Assembly: GCF_009765995.1 (NCBI RefSeq)
Contig: NZ_LMUI01000047.1
Coordinates: 1-64,000 of the forward strand
Direction: 5' to 3'
DNA length: 64,000 nt
DNA from: Methylocapsa sp. S129
GTDB lineage: Bacteria > Pseudomonadota > Alphaproteobacteria > Rhizobiales > Beijerinckiaceae
Below the pieces are notes generated by a model, which saw only the letters and a program-made list of their open reading frames with translations, had not been told where the DNA came from and searched no databases. How positions within the stretch are numbered: the first letter of the stretch is position 1; each line of letters starts with the position of its first letter. Positions 1 through 64,000 of this stretch are shown here, in pieces. The translations under genes were made by a program, and so were the position numbers.

Positions 1-22
1 GATCCGCCTCATGCTCCGAAAG

Positions 23-169
23 CTATGTAATTAATCGCGAAGTTATGGGACGGACTCTAAGCGCCCCGTCTAGCACTGCCGGATCGTTGCTGGCCTCGAC
101 TTCGCGCGCCAGCTTGCGGATGTTAGCGGCGCGGTCGACGTCGGTGATTTGGTGTTTTTTCGCGGGCAT
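23..169 (-). CDS. 48-aa hypothetical protein, possibly truncated
   Basis: A short basic ORF begins MPAKKHQITDVDRAANIRK and ends after 48 residues. Its ATG (167-169) overlaps the TAA stop of the upstream kinase gene in a TAATG arrangement, which points to translational coupling. The N-terminus resembles small alphaproteobacterial proteins of the MPAKK...RA..IR..AREV type. The last ten or so residues look unrelated, so the reading frame may have been truncated or replaced near position 60. The function is unknown. It could also be a chance ORF. Confidence 0.45.
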   Translation of the reverse strand: MPAKKHQITDVDRAANIRKLAREVEASNDPAVLDGALRVRPITSRLIT

Positions 170-1344
170 TAATGCTCACTTCGCGTCGGCTCCGCCTTCG
201 CTGTGATATGAATCTCGCCGCTGCCTTTGTACATCAAATCGAAGCAATTTGCAGCCGCTTGCAACCACTTAGCGCGCCCTTCCACTGCCCAATTTGTATC
301 AGGCTCCGGCAGGGACTTTAGAAGCCCTTGAATGAAAGGATGGCGCCCCCGATCAATCTCTCTACTATCTGGCGGCGGCCCTCCAACGGGGCCAGAACCC
401 ATCCCGCCGCGGCCGCCTTCGGCGCCTTCTCCGCCAAGTTGCAATCGGCCCTCGCGAATAGCATGCCGGAATTCTGCGGTGGGCATGGCCGAAAGATCAT
501 CGTCGGCCAACGCGCCAGAGGCTGCGGCGGAGGCGCTGAAGAGGACACCCGCATAGAAAAGGCGAGTAAGCGCTCGCACCTGGACAAGTCGGATACGAAG
601 TTCGTCGTCGGGATCGCGGCCAAGCCAAGCCCTCAATAGCGCGCTTTCCAACTCGGGCGATGGCGCAAGATTGTCCAGGACGATCGCCACGTCGACAAGA
701 GGATCGTTGCGAAATGCATTTTCCCAGTCGATCAGCCAAAGACGGTTGCCGTCGAAGAGGATGTTAAGCGGGACAGGATCGCTGTGGCTGGAAACAAGAT
801 TGGCCGGCTCCCAGATACAAGTTTCGCGGATATGCGCCAGACGCTCCGTATAGGGATCCAGCAGCCCGGGCGCGATCAATCCTGTCTGACACACCCATCG
901 CCACAGGCGGTCAACCATATCCGGATAGGCGACAAATGATTGAAAGGGCGCTGTTGCCTGCAAGCGACGCAGTAATTCTCCCAAGGCCCGAGCCAGCCCC
1001 TGGGGCCCGTCTGGATAGGATCGCAGTGGTCGTACCTCGATAAAGTCCATCACGACAACCCGACTTGGCTCATCAATGTAATGAACTTTTGGCGAAATGC
1101 CGGCCTCGGCCGCGATCCGCATCGAATCATATTGATGCGGATTGCGTAAGGGGCGGGTGGGACCCTCCACCCGAACAACGTAACGGCGGTCCCCGATATC
1201 GACACGAAAAGGGAAGGCGCCCGAAACGCCTCCCGATATCGGGGCAATCTTATCGATCCTGATGGAGCCAAAGGCGGCTCTCAACGCCGAATGCAGCGTC
1301 TCCCGGCAAGAGGCAGGAAATTTGCCTATGTGATCCTGATCCAT
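169..1344 (-). CDS. Aminoglycoside phosphotransferase (APH)/choline-kinase-like protein
   Basis: This 391-aa protein has the APH-family catalytic signature H187-S-D189-x4-N194 followed by the metal-binding LIDWEN motif at about 205-209. An N-terminal lobe (about 30-130) carries the VRVE strand that probably holds the ATP-binding area. The family phosphorylates small hydroxylated compounds such as aminoglycosides, choline, homoserine or sugars, and the substrate cannot be read from the sequence. The C-terminal 90 residues are unusual: a Gly-rich, low-complexity stretch at about 303-325 follows the kinase domain, so this part may be a linker to a separate helical tail. It overlaps the 48-aa ORF downstream. 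No resistance genes or transposase flank it. Confidence 0.75.
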   Translation of the reverse strand: MDQDHIGKFPASCRETLHSALRAAFGSIRIDKIAPISGGVSGAFPFRVDIGDRRYVVRVEGPTRPLRNPHQYDSMRIAAEAGISPKVHYIDEPSRVVVMDFIEVRPLRSYPDGPQGLARALGELLRRLQATAPFQSFVAYPDMVDRLWRWVCQTGLIAPGLLDPYTERLAHIRETCIWEPANLVSSHSDPVPLNILFDGNRLWLIDWENAFRNDPLVDVAIVLDNLAPSPELESALLRAWLGRDPDDELRIRLVQVRALTRLFYAGVLFSASAAASGALADDDLSAMPTAEFRHAIREGRLQLGGEGAEGGRGGMGSGPVGGPPPDSREIDRGRHPFIQGLLKSLPEPDTNWAVEGRAKWLQAAANCFDLMYKGSGEIHITAKAEPTRSEH

Positions 1345-1788
1345 TGATGTTTCTACGTTAGCTAAGCCAGAACGGGCTGAGAAGCATCATCTCGCGACCG
1401 TATTGATGGCGCCCATGGTCAGTTTGCCGGCAGAGCTGGTGAGATCGCCTTTGACCTGGGAGCCTATCAATCTGACCGGAATATATTCCTGGAATGAGCG
1501 CCCGGATTTGCCGGATGGTTTTCGATCGCTCCAGTGCGGCAAGGCCTTCTCGCTGGCGGCATAGCTTCATGCACACGCGACGGGGTTCTCAGTCCGTTCT
1601 GGTGGTGCAAATCTGACGTTTGAGTCCCCGATTTTGGCGCGCGGTCGACGATTAGCGGAACGTCCGCTTTTAGCCCCGAACCCAACGGTAAGAAACGACC
1701 CAAAGCTGACATTTCCCTGGCGTTCTGATCCATGGCGGAGGCGCTACGACGATCAGCCCGGTTAAGATTGCGGCTGTTGCGAAGACAT
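1345..1788. other. Intergenic region with possible gene remnants
   Basis: No intact gene is supported in these 444 bases. On the minus strand, about 1385-1560 reads as a protein-like tail ending SAGKLTMGAINTVAR before a TGA, but an in-frame stop lies about 60 codons upstream. This looks like the decayed 3' end of a gene. The frames farther upstream are rich in the MSALG..., ...VRFAP... type of peptide that repetitive non-coding DNA of Bradyrhizobium-like genomes often yields. I infer degenerate or repetitive DNA. No name can be given. Confidence 0.3.
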
Positions 1789-2370
1789 TCAGTTTCGACC
1801 GGCTGCCCGCGCAGCGACCTTGGAAAGCCGAACAACGCCTTCCCGCAACTCTTCCTCGGTATGCATTTCGTATTTCAGGCCGGACCCCGATTTCACCAGG
1901 AACGCTGCGAAACCGTCAGCGCCGCCGAACGTCGACAGATCCGCTCCGCCTTCAGCCGCCTCATGGCCCCGGCGCGCGAGCAAGGCGCCATAGCCGTCGC
2001 CGAGCCGCTGCGCCTGGGTCGGGCTGATCTCCGCCTGGAGGTCCATCATCTCGGCGCCGTGCGGGCTGTTCCTCAATATCCGAAAGAACATGAGTTCTTT
2101 CGCCAGCATGGTCTCCGCGAGATTCTTTGAGAGCGGCGCCGCGTCGTCCCACGCGGCTTCCGCGGCCTTGAGCGCCTCATCGACCAGGGCGGCGGCCAGC
2201 GCTTCGAAGACGGCGCGCTTTTCTGAAAACCGCAGATAGAGGGTCGCCCGCGCGATCCCCGCCTCGCGGGCGATGTCGGCCATGCTCGTGCGCTGGAAGC
2301 CGTTGCGCCCAAACAGGGTCGACGCCGCGATGAGGATCCGTTGCATTCCTTGATCAGACATACTAGACAT
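1789..2370 (-). CDS. TetR/AcrR-family transcriptional regulator
   Basis: A 193-aa protein starting MSSMSDQGMQ. Residues about 9-56 form the TetR helix-turn-helix with the typical string TSMADIAREAGIARATLYLRF. The rest is a helical ligand-binding and dimerisation domain without a recognisable ligand. The ATG at 2368-2370 was chosen because the longer frame would run through the divergent promoter. It is divergent from the DFR-like reductase gene. An inverted repeat (2365-2388) overlaps this start codon, so self-repression and repression of the reductase are likely (inference). Confidence 0.85.
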   Translation of the reverse strand: MSSMSDQGMQRILIAASTLFGRNGFQRTSMADIAREAGIARATLYLRFSEKRAVFEALAAALVDEALKAAEAAWDDAAPLSKNLAETMLAKELMFFRILRNSPHGAEMMDLQAEISPTQAQRLGDGYGALLARRGHEAAEGGADLSTFGGADGFAAFLVKSGSGLKYEMHTEEELREGVVRLSKVAARAAGRN

Positions 2371-2388
2371 AATGTGACCTTTGTGTCT
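2365..2388. promoter_or_regulatory. Putative TetR operator
   Basis: Half-sites AGACATAA and TTTGTGTCT are inverted with respect to each other (outer arms AGACA...TGTCT) in the divergent region between the TetR gene and the reductase gene. The left arm overlaps the TetR ATG. The position is typical for an autoregulatory TetR operator, but binding is inferred. Confidence 0.45.
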
Positions 2389-2416
2389 ATTTGGGCCCGC
2401 AGGCAAGGAGGATTTC

Positions 2417-3445
2417 ATGGCTGAGTTTGATCGCGTGCTGGTGACCGGCGGGTCAGGATATATCGCAAGCTTCTGCATCGCCCAGCTTCTTCGTGAGGGC
2501 GCCTCCGTCGTGACGACGGTTCGCAGCCGTACCCGAGAGGCGGACGTGCGTCAGGCGATCGCAAAGCTCGCAGATGCTGACGGACGACTGGAGGTGCGGG
2601 TCGCCGATCTGAACGGTGACGACGGCTGGTGGGACGCCTGCGCCGGGTGCTCGGGCGTGCTGCACGTGGCGTCGCCGATCCCGTCGGAGAGCCCCAAGAA
2701 CGATGACGAGCTGGTGCGCCCAGCCCGTGATGGCGCGCTTCGCGTGCTGAAGGCGGCCCGGGACGCCGGCGTGCGCCGGGTGGTGATGACGTCCTCGTCG
2801 GCCGCCGTCTGCTACGGCCACGGCGGACGGTCGAAGCCTTATACCGAGGCCGACTGGTCGGACCCGAGGGACAGGACAGACAGCTCCGCCTATGAGCGGT
2901 CGAAGATGATTGCGGAGCGCGCCGCCTGGGACTGGCATGCGCGCGAAGGTGGCGCGTTGGAGCTCGTCACGATCTGCCCCGGCGCAGTGATCGGGCCGGT
3001 GCTGGGACGAGACTTCTCCGCCTCGGTGGAGATCGTGCGCTCGCTGCTGCGCACCTCGATGCCCGGGCTGCCGCGTTTCGGCTGGCCCCTGGTGGATGTG
3101 CGCGACATCGCAGACCTGCATATCAGGGCCCTCCGGTCGCTGAACGCGGCAAGCCAGCGCTTCATTGGCGCAGGGGACTTCTACTGGTTGCAGGACGTAG
3201 GCCGCGCCCTGCGGGAGCGGACGCCCGAGCTGGCCGGCCGCGTGCCCACCCGTCGTCTGCCGAGCTGGCTTGTTCGGCTGTCCGCCCTGCGCAATCCCGC
3301 CGTTCGCGCGCGGATGTATGAACTGAACAAGCTGCGCCCCGTTTCGGCGGAAAAGGCGAAGCGCGAGCTCGGCTGGGCTCCGCGATCCAACGACGACGCC
3401 ATCGCCGACACGGCGCGAAGCCTCAGCGCCGAAGGTCTGCTCTGA
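2417..3445 (+). CDS. NAD(P)-dependent epimerase/dihydroflavonol-4-reductase-like protein
   Basis: A 342-aa extended short-chain dehydrogenase. The Rossmann motif TGGSGYIA lies at residues 10-17, and the catalytic pair Y159-x3-K163 (YERSK) follows TSSSAAV. Plant-type DFR and bacterial relatives reduce aldehydes or ketones with NADPH, and the physiological substrate is unknown. The ATG at 2417 has a good AGGAGG-type ribosome site (AAGGAGG) a few bases upstream. It is divergent from a TetR gene and followed by a second dehydrogenase, which suggests an inducible carbonyl-reduction module. Confidence 0.85.
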   Translation: MAEFDRVLVTGGSGYIASFCIAQLLREGASVVTTVRSRTREADVRQAIAKLADADGRLEVRVADLNGDDGWWDACAGCSGVLHVASPIPSESPKNDDELVRPARDGALRVLKAARDAGVRRVVMTSSSAAVCYGHGGRSKPYTEADWSDPRDRTDSSAYERSKMIAERAAWDWHAREGGALELVTICPGAVIGPVLGRDFSASVEIVRSLLRTSMPGLPRFGWPLVDVRDIADLHIRALRSLNAASQRFIGAGDFYWLQDVGRALRERTPELAGRVPTRRLPSWLVRLSALRNPAVRARMYELNKLRPVSAEKAKRELGWAPRSNDDAIADTARSLSAEGLL

Positions 3446-3520
3446 GCGCCGTACGACGCTTCTCATCAGCTCACCTCGACCCTCACCCTCCTTCTCTGTA
3501 ATTCAAAAGGACGACGTCCC

Positions 3521-4345
3521 ATGACCAACACTATCCTGATCACCGGCGCATCGAGCGGCATTGGCCGCGCCACGGCTCAGCTCTTCCAGGTCAAAGGCTG
3601 GAACGTGATCGCCACGATGCGCGACCCGGACAAGGAAGCCGAGCTCACGGCCCTTGAACGTACTCTTGTGACTCGCCTGGATGTGCAGGACATCGACTCG
3701 ATCTCGTTAGCGGTGGACGCGGGAATCAGCCGCTTCGGTCGTATCGACGCTCTTCTCAACAATGCGGGCTACGGCGCCTACGGCCCGCTGGAAGCGACCC
3801 CGCTCGAGAAGATTCGCCGCCAGTTCGACACCAATGTCATCGGCCTCATGGCGACGACGCAGGCGGTGCTGCCCTACTTCCGCAAGCAGGGCGCCGGCGT
3901 GATCTTGAATGTCTCGTCAATCGGCGGTCGGATGACCTTCCCGCTCGGCACGCTCTATCACGGCAGCAAGTTCGCCGTGGAAGGCATTTCCGAAGCCCTG
4001 CACTATGAGCTGGCCCCGCTCGGCGTTCGCGTGAAGATCATCGAGCCCGGTCGGGTCAAGACCGATTTCGGCGGACGATCCTTCGACTTCAGCAATGACG
4101 CCAGCCTGACCGAGTATCAGCCCCTTGTGCAGGCGCTCGCCCGCGCGCTCGGCCCGGGCTCGGGAGCGGGAACCTCCCCCGAGGCGGTCGCAGAGGTCAT
4201 TTTCACCGCGGCTACAGATGGCGCGGATCAACTTCGGTACGAGGCGACGCCGGACGCGGTGCAGCTGCTTGCACAGCGCCGCGCCGTCGATGATGCGACC
4301 TTCTTCGCTGGCATGAGGGCGCGGTTCGGTCTCTCCGCCTCGTAA
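3521..4345 (+). CDS. Short-chain dehydrogenase/reductase (classical SDR)
   Basis: A 274-aa protein with the full set of classical SDR motifs: TGASSGIG at 8-15 for cofactor binding, NNAG at 80-83, a Ser near 133, and Y146-x3-K150 (YHGSK). It lies 75 bp downstream of the DFR-like gene on the same strand, so co-transcription under the TetR gene is possible. It is followed convergently by another TetR gene. SDRs of this type oxidise or reduce alcohol/ketone groups on small molecules, and the substrate is not evident. Confidence 0.88.
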   Translation: MTNTILITGASSGIGRATAQLFQVKGWNVIATMRDPDKEAELTALERTLVTRLDVQDIDSISLAVDAGISRFGRIDALLNNAGYGAYGPLEATPLEKIRRQFDTNVIGLMATTQAVLPYFRKQGAGVILNVSSIGGRMTFPLGTLYHGSKFAVEGISEALHYELAPLGVRVKIIEPGRVKTDFGGRSFDFSNDASLTEYQPLVQALARALGPGSGAGTSPEAVAEVIFTAATDGADQLRYEATPDAVQLLAQRRAVDDATFFAGMRARFGLSAS

Positions 4346-4482
4346 CCACGCTTAGCTGAAACGGCTGCTTTCCGCCCTTCTACGACCATGACGAGGTCCG
4401 CTTCCTACCAGAAGCGCGGTCCCGCTACGTCGCCTTCGGCGCGCCAGCGGCGGGTATCAAGTGTCAGATTCTTTCCACTAGC
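4346..4482. other. Short intergenic region with a protein-like remnant
   Basis: The plus-strand frame through about 4370-4460 reads as a plausible peptide containing FYDHDEVRFLPEARS. It has no start codon and runs into unrelated sequence. It may be a leftover of a lost gene. Nothing can be named. Confidence 0.2.
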
Positions 4483-5124
4483 TTAGCGTACAATTTCGTG
4501 CCGTTCTTGTCGTGCCCCCTGAAAAGAATTCACGTAGACCAGTACGGTACGGATCGCCTCGCTCCTGGCGACATCACGCGAGAGCGCGCGCGCTTGGGGG
4601 ACCGCTCCGTGCACGAGCGATTCCACCATGCGTGGAAGGACAAAGAGCATTCGCTCCTTCTCGTCGAGGCTGTACCGCTCCTGGTCGGCGCGTGACAATA
4701 CCCATCCGAACGTGTCATGCAGCGCGTTCTTGAAGCCCAGAGCGCTCTCCGGAACGGCGGACGAGACAATCTCGTGCAGTTCCGCACCTTCCGCGTGCAC
4801 ATTCACCAGGCCCTGGACGAGTTCGCGCGTGAATTCCTGCAGCGGAGCCGAGGCGCAGGCAGCCGTCGTCTGCCCGATGACCTGCCGTACATCGTCGACG
4901 TGTCGGTCATGAAGGGCGGTGAAGATTGCGCGCTTGTCGGGGAAGTACTGATAAAGCGACCCGACGCTAACGCCGGCGGCCTCCGCGATGCGATTCGTGG
5001 TGATGGCCTGGGTTCCGTGACGCTTCACCACAAGTTGGACCGCCTCAAGCACCCAGTCCACGGTCTGCCGCGAGCGTTGCTGCCTCGGCTCGCGCCGCGT
5101 AAAGGTTCTTTTGGCCGTGGTCAT
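4483..5124 (-). CDS. TetR/AcrR-family transcriptional regulator
   Basis: This 213-aa protein has a basic N-terminal arm (TKRTFTRREPRQQRSRQTVD) and a TetR HTH at about 20-65 containing TNRIAEAAGVSVGSLYQYFPDKRAIF. The C-terminal ligand domain is not assignable. It converges on the SDR gene. Its 5' side faces a 316-bp non-coding stretch, so a target operator may lie there or in front of the dehydrogenase genes. No clear palindrome was found immediately upstream. Confidence 0.85.
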   Translation of the reverse strand: MTTAKRTFTRREPRQQRSRQTVDWVLEAVQLVVKRHGTQAITTNRIAEAAGVSVGSLYQYFPDKRAIFTALHDRHVDDVRQVIGQTTAACASAPLQEFTRELVQGLVNVHAEGAELHEIVSSAVPESALGFKNALHDTFGWVLSRADQERYSLDEKERMLFVLPRMVESLVHGAVPQARALSRDVARSEAIRTVLVYVNSFQGARQERHEIVR

Positions 5125-5440
5125 GCCGCCTCGCCGTATGGTGTCGCCCAGCCGAACGCCAACACGGGACGTTTAACAGCGGCCACGCTTCCGGGCAAAC
5201 CAACCCTAGATTCTTGCATCGGCCTTCCGCTTATCGGCTAGCCCGCCGGCTTCGAGGAAATATCCGACCGGCAGGCGCACACCGACGCCGCCGAATGGGC
5301 CGGGAAAGACCCCTGCGTCGATGAGCGGGATGATTCTTGATCGAATTGATCCACAATCATTGCGATAGGATTATTGAACCGCCCAAAAAGAAAGGGCGGC
5401 CGAAGCCGCCCTTTGTCCAGAAGTGGAAATGTCCGCGCAA
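5125..5440. other. Intergenic region with a possible C-terminal gene remnant
   Basis: There is no intact gene. On the minus strand, about 5214-5365 reads as a convincing protein tail (…PLIDAGVFPGPFGG… through …GGLADKRKADARI, then a stop) without a start, so a decayed gene is possible. The last part contains the rpsI terminator, described separately. Confidence 0.3.
5391..5414 (-). terminator. Rho-independent terminator of rplM-rpsI
   Basis: A perfect 10-bp stem (AAAGGGCGGC / GCCGCCCTTT) with a 4-nt loop sits about 25 bp after the rpsI stop codon. On the minus strand it is followed by a T-rich run (TTCTTTTT). Confidence 0.85.
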
Positions 5441-5917
5441 TCAGCGCTTCGAGAACTGGAAGCTCGCGCGGGCTTTCTTGTGCCCGTATTTCTTGCGTTC
5501 GACGACGCGTGAATCGCGCGTCAGGAAGCCCTCTTTCTTAAGGGCGCCGCGCAGATCGGGCTCATAATGGGTCAAGGCCTTGGACAGGCCATGGCGCACC
5601 GCGCCCGCCTGGCCCGACAGACCGCCGCCGGCGACGGTGATCATCAGGTCATATTGGGCGAGCCGGTTGGCGACGACCAGCGGCTGATTGAGGATCATGC
5701 GCAAAACCGGGCGCGCGAAATAGACGTCGAGCGGACGGCCGTTGACCGTCACAGCGCCCTTGCCGGGCTTGATCCAGACGCGGGCGACCGCATTCTTGCG
5801 TTTGCCGGTCGCATAGGCGCGGCCTTGCTTGTCGAGCTTCTGCACGTAATGGGGCGCGTCGGACGGCGCGGCTTCTGAGCCCTTCAGGTCCGCGAGCGAT
5901 GAAAGAGTATCGGCCAT
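5441..5917 (-). CDS. rpsI: 30S ribosomal protein S9
   Basis: A 158-aa S9 protein. The conserved core runs from the [17 protein letters not shown] segment to the invariant C-terminal tail [18 protein letters not shown], whose last Arg reaches the ribosomal P site. It has an alphaproteobacterial N-terminal extension of about 30 residues. I chose the ATG at 5917 rather than a TTG three codons upstream. The ATG lies 5 nt after the rplM stop, with a GGAG-like site inside the end of rplM. It forms the classic rplM-rpsI operon. Confidence 0.97.
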
Positions 5918-5922
5918 ATCTG

Positions 5923-6393
5923 TCAAACGCTCCGGCTGTTCTTGGCGTTAAGGCTAGCGATGTCGAAAACGACAGGCGTCTGGGCGGCGTGCGGGTGATC
6001 GGGGCCCTTGTAGACGCGCAGATTGCTGAACTGCTGGCGTCCCAGCGGTCCGCGCGGCAACATGCGCTCGACCGCCTTTTCGACGATGCGCTCGGGAAAC
6101 TTCCCTTCGAGGATCGACTTGGCGGACCGCTCTTTGATGCCGCCGATATAGCCGGTGTAGTGATGGTAGACCTTGTTGTCGCGCTTGCGGCCGGTCAGGA
6201 CCACCTTTTCGGCGTTGATGATGATGACATTATCGCCATCGTCGATATGGGGCGTGAACGAGGGTTTATGCTTGCCGCGCAGATGCATGGCGACGATCGT
6301 CGCAAGGCGTCCGACAACAAGACCCTTGGCGTCGATGAGAAGCCATTTCTTCTCGACATCGGCCGTCTTGGTCGAATGGGTCTTACCGAACAT
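5923..6393 (-). CDS. rplM: 50S ribosomal protein L13
   Basis: A 156-aa L13 starting [17 protein letters not shown]. Family hallmarks include [24 protein letters not shown] and the [12 protein letters not shown] segment. It is the first gene of the operon, with rpsI following 5 nt after its stop. A longer frame extends upstream but would start before the promoter, so the ATG at 6393 is preferred. Confidence 0.97.
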
Positions 6394-6453
6394 GAAGCAA
6401 AATTCCGTAAAAAGAATGCCGGCCGCCGCTGCGGCGACCCGGTCAGCAGCGGG

Positions 6454-6483
6454 CTTATAGAGGTGGAAAGGGTCGAGCGTCAA
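6454..6483 (-). promoter_or_regulatory. Sigma-70-type promoter of rplM-rpsI
   Basis: On the minus strand, TTGACG (-35) and TATAAG (-10) are separated by 18 bp. The -10 lies about 60 bp upstream of the rplM ATG. The spacing and matches fit the housekeeping consensus. The leader is long enough to hold an autoregulatory L13 site, but none was identified. Confidence 0.6.
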
Positions 6484-6542
6484 TGCCAAATCGCAACGAA
6501 TAGTCCGCTGAACCCCTAGAAATATGCGGCGTTCAAGGATGC

Positions 6543-6556
6543 GGTATTATAATACC
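6543..6556. repeat. Perfect 14-bp palindrome
   Basis: GGTATTATAATACC is identical to its reverse complement and spans the stop codon of the thioesterase gene, about 60 bp upstream of the rplM promoter. It is AT-rich in a GC-rich setting, which makes a chance origin less likely. It may be a protein-binding site. Confidence 0.5.
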
Positions 6557-7002
6557 TCATCTTCGTTGCGCGGCGGGATCGAATAGGTTCCTGTCGCATG
6601 GGCGACGATTTCCGGCGCGCCGACAGAAAACATCGTCACTTCGCCGACCGCCAGCCGCTTGCCCAGCTTCAACAGCCGCGCATCGCCGATGAGATCGCTC
6701 GGGCCAGGCTTGCGCAGAAAATTGATGTTGAGATTGGTGGTGACGGCGAGTTTGACATGGCCGACCTGCGCCAGAATGGCGACGTAAAGCGCGACATCGG
6801 CGAGCGCGAAAATCGTCGGTCCCGAAATCGTGCCGCCGGGGCGCAATTGGTCGGCGCGGAAGTGAAGCCGCAGGCGCGCGCTCATCGGCCCAACCGCCTC
6901 GACGCTGAAATTTCGCCCGATCCCGATCTGCGGAAATTCCGCCGCGAGATAGGCGGAGACGGCTTCCGCGTCGAGAACAGGCGGCGTGGCGGGTGAGTGC
7001 AT
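6547..7002 (-). CDS. PaaI-family hotdog thioesterase
   Basis: A 151-aa single-domain hotdog-fold protein. Signature segments are RPGGTISGPTIFALADVALY (the long helix and substrate pocket of the PaaI/YbgC type) and TTNLNINFLRKP. Such enzymes hydrolyse acyl- or aryl-CoA thioesters. The ATG at 7002 was chosen over a TTG 11 codons earlier. Its stop codon lies inside a perfect 14-bp palindrome. It is divergent from the AraC gene. Confidence 0.8.
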   Translation of the reverse strand: MHSPATPPVLDAEAVSAYLAAEFPQIGIGRNFSVEAVGPMSARLRLHFRADQLRPGGTISGPTIFALADVALYVAILAQVGHVKLAVTTNLNINFLRKPGPSDLIGDARLLKLGKRLAVGEVTMFSVGAPEIVAHATGTYSIPPRNEDEVL

Positions 7003-7190
7003 TCTGGCGTCCGTTGCGAGCAAGCGCCCGACCAATAGCCCGAAGCCGAATGCGACGCCATTTCATTTGATCGGCCTTGCCATAGGTGAAATCCAGACGG
7101 CATGGCTTACATCAAGAGCCTACCGATAGGCCTTTCGCGATGGCCGCCTGCGCCGCGTTCGTCGGGGCGTCATAATCTTGCGGAGTTGAA

Positions 7191-8075
7191 ATGGATATTT
7201 CCTCCATCGAACCACCCGATTCCCCTACTCCCGCAGATGCGCGCGCGGCCCTGACCAGCCAGGGTCGCGGCTGGCGCGGCCTCGAAGCCGAATTTCGGCA
7301 CATTCTCGCAGGCCCGACGCGGGTCGCGGCGACCCCGTCGCACAGGCTCGGCGTGCATTACGGCGCCGCCGTCAACGCCGCTTGCCGCTGCGATGGCCAA
7401 TTTCACCGGCGCGTTCAATCGCATGGCGACGCCGATTTCGTGCCTGCGGGGTTCGACGGGGAATGGGAAGACGATGCCGATTGCACCATTTTGCGCGTTT
7501 CGGTGAGCGACGCCCTCGTTCGACAGGCCGCCGAAGATGTCGGAATGAACACGGACCGCATGGTCTTCTCGCCGCGCTTCCAGATGCGCGACCCGCGGAT
7601 CGAACATATCGCCTGGGCCCTCAAGGCCGAACTGGAGGCGACAATTTTTTCGGATCGCCTCTATGTCGACAGCCTCGGCGTCGCTTTGGCTGTGCGGCTG
7701 GTCCATTTGCAAGCCGATCGGCCCGGCGCTTTCCGGCCGGCTAGGCCAACGCTCTCGCCTCCCCAGAAGCGGCGGCTTCTGACGTATATCGAGGCCCATC
7801 TCGATCAAAGCCTTTCGCTCGCCGATCTGGCGCTCGTCGCCGGCATAGGCGTGTCGCAATTGAAGGCGCTGTTTCCGCAGACGATCGGCCTGCCGGTCCA
7901 TCAATATGTCATGCGTCGCCGCGTCGAGCGCGCCCAATCCCTGCTGCATTTAGGCGAAGCGCCGATCAGCCAGGTCGCGCTGGAAGCAGGCTTTGCGCAT
8001 CAGAGCCATATGGCGCAATGCATGAAACGCATCCTCGGGGTTACGCCTCGTCAGATCGTCGCCATGCGCCGCTAG
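7191..8075 (+). CDS. AraC-family transcriptional regulator
   Basis: A 294-aa protein. The N-terminal part (about 30-170) is a divergent cupin-like sensing domain. The C-terminal 100 residues contain the double HTH of AraC/XylS, with SLADLALVAGIGVSQLKALF (first HTH) and ISQVALEAGFAHQSHMAQCMKRILGVTPRQI (second HTH). It is divergent from the thioesterase gene and followed by an NmrA-like gene on the same strand, 127 bp on. The inducer and targets are unknown. Confidence 0.88.
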   Translation: MDISSIEPPDSPTPADARAALTSQGRGWRGLEAEFRHILAGPTRVAATPSHRLGVHYGAAVNAACRCDGQFHRRVQSHGDADFVPAGFDGEWEDDADCTILRVSVSDALVRQAAEDVGMNTDRMVFSPRFQMRDPRIEHIAWALKAELEATIFSDRLYVDSLGVALAVRLVHLQADRPGAFRPARPTLSPPQKRRLLTYIEAHLDQSLSLADLALVAGIGVSQLKALFPQTIGLPVHQYVMRRRVERAQSLLHLGEAPISQVALEAGFAHQSHMAQCMKRILGVTPRQIVAMRR

Positions 8076-8202
8076 CGACCCATTTCGGCGCGGCCGCCCA
8101 AGGGCGAAATTTCCGGCGGAATTTGCGCTAGGCTGTCCGAATCTGCGCGACCGCCCAGCGAAATCTCGGCATCTTCCGCGAATTCTTTCGCAGGAGACGA
8201 AT

Positions 8203-9090
8203 ATGTTCGCCATCATTGGCGCAACCGGGAAGGCCGGCCGAGCAACGGTTGGCGAATTGCGCAAACGCGGACTGCCAGTAAGGGCCGTCGTGCGCGATCG
8301 ATCGAAAGCGCTGGATCTTGAGGCCTTGGGTTGCGAGATCGCAATCGCCGATTTGGGCGACGCGGGTGCGATCGCGAAGGCGATCGAGGGCGCGCAAGCC
8401 GTGCAGGCGATCTGTCCGATCAGCCCGCAAATGCAAGACCCCGCGACCGATATGCGCGCTATCGTCGATGCGATCTGCGACGCGCTCGCCATCGCCCGAC
8501 CCGCCAGGGTCCTTGCGATCTCGGATTATGGCGCCGAACGCGGCGCGGGGACGGGCGTTACGCTCGCCTTCCATTATCTGGAGGCGCAATTGCGCAAGAC
8601 AGCCCGGGCCCTGATATTGCTGCGATCGTCCGAGCATATGCAGAATTGGTCGCGTCTGTTCAAGGTCGCCGCCGACACGGGCATTCTGCCGAGCCTGCAT
8701 CATCCGCTGACCAAGCTTTTTCCGATGGTCTCGGCAAGCGACGTGGGTCTCGTCGCCGCCGATCTTCTCGCGTCGCCTGGCTTCGCCGAAACGCCCCGCG
8801 TGGTCTATGTCGAAGGGCCGTGCCGTTATACCGCGCTGGATGTCGCGAAGGTGCTCAGCGGCGCGTTTGGCCGCGATGTCGCCGCCCGCGAATTGCCGCG
8901 CCCGGATTGGCTTCCGACCCTGATGCGCGGCGGTCTGAGCGCCAATTACGCTGGCCTTGTCGCTGAACTCTACGACGCCCATAATTCCGGCTTGATCGAT
9001 GTGGAGCCGGGCGCGACGGATATTCGGCGCGGCAAGACGGATTTCGCGGATCTTCCAATCTTTCAGAGGGCGCATCAAGACGCACCTTGA
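8203..9090 (+). CDS. NmrA/atypical-SDR NAD(P)-binding protein
   Basis: A 295-aa protein beginning with the Rossmann motif MFAIIGATGKAGRATV (G-A-T-G-x-x-G) and lacking the YxxxK catalytic pair of classical SDRs, as expected for NmrA-like proteins. These act as NAD(P)H redox sensors or as quinone/isoflavone-type reductases. A strong purine-rich site (GCAGGAGACGA) precedes the ATG. It lies downstream of the AraC gene and could be a target of it. Confidence 0.8.
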   Translation: MFAIIGATGKAGRATVGELRKRGLPVRAVVRDRSKALDLEALGCEIAIADLGDAGAIAKAIEGAQAVQAICPISPQMQDPATDMRAIVDAICDALAIARPARVLAISDYGAERGAGTGVTLAFHYLEAQLRKTARALILLRSSEHMQNWSRLFKVAADTGILPSLHHPLTKLFPMVSASDVGLVAADLLASPGFAETPRVVYVEGPCRYTALDVAKVLSGAFGRDVAARELPRPDWLPTLMRGGLSANYAGLVAELYDAHNSGLIDVEPGATDIRRGKTDFADLPIFQRAHQDAP

Positions 9091-9257
9091 TTGCACAGCT
9101 ACTGACTAACCCGAGCCTTTGCCCCCTGCCCCAAGGCTCGAGCAGCTTGCCGAGAAGCCGATCCAATTCCTCCTGTTCTCTTCGGCGTATTTCTGGTGAA
9201 TTGGGAACGCTGAGGCTCGGATAGCGAGCCGTGGCGCTCAAGTCTCGCAAGGACGAC

Positions 9258-10136
9258 ATGATGGGTCAGGGCAATTCAAAAGCGGCAGCGCTGCGCGTCC
9301 GGCTCGACACCAGCCGGCCCGCTTTGGCGATGGCCGCGCACAACCCGCTCGCCGCCAAGCTCGCCGCCGAAGCCGGCTTCGACGCGATATGGGGCAGCGG
9401 CTTCGAATTGTCCGCCTCCTACGCTGTCCCCGACGCCAGCATCCTGCCGATGGGAACGCATCTGGAGATGATGCGCGCGATCGGAGAGGCGCAGGACGCC
9501 CCCGTCATCGCCGACATCGACACGGGCTTTGGCAATGCGGTGAACGTCGCCTATGCGGTACCGCGCTACGCGGCGGCTGGCGTAGCGGCCGTGGTCATGG
9601 AGGACAAGACCTTTCCGAAGGATAGCAGCCTGCGTCCAGGCGGGCGGCAGGCGCTCGTGTCGATCGCTGAATTCCAGGGCAAGATCGAAGCGGCCAAGGC
9701 GGTCGGCGGCATGCTGGTGGTCGCGCGCACGGAGGCGCTGATCGCCGGGCTGGGTCAGGACGAGGCGCTCCGCCGCGGCGCGGCCTATGTCGAGGCGGGT
9801 GCGGACGCTATTTTGATCCATAGCAAGCAGAAAACGCCCGACGAGATCCTATCCTTTTGTCGCGCCTGGCCAAGGCGCACGCCGCTGGCGCTGGTGCCCA
9901 CCAGCTATCCCCAGCTTTCGTTCGCGGATATCGCTGAACTGGGCAAGGTCGGACTGGTCATCTGCGGCAATCACGCCATTCGCGCGGCCATCGCCGCGAT
10001 GCGGAGCGCTTTTAAGCGCATTCTGGCTGAAGGCGGCATCGCCGGGGTGGAAGGCGACATCGCCTCCGTCGCCGACGTGTTCGCCCTGCAGGGCGATGCG
10101 CGCATGCGAGAGCTGGAGAAGGCGTATCTGCGTTAA
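9258..10136 (+). CDS. pphA: Probable phosphonopyruvate hydrolase (PEP mutase/isocitrate lyase superfamily)
   Basis: A 292-aa TIM-barrel protein of the PEP mutase/isocitrate lyase superfamily. It shows the metal-binding segment ADIDTGFGN (85-93) and the gating loop E115-D-K-T-F-P-K121-D-S-S. PEP mutases have EDKxFPKxNS. Phosphonopyruvate hydrolase of Variovorax, as I recall it, reads EDKTFPKDTS, and neighbouring strings such as AMAAHNPL, GSGFELSASYAVPDA and ILIHS(K/R)QKTPDEIL also recall that enzyme. The reaction would be phosphonopyruvate to pyruvate plus phosphate. No phosphonopyruvate decarboxylase follows, which argues against a biosynthetic mutase. The AAGGA site favours ATG 9258 or 9261. 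Confidence 0.75.
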   Translation: MMGQGNSKAAALRVRLDTSRPALAMAAHNPLAAKLAAEAGFDAIWGSGFELSASYAVPDASILPMGTHLEMMRAIGEAQDAPVIADIDTGFGNAVNVAYAVPRYAAAGVAAVVMEDKTFPKDSSLRPGGRQALVSIAEFQGKIEAAKAVGGMLVVARTEALIAGLGQDEALRRGAAYVEAGADAILIHSKQKTPDEILSFCRAWPRRTPLALVPTSYPQLSFADIAELGKVGLVICGNHAIRAAIAAMRSAFKRILAEGGIAGVEGDIASVADVFALQGDARMRELEKAYLR

Positions 10137-10252
10137 GCTGGGACGCTTGAAGATTGCATTGTGCGAAACGATCTTATCTGGGATAGGGACTCGCAATCTG
10201 GACCCCAATTTCAGGTTGAAACGCGATCAGGACGCCTTATGAGCAAGCGAAG

Positions 10253-11074
10253 ATGAAATCCGCTCCGAAGGATGTCGCCGCCCCTGCCCCGTTTCTGCGT
10301 CGCAGCGACAGCATGGGCGTGGCGACATTGACGCTCAACGATCCCGGCTCCCGCAACGCCCTTTCATTGGCGATGATCGAGGCGTTGAACGATGCGCTGG
10401 CCGATATCGCGCATCAGCCGGACGTGCGCGCCATCGTCTTCGCAGGCCAGGGGCCGGCATTCTCGTCAGGGCACGATCTGCGCGAGATCGCCGCTCATAG
10501 GAACGATCGCGACGGGGGCAAGGAATTCTATGAGCGTCTGATGCGCTCGTGCGGGCAAATGATGCAGGCGATCGTCAATTTGCCCAAGCCCGTGATCGCC
10601 GCGGTCGAAGGCGTCGCAACGGCGGCGGGATGTCAGCTTGTCGCGTCCTGCGATCTGGCGATTGCGGGACAAGGCGCCCGCTTTGCGACGCCGGGCGTCA
10701 ATATCGGCCTGTTCTGTTCGACGCCCATGGTCGCCATTGCGCGCACGATATCGCGCAAGCACGCGATGGAAATGGCCTGGACCGGAGCGCTTTATTCGGC
10801 CGACGACGCCGAGCGTTTCGGTCTGATCAACCGGGTCGTTCCCGCGGGTCAGGCCTTGGCGCGCGCACAGGAAATGGCGGCGGGCCTGGCGCAGCGCTCG
10901 GCCAAGACCTTGGCCATCGGCAAAAAGACATTTTACGAACAGGTCGAGTTGAGCTTGAGCGAGGCCTATGCGGTCGCCGGGCGCGCGATGGTCGAGAATT
11001 TGCTGCTTCCCGACGCCGCCGAGGGCATTGACGCGTTTCTGGAGAAGCGGCCGCCGCAATGGGAACGCGAATGA
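10253..11074 (+). CDS. Enoyl-CoA hydratase/isomerase family protein
   Basis: A 273-aa crotonase-fold protein. Oxyanion-hole segments are FSSGHDLREI (about 78-87) and the second loop AVEGVATAAGCQLVASCDLAIA. The GHDLRE variant is typical of the ECHDC3-like branch. The substrate is a CoA thioester, unknown in detail. It is followed within 20 bp by a CoA-binding protein gene on the same strand, so the two probably form a transcription unit. Confidence 0.88.
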   Translation: MKSAPKDVAAPAPFLRRSDSMGVATLTLNDPGSRNALSLAMIEALNDALADIAHQPDVRAIVFAGQGPAFSSGHDLREIAAHRNDRDGGKEFYERLMRSCGQMMQAIVNLPKPVIAAVEGVATAAGCQLVASCDLAIAGQGARFATPGVNIGLFCSTPMVAIARTISRKHAMEMAWTGALYSADDAERFGLINRVVPAGQALARAQEMAAGLAQRSAKTLAIGKKTFYEQVELSLSEAYAVAGRAMVENLLLPDAAEGIDAFLEKRPPQWERE

Positions 11075-11093
11075 TGACGCGTCGGTCGCCCCA

Positions 11094-11618
11094 ATGAACC
11101 ACGATTCTTATCCCGACGCTTACATCCGCGGCATTCTGGGCGCGGTGAAGACGATCGCGATGGTCGGCGCCTCGGCCAATCAGGCGCGGCCGTCCTATTT
11201 CGTCCTCAAATATCTGGCGGGGCGCGGCTACAATATGCTGCCGATCAATCCGGGGCTGGCCGGCGGGACGATCGACAGGATCAAGGTCTATGGATCGCTG
11301 GCGGAGGCGCCGGGGCCGATCGATATGGTCGATATTTTCCGAAATTCGGAAGCGGCCGGCGCTGTCGTCGACGAAGCGCTGACGCTTGTCCCCTTGCCGA
11401 GCGTGATCTGGATGCAATTGAGCGTGCGCAATGACGCGGCGGCGGCGCGCGCCGAGGCGCGCGGCGTCAAAGTCGTGATGAACCGCTGTCCGAAAATCGA
11501 ATACGGCCGCCTTTCCGGCGAGATCGGCTGGACCGGCGTCAACTCGCGCGTCATTTCCGCAAAGAAGCCCGTGCTGGCCGGCGCAGGATTTCAGAGACTG
11601 ACGATCAAGCCGAAATAG
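11094..11618 (+). CDS. CoA-binding domain protein (YccU-like)
   Basis: A 174-aa protein with an N-terminal CoA-binding Rossmann fold: TIAMVGASANQARPSYFVLKYL, then GYNMLPINPGLAG and IWMQLSVRNDAAAARAEARGVKVVMNRCPKIEY. This corresponds to the isolated CoA-binding domain of succinyl-CoA synthetase-like proteins, with a conserved MNRCPKIE end. The role is unknown. The ATG at 11094 starts 20 bp after the hydratase stop. Confidence 0.85.
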   Translation: MNHDSYPDAYIRGILGAVKTIAMVGASANQARPSYFVLKYLAGRGYNMLPINPGLAGGTIDRIKVYGSLAEAPGPIDMVDIFRNSEAAGAVVDEALTLVPLPSVIWMQLSVRNDAAAARAEARGVKVVMNRCPKIEYGRLSGEIGWTGVNSRVISAKKPVLAGAGFQRLTIKPK

Positions 11619-11655
11619 TTGGAGCCTCAAGGCGCTCGTTGATCAGCCGGGCGCC

Positions 11656-13608
11656 TCAGCGTGCGCCCGTTGCGACGCCCGCCAACTCGCCGACGAGCGA
11701 GGCGCGGACCGGCCGCCGGGGCGCATCGCCCGCGTCAAGGCGCGCGCCGTTCGCGGTCGCGGATTTTGCCGGAAAAGCGTGCGGCGCGACCTCTTGCAAT
11801 TGGCGTCGAATGGGGTCGTCCTCTTCCCGGCCGCCGACCTGGAATTGACCGATCAACACGGAAAGCTGTTCGGTCTCCTCCGCCAGCGCGTAACTGGCCG
11901 CGGTCGACTGCTCGACCATCGCCGCGTTCTGCTGCGTCACCTGGTCCATCTGGTTGATCGCCGAATTGACTTCCTCGAGCGCCGTCGATTGCTCTTTCGC
12001 GCCCGCGGCGATCTCGGAGACGACATTGTTGATCTCCGTGACCTGCGCCATGATCCGTTCAAGCGAGCTGCCGGTTTCCGCCACCAACGCGACCCCGTGG
12101 CTGACCTGCGTCGTCGAGGTCGAAATCAGACCTTTGATCTCCTTGGCCGCTTCCGCCGAACGCTGCGCGAGCGCCCGCACCTCGGAAGCCACGACGGCAA
12201 AGCCCCTGCCGGCGTCGCCCGCCCGCGCCGCTTCGACGCCGGCGTTCAGCGCGAGCAGGCTCGTCTGGAACGCAATCTCGTCGATGACCCCGATGATCTG
12301 GCTGATCTGCTGCGAGGACTTCTCGATGGCGCCCATCGCGGCGACCGCTTTGCGGATGACTTCCCCGCTCTTTTGCGCGTCGCCCTGGGCTGTCGCCACC
12401 ACCTTGCGGGCGTGGATCGTGCTTTCAGCCGCCTTCCTGACCGTCGCGGTGACCTGATCGAGCGTCGCCGCCGTTTCCTCGAGGCTCGCCGCCTGCTGCT
12501 CGGTGCGCCGCGACAGATCAGCCGTCGCCGCCGAAATTTCCTGCGATCCCGAATGGATCGCATCGGCGCTTCCAACGACGCCGAGCATCGCTTCTTCAAG
12601 TTGCGAAATCGCCGCGTTGAAATCCATCTGAAGCTTGCGATAGGCGTCGGGAATGTCGCGCGACATGCGGTAGGTCAGGTCCTTGGCCGCCAATCTCGAC
12701 AATCCCGCGCCGACCGAATCAGCGACAGTCGCGCGCTCCCGCGCGATCGCTTCGCGTTGCCCCTGCTCGTTGCGATTGCGTTCGTCATCCGCATGAAGGC
12801 GCTGTTTCGCTGCCTCTTCCTCGAGACGAGCCTTTTCGATCGCCGCATCCCGAAACACCAGGATCGCTTTGGCCATCTCGCCGATTTCATTCCGGTCCGC
12901 GGCATTGGCGAGCGACACATTCAGATCGCCCGTCGCGAGCGATTTCATGACGCGGGTCAGCTTGATGATGGGCTGGCCGATGCTCCTGGTGAACACTAAT
13001 GAAAGCAAAATTCCCAATGTGATGCCAGCGCTTCCAGCCCAAAAGATCAGCGTCTGGACATAGCTCGCCGATTCCTTGGCTTCGGCCACCGTCGCTTCGG
13101 AGGCGTTCCGATATTGCGTCGACAGCTCCTCTCCCAGCATTGTCATTGAATCTTCGATCTTGGCCGCGTCGGCGGTCGCGGCTTTGATCGCGTCGGCGCT
13201 CAGGCTGCCGTCCTGCTGCTGCGCGAAGCGCAAGCGGTTCGCCAGCTTCCGGTAGCCTTTGACCAATTCAGACATTTTTTGCGCGTTGCCGTGGAGCTCC
13301 GCATCGGTGGTGCTCGCGAGCAGATCGTCCAGCCATTCGTCAGCGACCGCAAAGCCTTCGCCGGACTTATTCCAGTGCTTTGAATCGCCCGATCCAAGCG
13401 CGATCCAGAAATGCATCCGCGCCTCGAATACGCGCTTTTCGACGCGCTGTTCCAGAACCTCGTCGCCCTTCAATTTTGTAACGTTCTCAAGGGCGTCCTT
13501 GGATCGCATGCTGCTGATGGTCGCCAGAGCGCTGATCCCGATCAGCAGCAGGAGAATCGCGCTAAACCCAATCAACAGCTTCGACGCGATTTTCAGCCGA
13601 CTGAACAT
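11656..13608 (-). CDS. Methyl-accepting chemotaxis protein
   Basis: A 650-aa transmembrane chemoreceptor. TM1 is at about 10-30 ([19 protein letters not shown]). A periplasmic helical ligand domain follows to about 180, then TM2 near 185-210 ([21 protein letters not shown]), a HAMP domain ([24 protein letters not shown]), a second HAMP-like stretch at about 310-360, and a signalling domain. The hairpin tip contains [31 protein letters not shown]. No C-terminal CheR-docking pentapeptide is seen. The start at 13608 follows a CGGAG site. No che genes lie nearby, so it is an orphan receptor. Confidence 0.95.
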
Positions 13609-14080
13609 GGTGACTCCGAGATTGGCGCATCGCCGAGGAATGAGCAGAATGTCATTGTGCAAAAATGAGAGGTGGAGCACACACATTCCGGAGCGAAGCC
13701 GGGAGAACGTACGGCGTCATGCCCTCGATCCGCCGCATGCGCGCGGCGGAATCGACACGTCATGGCGATGATCATAGTGAACGAAGGTTAACCGAATATC
13801 AGCGCGGCCAGCGGGCTGCTCAAAAAGCGGTCAAATATGCTCGCAAAGCGTCCGGCTGGGCCCGAGCGCCTCTCCCTCAAGCGGCCGCGGCGCACGCCTG
13901 ATTGCGCCGAAAATTCGCAATTTCATTGACTTTGCGCGAAATGGCCCTATAGCTGCCCGCGCCGAGAGCCCTTGCGCGGGTCCGGCGTTGCGTGGCGCGA
14001 AGAGCGCGCCCTCCCATGAATAGCGCTATCGGCGCGCGGCGCGCTTCAAGCGCTCAAAGCGCCTCATCTAGGCAGAACAA
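13609..14080. other. Divergent intergenic region between chemoreceptor and helicase genes
   Basis: No coding potential is convincing here. It contains the chemoreceptor upstream region on one side and the DEAD-box promoter with a leader of about 120 nt on the other. A long leader is common for cold-inducible RNA helicase genes, but no structure was resolved. Confidence 0.5.
13926..13953 (+). promoter_or_regulatory. Sigma-70-type promoter of the DEAD-box helicase gene
   Basis: TTGACT and TATAGC are separated by 16 bp, about 130 bp upstream of the helicase ATG, giving a long 5' leader. Confidence 0.5.
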
Positions 14081-15616
<1,536 letters not shown>

Positions 15617-15619
15617 CGC

Positions 15620-16039
15620 TCAGGCGCGCTTGTTTCGCATCGCCTTGGAGACGTCCAAACTCTTGGCTTTCGACAGGCGCGCATATTCGGGCGACTCGCG
15701 CGGATAGATCGCCAGTCTGCCGTCCTGGTCATAATGGGCGCCCCAGCCATAGCTTTTGGTCAAGGGCGATGCGCGCATGCAGGCGTGCGGTTTCTGGAAA
15801 AGCGCGGCGCGGATTTCATCGCCGCGCGCCTGACGCTCCTCATCGGAAATTTTGCTTCGCGCCAGATGAACTTCGAAGATGAGATCTTCGAGCGTGTGCC
15901 GGTAGGGATGCGCGGACAGAAGTTCGTATTCGAGAACAGCGACCGTGGATTTTCCGCCCTTTCGCGCGGGAGCAACGCCGCGCGGAGCTGGGCAATCATC
16001 GGCGACCACGACAAATGCATTGGTGATGTGCGTCGCCAT
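15620..16039 (-). CDS. DUF6157 family protein
   Basis: A 139-aa protein matching the DUF6157 pattern as I know it: an N-terminal THITNAFVVVADDCPAPRGVAP, then HPYRHTLEDLIFEVHLAR and the C-terminal SPLTKSYGWGAHYDQDGRLAIYP. The function is unknown and no catalytic motif is apparent. The ATG at 16039 (AGGT about 8 bp upstream) is preferred to a GTG two codons earlier. It is followed upstream by two other minus-strand genes (TfoX-N and IscA types) with short gaps, so the three may be co-transcribed. Confidence 0.75.
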   Translation of the reverse strand: MATHITNAFVVVADDCPAPRGVAPARKGGKSTVAVLEYELLSAHPYRHTLEDLIFEVHLARSKISDEERQARGDEIRAALFQKPHACMRASPLTKSYGWGAHYDQDGRLAIYPRESPEYARLSKAKSLDVSKAMRNKRA

Positions 16040-16074
16040 TTTCACGACCTATTTTGATAGCGCTGCGGCCAGGT

Positions 16075-16467
16075 TCAGATTTTCTTGCGCGCGGTCTTCT
16101 TGCGGGGCGCCGTCGCCTTGGCTTTGCGCGCCATGGCCTTGTGCGCCTTCGCTTCCCCGATGCGTCGCGCCGCGGCCAGAGCGAGGTTGCTCCATCGCTT
16201 GAGTTCGTCCGGATCGTCATAGGCGCTGGCGATCAGCCGCCACAGGTTCGTCGTTATCGACTTCTCGCCGCGCTCATAGACGAACGGCGACGATCCGGCG
16301 GCGGCCAACGCCGCCGCGCTCTCCGCATCGGTTCTCAGATAAATCTCGCCGCGCAGCGATAAAGCGAAACACCATCCGTCGGCGTAGATTCCGTGGCCGC
16401 TGAACATCCGCTTGACGCTGACCGGGCCAAAGGGCTCGAACAGTTCCTTCAGCCCCTCAGCGTCCAT
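16075..16467 (-). CDS. TfoX N-terminal domain protein
   Basis: A 130-aa protein. Residues 1-100 match the TfoX N-terminal fold (FEPFGPVSVKRMFSGHGIYADGWCFAL, then EIYLRTD). The last 30 residues are Lys/Arg/Ala-rich and could bind nucleic acid. It lacks the C-terminal TfoX domain of the competence regulator, so a role in competence should not be assumed. It lies between the DUF6157 and IscA-type genes. Confidence 0.82.
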   Translation of the reverse strand: MDAEGLKELFEPFGPVSVKRMFSGHGIYADGWCFALSLRGEIYLRTDAESAAALAAAGSSPFVYERGEKSITTNLWRLIASAYDDPDELKRWSNLALAAARRIGEAKAHKAMARKAKATAPRKKTARKKI

Positions 16468-16479
16468 GCGTCGCCCCGC

Positions 16480-16866
16480 TCAGGCGCTCGCGGACAGAGC
16501 GTCGGCGCTGGCCGGCGTAATCGCAACGCTCTCGCCGCAGCCGCAGGCCGAGGTCTCGTTGGGATTGACGAACACGAAGCCCGCCGACAGGCGATCGGTC
16601 TTGAAGTCCATCCGCGTGCCGAGCAGGAACAGCACCGCTTTGGGGTCGATCAACACCCGCACGCCTTTGTCCTCGATGATCTCGTCATGAGGCGCGGAGC
16701 TTTCGGCAAATTCCATCGTATAGGACATGCCGGCGCAACCGCCGTTCTTGACGCCGACCCGCAAGCCGGCGATCGGCTTGTCGGAGGCGGCGATGATCTC
16801 GCGCACCCGCTCGGCCGCCGCCTCGGTCAGCGTCATCACCTTGAATCTGGAGCTTATCGATCCCAT
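16480..16866 (-). CDS. IscA/SufA-type iron-sulfur assembly scaffold
   Basis: A 128-aa A-type carrier. The three ligand cysteines are in GGCAGMSY (near 43) and the C-terminal SACGCGES. It delivers Fe-S clusters to apoproteins or holds iron. It is separate from any suf operon here, and a second A-type carrier, erpA-like, is at 36226. The strand and short spacing to the TfoX-N gene (12 bp) suggest one transcript. Confidence 0.88.
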   Translation of the reverse strand: MGSISSRFKVMTLTEAAAERVREIIAASDKPIAGLRVGVKNGGCAGMSYTMEFAESSAPHDEIIEDKGVRVLIDPKAVLFLLGTRMDFKTDRLSAGFVFVNPNETSACGCGESVAITPASADALSASA

Positions 16867-17063
16867 CGGTCTCTCCTTCGACCGGGTTCAAGGCCCGGCG
16901 AATTCTTGCCCAATATAGCAATGCCGGACGGATATTAACAGGGCGAGTTATGGCCGCAGATAGGCCCAGCCCTGCGCCCGCAAATCGGCGAGCAAAACAA
17001 CGCCGCTGCTGGAGCCCGGCGCATTATTGTGGCAAATGACGCGCTTGGCATCAGGAAAGCCCC

Positions 17064-17936
17064 ATGTCGAATTCGTCACCAGAGGCCGGCGCGTTGCTCG
17101 CCCGCATCGCCGAAGCCCTGGAGCGGCTGGCGCCCCCGCCGCCGCCCGCGCCTGACTTCAACGCCGCCGACGCCTTCGTCTGGCATGCGGACGAGGGGCG
17201 CCTCGCGCCGGTCGCGCGCGTCAATCGGGTCGATATGGCGCTGCTGCGCGGCATCGACCGGGTCCGCGACTCGCTTGCGCAAAACACCGAACGCTTCGCC
17301 AGGGGATTGCCCGCCAACAATGCGCTGTTATGGGGCGCGCGCGGCATGGGCAAATCATCGCTCGTCAAGGCGGCGCATGCCGAGATTCTGCGATCCGCCG
17401 GCGATGGGCCCAGGCTGAAACTGATCGAGATCCATCGCGAGGATATCGAAAGCCTGCCCGGGCTGATGGCTTTGCTGCGCGATGCGCCGCTGCGGTTTCT
17501 CGTCTTTTGCGACGACCTTTCGTTCGACGGCGACGACGCCTCCTACAAGTCGCTCAAAGCGGTCCTTGAGGGCGGCATTGAAGGGCGGCCCGACAATGTC
17601 CTGTTCTACGCCACATCCAATCGCCGCCATCTGCTGCCGCGCGACATGATGGAAAATGAACGCTCGACCGCGATCAATCCCGGCGAGGCCGTGGAGGAGA
17701 AGGTCTCGCTGTCGGACCGTTTCGGCCTCTGGCTCGGCTTCCACCGCTGCAGCCAGGACGAATATCTCGCAATGGTGTTCGGCTATGCCGATCATTATGG
17801 CCTCGATGCGCCGCGCGAACAGACCGAGCGCGATGCGCTGGAATGGGCGACGACGCGCGGTTCGCGCTCGGGGCGCACCGCGTGGCAATTCATTCAGGAT
17901 CTGGCTGGACGGCTCGAGCGCCGGATCGACGAATAA
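17064..17936 (+). CDS. DUF815 AAA-type ATPase
   Basis: A 290-aa protein with Walker A WGARGMGKSS (near 91-100), a Walker B-like FLVFCDDLSFDGDD, and a sensor-type segment VLFYATSNRRHLLPRDMMENE. This is the pattern of the DUF815 family, ATPases of unknown cellular role that often adjoin nlpD/pcm in alphaproteobacteria. It is convergent with nlpD, with 132 bp between the stop codons. Confidence 0.88.
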   Translation: MSNSSPEAGALLARIAEALERLAPPPPPAPDFNAADAFVWHADEGRLAPVARVNRVDMALLRGIDRVRDSLAQNTERFARGLPANNALLWGARGMGKSSLVKAAHAEILRSAGDGPRLKLIEIHREDIESLPGLMALLRDAPLRFLVFCDDLSFDGDDASYKSLKAVLEGGIEGRPDNVLFYATSNRRHLLPRDMMENERSTAINPGEAVEEKVSLSDRFGLWLGFHRCSQDEYLAMVFGYADHYGLDAPREQTERDALEWATTRGSRSGRTAWQFIQDLAGRLERRIDE

Positions 17937-18068
17937 ACAGAAAAGCGGCGGGCCTTTCTTTGGACCCGCCGCCTTCGTCTACACCCACAGACCGAACGTG
18001 TCTCGCGATAGGCTTGCGGGTTCTCTTCGGGTCCAGATTGGAGGCTGGACGTATCTCCCGCCGGAAAA

Positions 18069-19346
18069 TCAGAGGCCGGCGAGAAAACTCGTGGGATCGA
18101 CCGGCGTCGAGCCTTTGCGCAATTCGAAGTGCAATTGCGGCGAGGACACATTGCCGCTCTGGCCTGACTTGGCGATGATCTGGCCGCGCTTGACGCTTTC
18201 GCCGCGCTTGACGTCCAGTTCGCCGTTATTGGCGTAGGCGGAGACGAAGCCGTTGGGATGGCGGATCAGAATAAGATTGCCATAGCCCTTCAATTCGCTG
18301 CCGGCATAGGCGACGACGCCGCTCTCGGCCGCCTTGACCGACGTGCCTTCCGGCACGGCGATGTTGATGCCGTCGTTGCCGCCCGCCTTAAAACCCTGAA
18401 TGATGCGGCCGCGCGCCGGCCAGCGGAACTCGGGGGCAACGCCCGCCGCATCGGCCTGGGTGCCTGTAAGCGCCGGGGCGACAACAGCTTGCTGGGCATT
18501 CACGTTGCCTGTCGGCGTCGCGTCGATCGGCTTCTTTTTGGACGCCGTCGCCACGGGGGCTGAGACATCAGCCTTGGCGACATTGACTGGCTTGGGCGCC
18601 GCTTCGGCGACCTTAGGCTTGGCCGTGGCGACAAGCTTGGCCGCGTCGGCGTCGATGGGCTTCTTCTTAACCTTGTGCGTCGCGTCGGCCTTCTCATCCG
18701 CGATCTTGCGGGCCTTGTCAGCCCTATCGGCCTTGTCTGCCCTATCGGCCTTGTCTGCCCTATCGGCCTTGTCGACGACCTTCTTGTTCGAAGCCTTTGG
18801 CGCAGGCGAGTCCTGCACATCGGCCGAGGCCGATTTGCTGGAAGCGTCATAGACGGGAACGATCAAGCGGACGCCGCCATGCACCTGCGAGGGCGAGGTG
18901 AAGCCATTGGCCTTCATGAGCGCCCCTGGCGGCACGCCGTAACGGCGGGAAACGCTGTCGAGGTTGTCGCCGTCGGCCACGACGACCGGCGATCCGCCGG
19001 CCGCGCGCCAGCCATTGCCAAAACCGGTGATCGGCTGAGTCGTCGTCGGCCTGGCGATCGCGCCCGTCGAGGTCGGGGCGGGCGCAGGCAAGGCCGATAC
19101 GGCGACCGGGCTCGGATGGGCCGCAGCGGCGTAATTGGCGTTGGGTTGCGATGACGTATTCATCGAGACATTGGCGTTCGGAACCGGCCTCTCGTCGTTG
19201 GAAGCGCTGGCGAACGGATTGGCGAAGGGGCTTTCCGACAGGCGCGTCGAGTCCGACGAACAGCCTGCAAGCCACGCCCCGAGCAGGCTGGCAAGAGCGA
19301 TACGCGCGGCAATCCGCGTCTTATTCAACGCTGCACTTTCACTCAT
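18069..19346 (-). CDS. nlpD: NlpD-like LysM/degenerate M23 (LytM) lipoprotein
   Basis: A 425-aa envelope protein. Its N-terminal signal ends in a lipobox LAGC (about 26-29), so it is a lipoprotein. A LysM-type motif (VADGDNLDSVSRRYGVPPGALMKANGF) lies near 120-150, followed by a Lys/Asp/Ala linker at about 170-220 with ADKADR repeats. The C-terminal LytM domain begins at GRIIQGFKAGG. The zinc ligands are missing: GNDGINIA replaces HxGxD, YANNGEL and LHFEL replace YAH and HxH. It is therefore probably an amidase activator, like E. coli NlpD, and not a peptidase. It follows pcm and surE in the conserved order. Confidence 0.9.
   Translation of the reverse strand: MSESAALNKTRIAARIALASLLGAWLAGCSSDSTRLSESPFANPFASASNDERPVPNANVSMNTSSQPNANYAAAAHPSPVAVSALPAPAPTSTGAIARPTTTQPITGFGNGWRAAGGSPVVVADGDNLDSVSRRYGVPPGALMKANGFTSPSQVHGGVRLIVPVYDASSKSASADVQDSPAPKASNKKVVDKADRADKADRADKADRADKARKIADEKADATHKVKKKPIDADAAKLVATAKPKVAEAAPKPVNVAKADVSAPVATASKKKPIDATPTGNVNAQQAVVAPALTGTQADAAGVAPEFRWPARGRIIQGFKAGGNDGINIAVPEGTSVKAAESGVVAYAGSELKGYGNLILIRHPNGFVSAYANNGELDVKRGESVKRGQIIAKSGQSGNVSSPQLHFELRKGSTPVDPTSFLAGL
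18713..18774. repeat. 18-bp tandem repeat in the nlpD linker
   Basis: About 3.4 copies of the 18-bp unit CCTTGTCTGCCCTATCGG (the first copy has CA for CT) encode the repeated ADKADR hexapeptide. Repeat number could change by slippage in frame. Confidence 0.9.
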
Positions 19347-19487
19347 CGACTTTGTCCACTCGGAAACGCACTTAACGATAAAGTCAGTGTGCCCTCTCTC
19401 AGTTAAGGGAAGGTTTAAGATGAATCGAATTGAGAAAACTTTGTGAAAAAGCGATCGACCTTGAGCGTTCGCGTTCCGCCGGCCCGA

Positions 19488-20156
19488 TCAAAGGCCGCGC
19501 GTCAGCCCTTCGGCGAGGCGCATGAAGGAGCGCGCGGGGCCGCGATCGCCAGTGACGATCTGGCCCTCGCCGTCGCGCGTCAGGCGGACGATGCGCTGCT
19601 CATGGCCTTCCTCCGCCATGACCGCCACCAGCACGCCGTCGGGGGTCAGAAGCTGGGCGAGGCTATCGGGAGAGTCGATCAGCCCATGGACGATAATGCG
19701 ATCGAACGGCCCGACTTGCGCGCTTGGCGACAGCCCATCCGCCCAGGCCACCTGCGCATTGTCGACGCCAAAGGCCTCGAGCCGCGTCGAGGCCTCCAGC
19801 GCCAGCGTCTGGCAGCGCTCGACTGAGAGAACCTGTCCGGCGAGTTGCGAGAGCAGGGCCGTGGCGTAGCCGGTCCCGGCGCCAATTTCGAAAATGCTAT
19901 GGGCGCGGCTCAGATTCAGCGCCTCGATCATCGAAGCAACGATCGAGGGAGGCGGCGCGGTTTGGCCGCAGCCGATCGGCAACGCAATGTCGCGCGCCGC
20001 GATGTCCTGGTATCGCTGGGGCATGAATAGAGAGCGGGGCGCGCGCTCCAGCGCGCGCAACAGGCTCAAATCCTGAATGCCGCGCGCGCGCATGCGCAAC
20101 ATGAATTGCGCCCGCTCCTGCGCGTCGACGTTGTCGCTCAATTCTCGCTCCCGCAA
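19488..20156 (-). CDS. pcm: Protein-L-isoaspartate O-methyltransferase
   Basis: A 222-aa AdoMet-dependent methyltransferase. Motif I is IFEIGAGTGYATALL (about 88-102), preceded by the family segment PIGCGQTAPPPSIVASMIEAL. It methylates isoaspartyl residues in damaged proteins to start repair. It lies 42 bp downstream of surE and upstream of nlpD, the order known from many proteobacteria. The C-terminal part (about 180-222) is shorter and more divergent than in E. coli Pcm. Confidence 0.92.
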   Translation of the reverse strand: MRERELSDNVDAQERAQFMLRMRARGIQDLSLLRALERAPRSLFMPQRYQDIAARDIALPIGCGQTAPPPSIVASMIEALNLSRAHSIFEIGAGTGYATALLSQLAGQVLSVERCQTLALEASTRLEAFGVDNAQVAWADGLSPSAQVGPFDRIIVHGLIDSPDSLAQLLTPDGVLVAVMAEEGHEQRIVRLTRDGEGQIVTGDRGPARSFMRLAEGLTRGL

Positions 20157-20198
20157 GAGCGACGTCGTCGCATCGCATCCTCCCGCAACAATTCAAAT

Positions 20199-20963
20199 TC
20201 AGGCGAAGGCCTTGGCATAGCGGCTTCGCGTCTCGGCGTCGGTCAAATCGAGGCGCAGCGGCGTCAGCGAAATCTTCCCCGCCGCGATCGCCTCGATATC
20301 GGTCCCCGCTTCGGGGGTGAAATTGCCGCGCTTGAACATCAGCCAATAATAAGGGTTGCCGCGCCCATCGCGCCTTTCCTCGATGCGCAGCAATTCCGTG
20401 TCGCGCCGCCCCTGCGTCGTTATGGCGATTCCGGCGACCTCGTCGGGCGCGCAGGCGGGAAAATTGACATTGACCAGAATGCCCGGCGCAATGCCGGTCT
20501 TCAATATTTTGGCGATCACCGAAGGCGCGTGAGTCTCGGCGCAATCCCAACGGATGCTCTTGTGCCCCTCCGGGCCGCCATAGGCCTGCGATAAAGCGAT
20601 CGAGGGAACGCCGATCAGCGTGCCCTCCATGGTCGCGGCGATCGTGCCGGAATAGGTGACGTCCTCGGCGACGTTCTGGCCGCGATTGACGCCCGACAGG
20701 ATCAGATCGGGCCTGGCGTCAGCCATGATCTTGCGCACGCCCATGATGACGCAATCGGTCGGCGTGCCCTGCACGGCGAAATGGCGCGGACTGATTTCGC
20801 GCAGCCGCAGCGGATTGTTCAACGACAGCGAATGGGCGACGCCCGACTGGTCGGTCTCGGGCGCGACCACGACGACATCGTCGGAAAGGGTCTTGGCGAT
20901 CGCCTCCAATATCGCAAGGCCCGGCGCATGGATGCCGTCGTCATTGGTCAGGAGGATGCGCAT
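20199..20963 (-). CDS. surE: 5'/3'-nucleotidase SurE
   Basis: A 254-aa SurE with the metal-binding start [15 protein letters not shown] (D8, D9), the [15 protein letters not shown] loop and [21 protein letters not shown]. It dephosphorylates nucleoside monophosphates in stationary-phase or stress metabolism. It lies in the serS-surE-pcm-nlpD series, separated from serS by a 278-bp stretch filled with palindromic repeats. Confidence 0.96.
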
Positions 20964-21054
20964 GGACTATCCGTTCGCGCGCAAGGCGCGTCAATGAGTG
21001 AGCCGTCTTCTAGCGCGCCGGCGCGATTCGCGCGACTGCGTCAAGGTCGCACCA

Positions 21055-21236
21055 ACCCCTTCTCCCGCTTCGCGGGAGAAGGTGGCCTTCGCGTAAGCGA
21101 AGGTCGGACGAGGGCCTATCGGCGTGATGGCCCTAAATACCGCGGGGCGGTTGGCGTCGTAACCAGGGCCGCCGCCCTCATCCGTCGTGCTCCGCACGAC
21201 ACCTTCTCCCGCCGAAGGCGGGAGAAGGGGCGCTAT
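21055..21236. repeat. REP-like double palindromic element between serS and surE
   Basis: Two facing hairpin pairs are present. On the left are CTTCTCCCGC-TTC-GCGGGAGAAG (21059-21081) and CCTTCGC-GTAA-GCGAAGG (21086-21103). On the right is GTCGTGC-TCC-GCACGAC followed by CTTCTCCCGCC-GAA-GGCGGGAGAAG, ending near 21234. The two halves are roughly inverted copies. This resembles the intergenic palindromes common in rhizobial genomes, and it may affect mRNA stability or termination between serS and surE. Confidence 0.7.
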
Positions 21237-21241
21237 CCCCG

Positions 21242-22705
21242 TCATCCCCGCGCTTCGATCCGCTCCAGCCCGCCCATATAGGGCCTGAGCGCTTCGGGCA
21301 CCGTCACGGAGCCGTCGGGGTTCTGGTAATTCTCCAGCACCGCCACCAAAGCGCGGCCCGTCGCGACGCCCGAGCCGTTGAGCGTGTGGACGAAGCGCGT
21401 GTGTTTGGCGTCGGCCGCCTTGCTGCGGGCGTTCATGCGGCGCGCCTGGAAATCGCCGCAGACCGAGCAGGACGAGATTTCGCGAAAACGCCCCTGCCCC
21501 GGCAGCCACACTTCGATGTCGTAGGTTTTTTGCGAGGCGAAGCCCATGTCGCCGGTGCAAAGCGCCATGGTGCGGAAATGCAGGCCGAGGCGTTTCAGCA
21601 CGTTCTCGGCGCAGGCGGTCATGCGCTGGTGCTCGGCGGCGGATTCCTCCGGCGTCGTGATCGAGACGAGTTCGACCTTGTTGAACTGGTGCATACGGAT
21701 CATGCCGCGCGTATCGCGCCCCGCCGCGCCCGCCTCGGCGCGGAAACACGGCGTGCCGGCGGTGTAGCGCAGAGGCAGTCGCTTCTCGTCGACGATGGAT
21801 TCGCGCACGAGATTGGTGAGCGGGACTTCGGCGGTGGGGATGAGCCAGTGTTTGGCAGCAGCAGCTAAACCAGCCCCTAACACAGCCTCGTTCATCGCTT
21901 TCTCTGCATCAACCCGCCGCTCTAGGTCAGCGTCGTCCTTAATCTCTCGTTCTGCTATGTTCTCAAAAATGTTGACGGTATTCCTAGCACCTCGGTCGAA
22001 GCTGATCGATTTCCCGAACTCCCTGAGACCAACCGCAGCAAATTGGTCGTCAACAAATTTCGGCAGTTGCGCCGTGCCAAACATTGCGTCATCGCGCACA
22101 AGCAACGGCGGCGCGACCTCCTCGTACCCATGCTCGCCCGTATGCAGATCGAGCATGAATTGCGTCAGCGCGCGCTCCATCCGCGCCAGCACGCCTTTCA
22201 GCACGACAAAGCGCGCGCCCGACATTTTCGCCGCCGTCTCGAAATCCATCAGGCCAAGCGCTTCGCCGATTTCGAAATGCTCGCGCGGCTTGTAGCTGTT
22301 GGGGAAATGCGGCTTTGCGCCGATGCGGCGCACTTCGACATTGTCGTTTTCATCGCGACCGTTCGGCGCATCATGCGCGGGCAGATTGGGGATGGCGGCG
22401 AGTTTCTCCTCTAGCTCCTTGAGCGCAACCTTCTCCTCAGCCTCCATCTCCGGCATCCGCGTCTTCAGCGTCGCGACCTCGGCCTTCAACGCCTCGGCCG
22501 CCGCCGCGTCCTTGCGCGCCATCGCCTGGCCGATTTCCTTGGAAGCGGCGTTGCGGCGCTCCTGCGCTTTTTGCAATTCGCCGATCGCCGCCCGGCGCCT
22601 GTCGTCGAGCGCGATCAGCGCCTGCGCGAGCGGGTCGAGACCCCGCCGCTTAAGGCCCGCGTCGAAAGCTTCCGGATCGTCCCGGATCGTCTTGATGTCA
22701 TGCAC
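21242..22705 (-). CDS. serS: Seryl-tRNA synthetase
   Basis: A 487-aa class II synthetase. An N-terminal coiled-coil tRNA arm (about 30-110) is followed by the catalytic core with motif 2 ([29 protein letters not shown]) and motif 3 ([13 protein letters not shown]). The GTG at 22705 gives the normal family start [23 protein letters not shown]; longer in-frame starts add an unrelated basic peptide. Residues about 216-286 (21848-22060) are odd. They have lower GC, rare codons, and an insertion-like sequence where the family normally goes from DDQF almost directly to [12 protein letters not shown]. Confidence 0.96.
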
Positions 22706-22755
22706 AGGTTTGATCCGATTCTTTAGTGGCTTACGGCGACGCAATTCAGGCGATT

Positions 22756-22883
22756 CCCTCCCCCCTTGTGGGGGAGGGTTAGGGAGGGGGGTCGCGCCGA
22801 ACTATCGGGTTGAGACGCCGTTACATTTTCCGATAGTACAGTGCGACCCCCCACCCCGGCCCTCCCCCACAAGGGGGGAGGGA
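22756..22883. repeat. Inverted-repeat (MITE-like) element, copy 1
   Basis: Arms of about 40 bp (CCCTCCCCCCTTGTGGGGGA... and its inverse) flank a short unrelated core between serS and the EamA gene. A second copy with the same arms but a different core is at 48541-48669. No ORF is inside. It may be a non-autonomous palindromic repeat, or serve as a terminator for either side. Confidence 0.75.
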
Positions 22884-22889
22884 GAACGA

Positions 22890-23762
22890 CTACGACGCGC
22901 GCAGGGCGAGCAGCCTGTCGCCGAACACATTGAACACAAGCCCTGCCATTACCAGAACCGCGCCCAGGAGTTCAAATGGGCCGAGCGGTTCGTTGAAAAC
23001 CAGGCGCGCCCCGATCATGCCGACGACGGGAATGAGCAGCGCGAAGGGCGCGACTTTGGCGGCGGAATGAATGGCGAGCAGTCGGCTCCAAAGCCCAAAG
23101 CCGATGATCGTGCCGCCATAGGCTAACCAGGCGACGCAGGCCGCCAGCGTCCAGCTTGGATGCGCCAGCGCCGGCAAGATGCGGCCGCCCTCGAACAGCA
23201 AAGACAGCAGGAACAGCGGAAGGGGCGCGGCGAGGCTCGACCAGACGGTGAAGGCGAACATATCGATCCGCCCCGCCTTTTTGCCGACGAGATTGCCGGC
23301 GCCCCAGCAGAACGCCGCGCCGACCATCATCAGAAACGGGCCAAAGCTGGCGCCGCTGAGCCGGGACACGCCGATCACGAGAATGCCCAAAAGCGCGATT
23401 CCGGCGCCAATCAACTGGACCGGGCTCGGCCGCTCGCCCATCACAATCCACGCGAGAAAGATCGTGATGAAGGCCTGAAGCTGAATGACCAGCGAGGCGA
23501 GCCCGACCGGCATCCCTAAGTCGATCGAAAGAAACAGCAGACCGAATTGCCCGACGCCGATCAGCAGGCCGTAGAGCGCGACCATCGCGACCGGCGCGCG
23601 CGGCGGCTTGACGAACAGGATCGCCGGAAACGCCGCGAAGGCGAAGCGCAACGCGGTCAGCAGCAAGGGCGGCGCCTCGCCGACGCCGATCTTGATGGCG
23701 ATGAACGCCAGCCCGAGCGCGGTGGCGGCGACGATCGCCGCCAGAATATCGCGAAGGCTCAT
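22890..23762 (-). CDS. EamA-family (DMT superfamily) transporter
   Basis: A 290-aa inner-membrane protein with about ten hydrophobic segments and two EamA repeats. The N-terminal MSLRDILAAIVAATALGLAFIAIKIGVGEAPPLLLTALRF recalls the cysteine/O-acetylserine exporter EamA of E. coli. The true substrate is uncertain. The ATG at 23762 was chosen because the upstream in-frame extension is Arg-rich and overlaps the end of tatC. It sits inside the tatC-serS interval of an otherwise conserved cluster. Confidence 0.85.
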   Translation of the reverse strand: MSLRDILAAIVAATALGLAFIAIKIGVGEAPPLLLTALRFAFAAFPAILFVKPPRAPVAMVALYGLLIGVGQFGLLFLSIDLGMPVGLASLVIQLQAFITIFLAWIVMGERPSPVQLIGAGIALLGILVIGVSRLSGASFGPFLMMVGAAFCWGAGNLVGKKAGRIDMFAFTVWSSLAAPLPLFLLSLLFEGGRILPALAHPSWTLAACVAWLAYGGTIIGFGLWSRLLAIHSAAKVAPFALLIPVVGMIGARLVFNEPLGPFELLGAVLVMAGLVFNVFGDRLLALRAS

Positions 23763-23787
23763 GCGAGGCTCCGGCGGGCTGTCAGGA

Positions 23788-24591
23788 TCAGGTCGACGAC
23801 GGACCCGGCGAACCGCCCGAAGCCTTGGCCGCCGCGGCGCGTCTGTTCTCGACGATGCGCACCGCGATGACGGCGCCTTCATAGAGCGCCAGCATCGGCA
23901 GCGCCAGCGAGCACATGCTGATGAGATCGGGCGGCGTCAGGATCGCGGCGAGGCCGACCACGGCGACGATCGCATAGCGGCGCATCGAGCTGAGATATTT
24001 CGAATCGACGATGCCGACATGGCCGAGCAGCGTCAGAATGACCGGCAATTGAAACGCGATGCCGAAAGCGAAAATCAGCGTCATGATCAACGAGAGATAT
24101 TCGCTGACCTTGGGCAACAGTTCGATCGTCGCCTCGCCGGGAACATTGACCTGCTGCAGCGACACCGAAAAGCGGATCAGCAGCGGCATGACGACGAAAT
24201 AGACCAGCAGGCCGCCGAGCACGAAGAAGATCGGCGTCGCGATCAGATAGGGAAAGAACGCCCGCTTTTCGTGTTTGTAGAGACCCGGCGCCACGAATTT
24301 ATAGATCTGCTGGGCGATGATCGGAAAGGCGATGACGCCGGCGCCGAACATGCTGAGCTGGATGTTGGTGTAGAATTGCTCGAGGAAATGGGTCGCGATC
24401 AGCTTGGCGTTTTCCGCGCCGACCACCCGCACGTAAGGCTCGGTGAGAATATTGTAAATCGCCTTGGAGAAATAGAAGCAGCCGAGAAACGCGACCATGA
24501 ACGCGATGACCGCGCGGATCAGCCTGGCGCGCAGTTCGATCAAATGATCCATCAACGGCGCTTTGGTCGCGTCTATATCCTCGTCCGTCAT
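23788..24591 (-). CDS. tatC: Sec-independent protein translocase subunit TatC
   Basis: A 267-aa six-TM protein. It begins with the cytoplasmic segment KAPLMDHLIELRARLIRAV, the conserved region that recognises twin-arginine signal peptides, and contains the FGxxFQLP-type signature (FAFGIAFQLPVILTLL). Its ATG overlaps the tatB stop in an ATGA arrangement, so translation is coupled. Tat substrates visible in this window include the MsrB and TraB/GumN-like proteins. Confidence 0.97.
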   Translation of the reverse strand: MTDEDIDATKAPLMDHLIELRARLIRAVIAFMVAFLGCFYFSKAIYNILTEPYVRVVGAENAKLIATHFLEQFYTNIQLSMFGAGVIAFPIIAQQIYKFVAPGLYKHEKRAFFPYLIATPIFFVLGGLLVYFVVMPLLIRFSVSLQQVNVPGEATIELLPKVSEYLSLIMTLIFAFGIAFQLPVILTLLGHVGIVDSKYLSSMRRYAIVAVVGLAAILTPPDLISMCSLALPMLALYEGAVIAVRIVENRRAAAAKASGGSPGPSST

Positions 24592-25190
24592 CCGTGGCGG
24601 CTCTGCGAGACGGCCGCGTCCGCGCGTTCAGCGGCCTCGCCGCCATGAGGCGCCGCGTCTTTCGAGGCGACGGGGGATTCCGCTGGAGCCAGGGAAGGCG
24701 CCTCCAAGGACGCAGCTTCCTTCATCGGCCCGGCGCCGTTCAGATCGAGGGCGGTGGATTGGGCGTCTTTTGGCGGATCGAGGGGCGACTCGGCCGCGGC
24801 GAGCGAACCCAATGCCTGCGGCGCCGCGTCGACCGGACCGGCGGTTATTTCCTTCATCGGCCCGGTCCCGGTCAGATCGACGGTCGAATGGCCGATCTCC
24901 TTGGGGCCTTCGACAGCGGTCGTTATTTCATCCCGCATGATCGAAGCGGCGTCGAACGACGTGTCGATATTGGCCGAATCCCGGATTGCGGTGAATTCCT
25001 TTTTGACGTCTTCGAGATCGGCTTCCTTGATCGCTTCCATGAACTGGTTCTGGAATTCCGACGCCATCCGCCGCATTTTGCCGACGGTCTGGCCGACGGT
25101 GCGCAACACGCGCGGCAAATCCTTTGGCCCGATGACGAGCAAGGCGACGACGCCAACGACCAGTATCTTGCCTGCGTCAATATCGAACAT
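24588..25190 (-). CDS. tatB: Sec-independent protein translocase subunit TatB
   Basis: A 200-aa protein with a short N-terminal TM helix (MFDIDAGKILVVGVVALLVIGPKDLPRVLR), the diagnostic TatB/TatA hinge (GPKDLP) and an amphipathic helix. The C-terminal 110 residues are a long, acidic, Ala/Pro-rich tail containing two ~GAGPMKE-like repeats (LTGTGPMKE, LNGAGPMKE). Its stop codon overlaps the tatC start. Confidence 0.93.
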   Translation of the reverse strand: MFDIDAGKILVVGVVALLVIGPKDLPRVLRTVGQTVGKMRRMASEFQNQFMEAIKEADLEDVKKEFTAIRDSANIDTSFDAASIMRDEITTAVEGPKEIGHSTVDLTGTGPMKEITAGPVDAAPQALGSLAAAESPLDPPKDAQSTALDLNGAGPMKEAASLEAPSLAPAESPVASKDAAPHGGEAAERADAAVSQSRHG

Positions 25191-25220
25191 GGCTATGGGC
25201 CGGCCAAGCGCCCGCTAGCA

Positions 25221-25239
25221 AGGCGCGCTCCGCGCGCCT
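25221..25239. repeat. Hairpin between tatA and tatB
   Basis: An 8-bp perfect stem AGGCGCGC / GCGCGCCT with a 3-nt loop lies in the 87-bp tatA-tatB gap. There is no T-run, so it is more likely an RNA-stability element than a terminator. Confidence 0.4.
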
Positions 25240-25277
25240 GCCCCGGAGCCTTGGCTTTGGCTCGCTCCGTCCTGGGG

Positions 25278-25511
25278 TTAGCTGACTTTTTGTTTGTCGC
25301 TCGCGTCGATCGTCACGCCGCGGCTTTCAATCGGCAGCGAAGCCGGCGTCGGGGCTTTCCCGTCGCTATCGTCTTCCGCCATGCCTTTCTTGAACGATTT
25401 GATGCCTTTAGCGACGTCGCCCATCAAATCCGAAATCTTGCCTTTGCCGCCGAAAAGCAGAAGCGCGACTGCGCCAAACAACATCCAGTGCCAGATGCTA
25501 AAGCTACCCAT
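25278..25511 (-). CDS. tatA: Sec-independent protein translocase subunit TatA
   Basis: A 77-aa protein starting [43 protein letters not shown]. One TM helix leads into the FGGKGKI hinge and an amphipathic helix, the TatA pattern. The ATG at 25511 has an AGGGA site upstream. It is the first gene of tatABC. In relatives scpB lies directly upstream, whereas here squalene-hopene cyclase and a methyltransferase intervene. Confidence 0.93.
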
Positions 25512-25756
25512 GACTGCCATCCCTAGCGTTAAAACCGCGACCACCGAGATTCCAGCCGCGCGGCCAAGCTTGATCCTTATCCGAACCTAAGCGCGTCGGC
25601 CTGCAAAAACAAGCATGGACGGCGGGGAAGGCTAATTGAGGGCGGCGTGGGGCCGACCGGTAATCGCTTTCTGGAAAGGGCCTGGTAGTCGGGGTTGGGG
25701 CAATCGGCCCATTTGCGCTAAGAAGCGCCCTCTCTTTTCGAACGCAAAGGCCGGCC

Positions 25757-27736
25757 TTGAACCCCAGCATCGAACAAACCCTCGCCCGCGCCACGACCTG
25801 GCTCCTCGGCGCGCAAAAGCCAGAGGGCTATTGGGTCGGCATGGTCGAATCCAATTCCTGCATCGAGGCGCAATGGCTGTTGTGCTCGCACATTCTGGGC
25901 ATAGACCTGCCGATCAAGGCGGGCGTCATGCAGGCCTTGTTCAACCGTCAGCGCCCGGACGGTTCGTGGGACATCTATCCCGACGCGCCGGCCGGCGACA
26001 TCAATTCCACGGTCGAGGTCTATGCGGCTTTGCGCGCGATGGGCGAGCCGATGGACCGGGCGGAGTTGGCCAGGGCGCGCGCGTGGATTCACACGCATGG
26101 GGGTTTGAAGGACGTGCGCGTCTTCACGCGCTACTGGCTCGCCCTGATCGGCATCTGGCCGTGGAAGGATATTCCCAACCTGCCGCCCGAAATCGTCCGC
26201 TTTCCCCTGTGGTTTCCCTTCAACATCTATAATTTCGCGCAATGGGCGCGCGCCACCATGGTCCCGCTCGCCGTGCTCTGCGCGCGGCGCCCCGTCTATC
26301 CGCTGCCCGAGGCGGGCAAGCTGGAAGAATTGTTCCCCAACGGCATCGCCAATCTCGATTTCTCGATCCCGGTGAAGAAATCGCGGCCCTGGTCGCTCGA
26401 GGCTCTGTTCGAATGGATCGACAAGGGCCTGCATCGGCTGCAGACGTGGCGGCTGATCCCGTTCCGCGAGAATTCGATCAAGCTCTGCCTCGAATGGATG
26501 ATCCGCCATCAGGACGCCGACGGCGCCTGGGGCGGCATCCAACCGCCCTGGATCTATGGGCTGATGGCGCTGCGCGGCGAAGGCTATGGCCTCAATCATC
26601 CCGTCGTCGCGCGCGGCCTGGCGGCGCTCGGCGAACATTGGAGCTACGAACGGGACGGCGGCACGCATATCCAAGCCAGCGAATCGCCGATCTGGGATAC
26701 TTTGTTCTGCCTGCTGGCGATGGTCGAGGCGGGCCATACGCTGGCGGAGACGCCCGCCATGCGCAGGGCGCTGGTCTACATCCTCGATCATCAGATCCTG
26801 GAGCCTGGCGACTGGTCGATGAATGTCAAAGGCATTGCGTGCGGCGGTTGGGCTTTCGAGCGGGCCAATGTCCGCTATCCCGATGTCGACGATACCGCGC
26901 TGGCCCTGCTAGTTCTGGCCAAGCTGCGGAGCGCCAGCGGCGACCTGCGCGGGCGCGTCGATTTTGCGATCGAACGGGCCCTCGCGTGGGTTTTCGGGAT
27001 GCAATGCGCCAATGGCGGCTGGGCGGCTTTCGATCGCGACAATGACAAGGCGATCATTTCCAAAATCCCCTTCTGCAATTTTGGCGAAGCGCTCGACCCG
27101 CCCAGCGTCGACGTGACCGCCCATGTGCTCGAGGCTTTAGGCGCCTTGGGCATGCGCGGCGAACATCCTGAAGTCGCCAAGGCGCGAGCTTTCATCCTGG
27201 CCGAGCAGGAGCCGGAAGGCTCGTGGTTCGGACGCTGGGGCGTCAACCACATCTATGGAATCGGCGCCGTGCTGCCGGGGCTCGCCGCGATCGGCGAGGA
27301 TATGAACGCGCCCTATGTCCAGAAGGCCGCCGCATGGCTGGTCGGCAAGCAGAATGCCGATGGCGGCTGGGGCGAAAGCTGCGAGTCCTATATGGACGCC
27401 GACTGGATCGGCCGCGGCGCGAGCACGCCTTCGCAAACCGCCTGGGCGCTGATGGCGCTGATGGCGGCGGGCTTGGAGCCGGCGGCCCCGCCGCTGACGC
27501 GCGGATTCGAGCATCTCTGCGCGACGCAGCGCGCCGACGGAACCTGGGATGAAGCCCATTACACCGCGACGGGCTTTCCCGGCTATGGCGTCGGCGCCCG
27601 CATCGATCTGCGCGATCCGCTGCTGCAGGAAAAGCTCGGCCAGGGCTCCGAATTGTCGCGCGGCTTCATGATCTCGTTCAACATGTACCGGCACTATTTC
27701 CCGATGATCGCTCTGGCGCGACGCATCGCCGGGTAG
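25757..27736 (+). CDS. shc: Squalene-hopene cyclase
   Basis: A 659-aa (alpha/alpha)6 barrel terpene cyclase. The catalytic acid motif DVDDTA is at 376-381, and there are several QW repeats such as QRPDGSWDIYP (near 65-75), QDADGAWGG (252-260), QCANGGWAAFD and QNADGGWGES. It cyclises squalene to hopene/diplopterol, the first step of hopanoid synthesis, at the membrane. The likely start is TTG (25757), 6 bp after AAAGG. No upstream ATG is in frame. It is oriented against all neighbours and is inserted between scpB and tatA. Its stop lies 3 bp from the stop of the convergent methyltransferase gene. Confidence 0.96.
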   Translation: MNPSIEQTLARATTWLLGAQKPEGYWVGMVESNSCIEAQWLLCSHILGIDLPIKAGVMQALFNRQRPDGSWDIYPDAPAGDINSTVEVYAALRAMGEPMDRAELARARAWIHTHGGLKDVRVFTRYWLALIGIWPWKDIPNLPPEIVRFPLWFPFNIYNFAQWARATMVPLAVLCARRPVYPLPEAGKLEELFPNGIANLDFSIPVKKSRPWSLEALFEWIDKGLHRLQTWRLIPFRENSIKLCLEWMIRHQDADGAWGGIQPPWIYGLMALRGEGYGLNHPVVARGLAALGEHWSYERDGGTHIQASESPIWDTLFCLLAMVEAGHTLAETPAMRRALVYILDHQILEPGDWSMNVKGIACGGWAFERANVRYPDVDDTALALLVLAKLRSASGDLRGRVDFAIERALAWVFGMQCANGGWAAFDRDNDKAIISKIPFCNFGEALDPPSVDVTAHVLEALGALGMRGEHPEVAKARAFILAEQEPEGSWFGRWGVNHIYGIGAVLPGLAAIGEDMNAPYVQKAAAWLVGKQNADGGWGESCESYMDADWIGRGASTPSQTAWALMALMAAGLEPAAPPLTRGFEHLCATQRADGTWDEAHYTATGFPGYGVGARIDLRDPLLQEKLGQGSELSRGFMISFNMYRHYFPMIALARRIAG

Positions 27737-27739
27737 CGA

Positions 27740-28423
27740 TTACCAGACGCCGGGCGCCAGTCTCCATCTCACCTTGCGGCAATAATCCTGATAGCCCGCA
27801 AGATTGCGTGAGAGATAGCGCTCCTCGTCCAGCAATCGCCAGACGATGGCGCCGAGCAAGGGCGCGACAGGCGCAAGGCCCCAATACGATCCGAGCGCGA
27901 GTGGAACCCCGGCCAGCAGCGGCAGCGCGCCGGCGTACATCGGATGGCGCACCCACGCATAAGGACCAGTCGAGACAACCTTCTGGCCGGCGCTCACCTC
28001 AATGACCGCCGATGCGAAAGAATTCTCGCGAAACACCCGCAATATGAAGACGAAGCTGAGCGCGATCAGACAATCGCCGCCGATGACGATAAAAGCGGGA
28101 ACCGACGACCAGCCGAAGCGATGATCAAGCGCGGGCGCAATGACGATCGCGCAGAACAAAACGCCCGTGCACGTCATGATCCATTTCTGGCTCGATTCGC
28201 GCTCAGCGGTCGGGCCTGAGCGCATCCGCCGTTCGACCAGCGCGGGGTCATGCCGCAGGAGATAGAGCGTAGTCGCCAAACAGCATGCGAGCATGAGGAA
28301 CCAGAACGTCCAGCCCTGCCAATAGGCGAGCGACCACGCCGGGCCGAAGATCATCGCCGCCAGAATGACCGCGAACCAGGCGAGCCCGAACAGGGCCCGT
28401 CGCGTGAGATTTGGCTGCTTCAT
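27740..28423 (-). CDS. Isoprenylcysteine carboxyl methyltransferase (ICMT)-family membrane protein
   Basis: A 227-aa protein with about five TM helices. The C-terminal ICMT/PEMT signature is GPYAWVRHPMYAGALPLLAG followed by DEERYLSRNLAGYQDYCRKVRWRLAPG, which forms the AdoMet-binding site in this fold. Bacterial members methylate unknown lipids or small molecules. The ATG at 28423 has a GGGA site 8 bp upstream. The adjacency to shc (convergent, 3 bp gap) suggests that both arrived together, but a shared pathway is not demonstrated. Confidence 0.85.
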   Translation of the reverse strand: MKQPNLTRRALFGLAWFAVILAAMIFGPAWSLAYWQGWTFWFLMLACCLATTLYLLRHDPALVERRMRSGPTAERESSQKWIMTCTGVLFCAIVIAPALDHRFGWSSVPAFIVIGGDCLIALSFVFILRVFRENSFASAVIEVSAGQKVVSTGPYAWVRHPMYAGALPLLAGVPLALGSYWGLAPVAPLLGAIVWRLLDEERYLSRNLAGYQDYCRKVRWRLAPGVW

Positions 28424-28578
28424 CGAAACATCCCAAAACCGCGAAAAACGCCGCAAAATTCGCGCGGCATAGTACATCAATCATGCTGTCGCGGCGCGGC
28501 CTCGCGGAGCGGCGCGATCGTGCCGCCTTCGACCTCGTCGACAACTCCGGGAGCATCGCGCCGCAAGACGAGTAGGTT

Positions 28579-29277
28579 TTACGCCCCCTCCTCCTCGCCC
28601 GGCTCTCCCCATACCTCCTTCAAATCGCCCTCCGCCTCAAGCGGCTCTTCGTCTTCGGCGAGCCCTGAATCGTCATTGGGCAATGGCACGCCAAAGCCCG
28701 TCGGCAATTTGCCGTCGAACAGTCCCGCCCCTTTCAGTTCATCGAGACCGGGCAGATCGCCGATGGAATCGAGGCCGAAATGGATCAGGAATTCCTGATT
28801 GGTGCCGTAAGTGATGGGTCGGCCCGGCGAGCGCCGCCGGCCGCGCATGCGAATCCAGCCCGCCTCCATCAGCACATCGAGCGCGCCCTTGGACACCGCG
28901 ACGCCCCTGATGTCTTCGATGTCGGCGCGCGTCACCGGCTGGTGATAGGCGATGATGGCGAGCGTCTCGATCGCGGCGCGCGACAGCTTCTTCTGTTCGC
29001 GATCTTCGCGGGCCAGCAGCCAGGAGAGATCGACGGCGGTGCGGAAAGTCCATTTGCGCGCGACGCGCACGAGATTGACGCCCCTGCCCGCATAGACGCG
29101 CTGCAATTCGGTCATAACCGCCGCGACATCGGCGCCGTCGGGCAAACGGCTGGCGATCGCCGCCTCGTCAAGCGGCTCGGCGGCGGCGAACACCAGCGCC
29201 TCGGCGATGCGCAAAGCCTCCGGCTCAAACTTCGGCGTCACGCCGAGCCGATCGAATAATTGTGCGACTTCCCCCAT
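28579..29277 (-). CDS. scpB: Segregation and condensation protein B
   Basis: A 232-aa winged-helix protein with the ScpB core EALVFAAAEPLDEAAIASRLP, TAVDLSWLL..., ETLAIIAYHQPVTRADIEDIRGVAVSKGALDVLMEAGWI and the end GRPITYGTNQEFLIHFGL. It bridges SMC and ScpA in the bacterial condensin complex. The C-terminal 40 residues are very acidic. It lies 33 bp downstream of scpA. Confidence 0.95.
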   Translation of the reverse strand: MGEVAQLFDRLGVTPKFEPEALRIAEALVFAAAEPLDEAAIASRLPDGADVAAVMTELQRVYAGRGVNLVRVARKWTFRTAVDLSWLLAREDREQKKLSRAAIETLAIIAYHQPVTRADIEDIRGVAVSKGALDVLMEAGWIRMRGRRRSPGRPITYGTNQEFLIHFGLDSIGDLPGLDELKGAGLFDGKLPTGFGVPLPNDDSGLAEDEEPLEAEGDLKEVWGEPGEEEGA

Positions 29278-29310
29278 TCAAGCCTCTCAAAAAACCGGCG
29301 TGCTTGTCCA

Positions 29311-30111
29311 TCATGCCGCTTGCGTTGAATTATCCGGCCGCGCACGCGCCCAGATCGGCGAAAACGCCTTGTCCTGCCGCAGTTCCAGTTTTCCCTCGCG
29401 CACCAGTTCGAGCGAAGCCGAAAAGGACGAGGCGCGCGCCGTGCGGCGCAATTTGGGGTCGACGCAATAGCTGATCAGCCAATCATCCATGTCGACCCAA
29501 TCCACCGCTATGCCGAGCAGCCGCGACAAGGCCTCGCGCGCCTCAGCCAGCGACCAGACGATCCGGCGCTTCAACCGGACGCGCGCGAGCGCATGTTTTT
29601 GCCGCTGGCGCGCATAGGCGGCCAGCAGGTCATAAAGGCTGGCCTCATATTGCGACCGCTTTGTGATCGCCACCGCCTCGGGCTCGCCACGCGAGAAAAA
29701 GTCGCGCCCGAACCGCGGCCGATTGATCAGCTTTTCCGCGGCCAGGCGTATCTGCTCCAGCCTTTGCAGACGGCGGGCCAACGCATCCGCCAGTTCCGCG
29801 GCGCCCGGCTCCTCCGCCTTGGGCGGCTCAGGCAAGAGCAGGCGCGATTTGAGATAGGCGAGCCAGGCGGCCATGACGAGATAGTCGGCGGCGAGCTCCA
29901 GCCTGACCTTTTGCGCCTGTTCGATGAAGGCGAGGTATTGTTCGGCCAAGGCGAGAACGGAAATGCGCGCCAGATCAACCTTCTGCCGCCGGGCAAGCTC
30001 CAGCAGCAGATCGAGCGGCCCCTCGAATCCATCGATATCGACGACGAAGGAGGGTTCGCCCTCGCCTCGTTCCGCCGCTTCTTCCATTTCGAAAGCCAGT
30101 TGGGCCGCCAC
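29311..30111 (-). CDS. scpA: Segregation and condensation protein A
   Basis: A 266-aa kleisin-like protein. The N-terminal FVVDIDGFEGPLDLLLELARRQKVDLARISVLALAEQYL and MAAWLAYLKSRLLLPEPP are the ScpA signatures. It connects SMC heads in chromosome condensation. It precedes scpB on the same strand and follows nagZ at a distance of 123 bp. Confidence 0.95.
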   Translation of the reverse strand: MAAQLAFEMEEAAERGEGEPSFVVDIDGFEGPLDLLLELARRQKVDLARISVLALAEQYLAFIEQAQKVRLELAADYLVMAAWLAYLKSRLLLPEPPKAEEPGAAELADALARRLQRLEQIRLAAEKLINRPRFGRDFFSRGEPEAVAITKRSQYEASLYDLLAAYARQRQKHALARVRLKRRIVWSLAEAREALSRLLGIAVDWVDMDDWLISYCVDPKLRRTARASSFSASLELVREGKLELRQDKAFSPIWARARPDNSTQAA

Positions 30112-30234
30112 GAATCACCTTTTGCGCGCTAACGTCGATGTTTTAACGCTAGGACGGCCGATCGCAAGCGCCGCGAGCCGGGGGTCCACACCTCCCTGCT
30201 CTCGCCTTAGGCGGCGGAAGGCCCCGTTCAGTCT

Positions 30235-31260
30235 TTAATGGGTCGCCGCCGGCTCGAACGCCGAGGCGAGTTCGGCTCTTGCTTGGTCCACATCGAACGG
30301 CTCGGCGCCGCCTGCGATGGTCGCCAGAGCCGCCCGCGCACGCTCCAACGCCTTGCCCGCCAGCACAGGCGAGGACGCCGCCACCTCCCGCGCTTCCGCG
30401 AGATCGCCGTTGCAATGAAGCGCGATATCGACGCCGGCGGCAAATGTCGCCGCCGCGCGCGCCGCAAAGGGCCCGCCGAGCGCCTTCATGGACATATCGT
30501 CCGACAGGAGTAGTCCATCGAAGCCGATCACGCCGCGGATGATCGTGTCGACGACAAGGCGCGAGGTGGTCGTGGGCCGGGTCGGATCGATCGCGTCATA
30601 GACGACGTGCGCGGTCATCGCCATCGGCAGATCGCGCAGCGCGACAAACGGCGCGAAATCATGCGCCTCGAGGTCGGCGCGACTGGCGCTGACGACAGGC
30701 AATTCGAGATGGCTGTCGACGCTGGCGCGGCCATGGCCAGGAATATGTTTGATCACCGGCGCGACGCCGCCCGCCATCAGCCCGTGCGCAACAGCGCGTC
30801 CGAAAGCGGCGACCCGGCCGGGATCGCCCGACCAGGAGCGCGTGCCGATCACGGCATGCATGCCGGCCTGCGCAACATCGAGCACCGGCGTGCAATCGAC
30901 ATTGACGCCGACTTGCCTGAGATCATGGGCGATCAGCCGAGCGGCGGTTCGCGCCGCCGCGATCGCCCCGTCCCGGTCGCCAAGCGCTCCGAAATTCGCT
31001 GCGCTCGGATAGGCCTGCCAATGGGGTGGCCCCATGCGCTGGACGCGGCCCCCCTCCTGGTCGATGAGCACCGGCGCGTCGGCGCGGCCGACCAGCTCGC
31101 GAAACGAATCCGTCAGGGCCCGCATTTGTTCGGGATCGGCGACATTGCGTTTGAAGAGAATCAAACCCCATGGCTGGCGCTGCCGGATGAAGGCGCGCTC
31201 TTGCGCGTCAAGAACGGTCCCCGCGCAGCCGCAAATGAACGCTAGAGTCATGGCATCCAA
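30235..31260 (-). CDS. nagZ: Beta-N-acetylhexosaminidase NagZ
   Basis: A 341-aa GH3 enzyme. The segment KHIPGHGRASVDSHLELP (about 168-185) provides the acid/base His-Asp pair, and LLSDDMSMKAL carries the nucleophile Asp. It removes GlcNAc from muropeptides during cytoplasmic cell-wall recycling and thereby influences AmpC-type signalling. It lies between the SPOR protein gene and scpA in the cell-envelope cluster. Confidence 0.95.
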   Translation of the reverse strand: MDAMTLAFICGCAGTVLDAQERAFIRQRQPWGLILFKRNVADPEQMRALTDSFRELVGRADAPVLIDQEGGRVQRMGPPHWQAYPSAANFGALGDRDGAIAAARTAARLIAHDLRQVGVNVDCTPVLDVAQAGMHAVIGTRSWSGDPGRVAAFGRAVAHGLMAGGVAPVIKHIPGHGRASVDSHLELPVVSASRADLEAHDFAPFVALRDLPMAMTAHVVYDAIDPTRPTTTSRLVVDTIIRGVIGFDGLLLSDDMSMKALGGPFAARAAATFAAGVDIALHCNGDLAEAREVAASSPVLAGKALERARAALATIAGGAEPFDVDQARAELASAFEPAATH

Positions 31261-31299
31261 CCGTCAGGCGAGAAAAACCGGTTTCAGCAGATCGCGGGC

Positions 31300-32967
31300 C
31301 TAATTCTTCGCGACAAAACAGGCGGCGTCGCCGCCGACGGCCTTGAGCCTGAGGCACAGCGCCACGGCGTCAGCCTTCGACAGGCTGCTGAGGCGCACCC
31401 GATAGATCTGGCGGCCATTGACCTCGGCCGGATGAATGGCCGGCTGCATGCCGCCAAGCGCGCTCGCATATTTCGCCTGCAGGCGGGTCGAGGCGCTTTG
31501 CGCTTCCTGCTCCGTGCCCGGCGCGGCAAGCTGCACGGAATACACGCCGCCGCCCGCCGCGGGAGTCGTCGCTGTCGCAGCCGGGTCAGCCGCCGCGACT
31601 TGCGTATCCGGTTGGCCAGTCACCGCATTGGCGAATTTTTGCAGCAGATTCGGCACTGGTTGCGGCGGCGCTTGGGGCGACTGGGCGGGCCCCGTGGCGA
31701 CGGTCGTATCCGTTTTGGCGATCGGCACGCGCGCCGTCGATTTGGGCGAAAGCTTGGTTGGCAAATCAAGCTTGGGCGTGGCGGGTTGCGCCGCGCCGCT
31801 GGTCGAAGCGTCGAACTGTGGGCGGGCGCGCGGCACCGGCGGATTGGCCGGCTGCGGCGCCGCGTCAGGGAATGCGGGGGAAGCCGCGGCGTCGGCGGGC
31901 GCGGCGGCGGAAGGCGCGGAGGGAGCCGTCGCCGAAGCGCCGGCGCTCGCGATCACTTCGTTGCCGCTCGAAATGACGGAGCCATCGGGCCGGACAGAAA
32001 CGGTTTTCACGCGCTTGGGCTCGGGAAACGGCGCCGGAGCGGCCGGCGGCGCAGCCGTCGAGCCGACGCTCGTCAGAGCGATGCTTCGCGTGGGAGACAG
32101 CGATGGGGGCGCCAAAGGCACGGGCGGCGCTGAGGCCGCCGGAGCGGAAGCCGCGGGAACCGTCGCCGATGAAGAAGCAATGACGGGAATCGCAGGCGCT
32201 GGAGACGGCGCTGCAGGAGCCGCCGCCGAGGGGGCGGCCGGCGCGGGCTGCGGTTTGGTCTGCTGCAGATCGACCGGCTGCTCGACATTGGAGACGAGAT
32301 TGACGGGACCGGGCTTGCCGCTCTGGTCCTTGAGGAGAACCGAGGCCGAATCGCTCGGCGAGGCGATTGTGTCCTGGGTCGGCGGCTGAACTTTGGTCGG
32401 ACCGTCCACCGCCATAATGATCGGCGGCGTTTTTGGCAGGCCGGGGGCGCCTTTGACGACCCAGGCACCGACAAGGCCGGCCGCGCCGATCGCGACCAAA
32501 GAGCCCAAAGTCAACGCCATCCGGCCGGAGCGGCGCGGCGCGGCTTCGTCAGCCGGCGCCATGGCTTCATGATAAACAGCGTCGGGATGCGCCATCTCAT
32601 CCTGCGGGCCGAAATCCTGGACAAGCGCATCGTCTTCGAGGGAGCCTCGCAGAGAAGCCTCTTCCATCGTCGGAGCCTCCTCCGTCGGCGAAAGATGGTC
32701 GTGCGCGCTTGCCTCATGGCTTGATTCATCGACATGAAGCAGGTGGACGGCGGGAAGCCGCGGCGCTTCCGCCTTGGGCGCGAAGCCAAATGTTCTCTGG
32801 GGCGGCTTGGACCGGGTTGGCTTGGATTCGCGGACATCCATCCCGACCAAACGCGCCAATTCGTCAAGCGGATCTTCTTGCGGGCCGACGGGCGAGCCCG
32901 CCGCGCGCAGTCTGCGCTCAAACTCGTCGAGATTGACCTGGGGAGCCATCAACGCCGAACCGCTCAT
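31300..32967 (-). CDS. SPOR-domain membrane protein
   Basis: A 555-aa bitopic protein. An N-terminal cytoplasmic part of about 160 residues begins with an alphaproteobacterial motif (PQVNLDEFERRLRAAG). One TM helix follows (MALTLGSLVAIGAAGLVGAWVV), then about 290 residues of Pro/Ala-rich periplasmic linker and a C-terminal SPOR domain (GVYSVQLAAPGTEQEAQ...) that binds denuded septal glycan. The ATG at 32967 has a GAGG site 6 bp upstream and is preferred to another ATG four codons earlier. It adjoins nagZ, fitting a role in cell division. Confidence 0.88.
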   Translation of the reverse strand: MSGSALMAPQVNLDEFERRLRAAGSPVGPQEDPLDELARLVGMDVRESKPTRSKPPQRTFGFAPKAEAPRLPAVHLLHVDESSHEASAHDHLSPTEEAPTMEEASLRGSLEDDALVQDFGPQDEMAHPDAVYHEAMAPADEAAPRRSGRMALTLGSLVAIGAAGLVGAWVVKGAPGLPKTPPIIMAVDGPTKVQPPTQDTIASPSDSASVLLKDQSGKPGPVNLVSNVEQPVDLQQTKPQPAPAAPSAAAPAAPSPAPAIPVIASSSATVPAASAPAASAPPVPLAPPSLSPTRSIALTSVGSTAAPPAAPAPFPEPKRVKTVSVRPDGSVISSGNEVIASAGASATAPSAPSAAAPADAAASPAFPDAAPQPANPPVPRARPQFDASTSGAAQPATPKLDLPTKLSPKSTARVPIAKTDTTVATGPAQSPQAPPQPVPNLLQKFANAVTGQPDTQVAAADPAATATTPAAGGGVYSVQLAAPGTEQEAQSASTRLQAKYASALGGMQPAIHPAEVNGRQIYRVRLSSLSKADAVALCLRLKAVGGDAACFVAKN

Positions 32968-33113
32968 TGAAAACCTCATTCATCGTAACGCGATAACCGC
33001 ATATGAACGCGCCGTGACACTGGGCGATCGCTAAAACCGCCGTGCCCTCTTGCAGGCGCACTGAGGCAAATGCTTGACGGTCCCGCGTTGAAAAGAAAGT
33101 CATCGTTAAATTT

Positions 33114-34889
33114 CTATCGCATCTCTTGGGGCGCCTTGACCCCCAGAATCGCCAGCGCGGCGGCCAGAACCAAAGTTACCGAACTGGCCAACGCCATCCT
33201 CGCATTAGTCAAATCTCTATTAATTTCATTAACGAATCGCAAATGCGGCAAATCTTTGCCCCTGTTCCAATGCGCGTGAAAGCTGGTGGCCAGATCATGC
33301 GCGTAAAAGGCGACGCGGTGCGGCTCGCGCGCCGTCGCCGCTTGATCGACGATCCTGGGAAATTGAGCGATCAGCCGCAAAATCGCACCTTCGCTCTCGT
33401 CGTCGAGCAAGGCGAGGTTGGCGTTGGCGAGAGCCTTTGGCGACAGATCGAGGTCGGGGAATGTCGTCCGCCCCTGACGCAAGACGCTGCTCCCCCGCGC
33501 ATGCGCATATTGCACATAGAAAACCGGGTTATCCTGGCTCTGCTCGATGACTTTGGCAAGGTCGAAATCGAGCGGAGCATCGTTCTTGCGCAGCAGCATC
33601 ATGAAGCGCACAGCGTCGACGCCGACTTCATCCACAACTTCACGCAACGTCACGAAGTCACCGGAACGCTTTGACATTTTTACCGGCTCACCGGCCCGCA
33701 TCAGGCGCACCAACTGGCATAGGCGCACGTCGAGCGTCGCCTTACCGTTGGAGACGGCGGCGACCGCCGCCTGCATACGCTTGACATAGCCGCCGTGGTC
33801 CGCGCCCCAGACGTCGACGAGGGCGAGAAAGCCGCGATCGATCTTGCTCTTGTGATAGGCGATATCGGTAGCGAAATAGGTGTAGCCGCCATCCGATTTG
33901 ATCAGCGGGCGGTCGACGTCGTCGCCAAAATCGGTCGAGCGGAACAGCGTCTGCTCGCGATCCTCCCAATCTTCAATGGGCGCGCCCTTGGGCGGCTCCA
34001 GGCGTCCGAGATAGACGATGCCGCGCGCGCGCAAATCGTCGATCGCCGCCCGCACCTGGTCGGCGCCGCCGTCCACGCCGGTCAGGGCGCGTTCGGACGA
34101 GAACAGGTCGTGGACGACGTTGAGCGCTTTCAAATCCTCGCGAATCATCGCCATCATCGCGTCGATCGCGCGCGCGCGCACGACCGGCAACCATTCCTCC
34201 TGCGGCTTGCCGCGCAGGGAAGCGCCGAATTCGCGCGCCAAAGCCTCTCCCACAGGAACTAGGTAATCGCCGGGATAAAGCCCCTCAGGGATCGCCTTGA
34301 TGTCGTCCCCCAAGGCCTGGAGGTAGCGCAGATGGGCGGAGCGGGCGAGCACATCGACCTGCGCGCCCGCGTCATTGATGTAATATTCGCGCGTCACCTT
34401 GCGGCCGGCGAAGGCGAGCAAACTGGCCAAGGCGTCGCCGAAAACCGCACCGCGGGCATGACCGACATGCATGGGGCCCGTCGGATTGGCGCTGACATAT
34501 TCGACATTGACCGGACTGGAATCCGTCTGAACGCTTGCGCCAAAACGCCCGTCTCCGTTCAACACCGCCCGCAAGACCTCGGTGTAAACCACTGGTTTCA
34601 GTCGAATATTGATGAATCCAGGTCCCGCGACCTCGGCCTGGTCGACATCCGGCTGTTCCGCCAGCCCGGCGGCGATTTCGATGGCCAGCGTGCGCGCGTT
34701 CGAACCTGCCGCCTTGGCTTCTTTGGCGTAGACCATCGCCGCATTGGTCGAGAGATCGCCATGGCTCGGATCGCGCGGCGGTTCGACGACAAAACGGGTC
34801 AGATCAAGCGTTTGCGGCAAATTGCCGGCCTTGACGATCCCGGCGAGCAGCCCCGCGACCCGCCGCTGAAAATCCATGAAAATATTCAT
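33114..34889 (-). CDS. argS: Arginyl-tRNA synthetase
   Basis: A 591-aa class I synthetase with HIGH-type motif MHVGHARG (near 139-146) and KMSKRSGDF (near 404-412). It has the N-terminal Add-1 domain and a C-terminal anticodon-binding domain ([12 protein letters not shown] onward). It lies between dgt and the SPOR gene in the standard alphaproteobacterial order. Confidence 0.97.
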
Positions 34890-34918
34890 AAAACTCGCCT
34901 TGAGAGAAGGGCGCCGCT

Positions 34919-36133
34919 CTAACGCAAGTCGGGGGCATCGTCAAAAAGGCGCCGGTGCTCGGCGATGGCGAAGCGGTCGGTCATCCCCGCAATATAATCG
35001 GCGGCCAGCCGCGCGCGGTCGCTCTCGCCCGCCCCCGCCGCGCCGACCGCCCATTCTTCCGGCATAGTAGCGGGATCGCTGGAAAAAGCGGCGAACAGCC
35101 GCCGCACGACAAAATCGGCCCTTTCGCGCACACGTTTCACTTCGGGATGCCGGTACATATTCGCGAACAGAAACTGCTTGACGTCGGCCTCAGCCGATTC
35201 AAGGGCCGGCGAGAGGCCGACGAGCTGTCGCCCCGCCGCGCGCACATCCTCGATCGTGCGCACGCCCGCCTGCCCGATCCGGCGCCGGCTTTCCGCCATA
35301 ACGTCCTCGATGAACCTTGTGATGACCCGGCGTCCCAGTTCATGAATGACGCGCGGGCGCTCAAGGCCGGGATAAAGGGCGTCGATCTCGCTGAGCAATT
35401 CGCCGATGAAGGGAATGGCGCGGATCGCCTCGATACGGAACAGGCCAGCCCGCAGACCGTCATCCATATCATGCGCGTTATAGGCGATGTCGTCGGCGAT
35501 CGCCGCCGTCTGCGCCTCCAAGCTGGCGAAGGCGGCAAGGCCCAGGTTTTGGCGCTTGTCGTAAGCGGCGATGGCGGCGGGAATGCCGCGCGCGCGCCAG
35601 CGCGCCAGCGGGCGCCCCTGGCCGTCCAGCAGCGGGCCATTGTGTTTCACCAGGCCTTCCAGGGTCTCGAAAGTCAGGTTCAGCCCGTCGAAATTGGCGT
35701 AGCGCCGCTCAAGCTCCGTGACGAGGCGCAGGCCATGGCTGTTGTGATCGAAGCCGCCGAACGGCGTCATGCAGGCGTCAAGCGCATCCTCGCCGGTATG
35801 GCCGAAGGGCGTGTGGCCAAGATCATGCGCCAGCGCGACCGCTTCGCTGAGGTCTTCATCGAGCCCCAAAGCCTTGGCCAGCGCGCGGGCGATCTGCGCC
35901 ACTTCGATCGTATGGGTCAGGCGGGTGCGAAAATGGTCGCCCTCATGATGCACAAACACTTGCGTCTTATGGGCGAGGCGGCGGAAGGCGGTGGAATGCA
36001 CGATCCGGTCGCGGTCGCGCTGAAAGGGCGTTCGCGTCGGCGAAGGCGCTTCGGCGTGAAGCCGCCCTTGAGAAGCCCCCGGATCGGCCGCATAAGGCGC
36101 CCGCTGAACCCATGTCCCCCTGCCGCCTTGCAT
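34919..36133 (-). CDS. dgt: Deoxyguanosinetriphosphate triphosphohydrolase-like protein
   Basis: A 404-aa HD-domain hydrolase. Its metal ligands are in [22 protein letters not shown] (the first His) and [20 protein letters not shown] (the HD pair plus further His residues). Members cleave dNTPs to deoxynucleosides plus triphosphate. This is the shorter dGTPase-like branch common in alphaproteobacteria. It is first in the dgt-argS-SPOR-nagZ series and divergent from erpA. Confidence 0.95.
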
Positions 36134-36225
36134 CGCGCGCCTTTTACGTAAGCATTGAACGCTAACCGTGTCGGGCCTATCTTAGCACGGCGGGGGATGA
36201 ACGCCCCCGCGGCAAAGAGAGCGAC

Positions 36226-36579
36226 ATGGACCACGCCCCTTCCTCGACAAGTGATTCCGCGCCCGTCTCGATGAGCGCCAGCGCGGCGCGCCGATTGACC
36301 AAGATTTTGAGCGCCGACGCAGGCGCCGCGCTGCGCATTTCGGTCAAGGGGGGCGGCTGTTCCGGCTTTCAATACGCCTTCGACATCGAAAAGGGGCGGG
36401 CCGAAGACGATCTCGTCATCGAACGCGATGGCGCGGTCATTCTCGTCGACCCGGTCTCGCTTGAATATATGAAGGGCTCGGAAGTCGATTTCGTCGACGA
36501 TCTGATGGGACAATCGTTCAAGGTCAAGAATCCGAACGCGGTCGCGTCCTGCGGCTGCGGGGTTAGCTTCACCGTTTGA
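36226..36579 (+). CDS. erpA: A-type iron-sulfur carrier (ErpA-like)
   Basis: A 117-aa protein with the cysteine pattern GGGCSGFQYAFD (near 43-54) and SCGCGVSF at the C-terminus, spaced as in ErpA. It passes Fe-S clusters to target enzymes. It is divergent from dgt, which is the usual arrangement in this group, and is the second A-type carrier in the window. Confidence 0.92.
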   Translation: MDHAPSSTSDSAPVSMSASAARRLTKILSADAGAALRISVKGGGCSGFQYAFDIEKGRAEDDLVIERDGAVILVDPVSLEYMKGSEVDFVDDLMGQSFKVKNPNAVASCGCGVSFTV

Positions 36580-36647
36580 TTTTCAAATCGCCCGTTCGCG
36601 TGGATGCGCCCCCGCGTCGGCGCATCCGGCGACGCGGGGGCGAGAGA

Positions 36648-37310
36648 TCACGCCGCAGCGAGTTCGCGCAGGCGGCGCAGCGTCGGCAAAAGCTCCGATG
36701 GGTCCGGCCGGCGCGTGTAGTCGGGACTGACTTCCGCATAGGCGACGATTCCATTTTTGTCGATGACATAGCGGGCCGGCATCGGCAACGTTCCGTTGGG
36801 ATCATCGTTGTACATCGCCAGGTCGACGCCAAAGCCCGTCATCAGTTTGACCAGATCGTCCGGCAAGCGAAATCGCAGGCCAAACGCTTCGGCGATCGCG
36901 CCGCCCTGATCGCTGAGAATCGGAAAGCTCAGGCCGTTTTGCTCTTGCATTTTTCTGCTATTCGGCGCGGTTTGCGGTGAAATCGCGATCAGCGACGCGC
37001 CAAGAGCGCGAATGTCGGAAGCGGTTTCCTCGATCGCCTTAAGGTCCAGATTGCAATAGGGACACCAGGCGCCGCGATAGAAGACGACGACGAGCGGTCC
37101 CTTGGCCAATAGATCCGACGATGCGACAACAGCGCCATCGGCGCTGGGCAGGTTGAATTTCGGCGCCTCGCCGCCGACGCCGAGGGCCTGTTTCGCTTGA
37201 CCGGAAGCGACAAGCGCGGCGGTCGCCTTATCCATGATGCCGGCGGCTTCGGGCGGAACCTTCTTGAGGAATTCCGTCTTGAACGCATCGAGCCGATCTT
37301 GAAGTGACAT
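36648..37310 (-). CDS. Peroxiredoxin-like (AhpC/TSA) protein
   Basis: A 220-aa thioredoxin-fold protein. The active-site segment is VVFYRGAWCPYCNLDLKAIEE, where two cysteines in a CPYC arrangement could serve as peroxidatic and resolving residues. It is a cytoplasmic peroxide or thiol reductase of the prx-like family. A strong AGGAGAG site precedes the ATG. It is divergent from a LysR gene over 102 bp, so redox-responsive control by that regulator is likely. A longer in-frame reading through the LysR gene is an antisense artefact. Confidence 0.9.
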   Translation of the reverse strand: MSLQDRLDAFKTEFLKKVPPEAAGIMDKATAALVASGQAKQALGVGGEAPKFNLPSADGAVVASSDLLAKGPLVVVFYRGAWCPYCNLDLKAIEETASDIRALGASLIAISPQTAPNSRKMQEQNGLSFPILSDQGGAIAEAFGLRFRLPDDLVKLMTGFGVDLAMYNDDPNGTLPMPARYVIDKNGIVAYAEVSPDYTRRPDPSELLPTLRRLRELAAA

Positions 37311-37399
37311 GTTCTCTCCTCTCGCGGCGAACAGCGCCGACGCTTGACAGGTTGGCGTTGGCTCGCGCATCCGGTAGACGGTAGAATCGAGTAGGACAT

Positions 37400-37414
37400 A
37401 TTTGGAATTCAAAT
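37400..37414. promoter_or_regulatory. Putative LysR binding site
   Basis: The imperfect dyad ATTTG-GAATT-CAAAT fits the T-N11-A rule of LysR-type regulators and overlaps the LysR start codon in the divergent region. This is a candidate autoregulatory site only. Confidence 0.35.
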
Positions 37415-38327
37415 GAATGACCGGCTTCAGGCGCTGAGGCTTTTTGCTCGGGTCGCGCGACTGGGCGCCTTTTCGCGCGCCGGAAAGGAACTGGGCTTGT
37501 CGCAGCCGTCGGCGTCGCGCATCGTCGCGAATCTGGAGCGGGAGGTTGGGGCGAAGCTTCTTACGCGCACGACGAGAGCGGTCACGACGACCGAGGCCGG
37601 CGCCGATTACCTCGCCCACATCGAGCCGATCCTCGCCGCGCTCGAAGAGGCCGATCACGCCGCGCGGGGGACGGGCGAGCTCAAGGGGCTGTTGCGCATC
37701 GGCGTCGGCACCAGCTTTGGCATCCGCGAGATCGTTCCGCGCCTCCCCGCCTTTCTGGAGCGGCATCCCTCGCTTCGCGTCGACCTCGCCATCGATGACG
37801 CCCGCCAGGATTTGCTGCGGGAGGGCGTGGATCTGGCGCTCCGCTTCGGCTCGGCCGCCGATTCCTCGCTTGTGGTCCGCCGGCTCGGACGCACGACTTT
37901 GGCGCTCTTCGCCTCGCCAAGATATTTGCGAACGCGCGGCGCGCCCCGCACGCCTTCCGACCTTGCTGGCCACACCCTCATTCTTGGACCGGGAAGCCGG
38001 TCGCGCCGCGAATGGTCGTTTGCAAAAGACGACCATCGGGAGTCGATCGTACCGCCGCGCTGGCGGGTCGCCGCTTCGGCCAACGAAGCCGTCACCGCCG
38101 CCGCGGTCGAGAGCCTGGGCGTAGCATCGATGACTTTCTGGGGCTGTCGAGCCGAACTGGAACGCGGCGATCTCGTGCGCGTCATGGCTGACTGGACAAT
38201 GGATTCCGTCGACCTTTTCGCCGTCTTCCCTGCTGGAGCGGCGAAGCCCGCGGCGCGCGCCTTCGCCGACTATCTCGCAACAGATGCGGCGCTGCTCAAA
38301 GCGCCGCCTGCAGGTGACGAGCAATAA
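37413..38327 (+). CDS. LysR-family transcriptional regulator
   Basis: A 304-aa regulator. The winged HTH at about 1-60 reads LQALRLFARVARLGAFSRAGKELGLSQPSASRIVANLEREVG, and the C-terminal periplasmic-binding-like effector domain is at about 90-300 (GLLRIGVGTSFG...). It belongs to the CrgA-like group with a TTEAGADYLAHIEPIL segment. It is divergent from the peroxiredoxin gene, its probable target, and convergent with an aldehyde dehydrogenase gene. Confidence 0.92.
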   Translation: MNDRLQALRLFARVARLGAFSRAGKELGLSQPSASRIVANLEREVGAKLLTRTTRAVTTTEAGADYLAHIEPILAALEEADHAARGTGELKGLLRIGVGTSFGIREIVPRLPAFLERHPSLRVDLAIDDARQDLLREGVDLALRFGSAADSSLVVRRLGRTTLALFASPRYLRTRGAPRTPSDLAGHTLILGPGSRSRREWSFAKDDHRESIVPPRWRVAASANEAVTAAAVESLGVASMTFWGCRAELERGDLVRVMADWTMDSVDLFAVFPAGAAKPAARAFADYLATDAALLKAPPAGDEQ

Positions 38328-38375
38328 GACCGGCCGGCAGCGCCTGCCGACAGACGCCACCGGACTGTCTGAGCT

Positions 38376-39875
38376 TCAAAGCCGGGCGGCGACTGCCTTG
38401 GTCTCGGTGTAATGCTCCATGACCTCTTTGCCCATTTCGCGGCCCCAGCCCGATTGCTTGTAGCCGCCGAACGGCCAGGCGGGGTCGCCGTAATTATGGG
38501 TGTTGATGCAGACCGTGCCGGCCCTGATCTTGCGCGCCATCATATGGGCCGCCTTCAGGTTGCGCGTCCAGACGCTTGAGGACAGGCCATATTCGGTGTC
38601 GTTGGCGAATTTGGCGACGGCGTCGAGATCGGCGTCGTCGAAGGACTGGACGCAGACGACCGGCCCGAAGATTTCCTCGCGCACCACTTTCATCGAACGG
38701 TCGGTGCGGGCCAGAACCGTCGGCTCGACGAAATAGCCCTGGTTGCCGTGGACCTTGCCGCCCGTCACGACCTCGGCGCCCTCTTTGCGTCCTGCTTCGA
38801 GGAAGCCCTGGACGCGCATATGCTGCTCCTTGGAGACCAGCGGCCCCAGATTGACTGAGGGGTCGAGGCCATGCCCGACCTTCAGCTTGCCCGCCTCCGC
38901 GGAGACGCCTTCGACGATCTTGTCGTAGATCGACTTATGGGCGAACAACCGCGAACCCGCGGTGCAGCACTGGCCCTGATTATAGAAGATCGCGCTCGCC
39001 GTTCCGGCGATGGCGAGTTCGAGATCGGCGTCGGGGAAGACGATGGCGGGCGATTTGCCGCCGAGCTCCAACGAAACGCGCTTCAAATTGCCGGCCGCCG
39101 CCTTGACAATCAGCTTGCCGACTTCGGTCGAGCCGGTGAAAGCCACTTTGTCGACATCCGGGTGCTCGGCAAGCGCCGCGCCCGCCGTTTCGCCAAAGCC
39201 GGTGACGATATTGAGGACGCCATCGGGGAAACCGGCTTCGGTGACGAGTTCGCCAAGACGGATCGCCGACAGCGGCGTCTGTTCGGCGGGCTTCAGCACG
39301 ATCGTGCATCCGGCCGCCAGAGCGGGCGCCAGCTTCCAGGCGGCCATCATCAGCGGAAAATTCCACGGGATGATCTGGCCGACGACGCCGACCGGTTCGC
39401 GCATGCTGTAGACATGCCAGTCGCCGGGCGAGGACACCGGAATCTGCTCGCCGTTCATGCGCGTCGCCCAACCCGCCATATAGCGGAACATCTCGATGGA
39501 GCCGCCGACATCGTCGCGGCGGGCGTTGGTCACCGGCTTGCCGTTGTCGAGCGCCTCCAATTCGGCGAGTTCGTCGGCGTGGCGCTCGATGAGGTCGCCG
39601 AGCGACCAGACGAGACGCTGGCGAGCGGCCGGCGAGATGCGCGACCACGGTCCGGTCTCGAAGGCGCGGCGCGCGGCGGCGACGGCCAGATCGATGTCGG
39701 CTTTATCGCCGGCTGGGACATGGGCGATGATTTCCTCGGTGGCCGGATCCTCAACCGCGAAGGTCTGGCCGCTGCGGGCGTCGACCCATTTGCCGTCGAT
39801 CAGCATTTGATGTTTCTTTGCCAGGAACGCCGTCGCGGCTGAACCGAGCGCGGGCCTGCGTATCGCAATTGTCAT
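38376..39875 (-). CDS. NAD(P)-dependent aldehyde dehydrogenase
   Basis: A 499-aa class I ALDH. The catalytic Glu is in LELGGKSPAIVF and the nucleophile Cys in NQGQCCTAGSRLF. NAD-binding segments are IIPWNFPLMMAAWKLAPAL and FTGSTEVGKLI, and the C-terminal PFGGYKQSGWGREMG is conserved. The start MTIAIRRPALG follows GGGAGG. It oxidises an unspecified aldehyde, possibly a short-chain or betaine-type aldehyde. A 12-bp inverted repeat (39908-39939) directly upstream may be its operator. Confidence 0.93.
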   Translation of the reverse strand: MTIAIRRPALGSAATAFLAKKHQMLIDGKWVDARSGQTFAVEDPATEEIIAHVPAGDKADIDLAVAAARRAFETGPWSRISPAARQRLVWSLGDLIERHADELAELEALDNGKPVTNARRDDVGGSIEMFRYMAGWATRMNGEQIPVSSPGDWHVYSMREPVGVVGQIIPWNFPLMMAAWKLAPALAAGCTIVLKPAEQTPLSAIRLGELVTEAGFPDGVLNIVTGFGETAGAALAEHPDVDKVAFTGSTEVGKLIVKAAAGNLKRVSLELGGKSPAIVFPDADLELAIAGTASAIFYNQGQCCTAGSRLFAHKSIYDKIVEGVSAEAGKLKVGHGLDPSVNLGPLVSKEQHMRVQGFLEAGRKEGAEVVTGGKVHGNQGYFVEPTVLARTDRSMKVVREEIFGPVVCVQSFDDADLDAVAKFANDTEYGLSSSVWTRNLKAAHMMARKIRAGTVCINTHNYGDPAWPFGGYKQSGWGREMGKEVMEHYTETKAVAARL

Positions 39876-39907
39876 TGAAACCTCCCTGGGCGTGTGATCT
39901 TCAACCA

Positions 39908-39939
39908 TCATCGCTATATCTCAATGAATATAGCGATGA
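39908..39939. promoter_or_regulatory. Perfect 12-bp inverted repeat, probable operator
   Basis: TCATCGCTATAT and ATATAGCGATGA are perfect inverse copies with an 8-bp spacer. The dyad begins about 33 bp upstream of the aldehyde dehydrogenase ATG and about 170 bp before msrB, in the divergent promoter region. There is no T-run. The AT-rich centre looks like a dimeric-regulator site, but no candidate regulator is adjacent. Confidence 0.6.
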
Positions 39940-39962
39940 GGCTCATCTGCCAAGAGGCGGCG

Positions 39963-40136
39963 ATGCCGGACGCGGCAAAGACGCCGCTCAAACAACGAGC
40001 CTCAAACGATCAACTCGCCGTGATCGCAATTATTCCGGTAACGATAGCGCGGCGCATTACGTATTGGCATTGGCGACACTCATCGCGACCGGACAAACAT
40101 GAGGGCGGAACATGCCGACACGCAGACAAGTCTTGA
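39963..40136 (+). CDS. Possible 57-aa leader ORF before msrB
   Basis: ATG 39963 follows AAGAGG at good spacing. The ORF overlaps the msrB start by 25 bases in another frame. The peptide has no recognisable family. It may be a chance frame in the msrB leader or a coupling ORF. Confidence 0.2.
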   Translation: MPDAAKTPLKQRASNDQLAVIAIIPVTIARRITYWHWRHSSRPDKHEGGTCRHADKS

Positions 40137-40606
40137 ACGGAAGTTTTTGGGGCGTGGCCGCGATCTCGGCCGGCTCATTCATTCCCCTGTTAGCCGCGCG
40201 CGCCGCGACCGACGACCCGGTCACGCATACGGATGCGGAATGGCGGAAGATGCTGACCGCCGACCAATATGCCGTGTTGCGGGAGGCGGCGACCGAGCGG
40301 CCCTTCACGAGCCCGCTCTTGCATGAAGAACGCGTGGGGGCTTTCGCCTGCGCAGGATGCGATCTGCCGCTTTTTTCCTCGAAGACCAAGTTCGACAGCG
40401 GCACGGGCTGGCCAAGCTTCTGGGCGCCCCTCGACAATGCGGTCAGCGAAAAGCAGGACACTTCGTTCGGCATGACCCGCACCGCCATCGACTGCCGGCG
40501 CTGCGTCGGCCATATCGGCCATGTCTTCGACGATGGGCCCAAACCGACGGGGCTGCGCTATTGCATGAACGGCGTCGCGTTGAAATTCGTTCCAGCCGCC
40601 GCCTGA
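40112..40606 (+). CDS. msrB: Peptide-methionine (R)-S-oxide reductase, Tat-exported
   Basis: A 164-aa MsrB with an N-terminal twin-arginine signal (TRRQVLNG, a hydrophobic stretch, then LLAARAA; cleavage after about 31). The zinc cysteines are in CAGC and CRRC, the substrate loop is TKFDSGTGWPSFW, and the catalytic Cys lies in GLRYCMNGVALKF. It reduces methionine-R-sulfoxide in folded proteins, here in the periplasm. It is 25 bp upstream of the dipZ-like gene, which would supply the reducing power. Confidence 0.93.
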   Translation: MPTRRQVLNGSFWGVAAISAGSFIPLLAARAATDDPVTHTDAEWRKMLTADQYAVLREAATERPFTSPLLHEERVGAFACAGCDLPLFSSKTKFDSGTGWPSFWAPLDNAVSEKQDTSFGMTRTAIDCRRCVGHIGHVFDDGPKPTGLRYCMNGVALKFVPAAA

Positions 40607-40631
40607 CCGCCAGCAAGAGTGAGCAAAGACG

Positions 40632-42497
40632 ATGATCCTGTTCGTTGTTTCGTATCTGGGCGGCGTGCTGACCATTGTCAGTCCGTGCATTCTGCCGGTC
40701 CTTCCCTTCGTCTTTGCGCGCGCCGACCAGCCTTTCGTCAAGAGCGGCCTGCCGCTGCTGCTGGGCATGGCGATCACTTTCGCCGGCGTCGCCACGCTGG
40801 CGGCGGTCGGCGGCGGCTGGGCCGTGCAGGCCAACCAGTACGGGCGGTTCGCAGCGATCGTGCTTCTCGCCTTATTCGGCGTGACGCTGCTGTTTCCAGA
40901 GCTCGCGGACCGGCTGACGCGCCCGCTGGTCGCGCTTGGCGGACGTCTCTCGCAGAAGGCGGATGATCCCAATAGATCCGGCTCGTCCTTCGGGCCGTCG
41001 TTTCTGCTCGGCATCGCGACCGGCCTGCTCTGGGCGCCTTGCGCCGGCCCGATTCTGGGCCTCGTCCTGACGGGCGCGGCGCTGCAGGGCGCCAATGTCC
41101 AGACCTCACTGCTGCTGTTGGCCTATGCGGCGGGGGCCGCGACATCGCTCGCCCTCGCTCTTCTGATCGGCGGCCGTGTCTTCAAGGCGATGAAGCAATC
41201 GCTCGGCGCCGGCGAATGGATCCGGCGCGGTCTTGGCGCCGCGGTTCTGTGCGGCGTCGTGGCGATCGCCTTGGGCCTCGACACCGGGCTGCTGACGCGG
41301 GTTTCGCTCGCGAGCACAGCGAGTGTCGAGCAGACGCTGATCGACAAAGTGCCGGCGGAACACGCCAGCGATCAGCCGCAACCGTCGGTGATCATGAAGG
41401 GCGATTCAGGCGCGATGATGAGCGCATCCAATGCGGCGAACGGCGCGCCGGCGATGATGAGCGGGTCCGACGCGATGAAGGGCGGGCCGGCCATGATGAT
41501 GATGAAGGCCAAGCCGGCGGCCGACGCGCTGCCGGTCGAAGGGCCGGCCCCTTCGCTGGCGGGCGCGGTCGAATGGCTCAATTCGCCGCCTTTGAGCATC
41601 GAGGCGCTGCGCGGCAAGGTCGTCCTGGTCGATTTCTGGACCTATTCCTGCATCAACTGCCTGCGCTCCCTGCCCTACATCCGCGCCTGGGCAGAAAAAT
41701 ATAAGAACCAGGGCCTGGTCGTGATCGGCGTCCATGCGCCCGAATTCGCATTCGAGAAAAATATCGACAATGTCCGTCAGGCGACCAAGGACTTGAAGGT
41801 CGATTATCCCGTGGCGATCGACAATGATTATGCGATCTGGCGCGCCTTCGACAATCAATATTGGCCGGCCCATTATTTCATCGACGCGCAGGGGCGCCTT
41901 CGCCACCATCATTTCGGCGAGGGCGAATACGACCAGTCGGAAAAGATCATCCAGCAGCTTCTGGCCGAGGCCGGCGCGAGCGGCGTTTCACAAGATATCG
42001 TTGCGGTGAACGCGCAAGGCGCGGAGGCCGCGGCCGATATGAACGATGTGAAATCGCCGGAAACCTATCTCGGCTATATGCGCGCCGAAAATTTCGCCTC
42101 GCCCGGCGGCGCCGTCTCCGACAAGCCCCAGACCTATTCCATCGCGCCGCAATTGCAGCTCAACCAATGGGCGCTCGCGGGCGACTGGACGATCGGCGGC
42201 GAGCGCGCCGTTCTGAATGCGGCGAACGGGCGCATCGCGTATCGCTTCCATGCGCGCGATCTGCATCTTGTCCTGGGGCCTTCGGCTGACGGCAAACCGG
42301 TGCGGTTCCGCGTGCTGATCGATGGCAAGGCGCCCGAAGGCGATCACGGCGCCGATATCGACGATCAGGGGAACGGGACGATCGTCGGACAGCGCCTCTA
42401 CCAATTGATCCGGCAGAGCAAACCCTCCGCCGATCGGCAGTTCGAGATCGAGTTTCTCGATCCCGGCGCCCAGGCTTTCGCCTTCACGTTCGGCTGA
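40632..42497 (+). CDS. dipZ: DipZ-type thiol:disulfide relay protein with Met-rich linker
   Basis: A 621-aa protein. Residues 1-225 form a CcdA/DsbD-like membrane domain with the paired cysteines C19 (IVSPCILPVLP) and C137 (LWAPCAGP). Residues 255-291 are a Met-rich linker with ten Met in 37 residues. Residues 305-450 form a TlpA-like thioredoxin domain with C340-I-N-C343. About 460-621 is the beta-rich C-terminal domain seen in DipZ proteins. It passes electrons from cytoplasmic thioredoxin to periplasmic targets. Gene order makes MsrB the likely client. The Met-rich linker might be an oxidant or copper sensor, or a substrate of MsrB (inference). Confidence 0.9.
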   Translation: MILFVVSYLGGVLTIVSPCILPVLPFVFARADQPFVKSGLPLLLGMAITFAGVATLAAVGGGWAVQANQYGRFAAIVLLALFGVTLLFPELADRLTRPLVALGGRLSQKADDPNRSGSSFGPSFLLGIATGLLWAPCAGPILGLVLTGAALQGANVQTSLLLLAYAAGAATSLALALLIGGRVFKAMKQSLGAGEWIRRGLGAAVLCGVVAIALGLDTGLLTRVSLASTASVEQTLIDKVPAEHASDQPQPSVIMKGDSGAMMSASNAANGAPAMMSGSDAMKGGPAMMMMKAKPAADALPVEGPAPSLAGAVEWLNSPPLSIEALRGKVVLVDFWTYSCINCLRSLPYIRAWAEKYKNQGLVVIGVHAPEFAFEKNIDNVRQATKDLKVDYPVAIDNDYAIWRAFDNQYWPAHYFIDAQGRLRHHHFGEGEYDQSEKIIQQLLAEAGASGVSQDIVAVNAQGAEAAADMNDVKSPETYLGYMRAENFASPGGAVSDKPQTYSIAPQLQLNQWALAGDWTIGGERAVLNAANGRIAYRFHARDLHLVLGPSADGKPVRFRVLIDGKAPEGDHGADIDDQGNGTIVGQRLYQLIRQSKPSADRQFEIEFLDPGAQAFAFTFG

Positions 42498-42543
42498 TCG
42501 CGGATCTCCGGAGCCAGGGCCAGCGTGGCCCCGCCAACCGGAT

Positions 42544-43608
42544 CTATATTCGCATGGTCGTCGCCGGATCAAAGAAATGGCCAGGCCCCTGGGCAAAGCT
42601 CAGGGGCAGTTTGTCGCCGGGCGCAATGGCGATGCGCGAGCGAAACACGCAGGAGAATTCCTGTTTGCCGATGAATGCGCTCGCATGCGTTTCCGAGCCT
42701 GTCGGCTCGACAGTTTTGATCTCGGCGGGAACGCCCGCTTCCGGGTCGACGACGATATGCTCGGGGCGTATGCCGAAAATGACATTTCGCCCCGAAAGCC
42801 CTTTGGGCGTCTCCGCCAGCGGAAGAATGACGCCATCGTCGAGTTTAAGACCGGGTCTGCCCGCATCGAGCAACGTCCCGTTCACAAGGTTCATGGAAGG
42901 CGAACCAATAAAACTGGCGACGAACGTATTGACGGGGCGATCGTAAAGCTCCAGCGGCGCGCCGATTTGCTCGACCGAGCCGGCATGCATGACCACGATC
43001 TTGTCCGCCATCGTCATGGCCTCGATCTGATCGTGCGTCACATAGACGGTCGTCGTGTTGAGACGCTTTTGCAGCGATTTTATCTCCGCCCGCATCTGCA
43101 CCCGCAGCTTGGCGTCTAGATTGGAGAGCGGCTCGTCGAATAGAAAGACTTTCGGCTTGCGCACGATCGCGCGGCCCATCGCGACCCGCTGGCGCTGGCC
43201 TCCCGACAATTGACGGGGATAGCGGCCAAGCAAGGGCTCAAGACCGAGAATAGCGGCCGCATCGGCGATCAGCCTGACGCGCTCCTCCCTAGGGATCTTC
43301 GCCATTTGCAGCGAGAACCCGATATTGTCGGCGACCGTCATCTGCGGATAAAGCGCATAGTTCTGGAAGACCATCGCAATATCGCGCTCTTTGGGCTGCA
43401 GGTCGTTCACGACGCGGTCGGCGATCTTGATCGTGCCGGACGAGATGGTCTCGAGGCCGGCGATCATCCGCAAAAGCGTCGACTTGCCGCATCCCGACGG
43501 CCCAACCAGAATCACGAATTCGCCGTCGTCGATATCGAGCGACAATCCATGCAGGACCTCGGTCGATCCATAGAATTTCTTGACGTTGCTTATTTCGACC
43601 GAATGCAT
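42544..43608 (-). CDS. Sugar ABC transporter ATP-binding protein (UgpC/MalK type)
   Basis: A 354-aa ATPase with Walker [10 protein letters not shown] (about 37-45), Q-loop FQNYALYP, signature [14 protein letters not shown], Walker [17 protein letters not shown] and a C-terminal TOBE/OB regulatory domain (FGIRPEHIV). It is the last gene of the importer set. The ATG at 43608 gives the normal [21 protein letters not shown] start. It energises uptake of a sugar or glycoside with the two permeases upstream. Confidence 0.94.
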
Positions 43609-43651
43609 GGCGGCTTCCGTCTCTTGCAATTCCTCAGGCGCGTTTTGACGC

Positions 43652-45175
43652 CTATTTCCTAACCCGAATGCGGACCGCCTGGTACGGCTTGCCCGGCAGA
43701 TGGATCCCGAAAGCCGCTTCGGGCTCTCCCCCGACGATCGCGCCATTGCGCTGACGCAGCCCGGGCGAAGCGGGCAGCGGCGCCTTGCCGATCCGTTCGA
43801 TCGTCATGGCCCAGATATCGATCAGGTCGATTTCATAATCGCCGTCCTCCATCGGCAGGCCGACAGCCCAGGCGGCCGGCTGATGTTCGCCGAAATAGAG
43901 ATAGGTCACATCGCCGTCGCTGGCGCCCGAGACCCGCGAGAACACCCAACGGCCGTCTTGCGGCGTGAACGGCGTCAAACCATGCTTCACATCCGCCTCG
44001 ATGAGGTCGCGCAGAAAGCCGATCCGCTTCCAGCTTTCGCCGCGCAATTCGCCGCCCTTGGCCCACCACAGCAAATCTTCCGGATGCATGAAGGTTTCGC
44101 CATGCCCGGCATAGCCGCCGCGCATGATTGTCACCCAAAAGCGATGGACGAGTTCGATCGCGCTGATATTGCCCCAGGGGCGCGGGATGTCGCCTTCATA
44201 TTCGGGCTCGTCATTGACGATCGGCTTGCCCCAGGCTTCGCGCCATTCGGCCGTGCGTTTGACGTCCCAGTTCTGGATGCAGACGTGGTCGACCCATGGC
44301 TTGCGATGATCGAAATTCATCGTCGCCTCGCCGTTATGGATCGATTTCAGGTGTCGATAGGGATCGTTTTCCTCGATGATATGGAAATAGCGATCCCATT
44401 GGGCGATCGGTTTGCAATCGAGCAGAAAGTCATATTCGTTGGCGAGCGACCACCAGACGTTGGCATAGGCGGCGAGCCGCGCGACGAGATAGCGCAGATA
44501 GCGAAAGTCCCGCTCGGCGCCCATGTCGCAATAGCCCCAGCGGTCATAGGGGTGGAAGATGATGATGTCGGCCTCGACGCCAAGCTCCCGCAACGCGCCG
44601 ACCTGGTTCTCGAAATGGCGGAACATTGTCGCGTTCGGGCGATCGAAATCTTCCTTGCCGTCGGCCCCCGTCTCGAAGGCGGGATAAAGCGGCTCGTTCT
44701 GATTGTAGATGTAATCCTTGGGAAAGACGCCCATGCGCAGCTTGTTGAAGCGGGTATCTTTCAGCGTCGCCAGCGTCTGCGCCTGCATGGCGAGCGGCTG
44801 GTGCGTCCAGGCGTAACAGGTGGTGCCGAACGGAAAATAGGGTTTGCCGTCGGCGTGAGCGAAATGGAATTTGTCGCGCACGTGAACCGGGCCGTGCATG
44901 CCCGCGCGGGGTCCGCCGCAGGCAAAGCTCCCGGTTCGCCCGTCGAGCTCGCTCACATTGGCGATCGTGCGATAGCGCCATTCGCCCTGCGCATCCGGCA
45001 TGAAACGCACGCGGAATATCCCCTCGCCGTCATAGAAACCGGGAACCCGCACGTCGCGATTGCCGAACGAGAAGACAGCCTCGATCGTCACGTCGAGATA
45101 GGGATTGCCCGCCGCTGGCCCCTGGAAGGCGGCCTCGAAAATATCCCATTGGGCGATTGGCGATTGGCGATCCAT
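43652..45175 (-). CDS. DUF5060/apiosidase-like glycoside hydrolase
   Basis: A 507-aa protein. The N-terminal DUF5060 beta-sandwich (about 1-95) is followed by a TIM-barrel of the apiosidase-like (DUF4038) type, and then a C-terminal beta domain similar to DUF5605. Likely catalytic acids are the Glu in [10 protein letters not shown] and the Glu residues in [11 protein letters not shown]. There is no signal peptide, so it probably acts in the cytoplasm on an imported oligosaccharide. It is placed between the permease and ATPase genes of an ABC importer. The glycan specificity is unknown. Confidence 0.8.
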
Positions 45176-45218
45176 TAAATCCTCGTTGACTCGGGCGATG
45201 AGCGAAAAAATCCTCGAT

Positions 45219-46085
45219 CTATTCCTTGACGGCGCCCGATGTGAGCCCGCTGATGAAATAGCGCTGAAAGATAAGGTAGACGATCGTGGCGGGCAGCACC
45301 GTCATGACGATCGCCGAATTGAGCTGACCATAATCGTTCGAGAACTGGCTCTGAAACGACATCAGCCCCAGAGGCAGCGTCCACTTGCTGTTGTCCTGCA
45401 GAATGACGAGCGCCATCGCGAATTCGTTCCATGTCGCGACGAAATCGAGGATCAGCAGGGCCGCCAGAACGGGCAGCGAAATCGGCAGGAAGATCCGGCG
45501 AAAGGTGGTGAAATGCGAGGCCCCGTCGATCAAGGCGGCCTCGCTCAATTCCTTGGGCACATCCCTGAAGAAGCCATGCAGGATGAAAACCTGGTAAGGC
45601 ACGCCGAACGCCAGATAGGGCAGAATGATGCCGACATAGGTATTGATCAGGCCGAGGCTGTTCACCAGCGTGAAAAGCGGCGCCAGCATGACCTGGAACG
45701 GGATCATCGTGCCGAAGACGATCGCGAGGAAAGCGATGCGTCGTCCAACCATCTGGATGCGGCTAAGCGCATAAGCCGCCATCGCTGAGATCGCCAGCCC
45801 GAGCGGCACTTTGATGATGGTGATGATGGCGCTGTTGAGCACGGTCGTGCTGAATTTACCACGCGCCCAGGCGCGCGAATAATTGCCCCAATCGGCTTCG
45901 CTGGGCGGCGCGAACGCTCCCGTGCCCATTACCATTGCGTTGGATTTGAGCGAGGTGAAGACGATGAAAATGAAGGGCGCGATCCATAGCGCCGCCACGG
46001 CGATCAAAAGGATCCACAGCATCACCAGCACCGGATCGATCTTGTTGGCGCCGGCGGGGCGAAAGGGATGGGCGAGCGCGCTCAT
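45219..46085 (-). CDS. Carbohydrate ABC transporter permease (MalG type)
   Basis: A 288-aa six-TM permease. The EAA loop is LSEAALIDGASHFTTFRRIFLPISLPVLAA near 185-215. The ATG at 46085 overlaps the stop of the upstream permease gene (ATGA), indicating translational coupling. It pairs with the MalF-type subunit at 46082-46981. Confidence 0.93.
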   Translation of the reverse strand: MSALAHPFRPAGANKIDPVLVMLWILLIAVAALWIAPFIFIVFTSLKSNAMVMGTGAFAPPSEADWGNYSRAWARGKFSTTVLNSAIITIIKVPLGLAISAMAAYALSRIQMVGRRIAFLAIVFGTMIPFQVMLAPLFTLVNSLGLINTYVGIILPYLAFGVPYQVFILHGFFRDVPKELSEAALIDGASHFTTFRRIFLPISLPVLAALLILDFVATWNEFAMALVILQDNSKWTLPLGLMSFQSQFSNDYGQLNSAIVMTVLPATIVYLIFQRYFISGLTSGAVKE

Positions 46086-46981
46086 TGATTGGCGTCCTGG
46101 CGGCGCAGCGACCACCGGAGATACGGAATGACGACCGCCAGCGTGATCAGCAGCAGGACGACGGAAATGGCGCTGCCGCGGCCGAAATCGCCGAGCTGCA
46201 TCGCCTCGGTATAGGCCCACATCGCGAGCATCTGCGTCGATTGCGCCGGGCCGCCGCCGGTCATGCCGTAGACGATCTCAAAGGCTTTGAGCGAATTGAT
46301 CAGCGACAGGATGACGACAATGGTGATGGTCGGCTTTAGCGCGGGCAGCGTGACATAACGGAACACGCCGAACCGCCCTGCCCCGTCGATGCGCGAGGCT
46401 TCGACGAGTGTCTGCGAAACGCTCTGCAGCCCCGCCAGAAACAACACCATCGAGAAGCCGACGGTCTGCCAGACATAAGCGATGAAGACCGAAAACAGCG
46501 CGACATTGCGGTCGCCGAGCCAGTCCTTGATCACGCTCTGCAGCCCGACGCCGGCGAGCATCTGATTGAACAGGCCAAAGAACGGGTCGTACATCCAGCG
46601 CCACATCGTCGCGACCGCGATCGGCGCGATGATCACCGGCATGTAATAGAGGGCGCGGAGCGGCGCGCGCCCCGGTATGTTCTGATTGAGCCCGAGCGCG
46701 AGGCCAAATCCAATCAACGGCGGAAACGCGACGGACATGATCGTCCAGAGAATCGTGTTCCTCAGCGCGCCCCAGAAGACAGGATCGTTATTGAAGACCT
46801 GCACATAATTATCGAGGCCGACGAAAGTGCGCGTCGGCGTCAGGCCGTTCCATTTCATGAAACTGAGCCCGAACACATCGATCAGCGGATAGAGCGCGAA
46901 AACGCCATAGACGATCAAAGCAGGGGCGAGCAGCATGGCGCCTTGAAAAGGCGGCGACTGGAGCCGTCGACTCAATTGCAT
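46082..46981 (-). CDS. Carbohydrate ABC transporter permease (MalF type)
   Basis: A 299-aa permease with six TM helices and the EAA-loop LVEASRIDGAGRFGVFRYVTLPALKPT. The N-terminal hydrophobic part begins at MLLAPALIVYGVFALYPLIDVFGLSF. It has a close partner downstream and the binding-protein gene 69 bp upstream. The ATG at 46981 was preferred to a GTG eight codons earlier. Confidence 0.93.
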   Translation of the reverse strand: MQLSRRLQSPPFQGAMLLAPALIVYGVFALYPLIDVFGLSFMKWNGLTPTRTFVGLDNYVQVFNNDPVFWGALRNTILWTIMSVAFPPLIGFGLALGLNQNIPGRAPLRALYYMPVIIAPIAVATMWRWMYDPFFGLFNQMLAGVGLQSVIKDWLGDRNVALFSVFIAYVWQTVGFSMVLFLAGLQSVSQTLVEASRIDGAGRFGVFRYVTLPALKPTITIVVILSLINSLKAFEIVYGMTGGGPAQSTQMLAMWAYTEAMQLGDFGRGSAISVVLLLITLAVVIPYLRWSLRRQDANQ

Positions 46982-47050
46982 CCTGCGCCCTGTTCTCCGG
47001 ACCAACGAAGAACGCCCCGGCGGAGAACCGGAGCGCCCGACGTCAGAAGC

Positions 47051-48295
47051 TTATTTGCGATTGCCGATGAACTTCTGAAGCTCGGCGGCCGCCTTGGACG
47101 GATCGAGATTGTCGCTCGCGACCTCATTGATGATGCGCCAATATTCAGTCGTCACATCGAGCGGAAACGCCTGGTCGCCGTTGACGAAAGTGCCGTTGAC
47201 CTCATTGAAAATCTTCACCCATTCCTGATCGAGCGGCTCCGTGCTGGTGTATTTGACGTTCTTGTTGATCGAGATCGATCCAAAATCGCCAAGATGGGCC
47301 TGCTGCACGTCCTTTGAGGCGAGGAAGTCGAGGAATTTGGCGGCGACATCCGGGTTTTTGCTCTTAGAGCTGATGTAATTATATTCCGAGAAGCCATAGA
47401 GGCGGCTGCCGCCGGTGGGGAACAGAAACAGCCCATAATCGGCCAGCTTGTTGTTCTGCTTGAGCTGGCCGACCAGCCAGTCGCCCTCCAGCATCATCCC
47501 GGCTCGGCCGGCGAGAAACAGATTAAACGATTGATCCTGGCCGATGCCCATGAACGGCTTCAGGAAATATTTCGACGACCAATTGTGGAATTCCGTGAAG
47601 GATTTGGTCGCGCAAGGCTCGCTCGCCCAGCTCGCCTGCATGGTCATCAGCGCATCATGCTTTTCGGCGCCGCATTGCGTCTCCAGAATCTCGTCGAGCA
47701 GGCGCATTACATGCCAGTTGACGGTGCCGCCGAAGGTGATGGCGGGGATTCCGGCGGCGGCGAGCTTATCGGCGTCGGCCAAGAGATCGGCGTAGGTTTT
47801 GGGCTCGCTCGTGATGCCGGCTTTGGCGAACAAAGCCTTGTTGTAATAGAGCGCTTCGCCGTGGAATGAGTAGGGCACGCCATAGCGACCGCCCGCATAT
47901 TGCTTGGAGAAAATATCCGCCGCGGGAAGGAATTCGTCGTCCCATTTATATTGGGCGTAATATTTGTCCATCGGCAGCGCGAGGCCCGATTTGACGAATT
48001 CGCCGCCAAGGCCGAGCCCGGCCCAGCTAAAGAAAATATCGGGACCTTGATCCGATCCCGCCGCCACGCGCAGCGCGGCCTTGTGTTCGTCGACGCCGCG
48101 CGTTTCGACCTGAACGGTCATGCCGGGATTGGCGGTCTCGAATTGCTTGATGATCGATTGGAAGGCCTGATTGGCCGAGTCATTGGCGAAGTTCAGCGTC
48201 CATAATTTGATCGCCTGGGCATGCGCGGGAACGGCCGCCGCCATCATCATGCCGCTGAACGCCGCCACGCGCCCCAAAAACCCTAACCCCCTCAT
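47051..48295 (-). CDS. Extracellular sugar-binding protein of an ABC importer
   Basis: A 414-aa family-1 solute-binding protein. A Sec signal peptide (MRGLGFLGRVAAFSGMMMAAAVPAHAQA) is followed by the mature IKLWTLNFANDSANQAFQ lobe. Signature segments are YGVPYSFHGEALYYNKALF and MMLEGDWLVGQ. It is the first gene of a five-gene importer/hydrolase operon. The ATG at 48295 follows GGGAGG. No LacI-type regulator lies next to it. Confidence 0.92.
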   Translation of the reverse strand: MRGLGFLGRVAAFSGMMMAAAVPAHAQAIKLWTLNFANDSANQAFQSIIKQFETANPGMTVQVETRGVDEHKAALRVAAGSDQGPDIFFSWAGLGLGGEFVKSGLALPMDKYYAQYKWDDEFLPAADIFSKQYAGGRYGVPYSFHGEALYYNKALFAKAGITSEPKTYADLLADADKLAAAGIPAITFGGTVNWHVMRLLDEILETQCGAEKHDALMTMQASWASEPCATKSFTEFHNWSSKYFLKPFMGIGQDQSFNLFLAGRAGMMLEGDWLVGQLKQNNKLADYGLFLFPTGGSRLYGFSEYNYISSKSKNPDVAAKFLDFLASKDVQQAHLGDFGSISINKNVKYTSTEPLDQEWVKIFNEVNGTFVNGDQAFPLDVTTEYWRIINEVASDNLDPSKAAAELQKFIGNRK

Positions 48296-48347
48296 TCGAC
48301 CCTCCCAGTTTGTGATTTTCGGCCGCCAATACACCGGCTTCGCACGT

Positions 48348-48374
48348 TGATATCGTGACATACTCATTATATCA
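48348..48374 (-). promoter_or_regulatory. Candidate operator and -10 of the sugar-uptake operon
   Basis: The dyad TGATAT-N15-ATATCA overlaps a perfect -10 hexamer TATAAT oriented towards the binding-protein gene about 70 bp away. The -35 is poor, which is compatible with activator-dependent or repressible transcription. Confidence 0.35.
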
Positions 48375-48540
48375 GTTGCCAAGAGGGCGCAAGGGATCGA
48401 GCCGCGCGTAGGCAGCGCCAGCGCGAAGGCGTCGTGTTGTTGCGAGATAGCGCAAGTTAAGCCGCGTGCGAGACGGTCGATTGAAGCGAATCGCGCCTCA
48501 GTGGACTCGGATTTGGCGACACGATTCGAGCACGGGAATC

Positions 48541-48669
48541 CCCTCCCCCCTTGTGGGGGAGGGTTAGGGAGGGGGGTCGCACCGGCCCCTCCGAATCTTC
48601 ATAAAGCCCAGTAATCTGAGAGGTTAGCGCGACCCCCCACCCCAACCCTCCCCCACAAGGGGAGAGGGA
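48541..48669. repeat. Inverted-repeat (MITE-like) element, copy 2
   Basis: It has the same arms of about 40 bp as the element at 22756-22883 around a different core. It lies between the phosphofructokinase gene and the sugar-uptake operon. Two copies in one window indicate a dispersed family. Confidence 0.75.
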
Positions 48670-48687
48670 GATCGCGCGCCTTGCCCG

Positions 48688-49896
48688 CTATTTCAGGATC
48701 TTCGCGACCCTGCTCATCCGCAGCCGCTCGACTTCGGGCAGCCCCGCGCCAAGCAGCGGGCGCAGATAGGAATGGAACGCTTCCGTCACGTCATTGCCCG
48801 CCTTGGTGATGAATTCGTCCTCCATCACGCGCGTCTTGCCCGCGACATTCTCCAGCGGGATCAGCGGATAATCGACGGCGTAGGCGCCGGTCCGCTGGAT
48901 GGCGACCGAGCCGTCGGTCTGTCCCCAGAGCGCATATTGCACCGCCTTCTCGCCGACCTCGCGCGCTTCGCGCTGGTCGACGTCGGAGACGCAGCCGGCG
49001 AATGAGCGCTGGAGATAGCCGAACGTGTCGCCGCGCACGCGCTTGATGCCAAGCTTGGTCTTGATCTCTTCGCACAAGAGGTCGGCGAGCGCGCCGGTGC
49101 CCGAGAGCTGCACATTGCCATGCGCGTCTTTCTCGACCGTGCTGGCGAGCTTGGTGATGATGGGCGCGCCCTGCTCGTCATGAATGCCCTCGGAGGCGGC
49201 GATGATGCAGCGGCCATGCTTCTCAAACGTCGCCTTCACATCGGCGAGAAAGCCGTCGATCGTGAAAGTGCGTTCGGGCAGATAGATGAGATGGGGGCCA
49301 TCGTCGGGGAATTTGCGCGCCAAAGCCGAAGCCGCGGTCAGGAACCCCGCATGCCGGCCCATGATCACGGCGCAATAGACGCCTTTCAGCGCGGCATTGT
49401 CGAGATTGACGCCCATGAACGCCTGCGTGACGAAACGCGCCGCCGAGGGAAAGCCCGGCGTATGGTCGTTGCCGACCAGATCGTTGTCGATGGTCTTGGG
49501 GATATGCACGCAGCGCAGGGCATAGCCGCTCTTGCGCGCTTCGTCGGCGACGATGCGCACGGTGTCGGACGAATCATTGCCGCCGATATAGAAGAAATGA
49601 CCGATCGCATGGGCCTTCAGGACTTTGAGAATTTCCTGGCAATAGGCGAGGTCCGGCTTGTCGCGAGTCGAGCCCAGAGCCGAGGACGGCGTATTGGCGA
49701 CCGCCTCCAGATTGCGGCTGGTCTCGCGCGACAGATCGACGAAATCCTCATTGACGATGCCGCGCACCCCGAAAGCCGCGCCATAGACGCGCTCCACGCT
49801 GGCGAATTTACGCGCCTCCAGCGCGACGCCGACCAGCGACTGGTTGATGACGGCCGTGGGCCCGCCCCCCTGGGCGACGAGAATTTTCTGCACCAT
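48688..49896 (-). CDS. pfp: 6-phosphofructokinase, probably pyrophosphate-dependent
   Basis: A 402-aa PFK-family enzyme. The phosphoryl-donor loop is VAQGGGPTAVINQSL and then IGGNDSSDT in place of the ATP-type GGDGS. The catalytic motif is PKTIDNDL, whose Lys marks PPi-using enzymes (ATP enzymes have PGTIDND). GRHAGFLTAASAL is also conserved. It phosphorylates fructose-6-phosphate, reversibly with PPi. PPi-dependent PFK is characteristic of methanotrophs and some other alphaproteobacteria. The start at 49896 follows AGGGGAG. The gene is monocistronic. Confidence 0.88.
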   Translation of the reverse strand: MVQKILVAQGGGPTAVINQSLVGVALEARKFASVERVYGAAFGVRGIVNEDFVDLSRETSRNLEAVANTPSSALGSTRDKPDLAYCQEILKVLKAHAIGHFFYIGGNDSSDTVRIVADEARKSGYALRCVHIPKTIDNDLVGNDHTPGFPSAARFVTQAFMGVNLDNAALKGVYCAVIMGRHAGFLTAASALARKFPDDGPHLIYLPERTFTIDGFLADVKATFEKHGRCIIAASEGIHDEQGAPIITKLASTVEKDAHGNVQLSGTGALADLLCEEIKTKLGIKRVRGDTFGYLQRSFAGCVSDVDQREAREVGEKAVQYALWGQTDGSVAIQRTGAYAVDYPLIPLENVAGKTRVMEDEFITKAGNDVTEAFHSYLRPLLGAGLPEVERLRMSRVAKILK

Positions 49897-50077
49897 GAGG
49901 TTGTCTCCCCTCCCTTTGAGCCCCGCTCGCCCTGCGCCGCGCCAGGGCGCCCCGGCGAGCGGGACGACTTTGCCCTCGCGGCCGCGTCGCGGCAAGTCGC
50001 GACGCCTCACGCGGCAATAGGTGCGCGCGGAATGAGAGGGTTTTGCGACAACAGCGGCGCGGCGCCGCTCGCCGCTC

Positions 50078-50106
50078 TTGCGCCGCGCCCGCGCCTTCGC
50101 TATCTA
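50078..50106 (+). promoter_or_regulatory. Promoter of tRNA-Gln
   Basis: TTGCGC and TATCTA are spaced by 17 bp and end 23 bp before the first base of the tRNA. Confidence 0.55.
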
Positions 50107-50128
50107 GCGGCCCCACGCTCCTGTCGCT

Positions 50129-50202
50129 TGGGGGATAGTTCAACGGTAGAACTGCGGACTCTGACTCCGTCAATCTTGGTTCGAATCCAGGTCCCCCAGC
50201 CA
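50129..50202 (+). tRNA. tRNA-Gln (anticodon CTG)
   Basis: A full cloverleaf is visible. The acceptor stem TGGGGGA/TCCCCCA, D-arm GTTC-AACGGTA-GAAC, anticodon arm GCGGA-CTCTGAC-TCCGT (anticodon CTG, reading CAG), T-arm with TTCGAAT, discriminator G and encoded CCA are all present. The last 21 nt are repeated at 56145-56165 and mark the island insertion site. Confidence 0.97.
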
Positions 50203-50478
50203 ATAAAGAATTGAAATAATTGCATAATATTTTGTGACGCTGCTAAAAGGTTTGGCGACGTCACCCACGTCACTGAATCTCCTCACTGCGCTCGAAGATC
50301 AGCGGGGGGGGGCAAAATAGTGTTCGATACTTCATGAGGAAACATGTGAACACCTTTCCGCTTCGGGCTCGGTCGCGGGATTGGCGGCTGTCAAGCTTCT
50401 CGGGCGCAGGTTCGCAGATTTCTTTTGCGATGCGGAAACCCAATTGCACGAATAGGTCGAAGCCACCGCCGCGATGAA
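50203..50478. other. Non-coding left end of the island
   Basis: An AT-rich stretch follows directly after the tRNA, then a 9-G homopolymer near 50303-50312. No ORF or integrase remnant is recognisable. The homopolymer is a possible site of sequencing error. Confidence 0.4.
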
Positions 50479-51309
50479 TTAAACTCCAAGTGGGATTTCA
50501 GCCGTCTTCCACTTTCCTTTCTCGTTGTCTTGCGGAATGTGCGGAGCCACTTGCTCTGACTTGCGCTCGTAAAGCACGGGGGGAACTTTCGCCATGTCCC
50601 ATACGTGGAAGATATAAGCCGGGCCGATTTTCGCCGCCTGATCCCATTCGTGCCTAGTTATGATAAAGCGAAGTGGAGACGCGATCGTGGATTTCACTTC
50701 GATCATGCGGCTGATTGGACCGAACTCCCCCGCGTCGTAAGAGAGGACATCATAACCGGCAAAATTATCGTCTAATCCCTTCCACTCGGGCGTGCGGTTG
50801 AGTCCCAATTTCGCGAGGCGCTGTGTCTCGTAATCCATCGAAAGCTGTTCAGCTTCGCGCGCTTGCTCCATTTTTGCGATATCCGCGATAAGTCGCGCAA
50901 AGCCCGTGACGGTATCCCACCACGTCACTACGGAAATGGGCGGTGGGTCCTTTGCAAGACCGGCCGCCGCAAACACGTCACGATCGTTGGTGGCCAAAGA
51001 GTCCAGGAACCGCATACGCCCTTGTTTCATGGCCTTGCACCAATTCGGCTGATGTTTTGTGACAACTGCCGAGATGCAGGCTTGATAGAATCCGTCGCCG
51101 TTCAGCGGACATTCCGCCTCGACGAGGCCATGCAGATACACCGAAGCCTCTAAATCAAGGTTCGGTGCGTCAGATTCGATGTGCTCGATGATTGCCAGAA
51201 GTTCGACGATCGGCGTGTCCGGTTGCTTGACGGAATAAGCCCGAATCAATCGCACGCCCTCAAAGGCGGAGAGAGCAAAGACTCTCTCAGTTGAAGGCGC
51301 GCCGGTCAT
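50479..51309 (-). CDS. DUF3883 (NO VEIN C-terminal-like) putative nuclease
   Basis: A 276-aa protein. Residues 175-260 match the DUF3883 domain. D187 in NFAGYDVLSYD and E204-V-K206 in MIEVKSTI have the spacing of a PD-(D/E)xK nuclease core. The N-terminal 150 residues are helical with no identified domain. DUF3883 domains are frequently found in restriction and phage-defence operons. The ATG overlaps the helicase stop (ATGA), so the two are co-translated. It is the last gene of the island operon. Confidence 0.78.
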   Translation of the reverse strand: MTGAPSTERVFALSAFEGVRLIRAYSVKQPDTPIVELLAIIEHIESDAPNLDLEASVYLHGLVEAECPLNGDGFYQACISAVVTKHQPNWCKAMKQGRMRFLDSLATNDRDVFAAAGLAKDPPPISVVTWWDTVTGFARLIADIAKMEQAREAEQLSMDYETQRLAKLGLNRTPEWKGLDDNFAGYDVLSYDAGEFGPISRMIEVKSTIASPLRFIITRHEWDQAAKIGPAYIFHVWDMAKVPPVLYERKSEQVAPHIPQDNEKGKWKTAEIPLGV

Positions 51310-53213
51310 TCGTCCTCTTCGGACGAAGGCAGGCCTTTGCCCTCCAACTCACGGATCAGATCTATGATATCATCGGTAGTGATATCGTAGTCGATCGGAT
51401 CATCTGCTTCCTCTTCGTCGAGAGCAATTTCATGAAGATCGGGATCGTTCAAAAGTATCTGCATGTTGCGAATTTTCTCGGTCAGTCTGCGACTGACGGA
51501 AAGGTCGATGCTTCCGATTTCTGGCGGAGCCTTAGAGCGATATAAGAAAATATCTGTTTTCTGATGCGCCTCCAAGCCGAGACGGTGGATACGGTCGATC
51601 GATTGGAGGTAGTGGGTGGAAATGTAGCTTCGATCGACGTAAATAGCGTTGTGGCAAACTGTATGGAGGCTGATGCCTTCGCCCGCTGCTGCCGGATTGG
51701 CGATCAGCACGGAACAACTTCCATCAACATGGAAGCGGTTTACCCGCCCTTCGCGAGTGTCGGGATCACTTTCAGAGCCCGACGGTACGCCGCCATGTAG
51801 TACCACAGGATTGAGGTCGGCTAGCGCCGAAGCAAGGCTTCTGATGGTGTCGGTAAAAATAGTCCATATCACAACCTTTTCGCCCGCGTGCGCCAATGCA
51901 CGCGCGTGATCCATAACGGCGCTCAGCTTCGCCGAGTGTCCCTCTTCCATAACGGTGTCTGCGATGCCGGACGCAATTTGATACTCATCATTTGCCATTG
52001 CGGTTAGCGCTTGGCTGGGGCTCACAGAGAGTTGGAGGAGCCGCATTACCGATCGGCGCGCCCTCAATATCTGCGATTGCCCCATCTTATAGTTCATTTG
52101 CGATGCGAACTGCCGCAGGAACTCGCTACGCACGACGGAGTAAAGTGCGAGTTGTCCGGGCCTCATCGTGATATCGATGAAATGCCGCTTTACCTTTGGA
52201 AGCCCCAATTCGGTCTTCGTCGTGCGGACGTAGAGGTTGCCCAGCACTTCGCGCGGCGCTTTACCTCGCGCAACTTCCACACCGAGCCCGTGGCCTGGCC
52301 AAAGAAAATCTAGCTGCGATTGAATGTCGGACGCTGCTTGAGGCATTGGCGTCCCGGTAAGAATGTCGCGCCGGGCAGGCAGCGTGGCGACGTTGAGCAA
52401 AAATGCACCGCGCTGCGAAAGCAACCCAGCCTTCATGCGATGCGCTTCATCCAAAACCAAATGGATCGAGTGGCTCGCGAAATGCGATGCGATCAACCCT
52501 TGCTGACGGATCATCAGATCGTACGACATGAGGAACCGTGTTGCACCGGACACAAGGGCGAGCGCTGTCTCTTGTTCGCGCCCATCGAGAACGATGAACT
52601 GTTCTGATGCGCCGTCCGATGCATCAGCAATCATGCATTCATCAACTATGTCCCGCCACGCCTGAAAGGCGGCCTTTGGTGCAACGACAAAAAGTTGCTG
52701 AGCAGGCTTGCGGACCATCAGGTGCAAAGCAAATGTGACTGTGGTTTTGCCCGCGCCGGGGACCGAGAAATTTGCACCGTTCGCAAGCGTCATGAGATGT
52801 GAGAGGTCGCGAAGCTGAAAATCCTTGAGTTTCCGTCTCTGGAAACCCATCGACCAGAGATCGGCCTCAATCTGCTCCGGCGTGCGCACAGGAGCGAGCG
52901 CCTGCTGACATTCTCGCGCGGACCGCACTTCCGAGGAAAAAGCTTGAATGCGCGCCGCAGCGCTTTCGTCCGGCCTGAACCGAAAATTCAAGGCGCGTTG
53001 GGTTGCCTTCGAGCCAAACTCTCGGACAACATTCAACGCGTCGGGCCATGCCAGATGGATGGTTGATGCCGTTATGCTGGCGCTAAGATCGCTCTCGACA
53101 ATAAGAGCGCGAATGCGCGACCATATCGGTGCGGAGGTGTCCTCGGGCGCAATAACGAAGCACCCGGTATTGCCTGCGCCGTATTCGATCTTAATGGAAG
53201 TCGGGTCGCTCAT
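51306..53213 (-). CDS. SNF2-type superfamily 2 helicase/translocase
   Basis: A 635-aa protein. An N-terminal region of about 125 residues without a known domain is followed by two RecA-like domains. Walker A is VPGAGKTT (151-158) and DEAH is at 255-258 in HLVLDEAHRMK. DILTGTPMPQAASD is motif III-like, and SIDRIHRLGL is the SNF2 motif VI. Such enzymes translocate on duplex DNA and drive many restriction and defence complexes. The tail (about 590-635) is very acidic. An AAGG site precedes the start, 13 bp after the ParB-like stop. Confidence 0.9.
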   Translation of the reverse strand: MSDPTSIKIEYGAGNTGCFVIAPEDTSAPIWSRIRALIVESDLSASITASTIHLAWPDALNVVREFGSKATQRALNFRFRPDESAAARIQAFSSEVRSARECQQALAPVRTPEQIEADLWSMGFQRRKLKDFQLRDLSHLMTLANGANFSVPGAGKTTVTFALHLMVRKPAQQLFVVAPKAAFQAWRDIVDECMIADASDGASEQFIVLDGREQETALALVSGATRFLMSYDLMIRQQGLIASHFASHSIHLVLDEAHRMKAGLLSQRGAFLLNVATLPARRDILTGTPMPQAASDIQSQLDFLWPGHGLGVEVARGKAPREVLGNLYVRTTKTELGLPKVKRHFIDITMRPGQLALYSVVRSEFLRQFASQMNYKMGQSQILRARRSVMRLLQLSVSPSQALTAMANDEYQIASGIADTVMEEGHSAKLSAVMDHARALAHAGEKVVIWTIFTDTIRSLASALADLNPVVLHGGVPSGSESDPDTREGRVNRFHVDGSCSVLIANPAAAGEGISLHTVCHNAIYVDRSYISTHYLQSIDRIHRLGLEAHQKTDIFLYRSKAPPEIGSIDLSVSRRLTEKIRNMQILLNDPDLHEIALDEEEADDPIDYDITTDDIIDLIRELEGKGLPSSEEDE

Positions 53214-53226
53214 GAACAGAAGCGCC

Positions 53227-54558
53227 TTAGTCTTCGGTGTCGGATGGCGGCGATTTCTTCAGAATGGCTAGCTTGGTATCGAGCTTGCCAAGAAGTTCGC
53301 GGATGGATTCGAGCTGCTTGCCGATTCCTAGATAAGTGTTCACGCCCGCCGTCGAAAGATCAATGCCCGCGAGTTTAGCGTGCACTTGGACGAATGCTTT
53401 CAGCGCGGCTCCTTTGGAACGCTGTCCCCGATCGCGTTCGAGAGTACTGATGCAAGCTTCAATCAGTGCCTCTACGGCGTCTTCTTTCGTTTCGTCGCTC
53501 TTGAGGGCGGCGATAATGCGGGAGTAGTCCTCGCCCGCCGTGGCACCTCCCGCGATGTCGACCGAGAACCCTTCATCGTCGTCGTCTGCCCCGGTTACTG
53601 AAGCCGTTGGCAAATCGAGCTGCTCCGCGACGATGGCGAGAACGACAGGCGCGAGTTTGCCAAAAGCGGCATTGTACGAGTAGACCCGCCCCGGGACCTT
53701 GTCCCGATTGTCAAACAGCGACCATGCGATTGCACGGCTGGCGCTCTGAAGAGCAACGGTCTGACCGGAAAGCCGTCTAGGTAAGTCGCCGAAAATCTGT
53801 TCGCCGTCACCACTCAAGATGGAATACTGGCCAGGTTTTTTGACCCACTCATTGAGGTAAAGATCGGCCTCATCGATGGATTGTAGAAGGTTTCGGACAT
53901 CGGCTTCGCTGCGTCGCAGTTGCACTGCGACTACCTTCGGCTGTCTTCCTTTGTTCACCTGCCTGCGAACGAGCTGTGCGTCGCCGATCCAATCATACTC
54001 GAGTTTTGTCTGAGGCCGTGCTTGCTCGTTGGCCTCGATATCATCTACCTCATCGGGATTGGTGTCCGCGGGAAGCACCAAACACTTAATGTGGGCATAT
54101 CGCGAATTGACTGACTCATCGTCCGCGTAGAGTTCGCGCATGGCGCTCAGGCGACGATTGCCGTTCACAACCGTCCCAGTGCTCGTAATGAGAATTGGAT
54201 TACGCTGACCTTCTGTTTCCAGCACATCGAGAATGGACGAGACAGACGTGGATTCTTTCTTCGCCAGCTTCGCAAGGAGTGCATGTTGCGCGGCCTGCAC
54301 CGTGCTCAGCTCCTGGCCTTTTGCGAAATAGTTCTTATCGAGTCCGCCCTTAGCGATCGCGTCCTCCTGCTCGGAATAAGTTCGGCAGTTTGCCATGCGG
54401 TAGACGGGCAGATCGACCGGAAGGCTGATAACTTTCAGTACAGCTTTCTCACCACGAAAATCCCACAGCACGTCAGTATCGATCGCCGACTCAAGCCGCT
54501 TTTGAATGACGGCTTCGCGCTCCGATCGAGGGGTAAGCTTGATTTCGTATTTCGCCAT
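53227..54558 (-). CDS. ParB/Srx N-terminal-domain protein
   Basis: A 443-aa protein. Residues about 40-145 match the ParB/Srx (KorB-type) fold, with EGQRNPILITSTGTVVNGNRRLSAMREL, where GNRR (133-136) corresponds to the nucleotide-binding box of ParB-like proteins. A ParB-type HTH-like middle part (about 195-245) follows, then a long helical C-terminus. It could be a DNA-sliding or CTP-switching clamp in the system. There is no parA or parS context, so plasmid partition is unlikely. An AGAGG site lies 5 bp before the ATG. Confidence 0.75.
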   Translation of the reverse strand: MAKYEIKLTPRSEREAVIQKRLESAIDTDVLWDFRGEKAVLKVISLPVDLPVYRMANCRTYSEQEDAIAKGGLDKNYFAKGQELSTVQAAQHALLAKLAKKESTSVSSILDVLETEGQRNPILITSTGTVVNGNRRLSAMRELYADDESVNSRYAHIKCLVLPADTNPDEVDDIEANEQARPQTKLEYDWIGDAQLVRRQVNKGRQPKVVAVQLRRSEADVRNLLQSIDEADLYLNEWVKKPGQYSILSGDGEQIFGDLPRRLSGQTVALQSASRAIAWSLFDNRDKVPGRVYSYNAAFGKLAPVVLAIVAEQLDLPTASVTGADDDDEGFSVDIAGGATAGEDYSRIIAALKSDETKEDAVEALIEACISTLERDRGQRSKGAALKAFVQVHAKLAGIDLSTAGVNTYLGIGKQLESIRELLGKLDTKLAILKKSPPSDTED

Positions 54559-54567
54559 CTGCGCCTC

Positions 54568-55032
54568 TTATTGGAATGCAACAACAATGATTGGCACTGT
54601 GATGACGCGATCGAAGAGTTTCATCTCACGACATACGCGCTCGGCATTAGCCAGATTGTCGCCGATGACTTTAGCGGCACCCCGCGTGGGAAGCGCAAGC
54701 GCCGCGGCCGCGATGCGTTTACTTTGATATAGGTACTGCAATTTTAGCAAGTCGTACGGCGCGCGGCTCATGTTGCCCGTTTGTAGTTGAAACGCCAAGT
54801 CGTCCTTAATCGCGGTCACCGCTAGTTGATGCTGCTGATCGAGACGAAAGTTGAGAGCCCAACCCTCATTGACGAATTCCTGCTCGACGTGCTGGTGGAT
54901 TTCCGAGGTGCACTTCTGCTGAATCTTCAAGGCTGGGGCCTCAAAAACGTCGGTCAACCACTCTTTCAGTTCACGACGCTCCCACTCCGCGCCTGCGTTG
55001 TGGTGATCATCATAGGTGAACGCGAGTCTCAT
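54568..55032 (-). CDS. BglII/BstYI-like restriction endonuclease, atypical active site
   Basis: A 154-aa protein overlapping the methyltransferase stop by 4 bp. The segment D77-D-L-A-F-Q82-L-Q84-T-G-N87 followed by YDLLKLQYLY (93-102) resembles the core of BglII/BstYI-type enzymes (…E-V-Q-F-G-N… YDL…), in which Glu-x-Gln binds the metal. Here the Glu position is Gln. It may therefore be inactive, or a variant, and serve for DNA recognition. The family assignment is from remembered motifs and is only moderately sure. Being only 154 aa, it is shorter than BglII (about 220). Confidence 0.55.
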   Translation of the reverse strand: MRLAFTYDDHHNAGAEWERRELKEWLTDVFEAPALKIQQKCTSEIHQHVEQEFVNEGWALNFRLDQQHQLAVTAIKDDLAFQLQTGNMSRAPYDLLKLQYLYQSKRIAAAALALPTRGAAKVIGDNLANAERVCREMKLFDRVITVPIIVVAFQ

Positions 55033-55928
55033 TCGGTCTCCTGCGGCAACGGTTCGTACACAGGTTTATTCATGGGGCGCGTTCGCAGTTCCCCAGCAAA
55101 AAACTTCTGGACGCGATCGCGCGCGATCGCAGTGTATTCGGATAGGCTGTCGCATCCGTACGCGTTGCGTCCATTCTTCAAAGCTGCGATCGCAGACGAA
55201 CCCACTCCAAGATATGGGTCGAGCACGTTGTCACCCGCTTTGGTCAATGCAAGTACCAAGCGTTCAACCAGGCCGACGGGAAATTGGCAAGGATGGTCCG
55301 TCTTCTCGACATGGTTGGCCTTGACGTTCGGGATATCCCATACGTCGGAAGGGTTTTTACCGAGCGGGTTGCCAGACATTTGCCCTTTCTTGGGGCCCTT
55401 GAAGTGCTTTTTCTCAGGATACTTCGAAGCTACACGCACTGGATCGAGATTGAAGGTGTAATCGTCGCTCTTTGTGAACCAAAGGATTGTTTCATGGCGT
55501 CCCGAAAAGCGCTTTTGGCAATGCAGTCCATGTCCAAAGGTCCAGACAATTCTATTTCTCAGCATCAATCCGTGGTTCCGAAACAGCGGATACAAAAGGA
55601 TGTCGAGAGGAAAAATTTCTCCATCTGCGACGTGATTTCCAACTTGCCAGCAGATAGACCCTTCTGGCTTTAGCAGCCTGACCGCCTCAGCAATCGTTGC
55701 GGCTTGCTCTTCGAGATAAATGTCCTGAGAGCGTTTGGATTCGTAAGACTTTCCAAGGTTATATGGCGGAGAACTTACAATCAGTTGCATCGACTGATCG
55801 TCAAGCTTTCGCATGAACTTCAGGTTGTCCAAAGTTTCGATTTTCACTTCAAGCTTCGATGGAAAGCGCAGGACGTTGTTCGCTGGCTTTTCTTGTTTCC
55901 GCGCTAGTTGGGCCATTTTTTGGGTCAT
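55029..55928 (-). CDS. Site-specific DNA methyltransferase (beta class, N4-cytosine or N6-adenine)
   Basis: A 299-aa methyltransferase. Motif IV SSPPYN (52-57) precedes motif I DPYLGVGSSAIAAL (237-250), the beta-class order. SPPY is most often found in N4-cytosine enzymes, as in the BglII system, but N6-adenine cannot be excluded. The target-recognition region lies between about 60 and 215. It is the first gene of the island operon and overlaps the BglII-like gene by 4 bp (ATGA), the arrangement of a type II restriction-modification pair. ATG 55928 or 55916 are both possible. Confidence 0.88.
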   Translation of the reverse strand: MTQKMAQLARKQEKPANNVLRFPSKLEVKIETLDNLKFMRKLDDQSMQLIVSSPPYNLGKSYESKRSQDIYLEEQAATIAEAVRLLKPEGSICWQVGNHVADGEIFPLDILLYPLFRNHGLMLRNRIVWTFGHGLHCQKRFSGRHETILWFTKSDDYTFNLDPVRVASKYPEKKHFKGPKKGQMSGNPLGKNPSDVWDIPNVKANHVEKTDHPCQFPVGLVERLVLALTKAGDNVLDPYLGVGSSAIAALKNGRNAYGCDSLSEYTAIARDRVQKFFAGELRTRPMNKPVYEPLPQETE

Positions 55929-56144
55929 TCTCTATCGTTTGGTGTGCCAACCTAGCCCTCGCAGGGTGGGTTGCGGTCACATAAGGTTACACAAAGCCCC
56001 CATGGGGAACCCTCGAATCCATTGCCAAGGTCGAGTATATACGGGTGGGACAAAATAGGAACGTGGCTTGTTTAGGCAACACAGAATGTTAGACTAACGG
56101 CGTTGATCTCTCGCTTCATGCAGCGCTTTGGACAAAGTTCTAAA
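55929..56144. promoter_or_regulatory. Upstream region of the island operon
   Basis: It should contain the only promoter of the operon. A 10-bp palindrome CCCCATGGGG near 55998-56007 lies within a wider GGTT…AACC dyad. No convincing -35/-10 pair was found and no controller-protein gene is present. Confidence 0.3.
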
Positions 56145-56165
56145 CGTATCCAGGCCCCCCAGCCA
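56145..56165. repeat. Direct repeat of the tRNA-Gln 3' end (right attachment site)
   Basis: CG-T-ATCCAGG-C-CCCCCAGCCA matches 50182-50202 at 19 of 21 positions. The mismatches are at 56147 and 56155. It closes the island. Confidence 0.8.
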
Positions 56166-56447
56166 GCGATTTCAATGATTTAGAAGATAAGTAAGCAGGC
56201 CACCGGGTGGCGTCATTAGATCGGGTCCGTCAAAGTCGGAGGGCGCGGGCTGCGAATCCTCTCCCGGCAAATGTGCCCGCATCCTGCCGCCTGATTGGCT
56301 CTGCGATGGGCGATATCGTTCAAATTTTCGAGGGCCGCCCAGACCAACGGCGGTGGGCCTACGTCGGCCGGCTGTCGCCAACTCTGCGCGGGAGACGCTA
56401 GGGAACAATCGGCTGTCGTTTGCGTTTCGACGCCGACGAGGTTCCCC

Positions 56448-57323
56448 ATGCCGATCAACCGACGAGTTTTCATGACGGGTCTCGCCGTAGCGGCGAGCGG
56501 CGCCGCGCGCGCGGCCGGCGCGGAAGCGCGCGGGCTCTTCTGGACTGCGACGCCGCCGGGCGAGCCGCCGTCGTTTCTGTTCGGTTATGCGCGCACCGCC
56601 GCGGCCGTGACCGCCGACATCGTCAAGGACGGCGACCGTTTCGCGGAGCAAGCGCAACGGGTGGTCGCGGACATTCCCAATGTGCAGTTCGCGCGCATCT
56701 CGCTGCCGCATGATCGGCTGCCTCCGATCTCGGGCCGCGTCTCGGCGGCGACGGCGGATCGCATCCGCGCCGTGATAGACAAGAGTTTTTCCTCTTTGCC
56801 AAACAAGGACAAGCTTTCCGGTTTCGAGACCGCGCTGCTGTTGCACGCCGAAGGCCAGACGCCGGCCCAGCCCAGCGTCGGCGGCACGATCGCGGAGCAC
56901 GCCCAGGCCACGGGCAAGCCGATCGCCTATCTCGTCTCGGCGGACGAAGCGAAGGCCGCGTTCCATCCGCCTGATCCCGTGGCGCTCGATCAGCGGATCA
57001 ACGAACAGACCCTCGTCTATCTGCTGGATCTTCGAGACAGGCTCGGTCCGATCGGCAAATATGAAGAGAGCCTCTATACGGCGCGCCGCACCGACGATCT
57101 CAGCAAGCTTGGCGTCGAGATGAAACAACATGGCGCGCTGACCACGGCTGACCTGCTCCCCACAAGCACGCTCGAAGAAACGATTCTTGCGCGCGCCCTT
57201 CAGGCGGTCCAGACGCCGCAGGATCGGGCGTTCCTGATGGTGGCGGTCGGAACGCTCACGCGCGACGGCGGCGTTCTTTCGAAACTGCGCGAGAGCGGCG
57301 TGCAGGTCGCCCTGTCCGCCTGA
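56448..57323 (+). CDS. TraB/GumN-like protein, Tat-exported
   Basis: A 291-aa protein with a twin-arginine signal (NRRVFMTGLAVAASGAARA, cleavage near 24). The mature part has the TraB/GumN outline: GLFWTATPPGEPPSFLFGYA at the start and RAFLMVAVGTLTRDGGVLSKLRESGVQV at the end. The conserved GxxH and catalytic-type His of the family are not obvious (FGYARTA replaces the usual FGTxH), so enzymatic activity is doubtful. The ATG at 56448 follows GAGG. It is the first gene after the island. Confidence 0.7.
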   Translation: MPINRRVFMTGLAVAASGAARAAGAEARGLFWTATPPGEPPSFLFGYARTAAAVTADIVKDGDRFAEQAQRVVADIPNVQFARISLPHDRLPPISGRVSAATADRIRAVIDKSFSSLPNKDKLSGFETALLLHAEGQTPAQPSVGGTIAEHAQATGKPIAYLVSADEAKAAFHPPDPVALDQRINEQTLVYLLDLRDRLGPIGKYEESLYTARRTDDLSKLGVEMKQHGALTTADLLPTSTLEETILARALQAVQTPQDRAFLMVAVGTLTRDGGVLSKLRESGVQVALSA

Positions 57324-57353
57324 CGTCCTCCCTCGGTCGCGGCGCCGTATGCG

Positions 57354-57650
57354 TTAGGCGGCCGTCGCCAAGAACATTTCGATTTCCGCGGCTGTGTAAG
57401 CGCGAAGCAATTGCGTGCGGATGAAGCCCTTCTTGTTCATGATGAGGAGAAGCGCGTCCGCGGCTGGTTGGTCGGGCCCTTCCAGGATCGTCACCATGTC
57501 GTATTGCTGGCCACGCATCCAGAAAACATCTCTTACGGTCACCCCGAATTGCTTCGCGAGAGCCTTGAAGTCATTTGTTCGGCTGACGGTCTGATCGATT
57601 TCGCGGATTCCTTGATCGGTATAGGTTCCGAACGCGACATAGATCGCCAT
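57354..57650 (-). CDS. GYD-domain protein
   Basis: A 98-aa protein starting MAIYVAFGTYTDQGIREIDQTVSR. The whole length matches the GYD family (ferredoxin-like dimeric fold), with DVFWMRGQQYDMVTILEGPD in the middle. The function of the family is unknown. A strong GGGAGG site precedes the ATG. Confidence 0.88.
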   Translation of the reverse strand: MAIYVAFGTYTDQGIREIDQTVSRTNDFKALAKQFGVTVRDVFWMRGQQYDMVTILEGPDQPAADALLLIMNKKGFIRTQLLRAYTAAEIEMFLATAA

Positions 57651-57969
57651 GACAACCTCCCGGGTTGGATAGGGGAACCCCGCCCGCAGGACGCGGAGGG
57701 TCCATGACAACGCGCGAAGCTCACAAAGGTGACGGCGGGTTTCGGCGACGGCGAACATGGGAAACGAGGCTGCTCCAGCAAGGCGCATCCGCCCGACTAA
57801 GCGCGACCTTTCGCAAACTCCCGCCCCACGCCCTTAAAGCCCTACAGGCGGATTTCAGCGTCGGGTGGGATGATTTTGGAAGCAGGCTTGGTCGAGGGGC
57901 GCGGGCGGCGTTTGCCCGCGTAACGTTCGCGTTACCGGGGCTTCAAGTTTTCGCGGTCATTCATATCTC

Positions 57970-58091
57970 CACAGCGTCGGCTTGGGGTCCCCATACCTTC
58001 GGACGACTTGCGCGATTGAGCTGGTCCTGCCCCCCATTTCCGGCTCTCGCGCCGCGGCCCGCGCCTCCCGCAGAGGCGCGGGCCGCTTTTT
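57970..58091 (+). ncRNA. Candidate small RNA 1
   Basis: A transcript ending at the terminator 58054-58091 must begin in this region, because upstream genes face away. The segment just before contains a C-rich run (CTGCCCCCCATTTCC near 58027-58041). The start is unknown, and a weak heat-shock-like CTTCAA/CATATC pair lies near 57950-57968. Confidence 0.25.
58054..58091 (+). terminator. Orphan rho-independent terminator 1
   Basis: A perfect 14-bp stem GCGGCCCGCGCCTC / GAGGCGCGGGCCGC with a 5-nt loop is followed by TTTTT. Confidence 0.8.
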
Positions 58092-58145
58092 ATCCTTCGA
58101 GCTCGCGTTTTGAATGAGGCTGTCCCGTCGCCGTTCGAACTCTCA

Positions 58146-58161
58146 CAGCGAGCGCGGCTAC
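58146..58161. repeat. 16-bp repeat unit, copy A
   Basis: CAGCGAGCGCGGCTAC recurs as the right arm and, with one change, inverted as the left arm of the palindrome at 58617-58682. Confidence 0.6.
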
Positions 58162-58189
58162 AGGAACTTGCCCCCGGCCGGCGGGAACC

Positions 58190-58312
58190 GTTTCGGGCTT
58201 GCGGGAATTATCCCCGCATCGGTCATCCGATTTAAGCAACCTTCGGACTCTCCCCAGTTCCGATTTTATTCCTTCGGTCCGCGCTTCTCTTTTGGCGTGG
58301 GCCGTTTTTTTT
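58190..58312 (+). ncRNA. Candidate small RNA 2
   Basis: A series of hairpins precedes a strong terminator: GCGGG-AATTATC-CCCGC near 58200-58217, TCGG-TCAT-CCGA, and CGGA-CTCTCCCCAGT-TCCG with a C-rich loop. The start is not defined. The C-rich loop could pair with purine-rich ribosome sites. Confidence 0.3.
58275..58312 (+). terminator. Orphan rho-independent terminator 2
   Basis: CGGTCCGCGC and GCGTGGGCCG form a 10-bp stem with two G-U pairs, followed by eight T residues. Confidence 0.75.
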
Positions 58313-58345
58313 GGGGGTCTCGCTAGGCGGGAGCTCCCGCAGCAA

Positions 58346-58534
58346 TCAGCCGTGGTCGGTCACGCTGTGGAAAGCCCTCGCCGGCCATGCGACGGCATTG
58401 GGCAGCGCCTGCGTGACGCTCGAAGCGAGCTCCGCCGCCGAAGCGCTGCTCCATTTGGCCTGAATCGTCGGCGAAAGCGCGACGCCAACGCCGACGAGGT
58501 AGACGATCACTATCAAGGCAATCAGTGCGCGCAT
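58346..58534 (-). CDS. Small single-span membrane protein (62 aa)
   Basis: The N-terminus MRALIALIVIVYLVGVGVALSP is one hydrophobic helix, followed by a soluble tail (SSASAAELASSVTQALPNAVAWPARAFHS). An AGGAG site lies 9 bp upstream of the ATG. The sequence has the composition of a genuine small inner-membrane protein conserved in relatives. The function is unknown. Confidence 0.65.
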   Translation of the reverse strand: MRALIALIVIVYLVGVGVALSPTIQAKWSSASAAELASSVTQALPNAVAWPARAFHSVTDHG

Positions 58535-58616
58535 CGATCTGTTCTCCTAAAGGCCAGGGTTAACGTCGCGCGCGCGCAATCGTTCCGCGCCGGGTTTTGG
58601 ACGTGGCGTGGCTCGT

Positions 58617-58682
58617 GTAGCCGCGGTCGCTGACCGCGGCCCGCTCAGTTAGGCGCCCGCCGCGCTCAGCGAGCGCGGCTAC
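58617..58682. repeat. REP-like palindrome
   Basis: GTAGCCGCGGTCGCTGA (58617-58633) and TCAGCGAGCGCGGCTAC (58666-58682) are inverse copies with one mismatch. The unit also occurs singly at 58146-58161. Confidence 0.7.
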
Positions 58683-58711
58683 ATGAGACCGCCGCGCCTC
58701 GCAGCCTCACG

Positions 58712-58753
58712 AAAAAAGGGCCGCCGAGAGGAAGGGGTTCTCTCAGGCGGCCC
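58712..58753 (-). terminator. Orphan rho-independent terminator 3
   Basis: GGGCCGCCGAGAG pairs with CTCTC-A-GGCGGCCC (one bulge). On the minus strand it is followed by TTTTTT. Confidence 0.8.
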
Positions 58754-58790
58754 AGAGCCGTGAAGGGCTGGGGGGCATTCATCACGGCGC
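58712..58790 (-). ncRNA. Candidate small RNA 3 (about 80 nt, minus strand)
   Basis: On the minus strand, a stress-type promoter (58797-58823) is followed within 10 nt by a hairpin CCGTGA/TCACGG (58758-58787) whose 18-nt loop contains CCCCCC. Immediately after comes a long terminator hairpin with six T residues. Promoter, structured body and terminator together fit a small regulatory RNA with a C-rich anti-ribosome-site loop. No protein frame fits this segment. Confidence 0.5.
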
Positions 58791-58796
58791 GCCCTC

Positions 58797-58823
58797 AAAA
58801 CAGACGACGCGGCGGAAGGTTCC
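58797..58823 (-). promoter_or_regulatory. EcfG-like promoter of the sRNA candidate
   Basis: Minus-strand GGAAC-N16-TGTTTT is close to the alphaproteobacterial general-stress consensus GGAAC-N16/17-CGTT. The first base of the -10 element deviates. Confidence 0.4.
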
Positions 58824-58982
58824 GCGACTTTTTAAAAAATATCCGGGGCGGCGATTTTGCGTCCGCCGGGATAGGAATAGCGTCAGACCGGCGCAGCGAA
58901 AGCCGCCAAATTCCAAAACGCCGACGATTCGACTCAATTCCCTCCCAATGCTTGACTGCACGGCGGAGAAGGGAGAGCGGTC

Positions 58983-59216
58983 ATGCCGAAGCGGTTTGAA
59001 TCGCAGGCCTATAGTCCTGAGGCGACCAGACTGATGAAAGACGCCTTCGAAGAGGCGTGGCTCAAGGTCAAGATCGTCGAACAAGACGCGGATCTGACGC
59101 GTCAGCTCCTGGCGAGCGCGATCATCGATCAGGTGAACGCCGGCGTTCAGGACCGCGACAAGATCGTCGCCGCCGCTGTCGCGACTTTAGCGGTGGCGCG
59201 CAACGTGTCGCGCTAG
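58983..59216 (+). CDS. Conserved hypothetical protein (77 aa)
   Basis: A small helical protein MPKRFESQAYSPEATRLMKDAFEEAWLKVK... with an amphipathic helical pattern throughout and no signal or TM segment. GGAGAAGGGAGAGCGGTC ahead of the ATG gives a good ribosome site. It resembles short hypothetical proteins common in Hyphomicrobiales that are annotated without function. Confidence 0.7.
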   Translation: MPKRFESQAYSPEATRLMKDAFEEAWLKVKIVEQDADLTRQLLASAIIDQVNAGVQDRDKIVAAAVATLAVARNVSR

Positions 59217-59287
59217 CGCGCTGGAACCTGGACAGGACAGACGGCGTTTACCATATGCCGCATCATGGTCGGCATGTGAGCAAGGTT

Positions 59288-59557
59288 ATGACCAACAATG
59301 TACGTAGACGCTGCGCGCTTTTGATCGCCTTCATGGCGTCGATGGCGACCGGCGCCGCCGCCAGCGGCATCGGCGACATTACCGGAACTTCGACGCCAGA
59401 GGTGGTGACGCCTTCAACCACCCCGGCGCCGCAAACCCCGGCCTATCCCTCGCCCCCCGTTGGGTCGGGCGCCCCCGCATTTCCCGGATCGCCATACGCG
59501 GCGCATCAGCGCATGAGCGCTCCGCGCGTCGTCGCGCCCGTCAAACCGCACGGTTAG
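59288..59557 (+). CDS. Small secreted Pro-rich protein (89 aa)
   Basis: MTNNVRRRCALLIAFMASMATGAAASG is a Sec signal peptide. The mature part is about 60 residues, rich in Pro, Thr and Ala. The start is uncertain: ATG 59288 fits the signal peptide, while an in-frame ATG at 59255 is also possible. The function is unknown. It lies 71 bp after the preceding small gene. Confidence 0.55.
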   Translation: MTNNVRRRCALLIAFMASMATGAAASGIGDITGTSTPEVVTPSTTPAPQTPAYPSPPVGSGAPAFPGSPYAAHQRMSAPRVVAPVKPHG

Positions 59558-59776
59558 GGAGCGCGACGATGCGGGGGCGGATCGACGCAAGCCGCTCATT
59601 CGCTGGCGAACGGCCGCGGCGCAAATAAGCAACGGCGGAGATGGAACCTTTGGCGGACTTGTCCGTTTCGGCGAAGCCGCGACTGTTCTCCTCCCGGTTC
59701 GTCGCGGCTGGGCCGCCTTGAGATGGCCACATCTCGGCGGCCCGCAAGACCCTCGTCCTGCCGGGGTGCAGGCGCG

Positions 59777-60226
59777 TTACGACGCCCCTACGCCCCTGGC
59801 GAGCGTAGGATAGGATCGGGGATGAACGCCATCCCGGCCGCTTGAGAACGCGACCGAGGAATCGCCATGCGCGCCGGCCACGGCGCGCACCGCCGCGGCG
59901 GCCTGGGCGTTGCGGGGCACGATCCATATGACCCGGCCCGCGCGAACCTTTTGGCGTATGGCTTCGAGATTGCCCCGCAAGGCCCTATTGGCGGGATCGT
60001 TCGATCCGGCGCTGATCGCCGCCCATTCGGCGGTCGGCGCGCCCGTGGCGAGGCGCGCGATCGCGCCGGACGGCAGTCCCACCTTGGCGCGGGATTCGCA
60101 TCGGGAAAACTGGCCGGCGAGGCCGACGGCGATGCTGTCGCCGATGACAAGGCATTGGGCGGAGGCGGGGCCAGCGCATAGGCAGGCGAAGGCCGCCGCC
60201 GCGAGGCGGGCTTTGTTATAGATCAT
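59777..60226 (-). CDS. Small secreted SGNH-hydrolase-like protein
   Basis: A 149-aa protein with a signal peptide (…AAFACLCAGPASA, cleavage near 23). It shows the three SGNH landmarks: block I VIGDSIAVG (Ser31), block III-like SAGSNDPAN (Asn76) and block V D132-G-V-H135. The order and spacing are right for a Ser-Asp-His esterase/lipase-like fold, although the domain is unusually short (families are normally 180-220 aa). The substrate is unknown. It probably acts in the periplasm. Confidence 0.7.
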   Translation of the reverse strand: MIYNKARLAAAAFACLCAGPASAQCLVIGDSIAVGLAGQFSRCESRAKVGLPSGAIARLATGAPTAEWAAISAGSNDPANRALRGNLEAIRQKVRAGRVIWIVPRNAQAAAAVRAVAGAHGDSSVAFSSGRDGVHPRSYPTLARGVGAS

Positions 60227-60425
60227 ATTTTAAGGCTTCTCTTGTTGATGCAGCGGGCTGCGTGGAACGAGACCGACGCAGCGCGCAGGCTCTGGAGCCG
60301 GGCCCCTTAAAGCCGGGATGAGGCGAGATTGCGTCAAAGCCTCGATGGGCCAGCGCCGGCGCCGTGCAAAAGGCCGCAAAACCAAATGTGGTAAAAGGTC
60401 AGCGATGCTGACAGAGTGCGCCGCT

Positions 60426-62039
60426 TCAGAAGGGCGTCGGCTGCGGCAGCACGAAAATCTGACCGGGATAGATGAGCCGGGGATTGCGGATTTGCCCGGC
60501 ATTGGCGGCGTAAATCTGCGTATAGCGAAGGCCGTTGCCGTAAATCTGCGCGCTAATCGCCCAGAGGCTGTCGCCGGGAACGACTCTCTTGGTGTCGATG
60601 CGCCTGACGATGGCATGGGCCGCGTCCGCGGGTTGCGCATCTGCGACCGAGGCCGGCGGCGCAGACGCCGCTGGAAGCGGCGCGACCGCTGAATTGGCTG
60701 CGGGCGGCGCGGATGCGACCCCCGACGCGCCGGAAGCAGCGACGGCCGGCGGCGAAGCAGTCGCGGGCGGGACCGCCGGAGGCGCAGCGGCGGCAGGCGG
60801 GGAAGCGGCAGGCGCTGGCGCCGGCGTCAGCGCAGCAATCGCCTTTTGCGGTTCCGGCGCAGGGGGCCGCGCCGGCGCGGCGACGGGCGGCGCGGAGGGA
60901 GGCGGCTTGGGCGCGACCAGTTCGGCCAGATGCTGGGGATAGTTGAACGGCACTTCCGCGCGTGAAATCACGGAATCCTTGGTCGCATCGATCTCATCGG
61001 CGCGGATGGAATAGGCGCCGCCGCTCATGCCGTGTTCGACGGTGAGAGACCAGAGTCCATTGGCCCCGGCCGTGACATTGGCGAGGAAAGAGCCGTTGAG
61101 ATAGAGGCGCAGCAACGCGCCGGCCGGCGCCGCGCCAGTCGCCACCATGCGGCCCGCTTCATCGGCGGCGACGCCGGAGATAACGGTGCGCGCCGCCGCC
61201 GCGGCGGCGGGCGCGGACGCTTCGCTCCTGGCGACGACGATGGGTTCGGCTGGCTTTGCGGGCGCTGGCGCCGCGGCATTTTGTTGAGGAGGACTCTTTG
61301 GTGTCTGGGCGGGAGCCTCAATCGCGCGCACCGCCGGCGCCGGTAGCGCGACGGCGCTCGACTGAGCAGGATTTTTCGCGGGCTGCGCAGACGCCACCTT
61401 CGCGGGCGGAGCGGACGCAGACGGTGGGCTCGCCGTCGTCGCGGGGATAGACGCCGCGGAGGCGATCGTGGGACCAGGCGCCGGCTTCGCCGGCGGCTGC
61501 GGCACATCGATCCCCACGATCCCGGGCGATTGGACAGGCGGACCATCGCCGACGCGTGCGGTCAGGCCAAGCGCATGGGCGCCAGGCGCAAAGGCGGGCG
61601 GAATCATCACAAATTGTCCAGCCTCGTCGGCATCCGCTTCGGCGACCACCTCACCGTGATCGGTCATCGCCACTTTCGCCTTCGGCGCGCCGTGACCGGC
61701 GATGACCGCCTCCCCCGTCGGTTCAACGCGAACGATATCGAATTGTGGACTCGGCAAATCTGCTTGCGGAGCGGGCGCCGGCTGTTTTGGCGCTGGCGGC
61801 GAAACGGCAGGGACCGCCTGCGCTGGGGGCGCCGACCCGACTATAGTCGGCGCGCTGGCGGGCGCCGCCGCAACCGTTTGCGGAGGGCTGTTTGGGGCAT
61901 GGGACGCCGGACTGAGCAGTTGCGCCGGGGGGCCCGCCTGGACTGCCTGACGCTGGTAACGCCAGACGACGCCCCCTGCCCCTACAGCCGCTACGGCGCC
62001 GAACGCCGCCGCCCAATATATCGCTCCCTTTTGCAACAT
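60426..62039 (-). CDS. LysM-domain, Ala/Pro-rich envelope protein
   Basis: A 537-aa protein. One N-terminal TM anchor (AIYWAAAFGAVAAVGAGGVVW) is followed by long Ala/Pro-rich linkers. Two Ig-like/bacterial carbohydrate-module-like segments are at about 100-185 (VEPTGEAVIAGHGAPKAKVAM) and about 285-365 (AGALLRLYLNGSFLANVTAGANGLWSL). A C-terminal LysM domain is at about 480-535 (RVVPGDSLWAISAQIYGNGLRYTQIYAANAGQIRNPRLIYPGQIFVLP). It probably binds peptidoglycan from the inner membrane. This architecture is common in alphaproteobacteria, with no known enzymatic role. Confidence 0.85.
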   Translation of the reverse strand: MLQKGAIYWAAAFGAVAAVGAGGVVWRYQRQAVQAGPPAQLLSPASHAPNSPPQTVAAAPASAPTIVGSAPPAQAVPAVSPPAPKQPAPAPQADLPSPQFDIVRVEPTGEAVIAGHGAPKAKVAMTDHGEVVAEADADEAGQFVMIPPAFAPGAHALGLTARVGDGPPVQSPGIVGIDVPQPPAKPAPGPTIASAASIPATTASPPSASAPPAKVASAQPAKNPAQSSAVALPAPAVRAIEAPAQTPKSPPQQNAAAPAPAKPAEPIVVARSEASAPAAAAAARTVISGVAADEAGRMVATGAAPAGALLRLYLNGSFLANVTAGANGLWSLTVEHGMSGGAYSIRADEIDATKDSVISRAEVPFNYPQHLAELVAPKPPPSAPPVAAPARPPAPEPQKAIAALTPAPAPAASPPAAAAPPAVPPATASPPAVAASGASGVASAPPAANSAVAPLPAASAPPASVADAQPADAAHAIVRRIDTKRVVPGDSLWAISAQIYGNGLRYTQIYAANAGQIRNPRLIYPGQIFVLPQPTPF

Positions 62040-62122
62040 CGCGCATCGCCCTTAGCGCCATCTTTGGCGATGGTCGTTTCATTGGGCGCGAGTTTGCACC
62101 CGGACCGAAGTGGCGACAACCC

Positions 62123-62590
62123 TTAATTTGCTGGCTTCGAGGCCGATCCGCGCTGTTTCGCCCGCGCGCGCCAGCCATCGAGCGACCACGCGCCGGGCCC
62201 CAAGGCGGCCAGCACGAGAAAGCCGCCGGCGATGGCGAGGTTCTTCTGAAAGTTTATGACCTGCCCAGCGTCGGCGGCGTCGCTATGAAAAATGAGCGCG
62301 GTGAGAATGGCGAATCCGGCCAAGGCGATCGCCGCCCAGCGCGTCATCAGGCCGCTCAAGATCATCAGGCCGCCGCCGAGTTCCGTGAGGATGGCCAGCG
62401 GCAATAGAAGCGATGTGACGCCGTGATCCAGCATATAGCCCGCGACGTCGGAATAATGGACGATTTTGCCATAGCCTTCGACGACAAAAATATAGGCCAT
62501 CAGCGCCCGTCCAACGAAGACAATCGGGTCGACGAGTCCGTGCGGAACGCCAGCATTCCAGTCACGGCTCCGCCGTTCGCCAGTCGACAT
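62123..62590 (-). CDS. DoxX-family membrane protein
   Basis: A 155-aa protein with four TM helices in the DoxX arrangement (FVGRALMAYIFVVEGYGKI; LLLPLAILTELGGGLMILSGLMTRWAAI; LAIAGGFLVLAALGPG). DoxX-like proteins are of uncertain function, some linked to redox or quinone metabolism. The ATG at 62590 follows AGGAAGG. Confidence 0.88.
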   Translation of the reverse strand: MSTGERRSRDWNAGVPHGLVDPIVFVGRALMAYIFVVEGYGKIVHYSDVAGYMLDHGVTSLLLPLAILTELGGGLMILSGLMTRWAAIALAGFAILTALIFHSDAADAGQVINFQKNLAIAGGFLVLAALGPGAWSLDGWRARAKQRGSASKPAN

Positions 62591-62657
62591 GCGCAACCTT
62601 CCTGTTTCAGCCCAATCGCGCATCGCGGGGCGAGCGGCGAAATCCGATCATTTCCAG

Positions 62658-63284
62658 TTACAGATTTTGCGCTTTGCCGATCGCTTCCGAGAGGTCCTCA
62701 TATTCCTCGCATTCGGTCGAACCGCAGAGTTTTTGAATCGTCTGCAACTGCTCTTTCGCCAGATCGAGCTTGTTCTGGATGACATAGGCCTCGCCGAGAT
62801 ATTCGCGCACTTGCGCATAGTTCGGATCGAGGGCGACCGATTTCAGATAATAGCCTATTCCCTCTTCGGTGCGGCCGAGTTTGCGGGTTGCATAGCCGCG
62901 GTAGTTCCAGGCCCGCGGCGTATTGGAATCCTGCAATGTGTCCAGAATATCCAACGCCTCTTGATAGCGTTCCGCTTTGGCGAGGGCGTAGGCATATTCA
63001 GTCAACGCCGCGTCGGGCAGAACGCCGCTGTGTTTGGCGACGCATTTCTTGTTTTTCGCATCCCAGACCTTGCCCCTGTCGCAAGTCGTCAGGTCGGTCT
63101 GACTATTGCGCTGCCCGGACGGCGCCGCGCCCATCGCGCCGTCGCCCCCACCTCCGCCTCCTCCCCCGCCGCCGGCTCCTCCGCTCGCCAAAGCGCGTGG
63201 GGCGCTCACGAGCATGAGGCCCAGGACAAGCGCCATTGGCGCGGCGAGCAGACGAACGCGTCCGTGTGATAATGTCGGTGTCAT
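62658..63284 (-). CDS. Secreted TPR-repeat protein
   Basis: A 208-aa protein with a Sec signal peptide (MALVLGLMLVSAPRALA) and a Gly-rich run (about ten Gly). Residues 95-195 carry two or three tetratricopeptide repeats (ALTEYAYALAKAERYQEALDILDTL; AWNYRGYATRKLGRTEEGIGYYLKSVALDPNYAQVREYLGEAY). Four Cys residues sit outside the repeats. It is divergent from the ECF sigma factor gene and could belong to its regulon. Confidence 0.85.
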   Translation of the reverse strand: MTPTLSHGRVRLLAAPMALVLGLMLVSAPRALASGGAGGGGGGGGGGDGAMGAAPSGQRNSQTDLTTCDRGKVWDAKNKKCVAKHSGVLPDAALTEYAYALAKAERYQEALDILDTLQDSNTPRAWNYRGYATRKLGRTEEGIGYYLKSVALDPNYAQVREYLGEAYVIQNKLDLAKEQLQTIQKLCGSTECEEYEDLSEAIGKAQNL

Positions 63285-63427
63285 GACCTATGCCTCCTTG
63301 TCGACGAGCGAACAACAAACACGTCGGGGTCGCGAAATATTCATTCGCCTTCGCATGATTTTTCGCCGATCGGTTCCCGACGCCCGCGGCGCGCGGGGCG
63401 ACATAGGTCTGCAATGAAGGGCGCCCC

Positions 63428-63970
63428 ATGAAGGCGATCGGTCCGCAAGAGGTGAAGGCCGGTTTGGCGGCAAATCTCGCGCGTCTCTGGCGTTATGGCC
63501 TCGTGCTGTCCGGCGCCCGCGATGTGGCGGACGACCTCGTTCAGGCGACATGCGTGCGCGCCATCGAGCGGGCTGACCAATTTCAGCCGGGCACGCAGCT
63601 CGATCGGTGGCTGTTTTCGATTCTACGCTCCATCTGGCTCAATGAGTTACGCTCCCGACGCGTGCGCGAGGGCGGCGGCTTCGTTGACGCCAGCGAAGCG
63701 CTTGTCGTCGACGGCGGCCATCAAATCGAAACGAATATTTTCGCGGCTCAAGTGTTGAGAGAAGTTGGCGGACTTCCCGAAGCGCAACGGGAGGCCGTGC
63801 TGCTCGTCTATGTCGAGGGCTTGAGTTATCGCGAGGCGGCCGAAGTCCTCGCCGCTCCGATCGGCACGATCATGAGCCGGCTGGCGGCGGCGCGATTGAC
63901 GCTTGGGAAAATGGGGGCGGCGTCCGAACCTGATCAGGCGCGCCGCCCAGACGACGGCGGCTGGAGGTAG
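63428..63970 (+). CDS. ECF-family RNA polymerase sigma factor
   Basis: A 180-aa sigma factor. Region 2 is LWRYGLVLSGARDVADDLVQATCVRAIERADQFQPGTQLDRWLFSILRSIWLNELRSR. Region 4 is LPEAQREAVLLVYVEGLSYREAAEVLAAPIGTIMSRLAAARLTL. It directs transcription of an extracytoplasmic stress regulon. The next gene begins 4 bp after its stop, as usual for a cognate anti-sigma factor. The family resembles alphaproteobacterial ECF groups with small membrane anti-sigma partners. Confidence 0.93.
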   Translation: MKAIGPQEVKAGLAANLARLWRYGLVLSGARDVADDLVQATCVRAIERADQFQPGTQLDRWLFSILRSIWLNELRSRRVREGGGFVDASEALVVDGGHQIETNIFAAQVLREVGGLPEAQREAVLLVYVEGLSYREAAEVLAAPIGTIMSRLAAARLTLGKMGAASEPDQARRPDDGGWR

Positions 63971-63973
63971 GCG

Positions 63974-64000
63974 ATGAAAACAGGATGGCAACATGACTGG
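63974..64000 (+). CDS. 5' end of the next gene, probably the anti-sigma factor
   Basis: ATG 63974 follows GGAGG at 7 bp and encodes MKTGWQHDW up to the window edge. The position immediately behind an ECF sigma gene suggests an anti-sigma factor. The sequence is too short to identify. Confidence 0.5.

Follow-up and report, generated by a model that had tools for sequence, protein, structure and literature searches.

The locus raises the question of whether five tightly packed genes on a small island of Methylocapsa sp. S129 form a familiar type II restriction-modification pair with accessory genes, or a defence system of another design. In the window, the whole stretch of 64,000 nucleotides that was analysed, all five reading frames are open and lie on the minus strand as one tight operon, and the gaps or overlaps of -4, 9, 13 and -4 bp claimed in the first-pass annotation were reproduced. 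Profiles and predicted folds also bore out its family assignments (methyltransferase, BglII/BstYI-like, ParB-like, SNF2 and NOV_C/DUF3883). We take NOV_C to be the DUF3883 family, and related plasmid genes carry the DUF3883 annotation. The features are the following.

50129..50202, plus strand: tRNA-Gln gene with CTG anticodon, insertion site of the island (ARAGORN; Rfam RF00005)
50182..50202, plus strand: att-like repeat 1, the 3' end of tRNA-Gln
50479..51309, minus strand: gene 5, NOV_C/DUF3883 protein, 276 aa, predicted PD-(D/E)xK nuclease (Pfam PF13020, 2.6e-14)
51306..53213, minus strand: gene 4, SNF2-type ATPase/translocase, 635 aa (Pfam PF00176/PF00271)
53227..54558, minus strand: gene 3, ParB-like protein, 443 aa (PHROG ParB matches; predicted fold)
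54568..55032, minus strand: gene 2, BstYI/BglII-fold protein, 154 aa, predicted DNA reader (Endonuc-BglII, 6.5e-6; predicted fold)
55029..55928, minus strand: gene 1, beta-class DNA methyltransferase, 299 aa (Pfam PF01555, N6_N4_Mtase, 7.8e-50)
56145..56165, plus strand: att-like repeat 2, the island's far end

The five genes make up a 5.96-kb island, bounded on each side by a 21-nt copy of the 3' end of tRNA-Gln. The two copies are near-repeats (19 of 21 positions identical), and their outer ends fall exactly on the bounds drawn in the first pass, 50182 and 56165. Searching the 6.87-Mb genome for the repeat consensus with up to 2 mismatches returned two places only, both of them island ends, while the backward pattern used as a control gave 0 matches. 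The GC content in 2-kb windows is 52-57% in the island and 58-70% in the flanks. Between the repeats there is no integrase gene, the space being occupied by the five genes; no tandem repeats were found in the island, the search for structured RNA returned the tRNA alone, and a scan for sigma-70-like promoters gave 0 sites against 3.3 expected, an uninformative outcome. An empty tRNA-Gln site was not found: the left flanking gene is present in 8 genomes of the genus, and in none of the 8 was a tRNA-Gln detected in the sequence retrieved beside it, up to 1.5 kb each way; for the right flanking gene, a search of 8 same-genus genomes at E 1e-20 gave no match. The description "tRNA-borne" suits this copy but not the family, since only 10 of 50 searched loci contain any tRNA gene (less than 1 kb from the operon in three, L011, L028 and L030), and tRNA sites were rejected as the operon's general home.

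The gene set recurs in other bacteria. The SNF2 profile fetched 80 genome loci, and 94 loci were examined in all, repeats included; the order methyltransferase, BstYI-like, ParB, SNF2, NOV_C was present in 43 of the 80 (48 of the 94), in distant bacteria spanning eight phyla, as named in the records, and on a Paracoccus plasmid, with median gaps over the 43 loci of -4, 11, 6 and -4 bp. With all five genes open and their order repeated elsewhere, we rejected a chance assembly or a decayed operon. In 79 of 80 loci the gene immediately preceding SNF2 is ParB, the remaining locus starting at a contig end; the figure for control loci carrying unrelated SNF2 genes is 0 of 73. A search started from ParB found SNF2 next to it in 6 of 7 class-sample genomes, the window included; in the other, G217, the ParB profile matches but SNF2 is missing, which counts against a restriction-system reading. 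Across 40 of the 43 loci, the five families agree in their pairwise distances, which correlate with r 0.80-0.97.

The first-pass annotation had treated genes 1 and 2 as a type II pair extended by other functions. Gene 2 scores 26.4 bits against the Endonuc-BglII profile (cut-off 26), and profile matching relates it to BstYI (3.8e-21), with BglII itself at 0.14 by sequence. With its AlphaFold2 model (pLDDT 95.7), all 16 Foldseek matches at E <=0.001 were BstYI, BamHI, OkrAI or BglII. However, the catalytic-acid positions are occupied by T73 and Q82, with Q84 kept, and both metal-binding acids are absent in all 55 aligned rows of the BstYI-like protein (51 without locus repeats), where F, T, N or S and Q, H, C or N are found instead, whereas all 8 ordinary PF09195 proteins from outside such operons keep both. 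Because both acids are missing throughout, the BstYI-like protein is probably a reader and not a nuclease, and the operon differs from an ordinary type II pair with added genes: the DNA methyltransferase is present and its shared specificity with gene 2 is presumed, but the alignment does not show a catalytically competent site-specific endonuclease. The likeness to type II systems of the BamHI/BglII/BstYI clan lies in a methyltransferase adjoining a BstYI-fold protein; the difference lies in the two missing acids and the three added genes for a clamp, a motor and a nuclease.

The enzyme thus seems dead from the alignment, with a migrated active site built from D78, D94 and E136 as the alternative. 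In that case this would be a classical type II pair with an active BstYI-like enzyme, with ParB, SNF2 and NOV_C in supporting roles such as removing bound proteins or breaking down cut DNA. The clear BstYI/BamHI/BglII fold and profile would suit such an arrangement, as would the conservation of D94 and E136 (each 55 of 55 rows) and D78 (47 of 55), and in one Lactococcus plasmid ParB-SNF2 comes right after a type III Mod-Res pair. Yet we judge it unlikely in view of the loss of the metal acids in every aligned row and the shortness of the window protein, 154 aa compared with 196-305 aa in the eight ordinary members.

Gene 1 carries the motif SPPY followed by DPYLGVGS; SPPY recurs in 39 of 40 methyltransferase relatives, in which motifs IV and I are seen, and the best PDB match is M.RsrI (1.1e-36). 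SPPY presumably suits N4-cytosine methylation, as in the BamHI/BglII/BstYI clan. The site RGATCY occurs 29 times in the window, against a shuffle mean of 79 and a Markov estimate of 51, and 40 times against 64 expected in five same-genus genome stretches in which the ParB gene was not found. Because its rarity is about equal in these relatives, it says nothing on the target, and we discarded RGATCY avoidance as a guide to the target site.

Catalytic acids, missing in gene 2, are kept in gene 5. By alignment, the PD-(D/E)xK active-site motif D...ExK of NOV_C is formed by D187, E204 and K206, each in 74 of 75 rows and in 39 of 39 rows of alignment A5, where identity falls to 14%; the NOV_C profile gave a single match, at chance level, against PDB sequences. 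Gene 5 is therefore a predicted PD-(D/E)xK nuclease, and what appears new here is a restriction-enzyme fold without catalytic acids beside a NOV_C protein with D...ExK intact.

Gene 3 has no Pfam match and is related to ParB by PHROG (best 1.9e-5) and by its AlphaFold2 model (pLDDT 90.9), whose predicted ParB N-terminal domain and HTH place it in the ParB family. The top 20 PDB matches of this model in Foldseek are all KorB, ParB, Spo0J or Noc, one of them with E <0.001 (best 7.5e-4). KorB, ParB and Noc families are DNA clamps and repressors; for gene 3, the one observation bearing on a putative CTP binding and clamp closure is its conserved GNRR motif (residues 133-136; R136 in 94 of 94 rows). 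In gene 4 (SNF2-rel_dom 5.2e-10, Helicase_C 2.7e-6), helicase motifs I, II, III and VI of an SNF2 ATPase are intact; among relatives, Walker A K156 is kept in 94 of 96 rows, D255 of DExH in 95, and R541 and R544 in 94, the remainder being mostly gaps. The same proteins might silence or hold DNA without cutting it, ParB spreading from unmodified sites and SNF2 remodelling or stalling the DNA so that transcription or replication of foreign DNA is blocked, with NOV_C secondary. The KorB/ParB/Noc-like fold of gene 3 would agree with this, as would the 11 of 80 loci in which these profiles detected no NOV_C (two at contig ends); the presence of NOV_C in the other 69 and the conservation of its nuclease motif at such low identity make it rather improbable.

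Evidence for a possible antiphage role comes from the neighbourhood. Neighbours of the operon matched 303 PADLOC families over 122 proteins, compared with 14 families over 40 other window proteins, a small background from one genome. The matches include QatA, PtuA, AriA, reverse transcriptase, and type I and III methyltransferases; mad3 matches were set aside because mad3 also matches 1 of the 40 control proteins. A device that protects or maintains a mobile element, through counter-restriction or partition/addiction, in place of host defence, would fit the carriage on this island, on plasmids and on the predicted-virus contigs L090-L095 (three of which repeat genome loci), the match of the SNF2 protein to the PHROG helicase phrog_62 (5.1e-48), and polyvalent proteins that join SNF2, methylase and ParB domains (PMC5512222). 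However, the passages of that paper on polyvalent proteins mention neither a BstYI-like reader nor a NOV_C nuclease, the functions here are separate genes in fixed order and often near known defence genes, and there is no ParA among the five; we consider such a device very unlikely.

The claim that no named system fits has stood: the five proteins match none that could be tested with Pfam, NCBIfam and PADLOC, and no description of the five-gene set was found in PADLOC or in open-licence full-text literature. Type I, type ISP and type III systems combine a methylation-guarded site with an ATP-driven motor and a PD-(D/E)xK nuclease; here, in contrast, the SNF2-type motor is separate from the nuclease, a ParB-like protein is added, and a dead restriction enzyme would supply the specificity. 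HsdR, HsdM and HsdS had no match in Pfam or NCBIfam nor among the PADLOC matches listed, neither type III Mod nor Res was matched among the window's five proteins (Pfam), and BREX PglZ and BrxC/PglY had no match among them in Pfam, NCBIfam or PADLOC. DISARM, Zorya and Dpd share a distantly related SNF2 helicase, gene 4 scoring 35.6 bits against a cut-off of 610 for DrmD, 25.6 against 1500 for ZorD and 21.4 against 500 for DpdE (NCBIfam), and to our knowledge their other hallmark genes are absent among the five. With scores far below the cut-offs and hallmarks unmatched, we rejected membership in DISARM, Zorya, Dpd or BREX. Anantharaman et al. (2013) termed DUF3883 a novel REase domain and placed SNF2-DUF3883 with restriction-modification components (PMC3710099); the relevant passages tie that fusion to a HEPN/AAA (Ava_2192) context and describe neither ParB nor a BstYI-like reader. 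ParB/Srx proteins in defence include DndB, GmrS/DUF262, Osa and ParB-methylases (PMC12839542, PMC10952713, PMC5512222), which, in the parts concerned, share the superfamily and a DNA-modification setting, whereas gene 3 combines a KorB/ParB-like N-domain with HTH and GNRR and stands beside SNF2 in 79 of 80 loci.

Starting from what was established directly, namely the gene set, its order and conservation, the acids lost and kept, and the predicted folds of genes 2 and 3, we think it likely that the operon encodes a methylation-guarded, ATP-dependent restriction-modification system of undescribed architecture, with a dead reader, a ParB-type clamp, an SNF2 motor and a NOV_C nuclease. The methyltransferase would mark a short site in host DNA, and the BstYI-like protein, as specificity subunit, would bind the same site when unmarked before handing over to the ParB-like protein, which on DNA would work as a nucleotide-dependent clamp or loader. 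The SNF2 protein would translocate along the duplex, and the NOV_C protein would cut. The recognition by a BglII-like subunit, SNF2 translocation and DUF3883 cleavage suggested in the first pass fit these findings. For the target site, the protein contacts, the order of events and the antiphage effect, this scheme is what we infer.

The core is also found without the putative reader. In 30 of 80 loci there is no BstYI-like gene and no contig end to explain it, and ParB-SNF2(-NOV_C) is a wider module that also stands beside C5-methyltransferase/Vsr, type III and other modification genes. In variant L009, a Mod with an EcoP15I-type C-terminal domain and a Res were both matched. No NOV_C gene was seen at the Lactococcus locus with its type III Res nuclease, where a 203-aa gene behind ParB-SNF2 was rejected as a diverged NOV_C. 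The 280-aa protein of the C5/Vsr variant gave hhalign probabilities <1% for a hidden BstYI-like or NOV_C-like domain. A broader reading, which we hold tentatively and would stop short of calling probable, is that ParB-SNF2-NOV_C works as a general restriction engine, amounting to a further restriction-modification class, and has been plugged into at least four marking and reading modules unrelated to one another: a beta-class methyltransferase with a dead BstYI-fold reader; a C5 methyltransferase with Vsr and the 280-aa protein; Eco57I-like or 650-690-aa methyltransferases; and type III Mod/Res without NOV_C. In its commonest form, a restriction enzyme would have become a specificity subunit, and a chromosome-segregation-type clamp would relay the signal to motor and nuclease, the latter a separate protein.

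If the proposed restriction-modification system is real, it would be an ATP-dependent class in which recognition, clamping, translocation and cutting are divided among four separate proteins, and it would offer a natural example of a restriction enzyme turned to DNA reading alone. It would also bring a ParB-type clamp into immunity, in a module that is searchable with one profile.

The first-pass annotation had proposed a five-gene operon on the minus strand with gaps of -4, 9, 13 and -4 bp between its genes, and this was borne out by open reading frames and family matches:

55928 to 50479, minus strand: five open genes in one operon (ORF analysis of the window)
Gene 1: beta-class DNA methyltransferase (PF01555, 7.8e-50)
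Gene 2: BglII/BstYI-family protein (PF09195, 6.5e-6, barely above the family cut-off)
Gene 3: ParB-like protein, without a Pfam match (PHROG ParB matches, best 1.9e-5)
Gene 4: SNF2-type ATPase (PF00176 and PF00271)
Gene 5: NOV_C protein (PF13020, 2.6e-14), a domain also called DUF3883

The five genes occupy a 5.96-kb island (window 50182-56165) whose ends are a 21-nt near-repeat (19/21 identical). The 3' end of tRNA-Gln forms one copy and the second closes the other side of the operon, in agreement with the proposed tRNA-borne island; the repeat occurs at only these two sites in the 6.87-Mb genome (two mismatches allowed). GC content in 2-kb windows is 52-57% inside the island versus 58-70% outside. 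No integrase gene lies between the repeats, so the island was probably moved by an integrase acting in trans.

Among the first relatives found, a Paracoccus denitrificans plasmid in PLSDB carries all five genes in identical order, and single PLSDB records of Azospirillum, Mesorhizobium, Rhizobium, Kozakia, Streptomyces, Enterococcus and Lactococcus plasmids hold the ParB-SNF2 pair with other partners. A profile made from the window SNF2 and six of these plasmid proteins gave 455 genome loci, the best 80 of which were taken, and 79 predicted-virus loci; of the 94 loci inspected (L002-L095), 93 entered the table (L094 stops within SNF2), with repeats among them (L002 = L012; L014 = L090 = L093; L028 = L091; L004 = L083). 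The co-occurrence of the five families, which the first pass had suggested looking for, was found: the whole order recurs in 43 of these best 80 of 455 genome loci. In the same 80, the BstYI-like gene precedes ParB in 48, NOV_C is present in 69, and ParB stands directly before SNF2 in 79, the exception being L048, whose contig starts at SNF2. Because the plasmid SNF2 proteins of the profile had been chosen for a nearby ParB, two further tests of the pairing were made. Profiles of ParB, NOV_C and the BstYI-like protein matched at none of 73 control loci with an unrelated SNF2 (L096-L168), and a search starting from ParB matched 7 of 385 class genomes, with SNF2 adjoining in six of the seven, the window included. 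The only match without it, in genome G217 (L187 6460-8028), is a 522-aa protein with no SNF2 gene within the 14 kb fetched; another, G375, is the contig of L013. Among 398 phylum genomes the ParB search gave four matches, namely G217, the window and the contigs of L014 and L052. With so few matches, the system is rare and patchy, at about 1-2% of sampled genomes, the window's own counted.

Median gaps over the 43 five-gene genome loci are -4, 11, 6 and -4 bp. In 40 of the 43 (all but L014, L035 and L080), the five families show correlated pairwise distances (r 0.80-0.97, uncorrected for host kinship), and mean identity is 69% for the methyltransferase, 54% for SNF2, 53% for the BstYI-like protein, 41% for ParB and 39% for NOV_C. 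The methyltransferase is the steadiest of the five, which would make sense if the marking enzyme and the reader have to share a single site. At L058 (8986-10882, a Hyphomonadaceae genome) SNF2 is split into two overlapping frames with the other four genes open, reflecting either decay or a sequencing error. The five-gene order occurs in Pseudomonadota, Bacteroidota (including the isolate Parapedobacter tibetensis), Verrucomicrobiota, Spirochaetota, Latescibacterota, Nitrospinota, Calditrichota and Ignavibacteriota, the phyla being assigned from the names in record titles. Many carrier records are metagenome bins. Bacillus infantis and Paenibacillus lautus carry four genes, with a methyltransferase gene upstream on the opposite strand.

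The BglII-like assignment of gene 2 stood as to fold and family, but both catalytic acids are absent in 55/55 rows. A profile of 39 BstYI-like proteins matched BstYI (3.8e-21), BamHI (3.9e-5), OkrAI (1e-4) and BglII (0.14), and all 16 PDB structural matches of the AlphaFold2 model (pLDDT 95.7) at E <=0.001 were BstYI, BamHI, OkrAI or BglII. Both acid columns were located by reference to the catalytic residue numbers of BstYI, BamHI and BglII. The glutamate of the PD...(D/E)xK motif is kept in BstYI (VAIEVQ), BamHI (VGMEFE) and OkrAI (FALEWE) in three alignments, while column 82 of the operon proteins holds Q 44, H 5, C 4 and N 2, and column 73, the first acid, holds F 33, T 13, N 5 and S 4 (55 rows, the window's among them; 51 once the four rows that repeat a locus are dropped). 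As a control, PF09195 was searched in the 398 phylum genomes. Two of its ten matches are the window and a Paracoccus sanguinis operon; around the other eight, the short flanks retrieved contain no ParB, SNF2, NOV_C or matching methyltransferase gene. These eight lie in genomes outside the four phylum ParB matches, and all keep an acid at both positions, e.g. DCFKNRVAVEVEWN. Q84, at the motif-lysine position, is kept in 55/55 rows; PMC4081073 gives Q for BglII and E for BamHI at this position. It is conceivable that the BstYI-like protein is a type II enzyme still active, with the other genes as helpers, and its active site may be completed by an acid from another position (D78, D94 or E136). 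Judged by the two acid columns, the operon protein looks catalytically dead. RGATCY occurs in the window (1-64000) at about half the Markov estimate (29 observed versus 51), and same-genus stretches that lack the system show a similar scarcity of it.

The other four proteins look functional from their conserved motifs. In NOV_C, D187, E204 and K206 are each kept in 74/75 rows and in 39/39 of alignment A5, at identities down to 14%. A 2013 HEPN survey (PMC3710099) describes DUF3883 as a new REase domain and reports its fusion to SNF2 within operons for restriction-modification. Silencing of DNA without cutting is a rival possibility, to be weighed against this conserved nuclease-like triad. SNF2 keeps its Walker A K156 (94/96 rows), D255 (95/96) and R541/R544 (94/96). 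The ParB-like model (pLDDT 90.9) has only KorB, ParB, Spo0J, Noc or pNOB8 ParB among its top 20 PDB matches, of which the best alone falls under 0.001 (7.5e-4), and no PDB sequence was significantly matched in a profile search; all 94 rows share N134, R136, E175, Q179 and Y188. Relatives of the KorB/ParB/Noc type are CTP-dependent DNA clamps. SPPY, a motif that points to N4-cytosine methylation, is present in 39/40 methyltransferase relatives and suggests that the operon enzyme modifies N4-cytosine; its nearest solved relative is M.RsrI, an adenine methyltransferase.

ParB-SNF2 also occurs without the BstYI-like gene, with no contig end to account for it, in 30 of the best 80 of 455 genome loci. 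We clustered the genes neighbouring the pair at these 30 loci, at seven plasmid loci (L003-L009) and at L095. In one cluster, a 280-aa protein without a Pfam family lies directly before ParB in eight loci, to which L003 and L004 were added; a C5 cytosine methyltransferase cluster (nine loci in all) is represented in six of the eight and a Vsr cluster (seven in all) in five, families being confirmed on single members. This variant, with a C5 methyltransferase nearby and Vsr in most, is seen at L071 (4057-11797) and also at L005, L072, L078, L079, L086 and L095. Behind the core, seven loci have a 305-444-aa N6_N4 methyltransferase (two members tested; at L054 further off, on the opposite strand). 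Eight have a 650-690-aa methyltransferase on one side or the other of the core (two tested), and six an Eco57I-like one (one tested). Two class-sample genomes have a methyltransferase directly before ParB and no BstYI-like gene. A Lactococcus plasmid has a type III arrangement:

L009 1-7497, Lactococcus lactis plasmid NZ_CP087603.1: type III Mod, Res, then ParB, SNF2

No NOV_C was found at this locus, and this one case fits NOV_C being the cutting part elsewhere. From their position, the neighbouring modification genes would work with the core. At L008 (138-7500, Enterococcus faecalis plasmid NZ_CP110076.1, the one examined of 52 Enterococcus plasmid records with SNF2 matches), ParB-SNF2 is preceded by two proteins, one of 864 aa that matches sigma70 region 4 and one of 427 aa without an assigned family. 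At L004 (9973-10920, Mesorhizobium mediterraneum) the SNF2 and DUF3883 genes are separated by a transposase gene of the IS481 family.

We scanned 122 of 123 picked neighbours of at least 200 aa from 34 of the 43 five-gene loci, one long protein being dropped for size. At E 1e-10 these neighbours hit 303 PADLOC families, and the 25 listed include QatA, PtuA, AriA, NsnA, a reverse transcriptase and type I, II and III methyltransferases. Relaxases, phage integrases, GmrSD, SIR2, HipA and ArdC were further matches in Pfam, together with ordinary transport and metabolic genes. As a small control from one genome, 40 other window proteins hit 14 families, largely generic models for helicases, dGTPases and kinase-like proteins; against it, the neighbourhoods look like defence islands and mobile elements. 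The operon might instead be an element-protecting device akin to the polyvalent proteins that combine SNF2, methylase and ParB (PMC5512222).

The claimed mismatch to named systems agrees with PADLOC, where the five proteins gave generic methyltransferase models, weak SNF2 matches and weak NOV_C-type matches (PDC-S36 3.2e-7, PD-T4-1 5.4e-5), with none for the ParB-like and BstYI-like proteins, and with the open-access full-text literature, in which we found no account of the five-gene set or of a ParB-SNF2 restriction pair. We know of no described restriction-modification type with these parts and division of labour. Most likely, as the parts and motifs observed suggest, the methyltransferase would mark host DNA, a dead BstYI-like dimer would bind unmarked sites, ParB would be loaded there as a clamp, SNF2 would move along DNA with ATP, and NOV_C would cut it, the contacts, order and effect being our reading. 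The working principle would be that of restriction-modification, in which self is marked and unmarked DNA destroyed, but with parts and a division of labour unlike the described types known to us.
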